Shown in pieces: positions 1 to 38,473 of a DNA stretch of 38,473 bases. The notes beneath the pieces were generated by a model, which did not search any database, was not told the origin of the DNA, and saw only the letters and a list, made by a program, of their open reading frames with translations. A program made the translations under genes and the position numbers. Origin of the DNA: Candidatus Saccharimonadota bacterium (lineage in GTDB: Bacteria; Patescibacteriota; Saccharimonadia; Saccharimonadales; Saccharimonadaceae); NCBI GenBank assembly GCA_017514805.1, contig JAFWIP010000006.1:123976-162448 (forward strand). The letters are read 5' to 3'. Positions within the stretch are counted from its first letter, which is position 1, and each line of letters opens with the position of its first letter.

Positions 1-2940
1 AGCCGGCCAGACGGATATTTCCGTACATACTTTATCTCCGACAGAGATAGTGCCATCGTCCGGAATAGTTATATTGATTAATGAAGAATTCTCATTCGAA
101 TTATTCAAATTTCCCGTAGAATTAAAACGCTTATCCACCGTATAACTTGCGCCATTAATATTGTTCAAGTAGTGTCTAGTCCCACCATGGATATAATATG
201 TACTAACAGACACATGAGTCGTCTTAGTAATAGTAGCGTAGGCAGTATCACCATTGACGTAATCGTTCTTGCGCCCCATGACGCCAACGCCTGGCTGCAT
301 CTTGTATTTCTCTCCGAGATAAACCACCTTATTTGCATCAGTACTATTCTTATTCTCGACATAAGGAGCGAGGACATAGTTATATGGAACCTTCACATAA
401 GCCGTAGCATAACGAGCTTCCGGATTATGATTAGTACTGATCGCAGTGCGCGGATTGGTATCATAATTGACGCCAGTAATTTCATAGTTGTTCCAGAACA
501 ACTGTTGCTTAATTACGCCGCCAGTGTCAAAGACAGACGCGCCCATATCAGTATGACAACCGCTAGCCTTACCATTCACTTGGTAGTAGCTATTATTATG
601 AGTCACCGTACCACCAGTATGACTACAGCCATAGACGCTACCAGCGCCACTATCCGGGGACGTAAACGAAGCCTCAGCCTGACCAGAATAATCGGCTGCG
701 CCGCTCGGCTTATGGCCAAGAAAACCATTACCTGGCATCAGAGTCTGGCCGTCTTGTTTGGTCGTCCAACGCGCCAATGGAACATAACTATTGCTATAGA
801 AGCTTGTAGGGTTCTTGTATTGATTAGCAAAATCCCCATTAGACGGAACTGGAATGCTCTTCTTAAACAGATAACCATCAGTAGTAGTGCCGTAGTATTT
901 TCCATTTCCGCGACTGCTATCAGTCTCCGTGGTTAAGTAGCCCTCAGCACCATAGTGCGTACCGCGGTCCTTAATGCCATTCTCTTGTAGCACATAAAAC
1001 GCACCCGCGCACATCTCATACTTGAACTGAATATCGTCGCCAGGCTTTGCCCAAACGTCATTCATTAGCGAAACGCTTGGCCAGTTATTGTTATTTTTAT
1101 CGGTCGGCGTCCACGTAAAGCCCGTTTGTCCTTTCGTCACATTTCTTGCGCCAATACGACCAATATTTTGACCATGATTAATACTGTAGTACCAACCATT
1201 ATTGCTCGTGTCTAGAGCACATTTTTTCTCTGGACGATACACTTCAATACAGTAAGAGCCGCCGTTATTTGGATCACCTAAATTAGCAGGATCGCCCTTA
1301 ACTTCATGCTTATAATATAGATTATTACAATATGTAATTGTCTCGCCATATTTTATCGGAACATCCGTAAATGTATAATTCAATACTGTTTGTTTAGTAC
1401 CGGCAGTATCGCCTACGACCGCTGAATCTTCCAAAGCATTCGTTAGCTCGGACTGAGTCTCATTTGTACTTCCGCCACCAACTATCTGCCAGTCACCACC
1501 GGCGTAGTCGGAATGAGATTTTACATATGTTTTATACTTTGTCGGGACCGTTTCGCCAGCCGTGCCTTCAGAGCTGGTATCTTTTCGTTGAACCTGATTA
1601 AGGAAACTAATTGTAAACGACGTAGAATCATCCGCGAGCGTAACGACCGCCTTGTTTTTGCCCGAGGCTATCGTAGGCTGCGTCGTCGCACCAGATGTTA
1701 ATTTCTGAGTAATGTTATACGTATAACTGCCATCAAAATACGCGGCCGGGCGTTTTATTGACTCGCAGTAACCAGACTTTTCGTTATCGCCAGAAGCCTG
1801 ACCTTTACTATTAACTTTCTCTTTATGGACAATACCCTCGCACGCCCATTTTTTAGCGCCAGGATTAAAACTAATACTCCTCGTATTAGTTGCAGCCCAC
1901 TCTTTCTCTGAGCTATTCTTTTCGAATTTCCAAGTGCTGCTAAAATTATTGCCATTTCCTTTTTGCGTTACCGTAGTAGTAAGATTATCTCCCTGCTTCA
2001 TTGTCTTTCCGACCGAAACTTCAAAATCAATCTTGTCCTTGCTGGTGGCCGGCGAGCGAAAACCTTTATGTTTCGTTTCTACCGAGACACTCGAACCATG
2101 AACGATCCTAACAACATTACTATCTTTGGTAACCGAATCTTTGCCAGATTCATTCCAACCAGTATCAAGACCGCTACCAGTGACGCGCATTCTAGAGGTC
2201 GTATCAACAGTATTTATATAAGGGTCCTCTTCATCTCCAGCGCAAAACGCATACAAATCGCTTGGAAAAGAATCATTTGTAACTTTTGAGCCCGTCGCAT
2301 TATTATAAGCCTTCACTACTTGATCTAGATTCTTAGCATAACGAGTAGCTTTAAACCAACCATTTGCACCATCAATTTTCACATAATGATATAAACGCGA
2401 ATTATCCTTGTTCCAGTTAATTATCTTCTCATCCCAACTACTAACCACCCATGTCCACGTGGCCGCATGTCCATATTTTCCATTACTAGTCGAAAGCTTA
2501 GAGCTATCGCTATAATTCTTGATTAAGTTACTTGTATATTCCCTGTCTCCATTGATATTCCATTGTATATCTGTACCAAAATGCCAAAAACCGCCAGCAA
2601 CAGAACAGCCAGCTGGGATTTTAAATTCCTTATTACTAATTTCTGGTTGGAATACAGAGAATGTGCCATCGCCACTGCCACTATATGGAGTACCCTCGAA
2701 TTTGTAATATATCCAGCTAACGCCAGTACAAGCAATGTTCGGAACTTCATCATCATCGTAATCACTTTGAGTACAGCTACCACCTCCAGAGCCACCACCT
2801 CCTCCAGTGCCAGAGCTACCGGTGCCAGACCAAGAATAACCATGCGCGTCTCTATAATTAAAATAAGACACCAAACAAACCGCAATACATATTATTGCTA
2901 CTAAAACACTCCTCCTAATTTTAATACTCCGCACGGCCAT
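1..2940 (-). CDS. Giant secreted/surface protein, 3' end beyond window
   Basis: An open frame of 980 codons runs from ATG at 2940 off the left edge with no stop, so the C terminus is missing. Residues 1-10 are basic (MAVRSIKIRR) and residues 11-26 are hydrophobic, like a signal peptide or N-terminal anchor. A Gly/Ser/Thr linker follows at about residues 37-55, then a long Asn/Ser/Thr/Tyr/Trp-rich region with scattered cysteines, as expected of beta-rich extracellular modules with disulfides. The last visible residues include ISVGDKVCTEISVWPA. I recognise no enzymatic motif. The ATG lies inside the upstream 317-aa gene (20-base overlap), so the two are probably translationally coupled. A role as adhesin or host-contact protein is inference from architecture and from the fact that episymbiotic CPR bacteria carry such proteins. 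Confidence 0.8.
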   Translation of the reverse strand, partial: MAVRSIKIRRSVLVAIICIAVCLVSYFNYRDAHGYSWSGTGSSGTGGGGGSGGGSCTQSDYDDDEVPNIACTGVSWIYYKFEGTPYSGSGDGTFSVFQPEISNKEFKIPAGCSVAGGFWHFGTDIQWNINGDREYTSNLIKNYSDSSKLSTSNGKYGHAATWTWVVSSWDEKIINWNKDNSRLYHYVKIDGANGWFKATRYAKNLDQVVKAYNNATGSKVTNDSFPSDLYAFCAGDEEDPYINTVDTTSRMRVTGSGLDTGWNESGKDSVTKDSNVVRIVHGSSVSVETKHKGFRSPATSKDKIDFEVSVGKTMKQGDNLTTTVTQKGNGNNFSSTWKFEKNSSEKEWAATNTRSISFNPGAKKWACEGIVHKEKVNSKGQASGDNEKSGYCESIKRPAAYFDGSYTYNITQKLTSGATTQPTIASGKNKAVVTLADDSTSFTISFLNQVQRKDTSSEGTAGETVPTKYKTYVKSHSDYAGGDWQIVGGGSTNETQSELTNALEDSAVVGDTAGTKQTVLNYTFTDVPIKYGETITYCNNLYYKHEVKGDPANLGDPNNGGSYCIEVYRPEKKCALDTSNNGWYYSINHGQNIGRIGARNVTKGQTGFTWTPTDKNNNNWPSVSLMNDVWAKPGDDIQFKYEMCAGAFYVLQENGIKDRGTHYGAEGYLTTETDSSRGNGKYYGTTTDGYLFKKSIPVPSNGDFANQYKNPTSFYSNSYVPLARWTTKQDGQTLMPGNGFLGHKPSGAADYSGQAEASFTSPDSGAGSVYGCSHTGGTVTHNNSYYQVNGKASGCHTDMGASVFDTGGVIKQQLFWNNYEITGVNYDTNPRTAISTNHNPEARYATAYVKVPYNYVLAPYVENKNSTDANKVVYLGEKYKMQPGVGVMGRKNDYVNGDTAYATITKTTHVSVSTYYIHGGTRHYLNNINGASYTVDKRFNSTGNLNNSNENSSLINITIPDDGTISVGDKVCTEISVWPA

Positions 2941-3874
2941 CATCCTTAAACACTTTATTTTCTTCTTCTTTTACGTCTTTATAATTCTCTACTCTTTTTG
3001 CCTCATACTCTTCTGCCTTCTCGTCGTTTCCAAGCATAGACCAGATATAAGAAAGATTATTATATAGCGCATCTTTCTGAGAAGCTGTAGTTGCAATCGA
3101 CTCCGCTTCCTCGGCCTTCGCTAGCGCCTCGCCATATTTATCATTCGCCATCAAATATTGCTCATAAATGATCAAAAGCGAGCATCTATTCTCTTGATGT
3201 CCTTCATTTTTCTTTAATAAATCTTCAATATAAGATCGAGCTTCACTATCTTTACCCTCATCGCTCAGATTGTTTATGTTATTCACGATTGCCTTATAAT
3301 ACGGATTTCGCTTGATATCTGTATCCCAAAAGCTCGTATAATCAGTCACATAGCTCACTTCTTCGCGTCGAATCGGCGCATAAATAATTAAAGTCACAGC
3401 AATTCCAATAAGTGCCACAGCAACACCGATCGTAATCCAACGATGTTCTTTTCTGAAAAAGAAATTCAAAACTCTATTATTAAAAGCCGCAAATTCTGCT
3501 TTTTGCTTCTCAAGCTTTTGGTCAAGAATGATGCGTTTTTCGGCTCTATCATCCTGCTCCTTTGCCTCAAATTGCTTTTGCGCTATAATGTCTTCCGCTT
3601 CAAGCTTCTTTAATTTCTTTAAGCGCTCTTTTTCTTCCGCCTCACGCTTGCGCTCTTCCTGCCTTTTTATCTTCTCGGCACCCTTAACATTCGTAAAATA
3701 CTCTGTCTTCTCGCGTTTCGCTATATCTTCGGACGAAAAACCGAGGTCCTCATCTGAAACCTCTCGCTCTGTCGACAAAGAAGGGTCAGCTACAGTACCA
3801 AAATCTATCCCATTTTGGGCTACTGGCACTTCTCCACTGTCATGGTTCTGGTTCTCCACACCTCCACCATCCAT
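2921..3874 (-). CDS. Coiled-coil, single-pass membrane, TPR-like protein
   Basis: This 317-aa protein has an acidic N terminus. A charged Glu/Lys/Arg-rich segment at about residues 50-130 is a strong coiled-coil candidate. One membrane helix follows at about 147-168 (GVAVALIGIAVTLIIYAPI), preceded by basic residues, which suggests an N-in topology. The C-terminal part (about 185-300) is helical, with TPR-like spacing such as YNNLSYIWSMLGNDEKAEEY. I do not recognise the family. Its 3' end overlaps the start of the giant secreted protein by 20 bases, so the two likely share a transcript and possibly a function, for example an assembly or scaffold partner (inference). A -10 box TAAAAT ends 6 bases before the ATG. 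Confidence 0.8.
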   Translation of the reverse strand: MDGGGVENQNHDSGEVPVAQNGIDFGTVADPSLSTEREVSDEDLGFSSEDIAKREKTEYFTNVKGAEKIKRQEERKREAEEKERLKKLKKLEAEDIIAQKQFEAKEQDDRAEKRIILDQKLEKQKAEFAAFNNRVLNFFFRKEHRWITIGVAVALIGIAVTLIIYAPIRREEVSYVTDYTSFWDTDIKRNPYYKAIVNNINNLSDEGKDSEARSYIEDLLKKNEGHQENRCSLLIIYEQYLMANDKYGEALAKAEEAESIATTASQKDALYNNLSYIWSMLGNDEKAEEYEAKRVENYKDVKEEENKVFKDDGRAEY

Positions 3875-3880
3875 GTTTTC

Positions 3881-3886
3881 ATTTTA
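3881..3886 (-). promoter_or_regulatory. -10 box (TAAAAT), leaderless promoter
   Basis: TAAAAT on the minus strand is preceded by TGc (extended -10) and lies 6 bases before the ATG at 3874. Transcription should begin at or next to the start codon. Confidence 0.6.
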
Positions 3887-3925
3887 GCAAAAGCGTTATT
3901 AAAACCGCAAGCATTTTTATCCAAC

Positions 3926-3953
3926 AAAAATCCGCCTATAGTGGCGGATTTTT
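3926..3953 (-). terminator. Rho-independent terminator of glyS
   Basis: An 11-bp perfect stem AAAAATCCGCC/GGCGGATTTTT with a 6-base loop lies just after the glyS stop. A/T tracts on both sides mean it could work in either direction. Confidence 0.85.
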
Positions 3954-3955
3954 TA

Positions 3956-5269
3956 TTAAAGCTCTTCTGGCTTCACGCGAATCTGTTCGGTCGTATCGCG
4001 ATCGCGTACTGTTACAGTGCCGTCTTCAAGCGAATCAAAATCAATCACTACACACTTTGGTGTACCAATTTCATCCTGCTTGAGATAGCGCTTACCGATA
4101 TTTCCGGAATCATCCCAAGTTACATTCTTATACTTCTTGCGAAGCATTTCATAAACTTCACGTGCCATCTTTACAAGTTCTGGCTTATTCTTAAGCAACG
4201 GCGATACGCAGAAACGATATGGCGCCAAATTCTCTGGAAGCGCCAACACAATGCGCTTCTCTTCTTGGCGATAAGCGCAAGACAATACTGCCAATAATAA
4301 ACGCTCTACGCCAATTGACGGTTCAATCACATGGGGGACAAAACGATCACTACCGCCCTTAACAATATATTCCATATTCTTTCCGCTCTCGCGTTGAATA
4401 TTTTGAAGGTCAAAATCAGTACGATAAGCCAAACCCATCAACTCTTCTTGACCGTTCGGATAATCGAACATAATATCAACAGTGCGCTTCGAGTAATGTG
4501 CACGATCTGCCTCTTCGACTTCCAAATCGTGAATCTTGCTCGCATCGAGCCCCATTACATCAGTCAAAAACTCATGCTGCTGCTTAAGTAACTTCTCGAA
4601 ATTCTCTTCCCAAGTATCTGGCGCAACAAAGTATTCAATTTCCATCTGCGAACATTCGCGATCGCGCAAGATGAAATCGCGTGGCGAAATCTCGTTACGG
4701 AATGCCTTACCTTGCTGAGCGAGACCAAATGGAAGATCTGGATAAATCGTATCGACAATATTCTTGTAATTCGTAAAAATACCCTGTGCCGTCTCTGGAC
4801 GAAGATAAGCAATCGAAGAATCATCGTCAACTGGGCCAACATGCGTCTGGAACATCATATTGAATTTGCGGATATCACCCCACTCGATCTTGCCACAAGT
4901 TGGACACTTTACGTTGAGCGCCTTAAATTCCTCAGTCGTCACGCTCTCAGTAATACCATCAGCAATCTTGTCTGCGCGAAAACGACCATGACAAGCGCCA
5001 CATTCAACTAATGGATCGGCAAAAGTCGCCGTATGACCAGAAGCCACCCAAGTACGCGGATTCATAATAATCGCCGCATCGACGCCAAACATATCCTCGC
5101 GGCTGTCAACCCAGTAATCCCACCAGGCATCCATAATCTTTCGTTTCAAAGCTACGCCAAGCGGGCCAAAATCCCAGGTCCCCGCCATGCCACCATAGAC
5201 ATCAGAACCTTGCCAGATAAAACCTCGGCGCTTACATAGACTAACAATATCTTCCATTTTTACTGCCAT
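3956..5269 (-). CDS. glyS: Glycyl-tRNA synthetase, homodimeric class II type
   Basis: Charges tRNA-Gly with glycine in the cytoplasm. The 437-aa protein is the single-chain alpha2 type (glyQS family), not the alpha2beta2 type. It shows the N-terminal GFIWQGSDVYGG segment typical of the family, a C90xxC93...C122xxC125 zinc-like insertion, a class II motif 2 region (FRNEISPRDFILRDRECSQM) and motif 3 (PSIGVERLLLAVL). The C terminus matches an anticodon-binding domain (APYRFCVSPLL onward). Length is near the usual 440-470 aa. It has its own extended -10 box (TGgTAAAAT) ending 9 bases before the ATG, and a terminator directly downstream, so it is probably a monocistronic unit. Confidence 0.95.
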   Translation of the reverse strand: MAVKMEDIVSLCKRRGFIWQGSDVYGGMAGTWDFGPLGVALKRKIMDAWWDYWVDSREDMFGVDAAIIMNPRTWVASGHTATFADPLVECGACHGRFRADKIADGITESVTTEEFKALNVKCPTCGKIEWGDIRKFNMMFQTHVGPVDDDSSIAYLRPETAQGIFTNYKNIVDTIYPDLPFGLAQQGKAFRNEISPRDFILRDRECSQMEIEYFVAPDTWEENFEKLLKQQHEFLTDVMGLDASKIHDLEVEEADRAHYSKRTVDIMFDYPNGQEELMGLAYRTDFDLQNIQRESGKNMEYIVKGGSDRFVPHVIEPSIGVERLLLAVLSCAYRQEEKRIVLALPENLAPYRFCVSPLLKNKPELVKMAREVYEMLRKKYKNVTWDDSGNIGKRYLKQDEIGTPKCVVIDFDSLEDGTVTVRDRDTTEQIRVKPEEL

Positions 5270-5278
5270 AATACTTAT

Positions 5279-5284
5279 ATTTTA
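5279..5284 (-). promoter_or_regulatory. -10 box (TAAAAT) of glyS
   Basis: TGgTAAAAT lies 9 bases upstream of the glyS ATG, just after the stop of the preceding gene. It implies a leaderless or near-leaderless glyS mRNA. Confidence 0.55.
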
Positions 5285-5288
5285 CCAC

Positions 5289-5549
5289 CTAACGACGCTT
5301 TTCCCAAAGCTTGCGCACTAAGCCAAGCGAGAGAGTCGAAAGCGTAAAGCCTATTACCGGCACGAGCGAGCTCAACCAAACATTCTGAACCTTCGAAATC
5401 GTAAATGAATATATTACGACCACAATGTAAGTCAATACCATGATACAAATTCTGCGTGTCCAGCTTGTCTCCCAAGCCTTATCGGTCTCAACTCTTTTAT
5501 TGCGCGCCTTAATCGCCGCAACCTCTTTTGCTAAATCTTTTTCACTCAT
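5289..5549 (-). CDS. Small two-helix membrane protein
   Basis: An 86-aa protein with a charged N-terminal helix (residues 1-30, Lys/Glu-rich) and two hydrophobic segments at about 34-52 (ICIMVLTYIVVVIYSFTI) and 57-76 (VWLSSLVPVIGFTLSTLSL), ending in basic residues KLWEKRR. This predicts a hairpin with both ends in the cytoplasm. I do not recognise the family. It lies directly after recO, but a TATAAT ending 6 bases before its ATG suggests it can also be transcribed alone. Confidence 0.75.
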   Translation of the reverse strand: MSEKDLAKEVAAIKARNKRVETDKAWETSWTRRICIMVLTYIVVVIYSFTISKVQNVWLSSLVPVIGFTLSTLSLGLVRKLWEKRR

Positions 5550-5555
5550 GAGTCT

Positions 5556-5561
5556 ATTATA
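5556..5561 (-). promoter_or_regulatory. -10 box (TATAAT), leaderless promoter
   Basis: A consensus TATAAT overlaps the recO stop and ends 6 bases before the ATG at 5549. Confidence 0.6.
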
Positions 5562-6258
5562 GACTAGTTGCCTTCTCAGCGCATCTGGCTATGTAACTAA
5601 TCTCATCCATCAGTTCGCCATAGCCAGAAACCTTCATCGCAACCTCTAGTGGCGTCGACGCCATCACGCGCATCATCTTAATATGATCCGCCGTCACGCG
5701 CCCCATTTCGTGCGGTGCAAGCGCGACGTTTTCTATGTCCCACATGTAGCGATTTTCCGAGTTCAGCTTCTCGCCTGAAACGTCGTATTTTAGGTTTATT
5801 TCCTCGCCTGCGGCAGCCAACATATTCATACTCGCCCAAGCAGCCAAAAGTTCCTTCCAGCGCGTCTCAGAGCCTTCTGGAGCATGTTTTTGTGCCGCCT
5901 GGAGGCTTTGTCGCAGAATATTAAAGAATTCCGGCGAATCCACTTGCTCAGCACGCCGCGAAGCATCGCGCATTAGCCTTCCGCCCAGCTCTAATAGCTC
6001 TAAATCTCCCACAAAAGCATCATAATGCTCTAGAAGTTTTGCCGAAGTCAGAATGCCTAATTCGCCTTTTCCTTCATGGATTACTACCTCTGATACCGAG
6101 AATAGCTCAATCCCCCCAGCCAATTTCGATTTTTCGCGACGTACTCCTTTCGCCATCACCGATTTCTTCCCTTCAGGAGTTAATAATTGTAGAATCCGAT
6201 CCGCCTCACCGTAATCCGTCCGCTTCAACACAATCGCCTTCGTCTTCAAATCACGCAT
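5557..6258 (-). CDS. recO: DNA repair protein RecO
   Basis: RecO anneals complementary strands and works with RecR to load RecA at gaps. The N terminus (MRDLKTKAIVLKRTDYGEADRIL) is the characteristic OB-fold start of the family; the rest is helical, as in RecO C-terminal domains. I chose the ATG at 6258 (233 aa) over an upstream in-frame TTG at 6267: it begins exactly where the family normally begins, and a GGAGGTGA ribosome site lies upstream (about 12 bases, rather long; only 3 for the TTG). It overlaps the receiver gene by 8 bases, so translation is probably coupled. The Cys4 zinc motif of some RecO proteins is not visible. Confidence 0.88.
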   Translation of the reverse strand: MRDLKTKAIVLKRTDYGEADRILQLLTPEGKKSVMAKGVRREKSKLAGGIELFSVSEVVIHEGKGELGILTSAKLLEHYDAFVGDLELLELGGRLMRDASRRAEQVDSPEFFNILRQSLQAAQKHAPEGSETRWKELLAAWASMNMLAAAGEEINLKYDVSGEKLNSENRYMWDIENVALAPHEMGRVTADHIKMMRVMASTPLEVAMKVSGYGELMDEISYIARCAEKATSL

Positions 6259-6595
6259 AACGCTCAATCACCTCCAATAATTCAGCCGGCTTCATCGATC
6301 CCTTATCAAAAACTGCCACCACTCCGTATTTTTCGGCAATATCATCCGCCAAATTCACACTACTTACAATCGCAACCGGAACATTCATTAATTCCGGATA
6401 GCTACGCATCTCATTCAAAACAGCAAATCCCGTCGGACCAGTCAAAAGCACATCGAGAATCACTAGAGCCGGCGGTTCATCGAAATCCATCTCCGCAATC
6501 GCCGCCACGCCGTCATGAAAATATTCCGCGCTATCGCCTAGGATTCGACGATAATAGCTCTCCCATCCCCTATCATCTTCAATTACGAATATCAT
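6251..6595 (-). CDS. Stand-alone response regulator receiver domain
   Basis: The 114-aa protein is a single CheY-like receiver. It has the acidic pair D7/D8 (FVIEDD), the phospho-acceptor D48 in VILDVLLTGPTG, the S78/S79 switch position after a beta strand (VAIVSS) and the conserved K98 (VFDKGS). There is no DNA-binding or enzymatic output domain, so it must signal through protein contacts or phosphotransfer. Its start overlaps the histidine kinase stop by 4 bases (ATGA), marking the two as a cognate pair. The 3' end overlaps recO by 8 bases; a functional link to repair is not implied. Confidence 0.88.
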   Translation of the reverse strand: MIFVIEDDRGWESYYRRILGDSAEYFHDGVAAIAEMDFDEPPALVILDVLLTGPTGFAVLNEMRSYPELMNVPVAIVSSVNLADDIAEKYGVVAVFDKGSMKPAELLEVIERYA

Positions 6596-7290
6596 AAGAA
6601 GCTCAACTGTCCACTTATCGGCAGATCAATATAGAAACTTGTGCCGTCTTTATGACGAATCAAACCAAAATCACTCCGCATGTAATTAGCAAAGCGCGAA
6701 GCGATGTATAGCCCAAGCCCAGATGATCCCGGACGCATTGGTGTCGCCACCGGCTGCTTCACGAAGCCACTCTTTATCTCGCGCCAAATCTTCGTCGGAA
6801 TTGCCGGACCATAGTCGCGTACCTCTATTCTAATCTTAGAACCACGGTCATATACCGAGACCTCGCTCGGCAACTCTTCTCCGCCGTAGTTCATCGCATT
6901 CAGGCAAAAATTATAAACAACCGAATGCAGCAGTTGCGGATTCGCCACCGCCAAACGCCTTTTATTTCGATAATCAATGCGTAATTCACGTCGATTAAAT
7001 TCAAACAAACGCCAAAGTTCAGCCGTTACTTCATCGCAAATTACACGCGGATTTACCGGCTCCATCTCAAATAACGCATCGTCAAGTCGAGCAATCTTCG
7101 TTAAATCATTCACCTGCCTAATCGCCCGTTCGCTCGTCGCCACAATCTGCTGGCCAACCTCGCGCACTCCAGTCAAATCCTTTTCAAACTCCAAAGATAG
7201 AGCGAGCTGCCGCATTAAACTAAGCGGTGCCTTTAGCTCATGCGCCACCACCATCGCACCAGAATTAGCGCTAAATACCTCACTCTCCAT
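6592..7290 (-). CDS. Soluble sensor histidine kinase without input domain
   Basis: The 232-aa kinase holds only the core. The H-box is VVAHELKAPLSLM with phospho-accepting H17 near the N terminus, followed by a dimerisation helix pair to about residue 75. The HATPase_c domain carries an N-box (YNFCLNAMNYG, N127/N131), a G1 box (DYGPAIP, D159) and a G2 box (GSSGLGLYIASRF, 188-200). No transmembrane helix, PAS or GAF domain precedes the H-box, so the stimulus must be cytoplasmic or come through a partner. It lies directly upstream of the receiver (ATGA overlap). A TAGAAT -10 ends 6 bases before the ATG, supporting this short start over a longer sensor-bearing form. Confidence 0.88.
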   Translation of the reverse strand: MESEVFSANSGAMVVAHELKAPLSLMRQLALSLEFEKDLTGVREVGQQIVATSERAIRQVNDLTKIARLDDALFEMEPVNPRVICDEVTAELWRLFEFNRRELRIDYRNKRRLAVANPQLLHSVVYNFCLNAMNYGGEELPSEVSVYDRGSKIRIEVRDYGPAIPTKIWREIKSGFVKQPVATPMRPGSSGLGLYIASRFANYMRSDFGLIRHKDGTSFYIDLPISGQLSFL

Positions 7291-7296
7291 GCCTTT

Positions 7297-7302
7297 ATTC
7301 TA
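7297..7302 (-). promoter_or_regulatory. -10 box (TAGAAT) of the kinase-receiver operon
   Basis: TAGAAT ends 6 bases before the kinase ATG, immediately past the upstream gene's terminator. Confidence 0.5.
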
Positions 7303-7307
7303 CAACA

Positions 7308-7339
7308 AAAATCCCTACGGAATAAAGCGTAGGGATTTT
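7308..7339 (-). terminator. Rho-independent terminator
   Basis: A 12-bp stem AAAATCCCTACG/CGTAGGGATTTT with an 8-base loop lies directly downstream of the 268-aa membrane protein gene. Confidence 0.8.
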
Positions 7340-7350
7340 GAAAAATTTAA

Positions 7351-8157
7351 CTAGGAATTACGGCGCAACTTCGTTAGCAAAGTATTAAAATCATTCTCAT
7401 AGACTGATTGAACATCGGTCTGCAATATTACCGTCTTATCGTTTACCTTAAAGATAACTACAATGCCCTGCATGTCGTTACTAATCGAACCGATATACTT
7501 TGTCCCAGTAATATTATTATTATCAGCATTAAATACGCTTGAAGTCACTAGGCCTTTATCGACCAGTGCGTCATACTGACGCTGTACATTATTAATCTGC
7601 TGATTCAAAATCGTAAAGCGAAGTGCGTAGCGCGATTCTTTGTTCGTTATAGAAGAAACATGCGTAGGGCTAAAGTATACCTTGTAGTCACTGTTATTTG
7701 AGCCATCGCTCTCAATATAGACACTCCAGTTCTTCGGATACTCAAAGCTAATTGAACCGTAATCGCTCGGACCAGTGAGCTTTTCGAATGGCTGCTTGCT
7801 ATCCTCTTCGAACTTAGCAATATCTTCCTGCGCCTGCGCATCGCGCGCATTCGCCTCTTTCATTGCTACTTCAGAGTCGTAGTTGGACTTCAACTCATTA
7901 AACTGCATAAAGAAGATGACTGCGAATACAATTGCCGCTGCTGCAATAACGCAAACGACCACCAAGATGATAGTCTCCATTAACGTTGTATCTTTTTTGC
8001 CTGCCGTTGCGGCGGCTGGCTGCGCTGCCGGTTGTACACCAGGCATCGGCTGCTGAGGAGCTGTTCCGGGCATCATTGGCGCACCCATACTTGGCATCGT
8101 ATTGTTTGCTGCTGCACCAGGCATCGGTGCAAAGCCACCCATATTATTCTGATCCAT
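7351..8157 (-). CDS. Single-pass membrane protein with Pro/Met/Gly-rich N terminus
   Basis: A 268-aa protein. Residues 1-52 are rich in Pro, Met, Gly, Ala and Gln (for example MPGVQPAAQPAAATAGKK), an unstructured cytoplasmic tail. A strong membrane helix follows at about 59-86 (METIILVVVCVIAAAAIVFAVIFFMQF), then a short helical Glu/Lys/Asp-rich stalk to about 125. The C-terminal 140 residues look like a folded extracellular alpha/beta domain (SISFEYPKNWSVYIESDG), loosely reminiscent of PsbP-like domains; I cannot confirm that. Similar architectures are common in Saccharibacteria, but the function is unknown. TATAAT ends 6 bases before the ATG. Confidence 0.8.
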   Translation of the reverse strand: MDQNNMGGFAPMPGAAANNTMPSMGAPMMPGTAPQQPMPGVQPAAQPAAATAGKKDTTLMETIILVVVCVIAAAAIVFAVIFFMQFNELKSNYDSEVAMKEANARDAQAQEDIAKFEEDSKQPFEKLTGPSDYGSISFEYPKNWSVYIESDGSNNSDYKVYFSPTHVSSITNKESRYALRFTILNQQINNVQRQYDALVDKGLVTSSVFNADNNNITGTKYIGSISNDMQGIVVIFKVNDKTVILQTDVQSVYENDFNTLLTKLRRNS

Positions 8158-8163
8158 AATCCA

Positions 8164-8169
8164 ATTATA
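8164..8169 (-). promoter_or_regulatory. -10 box (TATAAT), leaderless promoter
   Basis: A consensus TATAAT ends 6 bases before the ATG at 8157. Confidence 0.6.
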
Positions 8170-8195
8170 TTTTAGCTTATGCTTTTACGCAACAA

Positions 8196-8387
8196 TTATT
8201 TGCTAAAATCCTCCTCAATTACCTTTATATCGTTTTTTAAATTCTCCAAATCTTTCTCAATCTCTTTTGCAAGCGTAGTCATATCTTTGTATTTTTCGCT
8301 TGCCTCCTCAAGCTTAAATTCATCCGAATAGAACCATTCGACGCCATTCTTTAGATCATCAATCTTCTCACTAATATTTTTTGCCAT
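8196..8387 (-). CDS. xseB: Exodeoxyribonuclease VII small subunit
   Basis: A 63-aa, highly charged helical protein (EKIDDLKNGVEWFYSDEFKL, then heptad-like Lys/Glu/Asp to the C terminus). Length and pattern fit XseB, the small subunit that binds the long helix of XseA in the nuclease complex. It starts one base after the xseA stop, and a GAGGAG ribosome site sits in the 3' end of xseA. The sequence alone is weakly diagnostic; adjacency to xseA is the main support. Confidence 0.82.
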   Translation of the reverse strand: MAKNISEKIDDLKNGVEWFYSDEFKLEEASEKYKDMTTLAKEIEKDLENLKNDIKVIEEDFSK

Positions 8388-8388
8388 T

Positions 8389-9486
8389 TTATCTCTCCTC
8401 TACTTTTGTTACTTTTGCTTTTATTTCTTGTCGCTTCGTCGTTATGTCAATCTCGGAGCCAACCACGACGTCACCGCGTACTAAGGCATAGCCTCGCTCT
8501 AATACGCGCTCAGGATTTAATTGCTCTAATATTTTGCATTGCGCGAGCACATCTTGCTTAAATAGCTCTATTTTACGTGCAATTTCCTGCCCAACGCGCA
8601 TTATTTCCGTACGATTCACCCCTGTTATTTCATCAATTTTCGTATTGAGCAAATTATTTATTCGTTTTACGTCCGCTCGAATATTTGCAGCAATCTCGCG
8701 ACGGTCATGTGTTAGCATTTGTGCTGCATTCGATGGCGTCGATGCTATCACGTCCGCCGCTAAATCGCACAAGCTCTCATCAACTTCATGGCCAATACCC
8801 GTAATTACCGGAATCTTCGATGCCGCAATCGCGCGCACTAAGGTCTCGTCATTAAAAACCATCAAATCATCCGCTGAGCCACCTCCACGAATCACCGCAA
8901 TCACGTCCACTTCGCCATGCTCATTAAAATAATTCAACGCACGAATAATCTGATCCGCAGCTACTACACCCTGCACTTGGGTATGCGCAGTCAAAACCGT
9001 CAAACCACCCCAACGTTCATTTAAAATCTTACAAAAATCCGCATAGCCTGCCGCCTGTGTGCTCGAAATAACGCCAATCTTCTGGATATTATCTGGGAGC
9101 GGACGTTTTTTTGCCTTATCAAAAAGACCTTCAGCTGTCAGCTTCTTTTTTAGCATCTCGAGAGACTTCTTTATACTACCCTCGCCTACCGGCGCAATCG
9201 CCTGGATAGTTAACGAAAACTTCCCCCAGTCCGTCAACTTCGGTATCGCCCGCACGCGTACGCGCATTCCGTCTTCAATTGGGAATCTCAATGCAAAGGA
9301 CATCATAAAGCATCCCACACTCGCCTTATCATCCTTCAGATCAAAGAATACGTACTTGTTTTGATTTATCTTAAAGCTCGATACCTCGCCCTCAACAATT
9401 ACCCCAGTAAAAGCCGTCTCCATTATCTGATTGCAGACCGCTTGAAAATCCGAGACCGAATATACTTGTTGTGGATTATTTTCCAT
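8389..9486 (-). CDS. xseA: Exodeoxyribonuclease VII large subunit
   Basis: The catalytic subunit of exonuclease VII, which degrades single-stranded DNA from both ends into oligonucleotides. The 365-aa protein has an N-terminal OB-fold (VYSVSDFQAVCNQIMETAFTG; VEGEVSSFKINQ; HxY-less FFDLKDD region), then the catalytic domain with IGVISSTQAAGYADF, VIRGGGSADDLMVFNDE and GIGHEVDESLCDLAADV..STPSNAA, all hallmarks of XseA. The C-terminal helical region that receives XseB is shorter than in E. coli (456 aa). The start overlaps the 3' end of the upstream membrane-protein gene by 11 bases. Confidence 0.95.
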   Translation of the reverse strand: MENNPQQVYSVSDFQAVCNQIMETAFTGVIVEGEVSSFKINQNKYVFFDLKDDKASVGCFMMSFALRFPIEDGMRVRVRAIPKLTDWGKFSLTIQAIAPVGEGSIKKSLEMLKKKLTAEGLFDKAKKRPLPDNIQKIGVISSTQAAGYADFCKILNERWGGLTVLTAHTQVQGVVAADQIIRALNYFNEHGEVDVIAVIRGGGSADDLMVFNDETLVRAIAASKIPVITGIGHEVDESLCDLAADVIASTPSNAAQMLTHDRREIAANIRADVKRINNLLNTKIDEITGVNRTEIMRVGQEIARKIELFKQDVLAQCKILEQLNPERVLERGYALVRGDVVVGSEIDITTKRQEIKAKVTKVEER

Positions 9487-10561
9487 TCTTATCAGCCTTG
9501 AACTTATCTTTACGACTCATCAAAGCTTGCTGATAAAAACCCCAACCGCTAACAATCGTGCCGAGAAGCACGCAAATACGCGTGACAATTACTGTAATCA
9601 CCGCAACCGAAGGATTGACGCCAGTTGCCACCATAATTAGCACCATTGCGCCTTCGTAGCCACCAAGACCACCAGGCGTGACCATTACTGTACCGACTAC
9701 ACTAGCTACGCCTTCAGCAATCATAATCTGCGGCAAAATCTCTGGGTGGCCAAGCGAACACGCAACAACCCAATAGGTAGCAAGCTCCAAGAATGAATAA
9801 AATGCGCCCCAAATCACTGGCTTCCAAAGGATCTTCTTATTCTTTTTCAATTCAAGATAATCGCCACGCAAATCGCCAAAGAAATTCGAAACGCTATTAT
9901 CCTTTAGATATTTGCGCTTCTTGCCACGCGTAATTTTGCGCACAATCCCATTCACGAACTTCGTTGCCTTCTCCGATAGCCAATCGATATTTTTCTGCTT
10001 TCGCACAATTAACCAAACCACCAAAATAACCGTTTGGATACCTAACGCAACTAATGCTGCAAGGCCAAGTGTCCAATGTTTGCCAGGAAGCACACAGCCA
10101 GCAATTAATACGACCAAAATCGCAATAAAAGTCTGTATAGTATTCGCTAAAGCACAAATACCATAGCGCAATACGTGAACGAAGCTAATCTGACCGGCCG
10201 TAATGCCTAAATCTTTCAAGCGCCATATAAGATAGGCCAATCCGCTCGCACCGCCGCTAGGAAGAGCATGATTCACAAAGTTAATCTCAAGTGAAATACG
10301 CGTTAGCTTTGCCTGTGTCATCTTAAAATTCTTGCGCTGTTTAAGAAATGCAAAATAAATCTGACCAGCCGCATAATACATCAAAATCTGCTCTGGAACC
10401 AACAATAAAAGAATCCAAGGATTTAAGTTCTGAAACGAATAGCAAAGCGCATCCCACATCGGCATCATTTCGCCATTTAATTCAACTTCACCAGAAAAAG
10501 CTTGGTAAGCGATAAACGCCACTAATACCAAGGTAATAACACTTAAAACCTTCTTTAACAT
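9476..10561 (-). CDS. LPG-synthase-TM/YbhN-like integral membrane protein
   Basis: A 361-aa protein with about eight hydrophobic segments. It contains the signatures of the lysylphosphatidylglycerol synthase transmembrane/UPF0104 (YbhN) family: INFVNHALPSGGASGLAYLI near residue 93 and TPGGLGGYEGAMVLIMVATG near residue 297. In MprF this domain moves lipids across the membrane. The synthase domain that aminoacylates the lipid is absent here, so a lipid-transport or flippase-like role is the most that can be said. It precedes xseA with an 11-base overlap. Its start is divergent from the methyltransferase gene, with back-to-back -10 boxes. Confidence 0.85.
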   Translation of the reverse strand: MLKKVLSVITLVLVAFIAYQAFSGEVELNGEMMPMWDALCYSFQNLNPWILLLLVPEQILMYYAAGQIYFAFLKQRKNFKMTQAKLTRISLEINFVNHALPSGGASGLAYLIWRLKDLGITAGQISFVHVLRYGICALANTIQTFIAILVVLIAGCVLPGKHWTLGLAALVALGIQTVILVVWLIVRKQKNIDWLSEKATKFVNGIVRKITRGKKRKYLKDNSVSNFFGDLRGDYLELKKNKKILWKPVIWGAFYSFLELATYWVVACSLGHPEILPQIMIAEGVASVVGTVMVTPGGLGGYEGAMVLIMVATGVNPSVAVITVIVTRICVLLGTIVSGWGFYQQALMSRKDKFKADKNGK

Positions 10562-10570
10562 AACTATTAA

Positions 10571-10576
10571 AGTATA
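10571..10576 (-). promoter_or_regulatory. -10 box (TATACT) of the YbhN-like gene
   Basis: TGaTATACT (extended -10) ends 9 bases before the ATG at 10561, divergent from the plus-strand promoter at 10598. Confidence 0.5.
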
Positions 10577-10597
10577 TCATTTTTATCATATTTTCGA

Positions 10598-10603
10598 TAT
10601 AAT
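10598..10603 (+). promoter_or_regulatory. -10 box (TATAAT) of the methyltransferase-rpmA unit
   Basis: TATAAT ends 8 bases before the ATG at 10612. No ribosome site fits between them, implying a leaderless transcript. Confidence 0.6.
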
Positions 10604-10611
10604 TTAAGGGT

Positions 10612-11727
10612 ATGCAATATCTTGTTGTTCTTGGTCGCGAAGCAAAAATATCTCTCGCCGAATTAGAGGCACTTTTTTCGTCTAGCAAGGTTAAACAAAT
10701 TGCGCCAACTCTCGCTATCGTCACCGCAAAATACGTTGACATTAATCGCCTCGGTGGCGCTCTAAAGGTCGCCAAAATCCTCGACGAATCTCCGCTCGAT
10801 TACCTTAGCCAACTTCCTGAAGGTAAAATTACGCTTGGAGTTAGTGATTATTCCCCTAAGGCTACTCAGAAATCCGCCTGGACACTCGCCCTTAAATACA
10901 AGAACCTCCTCAAGCGCCATGGCCGCAACGTCCGCCTTATTCCTGGCAAATCCGCCACCATCTCCACTGCTACCGCCCATCATAACCAACTTGGCGAGAA
11001 GCTTAATCATATCGAAATCATCAAGTTTGGCGACCAATTCGCCACTTCTGTAGGGACCCAAAATATTACTTCTTACGCCAAACGCGATCAAGCTCGCCCC
11101 GCTCGCGATGCTTTTGTCGGCATGCTTCCGCCAAAACTCGCACAAATTCTCATTAATCTCGCCACTGGTGGCGCCGAAAAAGGTCGCCTTCTCGATCCGT
11201 TCTGCGGCACCGGCGTCGTACTTCAAGAAGCCTCACTTATGGGTTACCAAGTCTATGGCACTGATCTGTCAGATAAGATGATAAAGTATTCTGAGCGTAA
11301 TCTATCTTGGCTCGCTGGACGTTATTCCGAAATCAGCGAAAAACCACTGCTCGAAGAAGGCGACGCTACTACTCATCAATGGAAACCTTCCCCTGATTTT
11401 GTTGCTAGCGAGATCTATCTCGGCCATCCAATGTCGCAGCCACCAGTTGAGATAAAATTCCGCACCGAAAAAGAATCCGCCGAAGCACTTCTGTCTAGTT
11501 TTCTTAAGAATATTGGCAACCAAATTGACTCGGGCGCAACTTTAGCACTTGCTATTCCCGCCTGGCTCCGCCCAAACGGCAAATATTCCGGCCTCGATAT
11601 TATTGACAGATTAGATGACCTCGGGTATAATTTAACAAAGTATCGATACGCGACTTATGACGACCTCTTGTATTATAGAGAGGGCCAGATCGTTGCGCGT
11701 CAAATAATAGTATTAAGGAAAAAGTAA
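10612..11727 (+). CDS. Trm11/RlmL-like RNA (guanine-N2) methyltransferase family protein
   Basis: A 371-aa protein with an N-terminal RNA-binding-like region (about 1-170; MQYLVVLGREAKISLAELEA resembles the start of Trm11/archaeal TrmG10) and a Rossmann SAM-binding domain. Motif I is LLDPFCGTGVVLQEA (about 197-211) and motif II is YGTDLSDKMI. Family members usually have (D/N)PP(Y/F) as catalytic motif IV. The corresponding stretch here reads ASEIYLGHPMSQPP, so activity or specificity may differ. Its own leaderless-type promoter lies upstream, and rpmA follows three bases after the stop, so the two form an operon of translation-related genes. Confidence 0.8.
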   Translation: MQYLVVLGREAKISLAELEALFSSSKVKQIAPTLAIVTAKYVDINRLGGALKVAKILDESPLDYLSQLPEGKITLGVSDYSPKATQKSAWTLALKYKNLLKRHGRNVRLIPGKSATISTATAHHNQLGEKLNHIEIIKFGDQFATSVGTQNITSYAKRDQARPARDAFVGMLPPKLAQILINLATGGAEKGRLLDPFCGTGVVLQEASLMGYQVYGTDLSDKMIKYSERNLSWLAGRYSEISEKPLLEEGDATTHQWKPSPDFVASEIYLGHPMSQPPVEIKFRTEKESAEALLSSFLKNIGNQIDSGATLALAIPAWLRPNGKYSGLDIIDRLDDLGYNLTKYRYATYDDLLYYREGQIVARQIIVLRKK

Positions 11728-11730
11728 AGT

Positions 11731-12009
11731 ATGTCACATGTCAAAGCTGGTGGTACCAGTAAAAACATCCACAACAATGCTGGCCAACGCCTCGGCGTTA
11801 AGCGCTTTGGTGGCCAAACTGTCAAAACCGGCGAAGTTCTCGTCCGCCAAACTGGCGCAACCAAAATCGCTGGCCCTGGCACTTTCATGAGCCGCAACTT
11901 TACGATTCATGCCGCTATTGATGGCAAGGTTGTATTCGTAAAGACCAAGAAGAGCCACTTCTCCGGCAAGAGCGTTCGCCGCACTCGCGTCGAAGTTCAC
12001 GCCGCTTAA
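11731..12009 (+). CDS. rpmA: Ribosomal protein bL27
   Basis: A 92-aa protein with the bL27 core RLGVKRFGGQTVKTGEVLVRQTG and the N-terminal KAGGTSKN segment whose tail reaches the peptidyl-transferase centre in the 50S subunit. Slightly longer than the usual 85 aa. It starts three bases after the methyltransferase stop, with an AAGGA-type ribosome site in that gene's end. Unlike in most bacteria it is not next to rplU, which here lies 4.7 kb away on the opposite strand. Confidence 0.96.
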   Translation: MSHVKAGGTSKNIHNNAGQRLGVKRFGGQTVKTGEVLVRQTGATKIAGPGTFMSRNFTIHAAIDGKVVFVKTKKSHFSGKSVRRTRVEVHAA

Positions 12010-12022
12010 GTAAAGCATTCAA

Positions 12023-12050
12023 AAAAATATCCTCTTTCGAGGATATTTTT
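12023..12050 (+). terminator. Bidirectional terminator between rpmA and the EEP gene
   Basis: A 12-bp perfect stem AAAAATATCCTC/GAGGATATTTTT with loop TTTC. It ends rpmA on the plus strand and abuts the stop codon of the convergent EEP gene. Confidence 0.88.
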
Positions 12051-12793
12051 TATATTTCAATCTCAACGCTTACAGCCGCGTGATCTGATACTAATTCTTT
12101 ATGTACTTCAAAATTCGACCACTTTATCCCGTCAGATATCAGGATATGATCACAGGCAACATCTTTTACAAACTTAAGGTTCATTAAAGTTTGCTTCGTG
12201 CCCGTCTCTACTGTCAAATCAGTCAAGAAGTCTAGCTCACGCATAGCCGGAGATTCTGCGATAATATTCAAATCGCCGCACATCAAAATCGGGCCTTTTT
12301 CATCGCGGATCATATCCGCCGTCTCACGCATGCAGCGCACCGTCTCCTCATTGCCGAATGGATCAGGCATCCAATATCCATGATACGTCAATACCGTCAA
12401 ACCATTAACAAGTTTAACTTTTAGCGCATAATAACCCTGATCGTCGGCTGCTCCATTCTTGTTATCAAATTCCATCTTGCCACTATACTCACCGGCAATA
12501 TGTTTCTTTTCGACAGATTCAATCGGATAACGACTCAAAATAACATTCCCCTGTTCCATCGTCGCTTTACCACCCATTAAATCTATCCCCCAATTCGAAA
12601 CACGCGCATCATATTCCAACCCAGACGCCACCTTCAAATCCTCAACTGTATCTACAAAATGCCCCAGAAAATCATCCGCCTCGCTCCAGACTGCTTCTTG
12701 TAGGCAAACAATATCGTAATCGTGCTCTTTTAAGAATCGCGTTAGTGCGCCCTTCATCCTCCCCGTCCAAACATTCAACTGTAAAATCTTCAT
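12050..12793 (-). CDS. Endonuclease/exonuclease/phosphatase (EEP) family hydrolase
   Basis: A 247-aa metal-dependent hydrolase of the DNase I/exonuclease III/sphingomyelinase superfamily. Visible motifs: MKILQLNVWTG (strand 1 with Asn), VCLQEAVWS (metal-binding Glu), LTYHGYWMPD, MCGDLNI (catalytic Asp/Asn) and a C-terminal SDHAAVSVEI (catalytic Asp-His). The substrate cannot be told. I chose the ATG at 12793 over 12811 because TATAAT ends 6 bases before it, placing transcription start at that codon, and because the family fold begins at MKIL. It lies downstream of holA. Confidence 0.85.
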   Translation of the reverse strand: MKILQLNVWTGRMKGALTRFLKEHDYDIVCLQEAVWSEADDFLGHFVDTVEDLKVASGLEYDARVSNWGIDLMGGKATMEQGNVILSRYPIESVEKKHIAGEYSGKMEFDNKNGAADDQGYYALKVKLVNGLTVLTYHGYWMPDPFGNEETVRCMRETADMIRDEKGPILMCGDLNIIAESPAMRELDFLTDLTVETGTKQTLMNLKFVKDVACDHILISDGIKWSNFEVHKELVSDHAAVSVEIEI

Positions 12794-12799
12794 GCTTAT

Positions 12800-12805
12800 A
12801 TTATA
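12800..12805 (-). promoter_or_regulatory. -10 box (TATAAT), leaderless promoter
   Basis: TATAAT ends 6 bases before the ATG at 12793. It rules out the in-frame ATG at 12811, which lies upstream of the box. Confidence 0.6.
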
Positions 12806-12811
12806 CGCCAA

Positions 12812-13426
12812 TTACTTACGCGAAATCTTCAAGAGCGCCGCTTTTACAATCGTCCACGGCTCAAGACCGGTCGTCTTCATGTCTAGATCGGCTTGCGCAA
12901 GAATTTTAATCGCTCCCGCCGCGCGCGAATTATTATATTGCAACTTTTTTATCGCCATTGTCGTCATAAGACCCATAAAACTATATGGATCATTCGTAAC
13001 CTCTATTTTTTCAACCATCTCAACCGCCTTTTTACCATCTCCGCGAAAAGCTGTATCGAAAATATCGAATACTAATTTTTTATTCGGATCTTCCGCCATT
13101 TTAAATTCTTTGAGCTCAATATATTTATTTTTACTCAAAGTTTTATACGTAGCTGAACGCTTGTCTAATTTTGTCTCCCAAATCACAATATGATGCGGAC
13201 AAGCTTCAATATATTCCGGGAAAATCTCCCAACATTCCTTATTCTCAGATAAATCTTTTATTAGAATTGATCGAGTCTCGCCAAAAAGTGACGTTCCTAG
13301 AAACACAGATGGCATATCGTCGCGCTGAAGCCTTTCCGATTCTATTACCTCATAATCGTCACCCAGCTGCTGTTTTATAACCTTCTGCGCCATTACACGA
13401 TTATCGCCATAAAAAATCCGTATCAT
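12812..13426 (-). CDS. holA: DNA polymerase III delta-like clamp loader subunit
   Basis: A 204-aa protein starting MIRIFYGDNRVM. It has MPSVFLGTSLFGETRSILIKDL and SKNKYIELKEF, matching HolA, the subunit that opens the sliding clamp. It is much shorter than the usual 330-340 aa, ending soon after AAGAIKILAQADLDMKTTG..W, the normally near-terminal helix, so the middle is compacted. The start at 13426 forms an ATGA overlap with mutM and has GGAGG at 9-base spacing. Upstream starts (13435 and 13510) would read into mutM with no family sequence. It sits between mutM and the EEP gene in a repair/replication cluster. Confidence 0.8.
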   Translation of the reverse strand: MIRIFYGDNRVMAQKVIKQQLGDDYEVIESERLQRDDMPSVFLGTSLFGETRSILIKDLSENKECWEIFPEYIEACPHHIVIWETKLDKRSATYKTLSKNKYIELKEFKMAEDPNKKLVFDIFDTAFRGDGKKAVEMVEKIEVTNDPYSFMGLMTTMAIKKLQYNNSRAAGAIKILAQADLDMKTTGLEPWTIVKAALLKISRK

Positions 13427-14271
13427 TTCTGACATCCTCCACAGTAATGCGTACCACGACCCGCCGTGCGAGTTTTTAATATTTCGCCACCGCAGCGAGG
13501 ACACTCGCATCCCTCTCGTCGAAACACCTGCGCAAATTTCTCGAGATAATTTCCTTTAGTGCCATCCGCTCGAACATAGTCTTTCATCGTCGAGCCACCA
13601 CTATCAATTGACGCTTGCATCACACGACAAAGCCCCTCAAGTAGCTTATCTGCATCTTCTTTTCCTAAATCTCCGCACTTCCGCCACGGCAAAATCCCCG
13701 CATAGAAACAGCCTTCATCTGCGTAAATGTTGCCCACCCCTGCTATATTATGCTGATCGAGAATAACCGCCTTCACCGGCGCATTCTTATGCCGCCCAAG
13801 CATTACATAGAAATCATTAGCCTTCATTTCCCACGGCTCAGGCCCAAGTTTATTTAAAAACTCATCCGTTGCTAAGTCCAACTCGTCCATTACTTTCCAA
13901 AAACCAAACTTGCGCAAATCATTAAAATAGAGATGTGAGCCGTCGTCGAGATCGATATATATCCGCGTAAAACGACCCGGCATATTCTCTGTAAATTCTC
14001 TACCAGGATGCCCCGCCGCGAAACGCTCTAAACCGTCATGAATCATTTGTCCAGTCATCCTAAGATGTACCATAATCGTCAGTTTATCGTCTAGCCCAAT
14101 CAATAGCGCTTTTCCACGTCGGCGAACATTTACAATCGTCTTCCCCACAATTAATTCCGGTTTACCGCGAAAACTTTTATCGCACAAAATATTAACCTTC
14201 ATTATTCGACGACCGACAATACACTTCTCAAGTCCACGCTTGATAGTTTCTACTTCTGGCAACTCCGGCAT
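13423..14271 (-). CDS. mutM: Formamidopyrimidine-DNA glycosylase
   Basis: Excises 8-oxoguanine and ring-opened purines and cuts the abasic site. The 282-aa protein begins MPELPEVETIKRGLE, with the catalytic Pro2 and Glu3 exposed after Met removal. It also shows the RGKALLIGLDD segment with the conserved Lys, the H2TH region (AVILDQHNIAGVGNIYADE), and a C-terminal zinc finger with four cysteines (CPRCGG..RGTHYCGGCQ) including the DNA-binding Arg. Full length. A TATAAT lies 6 bases before the ATG, and the stop overlaps holA (ATGA). Confidence 0.96.
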   Translation of the reverse strand: MPELPEVETIKRGLEKCIVGRRIMKVNILCDKSFRGKPELIVGKTIVNVRRRGKALLIGLDDKLTIMVHLRMTGQMIHDGLERFAAGHPGREFTENMPGRFTRIYIDLDDGSHLYFNDLRKFGFWKVMDELDLATDEFLNKLGPEPWEMKANDFYVMLGRHKNAPVKAVILDQHNIAGVGNIYADEGCFYAGILPWRKCGDLGKEDADKLLEGLCRVMQASIDSGGSTMKDYVRADGTKGNYLEKFAQVFRREGCECPRCGGEILKTRTAGRGTHYCGGCQK

Positions 14272-14273
14272 AT

Positions 14274-15074
14274 CTATATTATAAACAAGAAATAGAACGC
14301 GATGCCATTTTTAATCATATGGAGCAAAACGCCACCCCAAATCGTGCCGGTCAGCTCGCGCATCACACACATCCCAATGCTCATCGCGAACACCGTCACG
14401 CCCACATTCCATTGACCATGCATGATGCCGAATAAAACTGAGGTAATTAAGATTGCGGGTACTGCCGGCATCCGGAAACGCAGCTTGCCATAAAGCCAAC
14501 CGCGAAAAATTATCTCCTCACAAATCGGAGCCAAGACCACTAAGCAACTAAATGCCAGCAAGAAGTCGCCTATCTTATATAAAGAACCTCTATCATAGCC
14601 AACTTGCTGAACTTGCTGCCAATCAATACTCGGGAACAAAGCCATCATCACAGCCGTTAATGCCATTGATAATACGACTGTAACGACAAACCCAATCGGC
14701 GCAAGTAGCAGATCTGTCCAGGTCGGCAAACCGCGCAAACCTAATTCCTCGCGCGTTGTCTTTTGCTTCACTAACTTCCAAGGTATAAAAATAATCGCCA
14801 GTAAAGCAATCGCATAAACCACCACCTGATAAACCGCGCTGCCAACATTGCTCAATAAAAAATCCGCAGGAATCATCTTAACAAATAGAAAGGAGATCCC
14901 CCATTCAACCGCAAACAGCACTAAGCCAACCCACGCCGCCAAGCCGACGCCAAACAAAGCGACGAAGAATGCTCGCCACCCCTTGCTCTTTTGCGATTGC
15001 TTCTTCATTTTGGCAACAAAATCAGAAATGCGCCCTTTTAATGACTTTAAGCCCACGGCCTCTTTTTTAGCCAT
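14274..15074 (-). CDS. CPBP-family intramembrane metalloprotease
   Basis: A 266-aa polytopic protein of the CAAX-protease/bacteriocin-processing (CPBP, Abi) family. The three catalytic motifs are visible: E186-E187-IIF-R191, FGIMH219, and H252-MIK-N256. A basic cytoplasmic N terminus (residues 1-33) precedes about seven hydrophobic segments. Family members cleave membrane substrates or process peptides; the substrate here is unknown. It overlaps the end of rseP by 8 bases, so two intramembrane proteases are encoded together. Confidence 0.88.
   Translation of the reverse strand: MAKKEAVGLKSLKGRISDFVAKMKKQSQKSKGWRAFFVALFGVGLAAWVGLVLFAVEWGISFLFVKMIPADFLLSNVGSAVYQVVVYAIALLAIIFIPWKLVKQKTTREELGLRGLPTWTDLLLAPIGFVVTVVLSMALTAVMMALFPSIDWQQVQQVGYDRGSLYKIGDFLLAFSCLVVLAPICEEIIFRGWLYGKLRFRMPAVPAILITSVLFGIMHGQWNVGVTVFAMSIGMCVMRELTGTIWGGVLLHMIKNGIAFYFLFII
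14278..14283 (-). promoter_or_regulatory. -10 box (TATAAT) of mutM
   Basis: TATAAT lies within the 3' end of the CPBP protease gene and ends 6 bases before the mutM ATG. Confidence 0.6.
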
Positions 15075-16317
15075 TACTAATCATCCTCATGATATCTATT
15101 ACGGTAACCACCGCAACGATAATTAACAAAACCATAAAGGCTCTGCTAACGATCTTTTCTTCCTTCTCTTTCGTCAGCTTCTTTTTTCTTAATTTGTATA
15201 TCAAGATCAATAGCCAACGACCGCCATCAAGAGCTGGAATTGGAAGCACGTTCATACATGCGAGCGAAATCGAGATAAGCGCCGTAAAGAATAGTAAGTT
15301 GCCTATGCCGCTAGACATCATATTTGGGAATAGCACCCCGATAATCCCGACTGGACCACTGACAGAATCGCCTGCCGCCTTCACTGCTTGCGCGCCGCTT
15401 TCGCGCGCTCCTTGATCAAAGAAGTTCAATTGTTGAACTACGCCAGAGACAAGATTCCAAAGCAGCTGACCAACCCCCTTAAATGTCTCGCCAGTAATCT
15501 GAACCATCGTCCCAAAACCAACGATTGGCGCACTCCAACTACTCCGATAAACCGCATTACCAGATATCCCGGCACCAAGAATATAATCTGCGTCACTACT
15601 ATTCAATACTATTTCTGTCGTGCTTGTATTACCTTCACGGTCATATGTCATATATACCGTCTGACCCGCGTATTTCGCGTCAAAAGCGAGCAAATCGTCC
15701 GGAACGCTTATGATTGCGCGTTCGCCCTTTGGCGCATCACAGGCGCCATCCTTGCAGCCCAGAAAGCGCATTTGGCGCACTATATCACCCTTCTGCAAGC
15801 CGGCTTTAGCTGCCGGGCTCTCTTCTACAATCTCACCAACCGTTACCGGCGTAGTTACGACTACTTCCGTATCTTCCGGAATCTCAAACTGCCCCTCTAG
15901 AAAATGTGGCATACCAATCCAAGCAAGGATTGTTAGAATCACAAAAGCCATCAACCAGTTCATCGCCACACCGGCAAACAGAATCTTCGTCTTCCCCCAG
16001 AAAGATGCCGCGCCAAAACTACCTTTGCGTCTATCCGCATCACTCTCGCCCTTCATTTGGCAAAAGCCGCCAATCGGCAACCAGTTCAACGAAAAGATTA
16101 AGCCCTCTCCTGGAGGATTATCCCATTCCGACTTCTTTAGACGGCGCCACTTGCCATTCACCTTGCGCCAAGCAAGTGCTCGCGGCGGGAAACAAATCCC
16201 GAACTCCTCAACAGTAACGCCATTGCGTCGCGCCGCGATAAAATGCCCAAACTCATGCCCGGTTACGAGCAACATTAAGATTAATAAGCCAACAATAATT
16301 CCAATTACCACACTCAT
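15067..16317 (-). CDS. rseP: RseP-type site-2 zinc metalloprotease
   Basis: A 416-aa M50 protease performing regulated intramembrane proteolysis. The zinc motif H21EFGH25 lies in the first membrane helix; a PDZ domain follows (about 148-190, GEIVEESPAAKAGLQKGDIV); the second zinc-binding segment NVLPIPALDGGRWL lies near residue 370; C-terminal helices complete the fold. A soluble insert precedes the PDZ (RKVNGKWRRLKKSEWDNPPG). In other bacteria RseP cleaves anti-sigma factors or signal peptides. No anti-sigma gene is visible nearby. The -10 TATTAT ends 9 bases before the ATG. Confidence 0.93.
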   Translation of the reverse strand: MSVVIGIIVGLLILMLLVTGHEFGHFIAARRNGVTVEEFGICFPPRALAWRKVNGKWRRLKKSEWDNPPGEGLIFSLNWLPIGGFCQMKGESDADRRKGSFGAASFWGKTKILFAGVAMNWLMAFVILTILAWIGMPHFLEGQFEIPEDTEVVVTTPVTVGEIVEESPAAKAGLQKGDIVRQMRFLGCKDGACDAPKGERAIISVPDDLLAFDAKYAGQTVYMTYDREGNTSTTEIVLNSSDADYILGAGISGNAVYRSSWSAPIVGFGTMVQITGETFKGVGQLLWNLVSGVVQQLNFFDQGARESGAQAVKAAGDSVSGPVGIIGVLFPNMMSSGIGNLLFFTALISISLACMNVLPIPALDGGRWLLILIYKLRKKKLTKEKEEKIVSRAFMVLLIIVAVVTVIDIMRMISNG

Positions 16318-16326
16318 ACTTATTTA

Positions 16327-16332
16327 ATAATA
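16327..16332 (-). promoter_or_regulatory. -10 box (TATTAT) of rseP
   Basis: TATTAT ends 9 bases before the rseP ATG. A divergent TATAAT for the plus-strand gene lies 30 bases away. Confidence 0.45.
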
Positions 16333-16361
16333 GCACAAGCGCGAAAGTCTGCTCAATATGC

Positions 16362-16367
16362 TATAAT
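16362..16367 (+). promoter_or_regulatory. -10 box (TATAAT), leaderless promoter
   Basis: TGcTATAAT (extended -10) ends 6 bases before the ATG at 16374. The other ATG (16368) touches the box itself and would lie upstream of the transcription start. Confidence 0.6.
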
Positions 16368-16373
16368 ATGCGC

Positions 16374-16616
16374 ATGCAATGGACATTTAGTTGGGCATGG
16401 TTTTTCGGTGGTATTGCCGTCGTAATCGTAGGCCTCTTAATCATCAAATTCCACCGCGCAGTCGCAGACAATCTCGCCAGCGGCGTCCAGAGTTACGACA
16501 AAGTCAAACTCTTTGGCATCGGCGCAATCGTTCTCGGTTTCATTTTTATGAGCAACCTTCACTCGCTACTGCTCTACTTCATCTTCCATATCCTCATGCC
16601 GAATCAATTTCCTTAA
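16374..16616 (+). CDS. Small two-helix membrane protein
   Basis: An 80-aa protein (MQWTFSWAWF start) with hydrophobic segments at about 8-25 (AWFFGGIAVVIVGLLII) and 47-72 (FGIGAIVLGFIFMSNLHSLLLYFIF) joined by a short basic/polar loop. No family recognised. The start at 16374 rather than 16368 is chosen from the position of the TATAAT. It is transcribed alone, between rseP and a bidirectional terminator. Confidence 0.7.
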   Translation: MQWTFSWAWFFGGIAVVIVGLLIIKFHRAVADNLASGVQSYDKVKLFGIGAIVLGFIFMSNLHSLLLYFIFHILMPNQFP

Positions 16617-16630
16617 GAAACGAATACAAC

Positions 16631-16660
16631 AAAAAACACCTCTTCAAAGAGGTGTTTTTT
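16631..16660 (+). terminator. Bidirectional terminator
   Basis: A 12-bp perfect stem AAAAAACACCTC/GAGGTGTTTTTT with loop TTCAAA lies between the convergent 80-aa membrane protein gene and rplU. Confidence 0.9.
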
Positions 16661-16667
16661 GTAGAGA

Positions 16668-16976
16668 TTAAGCGATAGAGACAATCTCGATTTCGCTATA
16701 TTTCTGACGGTGGCCAGTTTCAGTATGGACACGCTTCTTGGAGTGGTAGCGGATAACGCGAATCTTGTCGCCAGCTACTTTCTCGTTAACGACCTTCGCT
16801 TTAACCTTAACTCCCTTGACGGTTGGATTACCAACGGTAGTCTTGTCACCATCAATTACGAGTAAAGCATCGACAGCGAGATCTTTAGTTCCTTCCGGGA
16901 GGAGGTCCACACGGAGGGTCTCTTTTTCAGCGACAACGTACTGCTTGCCGCCAATCTTTACGACTGCTTTTTTCAT
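16668..16976 (-). CDS. rplU: Ribosomal protein bL21
   Basis: A 102-aa 50S subunit protein with the family start AVVKIGGKQYVVAEKETLRV, the VVNEKVAGDKIRVIRYHSKK core and an RQKYSEIEI C terminus. Preceded by an AAAGGAA ribosome site about 5 bases before the ATG and a well-formed promoter (TTGAAA-17-TATAAT), so it has a short conventional leader, unlike its neighbours. rpmA is not downstream. Confidence 0.96.
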   Translation of the reverse strand: MKKAVVKIGGKQYVVAEKETLRVDLLPEGTKDLAVDALLVIDGDKTTVGNPTVKGVKVKAKVVNEKVAGDKIRVIRYHSKKRVHTETGHRQKYSEIEIVSIA

Positions 16977-17000
16977 AAAATTCCTTTTATTACTCCGGTT

Positions 17001-17029
17001 ATTATAGCAAAATTATTAACAAATTTCAA
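17001..17029 (-). promoter_or_regulatory. Sigma70-type promoter of rplU
   Basis: -35 TTGAAA (17024-17029), 17-base spacer, -10 TATAAT (17001-17006) with an extended TGc. Transcription should start near 16994. Confidence 0.75.
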
Positions 17030-17039
17030 GCATAAAAGA

Positions 17040-17070
17040 AGTAGCGCCGGGATACCCAGCCGGCGCTACT
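17040..17070 (-). terminator. Hairpin terminator of the surface-protein operon
   Basis: An 11-bp GC-rich stem AGTAGCGCCGG/CCGGCGCTACT with a 9-base loop is followed on the minus strand by TCTTTTAT. It lies 24 bases past the LPKTG protein stop. Confidence 0.7.
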
Positions 17071-17093
17071 CTAATAAAGGAGATTATTTATGC

Positions 17094-18515
17094 TTATTTC
17101 TTATCTTTAGAAATATGCTCTTGAACTTTCGCTAAGTCCTTCTGGCTACGGTACCAGTAGATACCACCAGTCGCGATACACACTACCGCAATAATTGCTA
17201 ATGCAATTTCACCAGGACCGGTCTTTGGTAATTCCGGAGGAGTAGTTTCATCATCGCATTTTTCTTTAGTAGGATCACACTCCGGCTCACATTGTTCCTT
17301 AGTAGGATCACATTCTGGTTCAGGACATTCATCATCCTCGCAACAAGTTGGATCAGTTTCCGGATCACACTTGTCCTCTTCACAGTTCTTCTTTACATAG
17401 ATAGTTGCGCTGTCGTATACTTCACCAACGTCACTTGAAGAACCGACGTTGTAGTCGACAATAATCTTATTCTTGAAAGCGTTTCTAGTTCCGCACTTAA
17501 AGCTTTCGACAATATTATCGTTCAACTTTACCTGATAGGTGATCGTAGCCATAGTATCTTTGCCATATAGACCAGTACTAAAGCCATTTTTGCCAATCAA
17601 GTCTTCCATCTTCTTGCCATTCGGACGAGCATTATCGACAAGATAAGTCGTACCATCTACAAGAGTTACGCCACTAGGCAACTTGTCGTGGAAGGTAACA
17701 TTCGTTAAATCGAGTGTACCAGTATTCTTCCATTCGATTTTGTAAGTAAGTGTATCGCCCGGATTGGCGTCGACGGAACTATAGAAGTTCTTGCCATCTT
17801 TAGATACAGTCTTCTTTACGGTCGAATCTGCCTTATCTGCTCTTAAGCGATAAGTAATATAGCCAGAAAACTCCGCACAGCCAGGAATATAGCCGTTGAA
17901 TGAATTCTCGCCAATCAAAGCACCGTTCGAAGAAAAGAGATAATCACTACTGATAACCTCGCCGTTCATCTTGTAACCGTTATGCATAGTCGCAGAAGCA
18001 GTTACATATTTCAAGACAATATCCTTCGTAGAATCCGTCTCGAGATAGGTCTCATCCCAAACTTCCTTCGGATTAGCATTTGACGAAGAGATTACCGCGC
18101 TAACCTTCGATTTCTTCGACGAGTTGATCGTCCAAGTCGAAAGACCAGTAGCAACTCTTACGTCGTGTGCGATACCAGATGCATTTTCATCGGTATTCAA
18201 CTTCGACATAGCATTGTTGTGGAAGTAAATATATACTTCATATTCTTTGCCTGGCGTAACTTTTACGCTATCGGTATACTTATTGCCTTCGCCAACTTCC
18301 CTCACGCGAACGAAGTTGCGCTCATCGCCAAGTGCCGAATTGTCCGTAATAGAGTTGAAGGTCACGTAATCGGCTGGATTCGCCATCGTGAAGGTCTTCC
18401 TCTCCGGACCATAGGCAGAGCTAGAGGCGTACGGAACAATCGCCGCGACTGCAACGGCAGCCAAGCCTGCTACCGTAAGCCTCCGTTTAAATTTTGTGTT
18501 TGTTTTTGTTAGCAT
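17094..18515 (-). CDS. LPKTG-anchored surface protein with DUF11-like repeat
   Basis: A 473-aa protein with all parts of a sortase substrate. Residues 1-34 are a signal peptide (basic TKFKRR, then a hydrophobic LTVAGLAAVAVAAIVPYASS stretch). Residues 243-375 resemble DUF11/isopeptide-type beta domains (NPGDTLTYKIEWKNTG, VTFHDKLPSGVTL). A Cys/Pro/Asp/Glu stalk at 378-420 holds nine cysteines with a repeated ECDPTKE.C unit. The sorting signal is L429PKTG433, followed by a membrane helix (about 436-456) and a charged tail (SQKDLAKVQEHISKDKK) longer than the classic short basic tail. Location on the outer cell surface is inferred. It follows the 610-aa surface protein by 33 bases with an AAGGAG ribosome site, so they are probably one operon. 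Confidence 0.9.
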   Translation of the reverse strand: MLTKTNTKFKRRLTVAGLAAVAVAAIVPYASSSAYGPERKTFTMANPADYVTFNSITDNSALGDERNFVRVREVGEGNKYTDSVKVTPGKEYEVYIYFHNNAMSKLNTDENASGIAHDVRVATGLSTWTINSSKKSKVSAVISSSNANPKEVWDETYLETDSTKDIVLKYVTASATMHNGYKMNGEVISSDYLFSSNGALIGENSFNGYIPGCAEFSGYITYRLRADKADSTVKKTVSKDGKNFYSSVDANPGDTLTYKIEWKNTGTLDLTNVTFHDKLPSGVTLVDGTTYLVDNARPNGKKMEDLIGKNGFSTGLYGKDTMATITYQVKLNDNIVESFKCGTRNAFKNKIIVDYNVGSSSDVGEVYDSATIYVKKNCEEDKCDPETDPTCCEDDECPEPECDPTKEQCEPECDPTKEKCDDETTPPELPKTGPGEIALAIIAVVCIATGGIYWYRSQKDLAKVQEHISKDKK

Positions 18516-18548
18516 ATTTTTCTCCTTGTTACTACTCCATATTTGCGC

Positions 18549-20381
18549 TTACTGCATGGCCTCATTGATATCTACCTTGCCATCGTTATTGGTGTCGGTG
18601 TCATTCTTGCGCTCTTCGTTCGACTTATTCTCATTCTCGGCATTATTTTCTTTAGCCGTTTTCTCTTTTTCCTGAGCATCTTTTTCTTCTTGTTCTTCAG
18701 AAGCACGCTCATCTGGGTTAGATACATTTTGAGCGTCATTATCCGTCTTGTCGGCGTTATCTATATTGTTCTGAATGTTCCCATCTTGCCCTTCAGAATT
18801 GGCCGGCTTGCCGCCACCTTCGCCATCTTCAGTTGGCTTCTTTTGCCATTCATTTACAGGGTTCGTAGTCTTATCCTTCGCCGAGCCATCCGTATCATAA
18901 GTAACATCGCCGCCCGCACGTTCGTTGATCTTATTCGGATCCTTCGAATTATTCTCGGGAGTCTCAGGAGTCTCTGGAGTCTCTGGAGTCTCTGGGGTCT
19001 TTGGGGTCTCTGGCGTTTTTGGATCTGGAGTCGTTTCCGTAGGAGGTGGAGTCGTTCCGGTTGGTGTACTTGGTTCAGGGACGATACGGAGCGTAGTCAT
19101 ATCGGAAGGTATTTCCGTCAAGATTAATCGACCACCTTGATCACCACAGCTATCAAAGAACAGCGTCCAGTCTTCATGCTTTACGCCCGCCTCGTCATAC
19201 CAGACATTGCTAAATTCCCTCGAAGGAGCATGATCTTTATCGGTAATACAACCAACAACTTCCCAGTTACCACTTTCAATCGTACCGCCAGCGAAATCAG
19301 CATCCACATAGTAGTTGACATATCTACCGTTCGCCTCAGTAATGCGAACATCGCCATCAGTGACACTTTCATAGACAAAATCATATACCTTTTGATGTAA
19401 TTCTGGATCATTCGCCATCTGATGCGCTAAATCATTCGCATCAGTATAAGTTACATCAACGCCGAAGTTAGGATTCGTAGTGTTAATCTTCATGATATCG
19501 TAAGTCGAAGCCAAAGTCGTAATCTGAGTCATGCGTTCGAGATGATCCGCCTTCAATTCGGCGTCACTCTTTGTCTCGCCATTCTCGTTCTTGACCGTCA
19601 GTGACGGACCGAAGGCGTACTTATTTATCTTATTACTATTAGCCTCCGTGCCATCTTCGCTAGCATATTCCCCTCTAAATGTCGTAACTTCCGAAATGTT
19701 CTCATAACGCTCGCCGTAATTATGTTCCGATTCCGCATCAGCTTCTGTAGACGCTTCATCTGCAGTGGAATCATATGAGTGCTGGTTGGCATCAATAGAT
19801 TCCGCATTACCACCTAACGAACCGGCAACCGCATCGATCTTGGTAGCCGCATCGGTCCAGGCAGCCGCATCGGTCCCGGTAGCTGCATCGGTCGCGGTAG
19901 CCGCATCGGAATTTCCTAGCTGATTTTCTCGGAATTTTCCGCCCGCCCAGAATAAAGTACCGGCTAACGCTAAAATGCCTGCAGTCGCCAATATTTTGCC
20001 ACCGACTTTCTTTTTAAGGACCTTATCGCCAGCCCCCTCGTTGTTTTCATGCTTAGCACCTCCACCAGTGTTCCCAGGATCGGCATCAGTAATACCGCCA
20101 TCATCTTTAGGACCATCATCTCCCTTCGGGTCGCCATCTTCTGCGCCACGAATCTCATTCACCTTATCAAAGAAGGCACTTAGCTCATCGTCGCTCATCG
20201 ACTCATAATCGTACCCCCATATATCCTCTTTTCCGAACGCTGCCGCCGCCTCTGCAAGAATCTTAAAAGTTCCCACTTCTTCAAGCACTTCGATGGCTTT
20301 GTCGCGATTAAACTCTTCGGTTTCAGCTGACCATACAGAGCCTTCGCTTCCACCCGTTTTCGGTAATTCTGATGATGCCAT
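18549..20381 (-). CDS. Large single-pass surface protein with N-terminal LPKTG and C-terminal EF-hand loop
   Basis: A 610-aa protein, unrecognised as a family. From the N terminus: MASSELPKTGGSEG (LPKTG at residues 6-10); an acidic helical segment to about 120; KKK then a membrane helix (about 130-147, ILATAGILALAGTLFWAGG); Ala/Thr/Asp tandem repeats (159-184); a folded-looking domain (about 225-435) with two cysteines (378 and 412); a Pro/Glu/Thr repeat stalk (about 450-476); an acidic Asn/Glu/Lys tail; and a perfect EF-hand/dockerin-type calcium loop DTNNDGKVDINE (596-607). The in-frame ATG at 20429 is rejected because it lies inside the -10 box; AGGAAAAGAG precedes the ATG at 20381. Confidence 0.82.
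   Translation of the reverse strand: MASSELPKTGGSEGSVWSAETEEFNRDKAIEVLEEVGTFKILAEAAAAFGKEDIWGYDYESMSDDELSAFFDKVNEIRGAEDGDPKGDDGPKDDGGITDADPGNTGGGAKHENNEGAGDKVLKKKVGGKILATAGILALAGTLFWAGGKFRENQLGNSDAATATDAATGTDAAAWTDAATKIDAVAGSLGGNAESIDANQHSYDSTADEASTEADAESEHNYGERYENISEVTTFRGEYASEDGTEANSNKINKYAFGPSLTVKNENGETKSDAELKADHLERMTQITTLASTYDIMKINTTNPNFGVDVTYTDANDLAHQMANDPELHQKVYDFVYESVTDGDVRITEANGRYVNYYVDADFAGGTIESGNWEVVGCITDKDHAPSREFSNVWYDEAGVKHEDWTLFFDSCGDQGGRLILTEIPSDMTTLRIVPEPSTPTGTTPPPTETTPDPKTPETPKTPETPETPETPETPENNSKDPNKINERAGGDVTYDTDGSAKDKTTNPVNEWQKKPTEDGEGGGKPANSEGQDGNIQNNIDNADKTDNDAQNVSNPDERASEEQEEKDAQEKEKTAKENNAENENKSNEERKNDTDTNNDGKVDINEAMQ
18954..19022 (-). repeat. 9-bp tandem repeat encoding a Pro-Glu-Thr stalk
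   Basis: Roughly seven imperfect 9-base units (GGAGTCTCT on the plus strand) encode PETP/PKTP repeats. A likely site of length variation by slippage. Confidence 0.85.
19830..19907 (-). repeat. 18-bp tandem repeat encoding TDAAT-type units
   Basis: Four imperfect 18-base units (GCCGCATCGGTCNNGGTA on the plus strand) encode repeats such as TDAATGTDAAAW just after the membrane helix. Confidence 0.85.
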
Positions 20382-20427
20382 ATCTCTTTTCCTGTTTATA
20401 TTTTTATTTTTGACCTTATTTTGCTTC

Positions 20428-20457
20428 ATTTTAGCACTAGCTTTTTCAAAATGTCAA
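20428..20457 (-). promoter_or_regulatory. Sigma70-type promoter of the surface-protein operon
   Basis: -35 TTGACA (20452-20457), 18-base spacer, -10 TAAAAT (20428-20433) with an extended TGc. Transcription should begin near 20421, giving a leader of about 40 bases with an AGGAAAAGAG ribosome site. Confidence 0.8.
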
Positions 20458-20472
20458 GCCCCTTTCCTCCAC

Positions 20473-20508
20473 AAAAAAAGATCGCCTCGCATATTTGCGA
20501 AGCAATCT
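20473..20508 (-). terminator. Rho-independent terminator of the 104-aa protein gene
   Basis: A 12-bp stem AGATTGCTTCGC/GCGAGGCGATCT (two G-T pairs) with a 6-base loop is followed by seven T on the minus strand. It lies 125 bases past the stop, so the mRNA has a long 3' region. Confidence 0.88.
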
Positions 20509-20632
20509 ATTAATTATTATCGTTCTAGTCTTTTACATTGGTTGTTCTCATTTATTATTATCTTTGTATAAATTTCTATCTTATAGGCTTCTCCTTATCT
20601 TCTAATGGCTACAAATATTTCTCTATTTCTAA
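20509..20632. other. 3' untranslated stretch without recognised feature
   Basis: AT-rich sequence between the 104-aa gene and its terminator. No open frame with a ribosome site and no strong hairpin apart from the terminator was seen. It could hold a 3'-derived small RNA; nothing in the sequence proves this. Confidence 0.4.
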
Positions 20633-20947
20633 TTAAGCAGCGCGAAGAAATATATTCTTCAAGCTAGACATCTTACTACCGATGTTCTTCGCCTTCGCCT
20701 TCTTTAGCTCCTTCTCTAACTGGCTCTGGCTATATTTTTCTTGGAAGTGTTTTAATTTTCTACCAATCTCTTTCGCCTGTTTCGAATCGTAGTTTTCTTC
20801 GTCTTCGTATGCTTCAAACGCTAATGAATCATATTCGTTTGCTTCATACATTTCGCGCTTTTCTTCGAATTGTTTTTCGTTGTAATGTTCTTTTGTTTGT
20901 TCTGGTAGTTGGAAGTTTTCGCTTCCTATTTCGAATTTGTTTGCCAT
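20633..20947 (-). CDS. Uncharacterised helical cytoplasmic protein
   Basis: A 104-aa protein with no signal peptide or membrane helix. The first 60 residues are acidic and Tyr-rich (EYDSLAFEAYEDEENYD); the C-terminal 45 are Lys-rich and helical (KHFQEKYSQSQLEKELKKAK, then KNIFLRAA), giving a strong charge asymmetry. No family recognised. An AAAGGA ribosome site lies upstream, with a well-formed TTGACA-17-TAGCAT promoter and a leader of about 100 bases. Expression is probably high and regulated: the promoter region has repeated AGCATAA and TTGACAAAT elements. Confidence 0.72.
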   Translation of the reverse strand: MANKFEIGSENFQLPEQTKEHYNEKQFEEKREMYEANEYDSLAFEAYEDEENYDSKQAKEIGRKLKHFQEKYSQSQLEKELKKAKAKNIGSKMSSLKNIFLRAA

Positions 20948-21053
20948 TTTATTTTTGTTTTCCTTTCTATTTTTCGGCTAGTCTCCTTCCTGATACCCAT
21001 TGGAATTTGATTTTTCGTTTTTGTGTTGCGCTTTGTCTTGCTCAACTGTCCTT

Positions 21054-21115
21054 ATGCTATCACACTTATGCTTATTTGTCAATAGTGTTTATGCTATATT
21101 TTTGAAATTTGTCAA
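21054..21115 (-). promoter_or_regulatory. Promoter region with repeated elements
   Basis: -35 TTGACA (21077-21082), 17-base spacer, -10 TAGCAT (21054-21059). TTGACAAAT recurs 33 bases upstream. AGCATAA occurs three times (offsets 23 and 14 bases), the last overlapping the -10. This could be a tandem promoter or operator repeats. Confidence 0.65.
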
Positions 21116-21149
21116 AAATAACAGAGGTAATTCTACCCTTGAAAAATCT

Positions 21150-21189
21150 AAAAAATATTTCCACCGCCCTATTCGAACGATGGAAATAT
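21150..21189 (-). terminator. Rho-independent terminator of ileS
   Basis: An 11-bp stem ATATTTCCATC/GGTGGAAATAT (one G-T pair) with a 13-base loop, then TTTTTTAG, about 53 bases after the ileS stop. Confidence 0.75.
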
Positions 21190-21242
21190 ATATCATCAAT
21201 CGCTTTGACGACCCTATTTTTCGCCAAAACAATATATCATGA

Positions 21243-24170
21243 TTAGACTTTTTCTAACGAGATCGTAACATTCTCACCGTCAATCTTCACGATCTCGTCG
21301 TAAGCATAGTTCTCTTTTGTGAGCTCTACGGCCAAAACTTCATTCTTTAACGTCTCAACATGCGCCTCGGGCACCTCGCACGAAACACTTAATTTAATGC
21401 GATCGTCGACATTGAGTCCAGCTTTCTTACGCGCTGATTGAACAAAGCGAATCAACTCGCGCACGAAGCCTTCCTCGCGAAGTTCATCAGTAAGCTTCTT
21501 ATCGAGCTCTAGCTTCTTGCCATGCGCAACACTCTTAACGTTAACTTCCTCAGCAATAATTTGCTCATAAAACTCATCTAGCTTATCGCCACCATATTTC
21601 AAGCTTGCGAGTGGCTGGCGCACCTTAATCTGACCAAACTCGTCATTGCGTTCCATGCGCAAAGCCAAGCCTTCTGTGATAATTGCACGACAATCTGCCA
21701 TCTTCGTGATTGCGACCTCATCAATCTTACCGGCTTTTGGCCAGTCCTGAAGATGTACGCTTTCGCCGCCCATCATATTCTGCCAAAGCTCCTCGGCGAG
21801 GAATGGCGTAAATGGTGCCAAAATCAACGCGAGATAACTCAAGACAAAGTGTAATGTCTCATAAGCCTCGGCCTTATCACTGCCTGATTCAGACTTCCAG
21901 AAACGGCGACGACTACGACGTACGAACCAGTTCGATAAGTCATCAACGAATGGCAAGATGCCAGCAGTAGCAGCCGGAAGGTTATACTTCTCCATTCCCT
22001 CCGTAATTTCATCACGAAGCTGATAAAGGCGTGCAATAATCCATGCATCGAGCGGGTTCTTAAGCTCCTTTGGAGCGACTAACTTGTTGCCCTTAAACTC
22101 CCAGCCATCTACCTCGGCATACATTGTAAAGAAGTCATAGACGTTCCAAATCATCGTAAGCTTGCGTGCAGTGTCTGATACATCCTTATCAATCAATGCG
22201 AAATCTTCACCAGCAAGCACCGGGCTAGAAAGCATCACAAAACGAAGCGCATCCGCGGAATACTGGTCCATCAAGACATTCGGATCGGTATAGTTGCCGA
22301 GTGATTTACTCATCTTGCGACCATCATTACCGGCCAAAGTGCCAGTCGTAATCACATTCTTATAGGCCTTATCGCCAAAGAGTGCCGTATTAACCGCATG
22401 AACGTAATAGAACCATGCACGCACCTGGCCAACATATTCTACGATGAAGTCTGCCGGGTAGTTAGCCTCAAACTTCTCTTTGTTCTCAAACGGATAGTGA
22501 AGCTGCGCGAATGGCATCGAGCCGGACTCGAACCAGCAGTCAAGCACCTTATCAACGCGCGTAAAATGTTCGCCATCAATGTCAAACTCAACCTCATCAA
22601 TCCATGGGCGATGGTAGTCCTCAAGACGTACGCCAGAAAGTTCATAGAGTTCATCATATGAGCCAACCACCTTTAGTGTGCCCTTATCGCCCTTCCAGAC
22701 CGGCATCGCCGTCGCCCAGAAGCGATCACGCGAGAGATTCCAATCTGGCGCCTGCTCGATATTCTTCGCAAAGCGACCATGCTTGAGATGCTCTGGGAAC
22801 CAATTAATGCCTTCATTCTTCTCAAGCATCAAAGACTTGTTACCCTCAATATCAAAGAACCAGCTCGGAATTGCACGGTACATAATGCGCTGCTTACTGC
22901 GCGGGTTAAATGGGTATTCGTGCTGAATATATTCAATCTTATAGATTGGCTTATCGTCGCCCTCCAAACACTTAGCGATAATCTTATTCATATCCCAAGC
23001 ATGAATCTTACCATCATCATCAGGACGCACACCTGCCTCTTTCATTGCTATATCGGCACCATCTAGGTAGAAGCCATTATCATCTAGAACATCAATAATT
23101 GGCACCTTTGCCTTCTTGCAAAGCTCAAAGTCGTCCTCGCCATATGCTGGCGCAATATGGACGATGCCAGTACCTTCTTCGGCGCCTACAAAATCTCCAG
23201 CATATACCTTATGCGCATTCTTTTCTTCGGCTTCATAGTAATTCTTTTCGAATTTTTGCCATTCTACTAGAGGAGTATTTGTTTCACCCAAGAATAGTGG
23301 TTCATAACTTAGACCAACAAGTTTCTCGCCCTTAAAAGTATCGAGCTCCTTCCAATCATCGCCCTGAGCCTTGCCCTTTAAAGCGATAAATTTACGCTTC
23401 TCGGCATCTTGATAGAGTGCGTAAGTTAGCTTCTTATTAACGGCGAGCGCCATATTACCAAAAAGCGTCCACGGCGTGGTAGTCCACGCCATAAGGTAAA
23501 CGCCCTTAAACTCGCCGTCATTAATCATAAACTTAACGTAAGCCGAAGGGTCAGTCACAGTCTGATAAGCATCATTATCCATCGTAACTTCCGCCTTTGA
23601 GACTGGGGTCGCGAACTTCGTATCATACATCAATACCTTAGCGCCCTCATAGATTTTGCCCTTCTCATAGAGCGTCTTAAATGCCCACCAAACCGACTCC
23701 ATGAAGTCCTTGTTCATCGTGCGATAACAGTTGTCAAAATCAACCCAGCGGCCAATACGATCAATCGTACCACGCCAAGTCTCCGAGTTTGCCACCATCG
23801 ACTCACGCGCCTTAATAATATAATCTTCGAGAGAAATCTTCGTGCCAATGTCGCGGCGATCGGTAATACCTAGCTGTTTCTCAACGAAATTCTCAGCCGG
23901 CAAACCATGGCAATCCCAACCCCAACGGCGCTCGACGCGCTTGCCATTCATTGTCCAATAACGTGGCACAGCATCCTTCACGACGGATGAAAGGAGAGTT
24001 CCGTGATGTGGCATGCCTGTAATAAATGGAGGGCCATCATAAAACACATACGAATTCTTCGCATCGCGATTATCGACCGACTTTTCGAAAGTTTTTTCTT
24101 TCTTCCAAAAATCCACGAGTGCTTTTTCATACTCGCTCGCACGTCGTCGGACACCATATTTATATTTCAT
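21243..24170 (-). CDS. ileS: Isoleucyl-tRNA synthetase
   Basis: Charges tRNA-Ile and edits mischarged valine. The 975-aa class I enzyme shows the HIGH-type signature PHHGTL (residues 54-59, after YVFYDGPPFITG), a CP1 editing domain with AWTTTPWTLFGNMALAVN, KMSKS at 619-623 (GRKMSKSLGNYTDPN), an anticodon-binding domain and a DUF5915-like C-terminal region. An in-frame ATG at 24269 would give 33 extra residues, but that stretch is the T-box terminator and antiterminator. The ATG at 24170 has AAAGGAG about 9 bases upstream and begins the family sequence. Confidence 0.97.
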   Translation of the reverse strand: MKYKYGVRRRASEYEKALVDFWKKEKTFEKSVDNRDAKNSYVFYDGPPFITGMPHHGTLLSSVVKDAVPRYWTMNGKRVERRWGWDCHGLPAENFVEKQLGITDRRDIGTKISLEDYIIKARESMVANSETWRGTIDRIGRWVDFDNCYRTMNKDFMESVWWAFKTLYEKGKIYEGAKVLMYDTKFATPVSKAEVTMDNDAYQTVTDPSAYVKFMINDGEFKGVYLMAWTTTPWTLFGNMALAVNKKLTYALYQDAEKRKFIALKGKAQGDDWKELDTFKGEKLVGLSYEPLFLGETNTPLVEWQKFEKNYYEAEEKNAHKVYAGDFVGAEEGTGIVHIAPAYGEDDFELCKKAKVPIIDVLDDNGFYLDGADIAMKEAGVRPDDDGKIHAWDMNKIIAKCLEGDDKPIYKIEYIQHEYPFNPRSKQRIMYRAIPSWFFDIEGNKSLMLEKNEGINWFPEHLKHGRFAKNIEQAPDWNLSRDRFWATAMPVWKGDKGTLKVVGSYDELYELSGVRLEDYHRPWIDEVEFDIDGEHFTRVDKVLDCWFESGSMPFAQLHYPFENKEKFEANYPADFIVEYVGQVRAWFYYVHAVNTALFGDKAYKNVITTGTLAGNDGRKMSKSLGNYTDPNVLMDQYSADALRFVMLSSPVLAGEDFALIDKDVSDTARKLTMIWNVYDFFTMYAEVDGWEFKGNKLVAPKELKNPLDAWIIARLYQLRDEITEGMEKYNLPAATAGILPFVDDLSNWFVRRSRRRFWKSESGSDKAEAYETLHFVLSYLALILAPFTPFLAEELWQNMMGGESVHLQDWPKAGKIDEVAITKMADCRAIITEGLALRMERNDEFGQIKVRQPLASLKYGGDKLDEFYEQIIAEEVNVKSVAHGKKLELDKKLTDELREEGFVRELIRFVQSARKKAGLNVDDRIKLSVSCEVPEAHVETLKNEVLAVELTKENYAYDEIVKIDGENVTISLEKV

Positions 24171-24380
24171 ACCCACATCTCCTTTCTTGTTGAACAAAAA
24201 AATTCCAACTTTCATTGGAACTCCTTTAGAGCGGTACCATCCAATTTCCGAATCTGAACAACTCGGCACTCACTTCTTCTCTCACGCGGATTCACGAACG
24301 GTTCTACTCGACCTAAACTCTCGCATTGTCTACGTCTTTCTTCCGTCAGCTCACAGCTGATAACTGCTCAAACGCTTTAT
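24171..24380 (-). promoter_or_regulatory. T-box riboswitch leader of ileS (transcriptional attenuator)
   Basis: The leader senses uncharged tRNA-Ile. The T-box core TGGATGGTACCGC spans about 24230-24242; its TGGT would pair with the tRNA-Ile 3' end ACCA. Just upstream, CCGAGT/ATTCGG forms stem III. Two exclusive structures share the same bases: ATTGGA pairs with TCCAAT (antiterminator), while TTCCAA pairs with TTGGAA followed by seven T (terminator, 24196-24220). Near the 5' end CGCAT can pair with ATGCG to close a short Stem I. An ATC isoleucine codon at 24359-24361 is a candidate specifier, not certain. Stem I appears much shorter than in classical Firmicute T-boxes. Confidence 0.88.
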
Positions 24381-24386
24381 GCGACA

Positions 24387-24392
24387 ATTATA
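24387..24392 (-). promoter_or_regulatory. -10 box (TATAAT) of the ileS leader
   Basis: TATAAT with a weak -35 (TTGTTC, 18-base spacer). It places the transcript start near 24380, at the 5' edge of the T-box structure. Confidence 0.65.
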
Positions 24393-24434
24393 CCACATTT
24401 ATTCGCAACCGAACAAACATTAGCAAAATACCAC

Positions 24435-24473
24435 AAAAATATTCCTAACCGTTCGCCGATTAGGAATATTTTT
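24435..24473 (-). terminator. Rho-independent terminator of the fts-nrdR cluster
   Basis: A 14-bp perfect stem AAAAATATTCCTAA/TTAGGAATATTTTT with an 11-base loop, directly after the thioredoxin-like gene. Confidence 0.88.
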
Positions 24474-24478
24474 ATATT

Positions 24479-24751
24479 TTATTGTTCCATTAGATAATAA
24501 TTCACATCATCAATACGCGGCAAACTTGGGTTCATTCCTCTCCATTCTTGGAGCAGCTTGCCGCTATCGTCAAATGCCAAAATCGTCGGATACTCAACTA
24601 CGTCATAAGTCCGGCAGATACTCTCGCCTTCTGGTGAATCTGGACTATAGCTTTCTGGCGCTTTACCGGTCCGATGCTCAAAATCTCTTAGCCATTCAGT
24701 CACCGTACGCGCATAATCCGTATCCTCGCGCCAAATCATTACCACCCGCAT
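24479..24751 (-). CDS. Thioredoxin-fold small protein lacking CXXC
   Basis: A 90-aa protein with the strand/helix order of a small thioredoxin-like domain. The conserved cis-Pro segment TYDVVEYPTILAFDDSGKLL (about 48-67) is clear. There is no CXXC motif and only one cysteine (C46), so thiol-disulfide exchange of the usual kind is unlikely; a structural or binding role is possible. It starts four bases after nrdR with an AAAGGAG ribosome site and is the last gene before the terminator. Confidence 0.72.
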   Translation of the reverse strand: MRVVMIWREDTDYARTVTEWLRDFEHRTGKAPESYSPDSPEGESICRTYDVVEYPTILAFDDSGKLLQEWRGMNPSLPRIDDVNYYLMEQ

Positions 24752-24755
24752 AGTT

Positions 24756-25226
24756 TTACTCCTTTGCTGCTTTCTTTTTCATTCGCTCGCGTTGTTCCGC
24801 AATACTACGTTCCAGATCGTCAAGCGATTTAAACTCTTTGAAAACGCTCGCAAAACGTACGTAAGCCATTTCGTTCGTATCAGCCAACACTTCAAGAATC
24901 GTCTCGCCAATCAAGCTAGACGGAATTTCATCTTTACCAACATCATAGATACGCTCTTCGACCGTATCCACTACATGCTGAACATCGAGATCGCTATTAA
25001 AGTATTTCCCAACCGAATTGCGCACCGCGCTCATTAACTTATCGCGATCAAAGGCCTCACGCGCGCCAGAACGCTTGCGCACCATCATTCCTGGACGCTC
25101 AATCCGTTCGTAAGTCGTAAAGCGATGCTTGCCATCAAGCGACACACGTCGCCTACGAATCATCGTGCCGTCAGGAGACTCACGACTTTCGAGTACCTTA
25201 CTTTCGCCAATTTTAAGATGGCTCAT
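24756..25226 (-). CDS. nrdR: NrdR-like regulator without zinc-ribbon cysteines
   Basis: NrdR represses ribonucleotide reductase genes in response to ATP/dATP. The 156-aa protein keeps the family layout: RESPDGTMIRRRRVSLDGKHRFTTYERIE (about 16-44), then an ATP-cone (about 46-138: VRKRSGAREAFDRDKLMSAV, AYVRFASVFKEF). The two CxxC pairs of the N-terminal zinc ribbon are gone: MSHLKI stands where MxCPxC is normal, and SLDG where CxxC is normal. The protein contains no cysteine at all. The start is firm: AGGAGG lies 5 bases upstream and an in-frame TAG lies four codons before the ATG. It follows ftsZ by 9 bases. Confidence 0.88.
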   Translation of the reverse strand: MSHLKIGESKVLESRESPDGTMIRRRRVSLDGKHRFTTYERIERPGMMVRKRSGAREAFDRDKLMSAVRNSVGKYFNSDLDVQHVVDTVEERIYDVGKDEIPSSLIGETILEVLADTNEMAYVRFASVFKEFKSLDDLERSIAEQRERMKKKAAKE

Positions 25227-25235
25227 CCCGCCCTC

Positions 25236-26465
25236 CTAATCTTTATTCTTTTTGCGGCGCCTCAAAATTGCTGGAATATCACTGTCATCATCATCGTCGT
25301 CGTTATTACGAATCTGATCCCACATATTCACATTATCATTGCCAGTAAATACTGCAGAAGCCTGAGTTTCTGGCTGCATCTGTGGCTGTGGCTCCTCTGC
25401 TGGCATCGTCTGTACTGGATCTGCTGCGGCCTGAGTTGGAGCCGTGTCAGTCGTATGTTCGACAGGTGTAGAAGTATACATATCCTGCTCTGCGCGATCG
25501 CCATAATACTTCGAATCGAAGCCAGTCGCAACAACCGTAACGATGACCTCGTCTTCGAGCTCTGGGCGAATTGATGCGCCCCAGATGATATTCGCATCTG
25601 GACTAATGCTTGCAGTGATAAGCTCGGCCGCTTCATTAACCTCTGCCATTGAGAGATCGTAGCCACCGACTACCGAGAGCAATACACCACGTGCACCATC
25701 GATAGAGACTTCAATAAGCGGAGATTCAATTGCCTGCTGAGCAGCAATCGTAGCACGATTTTCACCAGATGCGCGGCCAATACCCATAAGAGCGGAGCCT
25801 GCATCCTTCATGACGGCACGAACATCAGCAAAATCCAAGTTAACCAAGCCATGCTCAGTAATGAGTTCTGAAATACCCTGAACACCCTGACGGAGTACAT
25901 CGTCAGCAATCTTGAATGCTTCAAGAATTGGCGTGCGTTGATCAATTGTCTGGAGGAGACGATCGTTAGGAATCGTAATAAGAGCATCAACATTGCGAGC
26001 TAAGCGCTCAATACCCCAATCAGCATTCGCCTTGCGCTTCTGACCTTCAAAGGAGAAAGGCTTCGTTACGACGCCGACTGTAAGAATATCTTGCTTGCGA
26101 GCTTCCTCAGCAACAATATAACCAGCACCAGAGCCGGTACCGCCACCAGCACCAAGTGTAATAAATGCCATATCGGCACCCTCAAGTGCGTTCTTGATCT
26201 CTTCACGGCTCTCATCGGCAGAACGCTCGCCTACTGATGGATCTGCGCCAGCGCCAAGACCATTAGTCGTGTCATGACCAAGATGAACCTTGATATCCGC
26301 CTTAGAATTATGCAATGCCTGAGCATCGGTGTTCATTGCGACGAATTCAACGCCATTTAGGCCTGCTTCGCGCATGCGATTCACTGCAGAACCGCCGGCA
26401 CCACCAACGCCGATTACTTTGATACTAGCTGTACTCTCCACCTCGCTCGGTTTTACTTCGGGCAT
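25236..26465 (-). CDS. ftsZ: Cell division protein FtsZ
   Basis: The tubulin-like GTPase that forms the division ring. The 409-aa protein shows the nucleotide-binding start IKVIGVGGAGGSAVNRM, the tubulin signature GAGGGTGSGAG (G107-G113 core), and the catalytic T7 loop NLDFADV (209-215). A linker rich in Gln/Pro/Thr (about 325-385) and an acidic run lead to the C-terminal peptide DIPAILRRRKKNKD that docks to FtsA. The ATG at 26465 has GGAGG with 8-base spacing; the longer form from a TTG at 26489 would start before the ribosome site. Confidence 0.97.
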   Translation of the reverse strand: MPEVKPSEVESTASIKVIGVGGAGGSAVNRMREAGLNGVEFVAMNTDAQALHNSKADIKVHLGHDTTNGLGAGADPSVGERSADESREEIKNALEGADMAFITLGAGGGTGSGAGYIVAEEARKQDILTVGVVTKPFSFEGQKRKANADWGIERLARNVDALITIPNDRLLQTIDQRTPILEAFKIADDVLRQGVQGISELITEHGLVNLDFADVRAVMKDAGSALMGIGRASGENRATIAAQQAIESPLIEVSIDGARGVLLSVVGGYDLSMAEVNEAAELITASISPDANIIWGASIRPELEDEVIVTVVATGFDSKYYGDRAEQDMYTSTPVEHTTDTAPTQAAADPVQTMPAEEPQPQMQPETQASAVFTGNDNVNMWDQIRNNDDDDDDSDIPAILRRRKKNKD

Positions 26466-26503
26466 CTTTTGCTCCTCCACATTTTTCAAAAATACTTAAT
26501 AAG

Positions 26504-26509
26504 ATAATA
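26504..26509 (-). promoter_or_regulatory. -10 box (TATTAT) of ftsZ
   Basis: TGtTATTAT (extended -10) with a weak -35 TAGTCA at 17-base spacing. It would give ftsZ its own leader of about 30 bases in the ftsA-ftsZ gap. Confidence 0.5.
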
Positions 26510-26545
26510 ACACCTAAATATTTTTTTGACTAGTTTTAGAGCAAA

Positions 26546-27781
26546 TTATTTGAACAGTTTAGTAATTCTAGAGAAGAAGCCACCCTCTTTTTTCTTCTTT
26601 GCCTTCTTTGGCGCACAGCCACCGTTATCCATATTGTCAATTCCGGCGCGTTCATTATCGCCAAGCATTAAACCAATCGCCGTTGCAAACTCTGGTTTTA
26701 AGATATCTTCACTTACACCGATAATGCCACTTGGTTTTGCGATACGTGCAGCTAATTCAACATGTTTTCGAGCAAAATGCTCAATATTACGCATCTTTGC
26801 GCCGCCACCACAAATTACCAAACCTTCTGGTAATCTCCTGTCGTAGCCGGCAAGTTTCAGCATTGCGCGTACATCTTCGAAAATCTCCTCAAGCCGAGCA
26901 TCGACAACATCGTCAACATCCTTGCGCTTAAAGCGGAATTCCTCACGTCCACGCTTAATGACGACTTCCTTGTCCATCTCGCCCTTCAAAGCAGAGACAT
27001 GCTTCAGTTTAATCTCCTCGGCTACCTCAGGAATCGTTGCGAGCACCGTCGCGAGATCTTTTGTCACATCATTACTACCAATCGGGATTACGCCAACAAA
27101 CTGTAATTCCCCCTCGTCAAAGATAGCAAGACTTGTTGTTGCGCCGCCCATATCAAGCACACCAACACCATTTTCGCGTTGCGCGCTATTCGTTACTGCA
27201 CGCGCTGCCGCTACTACAGTCGGTTCAAATGGCCCATGCGGCTCAATTACGGCGCTTTCACATACTTTACGAAGGTTTTCGCAATCTGGCATCAAAGCAG
27301 AAATCACATTTGCGCGGAGCTCAAGACGAGCACCATGCATGCCTAGCGGTTCTCTAATTCCGCCTTGACCATCAAGAATATATTCATACGGAACAAGCGC
27401 TAATGTTTCGCGATTTGGTGGCACCTTACCGGCAATCGCCGTATCGGCAATACGAATGATATCATCTTCATTAATCTCATGGTCAGCCACACCGACAGCA
27501 ATCATGCCGTCAATCTTAGTACTGCCAATATGCGTACCATTAATACTGACCGTCGCACGATCAACTTTAACGCCGCTCATTCCTTCAACCTTAGCAAGAC
27601 ATTCATCAATCGCCTTAGCTGGAGGCATTAATTCTTTTACAATACCACGGCGCATACCTTCGGACGGCACTTCACCGTAGCCAATAACCGAGACTTCCTC
27701 GCCTTTTACTGTACCTAAAACTGTCCGTACAAAATTAGTACCGACATCAATCCCCACCGCAAAACGCGCTTTTTCTTCCAT
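26546..27781 (-). CDS. ftsA: Cell division protein FtsA
   Basis: An actin-like ATPase that tethers FtsZ to the membrane. The 411-aa protein has the phosphate-1 motif AVGIDVGTNFVRTVLG, the family's 1C subdomain (about 85-165), phosphate-2 GVLDMGGATTSLAIF and adenosine motif LVICGGGAKM. A Lys-rich linker leads to the C-terminal amphipathic membrane helix GGFFSRITKLFK. TACAAT ends 6 bases before the ATG. ftsZ lies 80 bases downstream. Confidence 0.96.
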   Translation of the reverse strand: MEEKARFAVGIDVGTNFVRTVLGTVKGEEVSVIGYGEVPSEGMRRGIVKELMPPAKAIDECLAKVEGMSGVKVDRATVSINGTHIGSTKIDGMIAVGVADHEINEDDIIRIADTAIAGKVPPNRETLALVPYEYILDGQGGIREPLGMHGARLELRANVISALMPDCENLRKVCESAVIEPHGPFEPTVVAAARAVTNSAQRENGVGVLDMGGATTSLAIFDEGELQFVGVIPIGSNDVTKDLATVLATIPEVAEEIKLKHVSALKGEMDKEVVIKRGREEFRFKRKDVDDVVDARLEEIFEDVRAMLKLAGYDRRLPEGLVICGGGAKMRNIEHFARKHVELAARIAKPSGIIGVSEDILKPEFATAIGLMLGDNERAGIDNMDNGGCAPKKAKKKKEGGFFSRITKLFK

Positions 27782-27787
27782 AAGATT

Positions 27788-27793
27788 ATTGTA
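27788..27793 (-). promoter_or_regulatory. -10 box (TACAAT) of ftsA
   Basis: TACAAT ends 6 bases before the ftsA ATG, with no room for a ribosome site. Confidence 0.55.
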
Positions 27794-27803
27794 CCATATC
27801 CGC

Positions 27804-28547
27804 TTAAGCTTGTGTTAAAATTTCGTAGCCATCGTCGGTTACGAGAATCGTGTGCTCAAAATGGCAACCAAGCGAACCGTCTTTCAAACAAACCGTCCAA
27901 CCATCGTCATCCTCTACAACTACCGTATCCGGCTTACCAAGACTCGACATTGGCTCAATACAAATCGTGTCGCCCGTATGCAGCGTCAAACCCTGCCCTT
28001 TCTTACCATAATTTGGTACCTCTGGTGGCATATGCATGCTCGTACCAATACCATGACCGACATAATTACGAATCACGCCAAGCTTGCCCTTTTCAAGCGT
28101 CTTCTGAACTGCTGCGCCGATATCACCAAGCTTTGCGCCATCGCGTACCTGCTCGATACCTTCGTATAGTGAAGACTCTGTAAAGCTAAGCAAATGCTTC
28201 TGAGCAGCCGTCGGCTTCCCAATAATCATCGTAAAAGCAGAATCGACATAATAGCCCTGATACTTAATCACAAGATCATAGCTAACCTTATCGCCCTCTT
28301 CGAGTACGATATCTTTCGGAATACCATGAATTAGCTCATCATTCACCGAAATACAAATCGAACCCGGAAAATTCACTTCTGGTTCATAATAAGCTACGCC
28401 AGCACCCGCGCTTAAAATTTGTTTCTCGACCCATTTGTCGATTTCTTTGCCAGTCATACCGGCCTTCGTGTATTCTTTTAAATCAGCAAAAATTTGCGCC
28501 ATGATTTTGCCACCCGCGCGCATTGCAGAAACTTTTTTCTCATCCAT
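27804..28547 (-). CDS. map: Methionine aminopeptidase type I
   Basis: Removes the N-terminal Met from nascent proteins. The 247-aa protein shows the pita-bread fold landmarks: SICISVNDELIHGIP, the metal Asp residues in KVSYDLVIKYQGYYVDSAFT, the His in VGHGIGTSMHMPPEVPNYG, and the metal Glu residues in ICIEPMSSLG and CHFEHTILVTDDG. No N-terminal zinc-finger extension. TACAAT overlaps the adk stop and ends 7 bases before the ATG. def and fmt, acting earlier in the same N-terminal maturation pathway, lie about 5 kb away. Confidence 0.96.
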   Translation of the reverse strand: MDEKKVSAMRAGGKIMAQIFADLKEYTKAGMTGKEIDKWVEKQILSAGAGVAYYEPEVNFPGSICISVNDELIHGIPKDIVLEEGDKVSYDLVIKYQGYYVDSAFTMIIGKPTAAQKHLLSFTESSLYEGIEQVRDGAKLGDIGAAVQKTLEKGKLGVIRNYVGHGIGTSMHMPPEVPNYGKKGQGLTLHTGDTICIEPMSSLGKPDTVVVEDDDGWTVCLKDGSLGCHFEHTILVTDDGYEILTQA

Positions 28548-28550
28548 ATA

Positions 28551-29093
28551 CTATATTGTACCCCATTTACGTAGGACCGTCTCGATCCGCTCAGTAATTT
28601 GTTCAATTGCGCCAACACCGTCAATTTTCTCGATTTTTAGGCCTTCACCTTCCAAAATCCTGCTCATCTCAGCAATTGTTTGTTCAAAGATGCTCCAACG
28701 TTTTTCGATTGCATCTTTTTTGTCGTCAACCCGACCGCGCGCTTCTAGGCGCTTCCAAAGCTCTTCCTTTGTGACGTTCAAAATAATTGCACCTTCAACA
28801 TTTTCCAGATCACCATGCTCGACTAGCCAATTTGCTTGCCAAACATCGCGTGGATAACCATCGAGAATCGCGTTCTGTTCGGCATATTCAGACGCCTTAA
28901 TCGCATCATGCATCATATTAACGACAAAATTATCGTCAACAAGGCCACCCTCTTTCATAATCTTGTCCAGATTCGGATTCTTTTGATCGCGCAAAAGCTG
29001 TCCAACCGATAGCCAGCGCCAACCGTATTTTTCCGCCAATATCTGCCCCTGTAGGCTCTTGCCACTCCCCGCTGGTCCAAATAGAATAAACAT
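28551..29093 (-). CDS. adk: Adenylate kinase
   Basis: Interconverts ATP + AMP and 2 ADP. The 180-aa protein has the P-loop GPAGSGKS (6-13) and the signature AILDGYPRDVWQANWLVEHG (about 95-114). LID region cysteines are absent and the total length corresponds to a short-LID form. AAGGAG precedes the ATG by 6 bases. It lies downstream of rpsU's terminator and is followed closely by map, as in many ribosomal clusters (secY-adk-map). Confidence 0.9.
   Translation of the reverse strand: MFILFGPAGSGKSLQGQILAEKYGWRWLSVGQLLRDQKNPNLDKIMKEGGLVDDNFVVNMMHDAIKASEYAEQNAILDGYPRDVWQANWLVEHGDLENVEGAIILNVTKEELWKRLEARGRVDDKKDAIEKRWSIFEQTIAEMSRILEGEGLKIEKIDGVGAIEQITERIETVLRKWGTI
28555..28560 (-). promoter_or_regulatory. 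-10 box (TACAAT) of map
   Basis: TACAAT lies in the last codons of adk and ends 7 bases before the map ATG. Confidence 0.5.
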
Positions 29094-29116
29094 TTTTCTC
29101 TCCTTTTTATTTTTCG

Positions 29117-29146
29117 CTAAAAATACCCCCTATTTACAGGGGTATT
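29117..29146 (-). terminator. Rho-independent terminator of rpsU
   Basis: An 8-bp stem AATACCCC/GGGGTATT with a 9-base loop and a T-rich tail on the minus strand, 3 bases past the rpsU stop. Confidence 0.8.
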
Positions 29147-29148
29147 CT

Positions 29149-29367
29149 TTACTTAAGGCCTAACTTCATGCGTTCGGCTTTTTCGGCTTTGCGCTTATCG
29201 CGAAGAATCGCCTTGAGACGACGCTCACGCTTGGAGACTGGCTTGCTAAAACGCATGCTCTCCTTTGCTTCAGCCATCACGCCACTCTGAAGAACCTTAC
29301 GATTGAAGCGACGAATAATGTTCTCGTTTGCTTCATTCTGGTCTTTTCTAGTTACTTTGATTGCCAT
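29149..29367 (-). CDS. rpsU: Ribosomal protein bS21
   Basis: A 72-aa very basic 30S protein. It has NENIIRRFNRKVLQSGVMAEAK, then RFSKPVSKRERRLKAILRDKRKAEK, matching bS21, which lies near the anti-Shine-Dalgarno region of the ribosome. TGaTAAAAT ends 10 bases before the ATG. It is followed by a terminator, so it is largely its own unit. In a genome with many leaderless mRNAs, a ribosomal protein tied to SD recognition is worth noting. Confidence 0.92.
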   Translation of the reverse strand: MAIKVTRKDQNEANENIIRRFNRKVLQSGVMAEAKESMRFSKPVSKRERRLKAILRDKRKAEKAERMKLGLK

Positions 29368-29377
29368 ACTGCGCTCT

Positions 29378-29383
29378 ATTTTA
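29378..29383 (-). promoter_or_regulatory. -10 box (TAAAAT) of rpsU
   Basis: TGaTAAAAT (extended -10) ends 10 bases before the rpsU ATG, immediately after the recJ stop. Confidence 0.5.
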
Positions 29384-30997
29384 TCATATCTTCTCGATTA
29401 CTTCAAGAGAAATTATCATGCCTTCAATTCGCACATTTCCACCCCATTCATTCTTCGATAGTGTAAACTGCACACGCACTCTATCGCCGGCCCGAACAGT
29501 CATCTGGTCTTCTGGCGCATAAAAGCTCATTAAACGCATCTCGTGCTCGCCATCAGAGAGAGTTAGCGACAGATGTTTTTCTTTTAGTATTCTATGAGCA
29601 CTCACGCGTCCGGAAAATTCAAAGATCGGTTCTTCATTACCTAAACCGAATGGTTCCAATAGGCATATCTCGTCATAGAGCTCCTCAGTTAGCTCGCCAA
29701 GCTCATCTAAAACCACATCGCTTTGCGAACGCAAATATTTCTCCTGATCCTTTAAATTCAGCGAATTATAGTAACTAACCATCACACTCTTAAAATCATT
29801 AAATTTATCCGCCGGGATACTCAAACCGCATGCTCCCGCATGACCACCTCCAGATAGCAACATGCCTTCCGGACAATTCTGTAACGCCTCAGCTAGCGAA
29901 AAATCGCCAAAACTACGCCCACTCCCCTTCAGTACGCCCTTCTCAAGCGCTGTCAATGCAAAAGCTGGCCTCTTGTAAATCTCCGATAGCCTCCCCGCAA
30001 CAATCCCGACTATTCCTTCATGCCATTTCCCTTTAGCTACAATAACTGGCTCGTCACCAAAACTACCATCTACCTCTTTTACAGCCTCGTCCTGCGCCTT
30101 GCGTCGCTCTTGATTTAACTCATCTAACTCTTCTGCCTTCGCAATCGCCTCCGCGCGCGAATCGGTCAACATCAAATCTAACGCAACCTCCGCAGTTTTC
30201 ATTCGTCCCGCCGCATTAATCCGTGGCCCTAACTGAAAACCAATTGCATGCGAATTCATCTTCTCCAGATGACATTTAGCCTTTTTTGCTAACTCTTGAA
30301 GACCTTTTCGGCGCGTCTTGCCCATCACCATCATGCCGTAGTAGACCATAATACGATTTTCTTCACGAAGCACCATCGAATCGCAAACCGTTCCAAGCGC
30401 CACCATATCGAGTAGCCATTTTTCTTGGCCGTCACACTTGCCACCGTTCTTACGCATATTTAACGCGCGCGCCAAAGTGAAAGCTACGCCTACGCCAGCC
30501 ATATTAACGCCGTATTTCTCGCCACGTCGCTTCGGATTAACAACAGCAACCACTTTCTCTGGAATCTTCGGTATCTCATGGTGGTCTGTTACGATCGTAT
30601 CGATATTGAGTTCCTTTAGCTTCGCAATTACTTCGCCAGAACCGCTCCCGCAGTCTACAGTAATCACTAAGCCAGCACCGCGCCGCTGTATCTCTGGAAT
30701 TGCCGGCTCATTTAAGCCATATCCGTCCGTAAAGCGATTCGGTAGCATTATTTCAACTTGTTCGCAACCAAAATAATCGAGTGCACTCTTACAAACCGTA
30801 CTCGCCGTCACGCCGTCAGCATCATAATCGCCATAAATAATTATTTTTTCACCTCTGTCGCACGCCTTCTCGATTCTCTCGACTGCCTTCGCCATTCCGA
30901 GCATCAAAAATGGATCAAATAAATCCTCGTATTTTGGACGCAAAAAACTCTCGTCTAGCCCACGGTCAGCCAGAAGTTTCTTAAATATGCGTGTCAT
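29384..30997 (-). CDS. recJ: Single-stranded-DNA exonuclease RecJ
   Basis: A 5'-3' exonuclease for recombination and mismatch repair. The 537-aa DHH-family enzyme shows IIIYGDYDADGVTAS (D57, D59, D61), VITVDCGSGS, TDHHE (138-141), a metal-binding GVAFTLARAL region, the DHHA1 domain with SGRSFGDFSLAEAL and the GGHAGACGLSI signature, and a C-terminal OB-fold (about 440-535). Full length for RecJ. Its ATG overlaps the stop of the upstream winged-helix gene (ATGA), so the two are coupled. Confidence 0.95.
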   Translation of the reverse strand: MTRIFKKLLADRGLDESFLRPKYEDLFDPFLMLGMAKAVERIEKACDRGEKIIIYGDYDADGVTASTVCKSALDYFGCEQVEIMLPNRFTDGYGLNEPAIPEIQRRGAGLVITVDCGSGSGEVIAKLKELNIDTIVTDHHEIPKIPEKVVAVVNPKRRGEKYGVNMAGVGVAFTLARALNMRKNGGKCDGQEKWLLDMVALGTVCDSMVLREENRIMVYYGMMVMGKTRRKGLQELAKKAKCHLEKMNSHAIGFQLGPRINAAGRMKTAEVALDLMLTDSRAEAIAKAEELDELNQERRKAQDEAVKEVDGSFGDEPVIVAKGKWHEGIVGIVAGRLSEIYKRPAFALTALEKGVLKGSGRSFGDFSLAEALQNCPEGMLLSGGGHAGACGLSIPADKFNDFKSVMVSYYNSLNLKDQEKYLRSQSDVVLDELGELTEELYDEICLLEPFGLGNEEPIFEFSGRVSAHRILKEKHLSLTLSDGEHEMRLMSFYAPEDQMTVRAGDRVRVQFTLSKNEWGGNVRIEGMIISLEVIEKI

Positions 30998-31296
30998 CCA
31001 ATAATCTTATTCGGGGTCTTTTTGGCGTCTTCCGCCTGCTGACTCTTAATAACAATACTCTGGAGCTCTTTCAAGATTGGAAACTGTTTATTTGTCTGAT
31101 AAATGCTAGTATTACCCTTCTTTGTAGCAACCAAGAAACCGCCCTTCGTCATTCGGCGCAATTCGCGCTGAATATTTCCTGGATCTTCCTTAATAAGCTT
31201 AGATAAGCCACGCACATGGGTCTTGAAATCCGGATATTTTGCAAAAACAACAATAATCTTCCGCCGCACCCGACTCGTTACGAAAATGTCTAACAT
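30994..31296 (-). CDS. Winged-helix DNA-binding protein
   Basis: A 100-aa protein with an ArsR/MarR-like winged-helix fold. An N-terminal helix (MLDIFVTSRVRRKIIVVFAK) is followed by a helix-turn-helix (VRGLSKLIKEDPGNIQRELRRMTKGGFL, about 28-55) and a wing (VATKKGNTSIYQTN). No metal-binding or ligand domain. It is co-encoded with recJ (ATGA overlap) and has a strong ribosome site (AAAGGAGG, close to the ATG). Autoregulation, or regulation of the divergent priA, is possible but inferred from position only. Confidence 0.78.
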   Translation of the reverse strand: MLDIFVTSRVRRKIIVVFAKYPDFKTHVRGLSKLIKEDPGNIQRELRRMTKGGFLVATKKGNTSIYQTNKQFPILKELQSIVIKSQQAEDAKKTPNKIIG

Positions 31297-31318
31297 TTAC
31301 CTCCTTTGTACTGTCTCT

Positions 31319-31347
31319 ATTTTAATTAATGATTGTAAAATTCACAA
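31319..31347 (-). promoter_or_regulatory. Promoter of the winged-helix gene and recJ
   Basis: -35 TTGTGA (31342-31347), 17-base spacer, -10 TAAAAT (31319-31324). It diverges from the priA promoter 50 bases away. Confidence 0.65.
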
Positions 31348-31396
31348 CATTGACTTTTATAATTTTTATACCAAAATTAGCACCGCCTCTGAATGA

Positions 31397-31402
31397 TATA
31401 AT
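31397..31402 (+). promoter_or_regulatory. -10 box (TATAAT) of priA-def-fmt
   Basis: TGaTATAAT (extended -10) ends 6 bases before the priA ATG; the following ATAGAT is identical to that before mutM. Confidence 0.65.
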
Positions 31403-31408
31403 ATAGAT

Positions 31409-33349
31409 ATGAACTACTATCTGATAGCGCCCGCCAAATCTTTTCATCAGAGCGAAAATCTCCTTACCTACGAATCTGAAACACCGCTCCAAATCGGCCA
31501 TATCGTCGAAATCCCTCTGGGCCGCCAGAACGCTATCGGTGTCGTCGTAAAGAAAACCAAAAAGCCAGATTTTACCACAAAGCCCATCAATAATATCCTT
31601 TACGAAACTCCACTTCCAGAGCATCTCATTAAAGCAATGCTTTGGCTTACGGATTACTATCGTTGCCCTCTCTCTAGTGTCGTTCAAGCCGCTCTCCCAC
31701 GCGGCATCACCAAGAAGCGACGCAGCGCTACTAAAGACCTCGCGAATACTCTCTTTTCGTCAAAAAGCCAAAACCCCTTATCCAAGTCTCAACGTCGCGC
31801 TATTGACGAAATAGAAGCCAATCCCGCCAACACCGTCCTCCTTCATGGCATCACTGGATCCGGCAAAACCAATATTTATATCGAATTAACTAAGCATCAG
31901 CTGGAGCTTGGCAAATCTATTATCCTTCTCGTCCCAGAAATCGCACTCACCTCTCAACTTGTTCAGAATTTTCAATATCACTTCAAGGATGTCATTCTCC
32001 TCCATTCCGAACAAACCGAAGCAACTCGCCATCTCCTCTGGCAAAAAGCACTCGAAGCAGACACTCCTCAGATTATTATTGGACCACGCAGCGCTCTCTT
32101 TGCGCCTGTCAAAAATCTCGGCCTTATTATCATCGATGAAGCCCATGAGCCTAGCTATCATCAAGATCAAAACCCAAAGTATTCCGCCCTTCGCCTCGCT
32201 AGCCAAATGAGCAAGACCATCCTTGGCACCGCCACTCCTTTAATTTCCGATTATTACATCTGTAAACAACATAAAGCCATCGTCGAGCTAGACGAACTCG
32301 CCATTAAGAGCAACAAGACTACGACCATTAAGCTTATCGACTTTAAAGATCGCGCCGTTTTTGCTCGCAATCGCCTCATTAGCACTCCTCTTATCGAATC
32401 GATTCAGCAATCACTCGACAACCACCAACAATCCTTAATTTTTCACAACCGTCGTGGCTCCGCTCCCCTAACAATTTGCGACCACTGCGGCTGGGAAGCA
32501 CTTTGTGAAAACTGCCTCCTGCCGCTCGTTCTTCACGCCGATAAATTTCAACTTCGCTGCCATACTTGCGGACGCAATTATCCCGTACCTACCGCTTGCC
32601 CGGAATGCAAAAATGCCTCCATTCATCACAAAGGCTTTGGCACTAAGCTTATTGAAGAAGAGCTCAAAAAACTCTTTCCGCAAGCCAAAATTGGCCGTTT
32701 TGATGCTGATACCGCCTCAAATGAGCAGCTCGACAAAGTTTATACTGAGGTTAAAAATGGCTCTTACGACATTCTCGTTGGCACCCAAATGCTCGCAAAA
32801 GGTTTTGATTTTCCTAATCTTAGTACTCTTGGCGTCGTTCAAGCAGATGCCGGACTCAATCTTCCCGATTTTTCTGCCGAAGAACGAAGTTACCAATTAA
32901 TTACTCAGGTCATTGGGCGCGCAAATCGAGGACATCAAAACAGTCGCATTTTTATCCAGACCTTCCGGCCAAATCAAGAAATCATTCGCTTTGCTAGCCA
33001 AGCCAATTATTCCGAATTCTACGACTATTTACTCAGCAAACGCCAGATGGCGAAACTCCCTCCGTACACTTTTTTGCTCAAACTTTCATTAAGCTACAAG
33101 ACTGAAAAAGCGACCGTCGCCAACGCTCAAAAATTGTTCAAAAATATTAACCAGATCGTCAAAAAAGACCAACTCCAACAAATTTCCATCACTCCGCCAA
33201 TGCCTGCTTTTCACGAACATGAACGCTCCGGCTATACCTGGCAAATCATCGTCAAAGCAAAATCACGCAAAGACCTCGTTAAAATTTTTGATCAACTCGA
33301 TAAATCTAGTTACCTTCATTACGATTTCGACCCCTACACTTTGCTATGA
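31409..33349 (+). CDS. priA: Primosomal protein N' (PriA helicase)
   Basis: Restarts stalled replication forks and loads the replicative helicase. The 646-aa protein has a 3'-DNA-binding domain (about 1-100, YESETPLQIGHIVEIPLGRQ), Walker A GITGSGKT (147-154), DEAH box (243-246, IIDEAHEPSYHQ), a zinc-binding insertion with eight cysteines (from CDHCGWEALCENC to ACPECK), and helicase motifs GTQMLAKGFDFPNL and QVIGRANRG. Slightly shorter than E. coli PriA (732 aa). It heads a plus-strand unit with def and fmt, a pairing widespread in bacteria. Confidence 0.97.
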   Translation: MNYYLIAPAKSFHQSENLLTYESETPLQIGHIVEIPLGRQNAIGVVVKKTKKPDFTTKPINNILYETPLPEHLIKAMLWLTDYYRCPLSSVVQAALPRGITKKRRSATKDLANTLFSSKSQNPLSKSQRRAIDEIEANPANTVLLHGITGSGKTNIYIELTKHQLELGKSIILLVPEIALTSQLVQNFQYHFKDVILLHSEQTEATRHLLWQKALEADTPQIIIGPRSALFAPVKNLGLIIIDEAHEPSYHQDQNPKYSALRLASQMSKTILGTATPLISDYYICKQHKAIVELDELAIKSNKTTTIKLIDFKDRAVFARNRLISTPLIESIQQSLDNHQQSLIFHNRRGSAPLTICDHCGWEALCENCLLPLVLHADKFQLRCHTCGRNYPVPTACPECKNASIHHKGFGTKLIEEELKKLFPQAKIGRFDADTASNEQLDKVYTEVKNGSYDILVGTQMLAKGFDFPNLSTLGVVQADAGLNLPDFSAEERSYQLITQVIGRANRGHQNSRIFIQTFRPNQEIIRFASQANYSEFYDYLLSKRQMAKLPPYTFLLKLSLSYKTEKATVANAQKLFKNINQIVKKDQLQQISITPPMPAFHEHERSGYTWQIIVKAKSRKDLVKIFDQLDKSSYLHYDFDPYTLL

Positions 33350-33357
33350 GATTATGC

Positions 33358-33363
33358 TAAAAT
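33358..33363 (+). promoter_or_regulatory. -10 box (TAAAAT) of def-fmt
   Basis: TGcTAAAAT (extended -10) lies just past the priA stop, 10 bases before the def ATG. Confidence 0.5.
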
Positions 33364-33373
33364 AACAGATAGT

Positions 33374-33952
33374 ATGAAGATTGTTACAACTCCAGATCCA
33401 CGTTTGCGCCAAAAGTGCAAAAAGGTCAATTATGTCGACGAAGAAATTATGGACATGATCAATAACATGATCCAGAGCAGCCTCGACTGGGAAAAAGAGC
33501 ACGAATTCGAAATTAGCGCTGCCCTTGCCGCCCCTCAGCTCGGCTACGATCGTCGCATTATTATTGTTCGCGAAGATACCGAGAACAAAGATAATGCTAC
33601 CTTCATTCCGCTCCTGAACCCAGAGGTAATCAAGACCGAAGGCAAAACTCTCTACGATTACGAGGGCTGCCTCTCTGTACCAAATTACTACGGTAAAGTT
33701 CCTCGCCCAGCAAAGGCTCGTATCAAAGCCCAGACCGTCGAAGGCCAAGATGTCCGCATCAAAGCTGATGGCTTCCTTGCGCGCACTCTTCTCCACGAAA
33801 TCGACCATCTCAATGGCGTTCTCTTTATCGATCACATTAAGGGCCAAAAAGATGCCTTCTATCGCCTAGATGACAAAGGCGATCTCGTCCCTGTTGATTA
33901 CGATAAAGAAATCGCTAACAACAAGGATCTTTTCCCAGATGAAGAAAATTAA
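33374..33952 (+). CDS. def: Peptide deformylase
   Basis: Removes the formyl group from nascent N-formyl-Met. The 192-aa metalloenzyme has motif 1 AALAAPQLG (Q55; the usual leading glycines of GxGxAAxQ are Ser/Ala here), motif 2 EGCLSVP (C99 metal ligand) and motif 3 HEIDH (H141, E142, H145). Full length. The 3' end overlaps fmt by 14 bases, linking the enzymes that add and remove the formyl group. Confidence 0.96.
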   Translation: MKIVTTPDPRLRQKCKKVNYVDEEIMDMINNMIQSSLDWEKEHEFEISAALAAPQLGYDRRIIIVREDTENKDNATFIPLLNPEVIKTEGKTLYDYEGCLSVPNYYGKVPRPAKARIKAQTVEGQDVRIKADGFLARTLLHEIDHLNGVLFIDHIKGQKDAFYRLDDKGDLVPVDYDKEIANNKDLFPDEEN

Positions 33953-34823
33953 ACTCATCTTCTTCGGTAACGAGCAACTCGCTCAGGGTATTAAAGCAAA
34001 AACAATCCTTTTTGATTCTCTACTTGCCTCTGATCAATTCGAAATTTGCGCCCTTCTTCTCACCAATCCGAACCATCGCAAACCATACGCTATCGAAAAG
34101 TCCGCCAAGGCCGCCAATATTCCAGTGTATTTTAGCAAAAACAACGACGAAATCCTCGAGACTATTCAGCGGTATGATGCCGATGTTGCAGTCCTGGCCT
34201 CTTATGGCAAGATTATCCCCGAACGCATTATTAATGCCTTCCCTGGCGGCATTATCAATATTCACCCCTCGCTTCTTCCAAAATATCGCGGCACTACCCC
34301 TATTGAATCCGCACTCTTGAATGGCGACACCGAGACTGGTGTATCTGTCATGCGCCTCGTCAAAGCAATGGACGCCGGCAATATCCTCGCTCAGGTTAAG
34401 GTAAAAATCACTCCTGACACCACAAAACAAAGCCTCTACGAAGAGCTTGCGCAAGCTGGCGCCAATGCCCTCATTGAAGTTTTGCCTAAAGTCGTAGCTA
34501 AAAATGCCTCTGAGACGCCACAGGACGAAGCACAAGCGTCTTTCACCGCTCAACTCGATAAGTCGCAGTCTCAGCTCCAACCAGCGCTCAAAACGGCCAA
34601 AATGCTCTCAAACGAGGTCCGCGCTTTTGCCGGTTTTCCAAAGTCTAAGGCCGCATTCCTCGATATTCCTTGCGTAGTAACAAAGGCCCACGTATCTGAC
34701 GCTGCTATTACTGAGTTAGACTTACAATGCAAAGACGGTAAGTATCTCGTTATTGATCGCCTCATTCCAGAGAATTCTAAAGAAATGGACGCCGCCAGCT
34801 TTCTTAACGGACATAAAAAATAA
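33939..34823 (+). CDS. fmt: Methionyl-tRNA formyltransferase
   Basis: Formylates Met-tRNA for initiation. The 294-aa protein begins MKKIKLIFFGNEQLAQG (Rossmann start), with the catalytic INIHPSLLPKYRGTTPIE (N107, H109; SLLPKYRG at 111-118) and MDAGNIL (D145). The C-terminal tRNA-binding domain follows from about 200. The ATG at 33939 is chosen because the family begins there; the in-frame ATG at 33870 lies deep in def and adds unrelated residues. AAGGA lies about 10 bases upstream within def. Confidence 0.95.
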   Translation: MKKIKLIFFGNEQLAQGIKAKTILFDSLLASDQFEICALLLTNPNHRKPYAIEKSAKAANIPVYFSKNNDEILETIQRYDADVAVLASYGKIIPERIINAFPGGIINIHPSLLPKYRGTTPIESALLNGDTETGVSVMRLVKAMDAGNILAQVKVKITPDTTKQSLYEELAQAGANALIEVLPKVVAKNASETPQDEAQASFTAQLDKSQSQLQPALKTAKMLSNEVRAFAGFPKSKAAFLDIPCVVTKAHVSDAAITELDLQCKDGKYLVIDRLIPENSKEMDAASFLNGHKK

Positions 34824-34848
34824 CCCCTGATAACAGGGGTTATTTTTT
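34815..34848 (+). terminator. Bidirectional terminator after fmt
   Basis: A 14-bp perfect stem AAAAAATAACCCCT/AGGGGTTATTTTTT with a 6-base loop separates fmt from the convergent 137-aa protein gene. Confidence 0.92.
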
Positions 34849-34852
34849 ATAA

Positions 34853-35266
34853 TTAAGCGTTCGCTAGAATCTGATCTTTGTTTGCTGTTATTTCTGCGCG
34901 AATCTCGTTCATAGAATCGTCAATAATCTGTTGATATTGCGGACAATTCTTACCAAGCCATGCTGCCGTTACGAAGTCGTTTGTGACCTCTGGGCTTTCA
35001 CCGCCAGCTGTCTCGACTAACTTGCGATAAACCTCATGGTTCCTATAATCACCGAGATCGCCAAGCCATCGATTGATTGTTTCTTGATCATTATCGATAA
35101 TCTTCTCGAACTCATTCAACTGTGCTTCGGATAGATTATTGCTCATTTTTTCGCCGATACGAATCTCGAGCTGATCCTGCGCATACTGCAAGAATCCGCC
35201 TTTCTGTTCGGCTGGCAACCCACCGAGACCAACGCTCTCGAGAAAACTGTCGTCAATATTATACAT
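34853..35266 (-). CDS. DUF5663-like helical protein
   Basis: A 137-aa, acidic, all-helical protein without signal peptide. The N-terminal segment DDSFLESVGLGGLPAEQKGG followed by FLQYAQDQLEIRIGEKMS resembles the DUF5663 pattern common in CPR proteins; this is from memory of the family. The C-terminal half (about 75-137) is another helical unit, perhaps a separate domain. Function unknown. It has its own -10 box and an AGGAG ribosome site with about 7-base spacing. Confidence 0.72.
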   Translation of the reverse strand: MYNIDDSFLESVGLGGLPAEQKGGFLQYAQDQLEIRIGEKMSNNLSEAQLNEFEKIIDNDQETINRWLGDLGDYRNHEVYRKLVETAGGESPEVTNDFVTAAWLGKNCPQYQQIIDDSMNEIRAEITANKDQILANA

Positions 35267-35287
35267 AGCTTTTCTCCTATTTCCCCC

Positions 35288-35293
35288 ATTGTA
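35288..35293 (-). promoter_or_regulatory. -10 box (TACAAT) of the DUF5663-like gene
   Basis: TGaTACAAT (extended -10) follows the infB terminator T-run directly. The leader of about 15 bases carries AGGAG. Confidence 0.5.
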
Positions 35294-35297
35294 TCAC

Positions 35298-35316
35298 AAA
35301 AAGCCTATGCTTAGGC
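35298..35316 (-). terminator. Short terminator overlapping the infB stop
   Basis: Stem GCCTA/TAGGC with loop AGCA, then TTTTTG. The left arm includes the infB TAA stop. Only 5 bp, so a weak terminator. Confidence 0.55.
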
Positions 35317-37083
35317 AATTTTCTTTTTCTTGTATTCGCGAACAAAGAATTCAATACGGTCGCCAATTTCAAGCTGGATTTTCTTCGTAGTCTTAAGCGA
35401 CATGCCGCCAAGTTCGCCTTCTGCCAAAGACGGAACGTCAACCTTACCTTCCTGGACGTTAACAACCTCGACCTCACCAAGAAGTTCTTTCTTGCGATAA
35501 ACACGACCAAGCATACCCGGAGCTACGCGACCGCTCTTAACCTGACCACCAGTAATGATCTCTGTCTTCTCGGTACGGAACACGCCTTTTACCTCGAGCT
35601 CACCGGTCTCAGTTTCAATCATCTCAGCATCGAGCATTTCCTCCATCTCATGCTTCGCATCATCAAGAAGCTCATAAATCACACGATAAACGCGTACTGG
35701 CACGCCATTGCGTTCCGCTACCTTAGCAATCGCATTTGGCACCGTCACATTAAAGCCGTAAATGATAGTCTTGCCACCAGAGGCCATATAGACATCGTTC
35801 TCCGATACGGCACCAACACCAGTCGATACGATATTGAGCGTAATTTCGCCTTGCGTATCGATTAATCTCAAAGAATCAACTACAGAAGTAACCGAACCCT
35901 GAACGTCGCCCTTCACGATAACATTCAAAGTCTTCGTATTGTCCGCAGTATTCATCATACGCAACAAATCTGTCGAGGTAACATTCGTATTAGCAGACTC
36001 ATTCGCCTCTGCTTGCGCGTTGAGGAGCGCCAAGCGACGTGCAGTCTTCTCGTCTTCAACCTCTTCAAACTTATCACCGAAGTTTGGAAGCTCCTTAAAG
36101 CCAGTAATCACAACAGGGGTAGATGGAAGTGCCTTACCCTTTGGTTTGCCCTTCCAGTCAAGCATTGTACGAACCTTCGCATAAGTCTTACCAGCGACGA
36201 TAAATTCGCCAACCTTCAACTCGCCACCAGTTACCAAGAGGTTCACTACGGAACCCTTACCAACTTCCATATGGCTCTCAATCACGAGACCTTCTGCCGG
36301 AATATTCACATCTGCCTTTAGTTCATCAATGTCCGCAGTCAAAAGAATCATATCGAGAAGCTGCTCGAGATTCTCGCCGGTCTTAGCAGAAATCGGAACC
36401 ATAATCGTATCACCACCCCATTCTTCAGGGTTAAGATTAAAATCAGTTGCAAGCTGCGCCTTCGTGCGATCGATATTAGCACCCTCTTTATCAATCTTAT
36501 TAATAGCGACAATAATCTTCGCATTTGCCGCCTCGGCAAACTTAATCGCCTCTGCAGTCTGAGGCTTCACGCCATCATCTGCTGCCACAACGATGATTAC
36601 AATATCTGTTAGCATCGCACCGTGCTGGCGAATTGCCGCGAATGCCTCATGACCTGGCGTATCGAGAAAAGTAATCTTACGATCTTTATATTCCATCTGG
36701 TATGCGCTAATATGCTGCGTAATACTGCCAGCCTCACCTTCAACGGTCTTCTTCTTGAGAAGCGTATCAAGCAAAGTCGTCTTACCATGGTCAACGTGAC
36801 CCATTACTGCCACCACTGGCGGACGAAGCTTCGCATCCTTAGATAGCTCGCGCTTCATTCCAGGAAGCTTCGAAGAATTCTCCTTGCGCTCAAAACGCAC
36901 ATTCTCAAAACCCAACTCCTCGGTCATAATCTGCGCCGTCTCGACATCGAGACGCTGATTAATCGTGGCCATGATGCCATTCTTGAACAGCTCGCCAATC
37001 AAGTGCGTCACTGACACGCCCAATGCATTTGCTAGCTCGTCTACCGTAATCGAGCCAGAAACCTGTATAACTTTTTCTTCCAC
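35311..37083 (-). CDS. infB: Translation initiation factor IF-2
   Basis: A GTPase that positions fMet-tRNA on the 30S subunit and promotes subunit joining. The 590-aa protein has a short N-terminal IF2_N module (about 1-55), G1 GHVDHGKTT (95-103), G3 DTPGHEAF (141-148), G4 NKID (195-198), then domain II, the VKGDVQGSVTSVVDSL start of domain III and a C-terminal fMet-tRNA-binding beta barrel. It lacks the long N-terminal region of E. coli IF-2 (890 aa), typical of minimal forms. The start codon is GTG (AAAGGAG 7 bases upstream). Not part of an nusA-infB-rbfA cluster here. Confidence 0.96.
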   Translation of the reverse strand: MEEKVIQVSGSITVDELANALGVSVTHLIGELFKNGIMATINQRLDVETAQIMTEELGFENVRFERKENSSKLPGMKRELSKDAKLRPPVVAVMGHVDHGKTTLLDTLLKKKTVEGEAGSITQHISAYQMEYKDRKITFLDTPGHEAFAAIRQHGAMLTDIVIIVVAADDGVKPQTAEAIKFAEAANAKIIVAINKIDKEGANIDRTKAQLATDFNLNPEEWGGDTIMVPISAKTGENLEQLLDMILLTADIDELKADVNIPAEGLVIESHMEVGKGSVVNLLVTGGELKVGEFIVAGKTYAKVRTMLDWKGKPKGKALPSTPVVITGFKELPNFGDKFEEVEDEKTARRLALLNAQAEANESANTNVTSTDLLRMMNTADNTKTLNVIVKGDVQGSVTSVVDSLRLIDTQGEITLNIVSTGVGAVSENDVYMASGGKTIIYGFNVTVPNAIAKVAERNGVPVRVYRVIYELLDDAKHEMEEMLDAEMIETETGELEVKGVFRTEKTEIITGGQVKSGRVAPGMLGRVYRKKELLGEVEVVNVQEGKVDVPSLAEGELGGMSLKTTKKIQLEIGDRIEFFVREYKKKKIA

Positions 37084-37104
37084 TTTCTAGCTCCTTTCTT
37101 TTAG

Positions 37105-37110
37105 ATAATA
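37105..37110 (-). promoter_or_regulatory. -10 box (TATTAT) of infB
   Basis: TGaTATTAT (extended -10), giving a short leader with an AAAGGAG ribosome site before the GTG start. A second possible -10 (TGgTAAAAT, 37147-37152) lies 40 bases further upstream. Confidence 0.5.
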
Positions 37111-37188
37111 TCAACGTAATAAAAAATTACACAAAAAACTTTTACTATTTTACCATATCTAGGCTTTGCTCGCAATGATAAGCGTTAA

Positions 37189-37956
37189 CTAATCGAAATG
37201 CTTCTCGATACGCTCTTTTTCTCGCTCCAAATACGCCACATCCTTCTCGTTATCCAAATCGCCATGATAATCCGGATTTAGATGTATCGTACCATTCTCG
37301 GCATCATACCAACCGAAAGCATACTCTTTATCAAAAGTCCCAGCCTTCGTGCTACCGGTATAAAACGGTACGTACGCCGCAATGGAACTCCCCGGAGCAG
37401 TTTTGTACTGCCATGGAATTCGATACAGAACAATCTGCCTCGAATTCTTATGCGACCAATGGTCCATTGCCCCACGCATAGTATCAGGATCATTATTTCC
37501 TAGAGGTACAAAATTCGAAAAAATATCCGTATCGCGAGCAAAATAACCAGAATCATCGCCAACATGAAGCCCCTCAGACAATATCGCATCAGCCCTTTCA
37601 GCAGAAGTAGTACCATGCCCCAATATCTCGTAGCGATCATCATTGAATACTTCTTTTATCTTTTCCCACTCAACAACGCCGCCTTCTTTTTGTTCACTTT
37701 CTTCGGCTGTTCTTTCAGTATGCGGCTCTTCCAATGCTTCTAGCTGCCCCTTGAACGGCACTTCAACATCTATGTATAAACCGTCAGAAGATTCCTCCTC
37801 CGACTGCTCCTCTTGTTCCGACAAATCACCCCAATCGATATTATTCCAATCGTCAAACGATTCACCCTCAGACATGCTACTCAAAGCATCCCACTCAGAA
37901 CCAGTGCTCTCTGGAGATTTAGCGTCCTCACCCATTTTTAGCATCCCTTCGCCCAT
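37189..37956 (-). CDS. Acidic protein with possible ADP-ribosyltransferase-like domain
   Basis: A 255-aa protein without signal peptide or membrane helix. Residues 1-95 are very acidic and Ser/Glu-rich (for example LSEQEEQSEEESSDG) and probably disordered. Residues 100-255 look folded: YEILGHGTTSAERADAILSE (H114) and DSGYFARDTDIF (Y138) resemble the His and Tyr positions of H-Y-E ADP-ribosyltransferases (PARP/KptA-like, where the pattern hhHGT...A..Il..Gl is typical). Later segments FGWYDAENGTIHLNPDYHG could supply the last strands; a third catalytic residue is not certain. I cannot confirm the family without a profile search. Strong GGAGG ribosome site, own promoter, and no gene directly coupled. 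Confidence 0.6.
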   Translation of the reverse strand: MGEGMLKMGEDAKSPESTGSEWDALSSMSEGESFDDWNNIDWGDLSEQEEQSEEESSDGLYIDVEVPFKGQLEALEEPHTERTAEESEQKEGGVVEWEKIKEVFNDDRYEILGHGTTSAERADAILSEGLHVGDDSGYFARDTDIFSNFVPLGNNDPDTMRGAMDHWSHKNSRQIVLYRIPWQYKTAPGSSIAAYVPFYTGSTKAGTFDKEYAFGWYDAENGTIHLNPDYHGDLDNEKDVAYLEREKERIEKHFD

Positions 37957-37976
37957 TTTACCTCCTTATTACTACC

Positions 37977-37982
37977 ATTATA
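37977..37982 (-). promoter_or_regulatory. -10 box (TATAAT) of the ART-like gene
   Basis: TGaTATAAT (extended -10), 20 bases before the ATG at 37956. GGAGG lies between them, so this transcript has a normal short leader. Confidence 0.6.
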
Positions 37983-37987
37983 TCAAC

Positions 37988-38022
37988 AAAAATATCTCAG
38001 GAAATGCGCCTGAGATATTTTT
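37988..38022 (-). terminator. Rho-independent terminator of rpsA
   Basis: A 14-bp perfect stem AAAAATATCTCAGG/CCTGAGATATTTTT with a 7-base loop, 10 bases past the S1 gene stop. Confidence 0.9.
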
Positions 38023-38032
38023 ATGCTATGGC

Positions 38033-38473
38033 CTATTTCTCAGAGAAACTGAGAGAAATCTTGCGGCCTTCTTTGTCGATATCGAGAACCTTGAATTCCT
38101 TGCGCTCGTTAAGAGTGAAGATCTTCTCTGGATCTACATCGCTACCCTCGCCGAGCTCGGATACATGGACCAAAGCTTCGACAGCTGGTGAAATCTGAAC
38201 GAATGCACCAAATGGGGTGATACGAGTAATCGTACCTTCAACTTTGTCACCCTTCTTGAAGTTAGCAATCTCAGAGAGCCATGGGTCCTCTTGAAGCTGC
38301 TTCATAGAGAGGCTTAGGCGATCCTTATCGATAGCGATAATCTTTGCCTCGACCGTTTCGCCAACCTTTACATAGTCAGCAGGGTTATTTACACGCTCCC
38401 AAGAAATCTCGGAAATGTGAACGAGACCTTCAATACCGTCAAAGTTGACGAAGATACCGAAGTCTACAACACC
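38033..38473 (-). CDS. rpsA: Ribosomal protein bS1 / S1-domain protein, 5' end beyond window
   Basis: The last 146 codons of a gene entering from the right edge. The visible part holds two S1 RNA-binding repeats: the end of one (FGIFVNFDGIEGLVHISEIS ... VEAKIIAIDKDRLSLSMKQL) and a complete C-terminal one (GDKVEGTITRITPFGAFVQI ... ALVHVSELG ... FKVLDIDKEGRKISLSFSEK). This is how bS1 ends; a shorter S1-domain protein cannot be excluded because the N terminus is outside. bS1 binds mRNA leaders on the 30S subunit. Confidence 0.85.
   Translation of the reverse strand, partial: GVVDFGIFVNFDGIEGLVHISEISWERVNNPADYVKVGETVEAKIIAIDKDRLSLSMKQLQEDPWLSEIANFKKGDKVEGTITRITPFGAFVQISPAVEALVHVSELGEGSDVDPEKIFTLNERKEFKVLDIDKEGRKISLSFSEK

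Follow-up and report, generated by a model that had tools for sequence, protein, structure and literature searches.

T-box riboswitches of class III have a short Stem I without the tip that binds the tRNA elbow, present their specifier in an apical penta- or hexanucleotide loop, and require Stem II (PMC10482949). Classes III and IV regulate mostly at the level of translation (PMC10482949), whereas transcriptional T-boxes generally require a long Stem I (PMC7583486). This long stem has been explained by the need to catch the tRNA before RNA polymerase gets to the terminator, with the ultrashort form being paired with translational control (PMC7583486; PMC10482949). In building TBDB, translational T-boxes were searched for in Actinobacteria, and the model was otherwise applied only to class I matches with a truncated Stem I (PMC7778990). 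In host-dependent bacteria, regulation has been called virtually unknown (PMC11665869).

The element described here resides in a 38,473-nt stretch of DNA (the window), which is part of contig C4 of a Saccharibacterium genome of 880,861 bases that is 98.9% complete. Judging from its sequence and those of its relatives, the ileS leader at positions 24381-24196 (minus strand) is very probably a T-box riboswitch that unites the tRNA-binding half of class III, with its ultrashort Stem I, with a transcription-attenuating output. The gene located downstream is ileS (21243-24170, minus strand), which codes for an isoleucine--tRNA ligase of 975 amino acids (TIGR00392, 773 bits with a cut-off of 621). 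Nearly all of the 80 closest relatives found for this protein are labelled Candidatus Saccharibacteria, and thus the assignment to the CPR made in a preliminary description of the sequence was correct.

A covariance-model search had been suggested in that description. When the leader (24213-24381, minus strand) was searched alone with RF00230, it matched over the full length of the model with 46.5 bits and an E-value of 2.8e-9, though the gathering cut-off, at 93 bits, is well above this score. Low scores of this kind are expected for an ultrashort Stem I. In the alignment to RF00230, AGC/GAGCU forms the base of Stem I, and nearly all of the usual long stem is skipped. No match was found when the whole window was searched with Rfam at gathering thresholds, and the leader is the sole RF00230 match in the genome. 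Because the score falls under the cut-off, automatic annotation overlooks this T-box, whose regulation of ileS we propose from comparison.

Leaders were collected from IleS relatives and from RF00230 matches in the family, yielding two alignments of 46 (A1) and 36 (A2) sequences. Stem I (24376-24348, minus strand; AGCGUUUGAGCAGUUAUCAGCUGUGAGCU) is only 29 nt long. It consists of a 3-bp base (AGC/GCU), an asymmetric internal loop (GUUUGA/GA), a 4-bp apical stem (GCAG/CUGU), and a 7-nt loop (UUAUCAG), as indicated by the RF00230 alignment, by RNAalifold on A2, and by covariation. The terminal loop carries the specifier AUC (24361-24359, minus strand), an isoleucine codon that corresponds to the tRNA anticodon GAU and occupies invariant columns in both alignments. 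Around this invariant triplet the closing stem varies, appearing as GCAG/CTGC, GTGG/CCAC, GCGG/CCGC, or GTCG/CGAC. Among 42 distinct sequences the apical stem is 100% paired with both sides variable, and in the 36 leaders of A2 the base of Stem I is 98.1% paired and the apical stem 100%. The specifier loop measures 7 nt, or 5 nt if the U-G pair closes, and 6-nt loops are found in other Patescibacteria. The preliminary description was right that Stem I is very short, and the true stem is even shorter than proposed, but its placement of the stem at CGCAT/ATGCG, enclosing about 50 nt, did not hold. This pairing is not conserved: ATGCG is part of Stem II, in its variable tip, and CGCAT spans the putative transcription start.

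A putative -10 hexamer (TATAAT, 24392-24387, minus strand) is preceded by TGG and would constitute an extended -10 box (TGnTATAAT), and similar boxes recur shortly upstream of Stem I in relatives. Transcription of the leader would start near position 24380. No good -35 element accompanies the hexamer, and a promoter consensus scan did not report the box. Directly upstream of this promoter is a strong 20-bp hairpin with a T-rich tail (24476-24432, minus strand), which probably terminates transcription of the preceding gene.

The stems, pseudoknot, and bulge that follow Stem I also have the organization known from class III; all parts listed here are on the minus strand. Stem II (24347-24297) comprises a GACGG/CCGTT base, an AAGAA/AGTAGAA S-turn assigned from the sequence AGTAGAA only, a GAC/GTC upper helix, and a variable tip, with double changes at 5 of 5 base pairs in the base and 3 of 3 in the upper helix. 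The Stem IIA/B pseudoknot in the F-box region (24296-24278; CGTG/CGCG plus TC/GA) is paired in 216 of 216 alignment cells, and its pair 101-114 is seen as UA, AU, CG, and GC. Stem III (24266-24248; CCGA/TCGG) is 100% paired with double changes at all four of its pairs. It is followed by the antiterminator (24246-24214), which is formed by helix A1 (ATTGGA/TCCAAT), the TGGTACC bulge (24239-24233), and helix A2 (GCTC/GAGT); its 10 pairs are 100% paired in 36 sequences and six show double changes. An intrinsic terminator (24221-24196) then combines GTTCCAA and TTGGAA with a run of seven T residues (24202-24196). A Shine-Dalgarno sequence (AAAGGAG, 24185-24179) sits 8 nt before the ATG of ileS, outside both switching helices.

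Most of this anatomy had been recognized from the single sequence. The positions of the T-box core TGGATGGTACCGC, Stem III, the antiterminator (AATTGGA/TCCAAT), the terminator with its seven T residues, and the ileS start at 24170 were all confirmed. The proposal of a T-box attenuator for ileS is likewise upheld by the RF00230 match, the invariant ATC, the covarying helices, the fit of UGGU to ACCA, and the presence of IleS downstream. Alignment with related ileS leaders, where a constant ATC specifier and compensatory changes had been named as support, revealed both. Unguided folding of the 36 leaders with RNAalifold produced 34 pairs, of which 25 showed double changes, and recovered Stem I, Stem II, IIA, Stem III, and the antiterminator. 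When the structure named above was scored in the same leaders, 98.4% of cells were paired and 22 of 29 pairs showed double changes, as compared with 27-41% pairing in controls with slid partners. Stem I and Stem III did not form as aligned in the minimum-energy fold of the single leader sequence.

These findings make a resemblance to T-boxes by chance hardly credible: the score is below Rfam gathering, but the E-value, the covariation in 36 leaders, and matches of our own model in 127 of 151 family genomes (see below) all speak against coincidence.

For the presumed tRNA partner, the gene of a congener was compared. The TGGTACC bulge is invariant in leaders that share the terminator type of the window, and the tRNA-Ile(GAT) gene of the congener (G094) specifies A as the discriminator and encodes the CCA, giving an ACCA end. 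The expected fit of TGGT to the end of tRNA-Ile is therefore borne out with this congener's tRNA. In the assembly of the window itself, no tRNA-Ile(GAT) gene is present among 42 tRNA-model matches. In another relative this gene is located inside the rRNA operon, and a similar location probably explains why the gene is missing here. Operons for rRNA are often absent from draft assemblies. ARAGORN reported a tRNA-Ile(GAT) at 22512-22583 (minus strand), but this candidate falls within the ileS coding sequence, is not among the 42 covariance-model matches, and was rejected as an artefact.

Because the TCCAAT arm serves as the 3' strand of the antiterminator and the 5' strand of the terminator, the two helices are mutually exclusive, just as the preliminary description had claimed. 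In the lowest-energy fold of the leader without tRNA, the terminator state is formed at -51.8 kcal/mol, and forcing the antiterminator gives -41.8 kcal/mol. Thirty-two leaders that share the window's terminator design (design A) keep both the hairpin and the T-run. Taken together, the exclusive helices, the conserved hairpin and T-run, the energetic preference for the terminator, and the uninvolved Shine-Dalgarno sequence point to transcription attenuation.

This evidence permits a mechanism to be proposed. The nascent RNA would begin a few bases upstream of Stem I, and the AUC of the Stem I loop would pair with the GAU anticodon of tRNA-Ile. Because Stem I lacks a tip for the tRNA elbow, the S-turn of Stem II and the IIA/B pseudoknot may brace the tRNA from the side. 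If the tRNA-Ile is uncharged, its ACCA end would pair with the UGGU bulge and hold the antiterminator, allowing polymerase to continue into ileS. With charged tRNA-Ile, or with none, the UCCAAU strand would instead pair downstream, the terminator would form, and transcription would end.

The tRNA-binding half of the leader belongs to a class that is mostly translational (PMC10482949), and so the element might instead expose or hide a ribosome-binding site without termination, as class III T-boxes do in Actinobacteria. An AAAGGAG with an in-frame ATG (24217) within the antiterminator/terminator region would suit such a device. However, the Shine-Dalgarno sequence of ileS lies outside both helices, the hairpin and T-run are conserved in relatives, and T-runs follow most of the further elements that we collected. 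The ATG at 24217 is itself not conserved, being ATAC in L037 and followed by a stop in L016 and L058. We consider translational control improbable for this leader. The same ATG (minus strand), which occurs a few nucleotides past the AAAGGAG and inside the terminator, would lengthen IleS by about 15 residues.

It is less probable still that the leader relies on attenuation by a leader peptide, or on a fixed terminator that does not sense tRNA, and that its T-box-like features are a relic. A terminator alone would work, but the short ATG frame from 24325 lacks an isoleucine codon. Moreover, all T-box parts, including the specifier loop and the pseudoknot, are under selection that preserves covariation, whereas a relic would lose them.

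The terminator design seen in the window is not the only one in the family. Among ATC-type leaders, a helix preceding the T-run could be assigned in 57 of 58, a few of them weakly, and these helices fall into three designs. Design A is that of the window. In design B, the partner of the terminator's 3' arm is the loop of Stem III together with its 3' strand, in most cases over 15-25 bp, and the antiterminator stays as an apical hairpin. Sixteen leaders were assigned to this design, of which 14 are convincing, and 14 of the 16 beat all 60 shuffles. The convincing examples come from other genera and have helices of 9-25 bp (L006, L008, L015, L019, L021, L022, L027, L113, L118, L119, L122, L125, L126, and L127). 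Stem III, rather than the antiterminator, would be the competing helix in these RNAs. We know of no described T-box that resembles design B. In design C (nine leaders), the terminator arm has the 5' side of helix A2 as its partner.

Beyond these leaders, 81 additional elements were compared, most of which come from outside the family. Within 75 nt past the antiterminator, 73 of them have a run of at least five T residues, and in a control stretch 7 do. Four elements (L050, L174, L206, and L215) are without a clear terminator and may be translational.

To survey the family and phylum, we built a covariance model (R1) from 30 leaders; its E-values are rough. At E-values up to 1e-3, this model finds matches in 127 of the 151 genomes of the family, with a single match in nearly all of them. 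In a sample of 380 genomes from the phylum, R1 matches 113 and RF00230 matches 128, only 13 of which exceed the cut-off; stricter filters were applied to this sample, and the counts are thus lower bounds. T-boxes therefore are common in Patescibacteria and are mostly hidden under the Rfam cut-off. The preliminary description had regarded a T-box in a CPR genome as notable by its mere presence, but about a third of sampled Patescibacteria genomes have T-boxes, and so presence alone is not remarkable.

In the phylum-wide set, the downstream genes tested are synthetases: ileS, valS, aspS (both kinds), tyrS, and lysS. The codon in the Stem I loop agrees with the gene, as in ileS with ATC, valS with GTC, aspS with GAC or AAC, and tyrS with TAC. 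The cognate codon followed by A was found in the loop for 46 of 59 elements, and 5000 permutations averaged 21.8 and never exceeded 33; several of the mismatches reflect a wrong hairpin picked by the script. Given this agreement and the frequency of T-runs, the ultrashort transcriptional design looks general in Patescibacteria.

We lean slightly toward a broader reading, in which ultrashort attenuating T-boxes would be an ordinary amino-acid switch of Patescibacteria (ileS, valS, aspS, and tyrS) and the elbow-binding tip would be dispensable for co-transcriptional capture of tRNA. A subset in relatives would use a new output, in which the terminator takes the 3' strand of Stem III and thereby makes Stem III the switch.

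With the class III ileS T-boxes of Nocardia farcinica and Mycobacterium, the leader shares a short tipless Stem I, an apical specifier, the Stem II S-turn, the IIA/B pseudoknot, Stem III, the T-box bulge, and the regulated gene (PMC10482949; PMC7583486). The output is an intrinsic terminator here, whereas it is a sequestered ribosome-binding site there, and the specifier loop is 7 nt long (or 5 with a closing U-G pair), compared with 5-6 nt there. The hosts also differ, being Saccharibacteria and other Patescibacteria, where relatives of the element also precede valS, aspS, and tyrS. Actinobacteria are the hosts of Saccharibacteria. Class I T-boxes (Bacillus subtilis tyrS; RF00230) have the same antiterminator/terminator logic, UGGN bulge, Stem III, and Stem II; in contrast to theirs, the Stem I of 29 nt has no distal double T-loop or internal specifier loop. 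The class IV ileS element of Actinomyces odontolyticus likewise has Stem II and no elbow-binding tip, but its specifier is in a side bulge rather than an apical loop. By sequence, then, the leader appears to be class III in structure, with a 7-nt loop, and to depart from the usual translational output of its class. Reviews treat the pairing of an ultrashort Stem I with transcriptional output as atypical, yet it appears to be common throughout this bacterial radiation. No paper describing T-boxes in Saccharibacteria, CPR, or Patescibacteria was found among open-access papers, and this absence is weak evidence.

Natural leaders with an ultrashort Stem I and a terminator make the kinetic argument about tRNA capture testable. 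They also provide a widespread, testable candidate for an amino-acid sensor in host-dependent bacteria, one whose scores are too low for the Rfam cut-off and which standard annotation therefore overlooks.

Several additional T-boxes were encountered in the survey. In a second type (L012, L025, L030, L112, L117, L121, and L123), the core reads TCCGGTGGAACC, the short loop of Stem I contains ACC or ACT, and the terminator (ATGCGAT/ATCGCAT) is separate. The gene that follows this type of T-box begins MNDEQLHAMRHSLAH and, by eye only, looks like a threonyl-tRNA synthetase. Longer Patescibacteria T-boxes also exist (L003 and L189-L196), some of which exceed the Rfam cut-off with scores up to 126 bits; the gene downstream of L003 is weakly similar to IleS and, judged by eye, resembles leuS. 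In several genera (L005, L008, L014, L018, and L019), the ATC T-box heads an operon in which a small protein comes first and ileS follows about 0.5-1.3 kb on. Elsewhere in the window, a predicted protein (17094-18515, minus strand) ends with ELPKTGPG followed by hydrophobic residues and RSQKD, which together resemble a cell-wall sorting signal of the LPXTG kind, and its neighbor (18549-20429) carries TPETPETP repeats.
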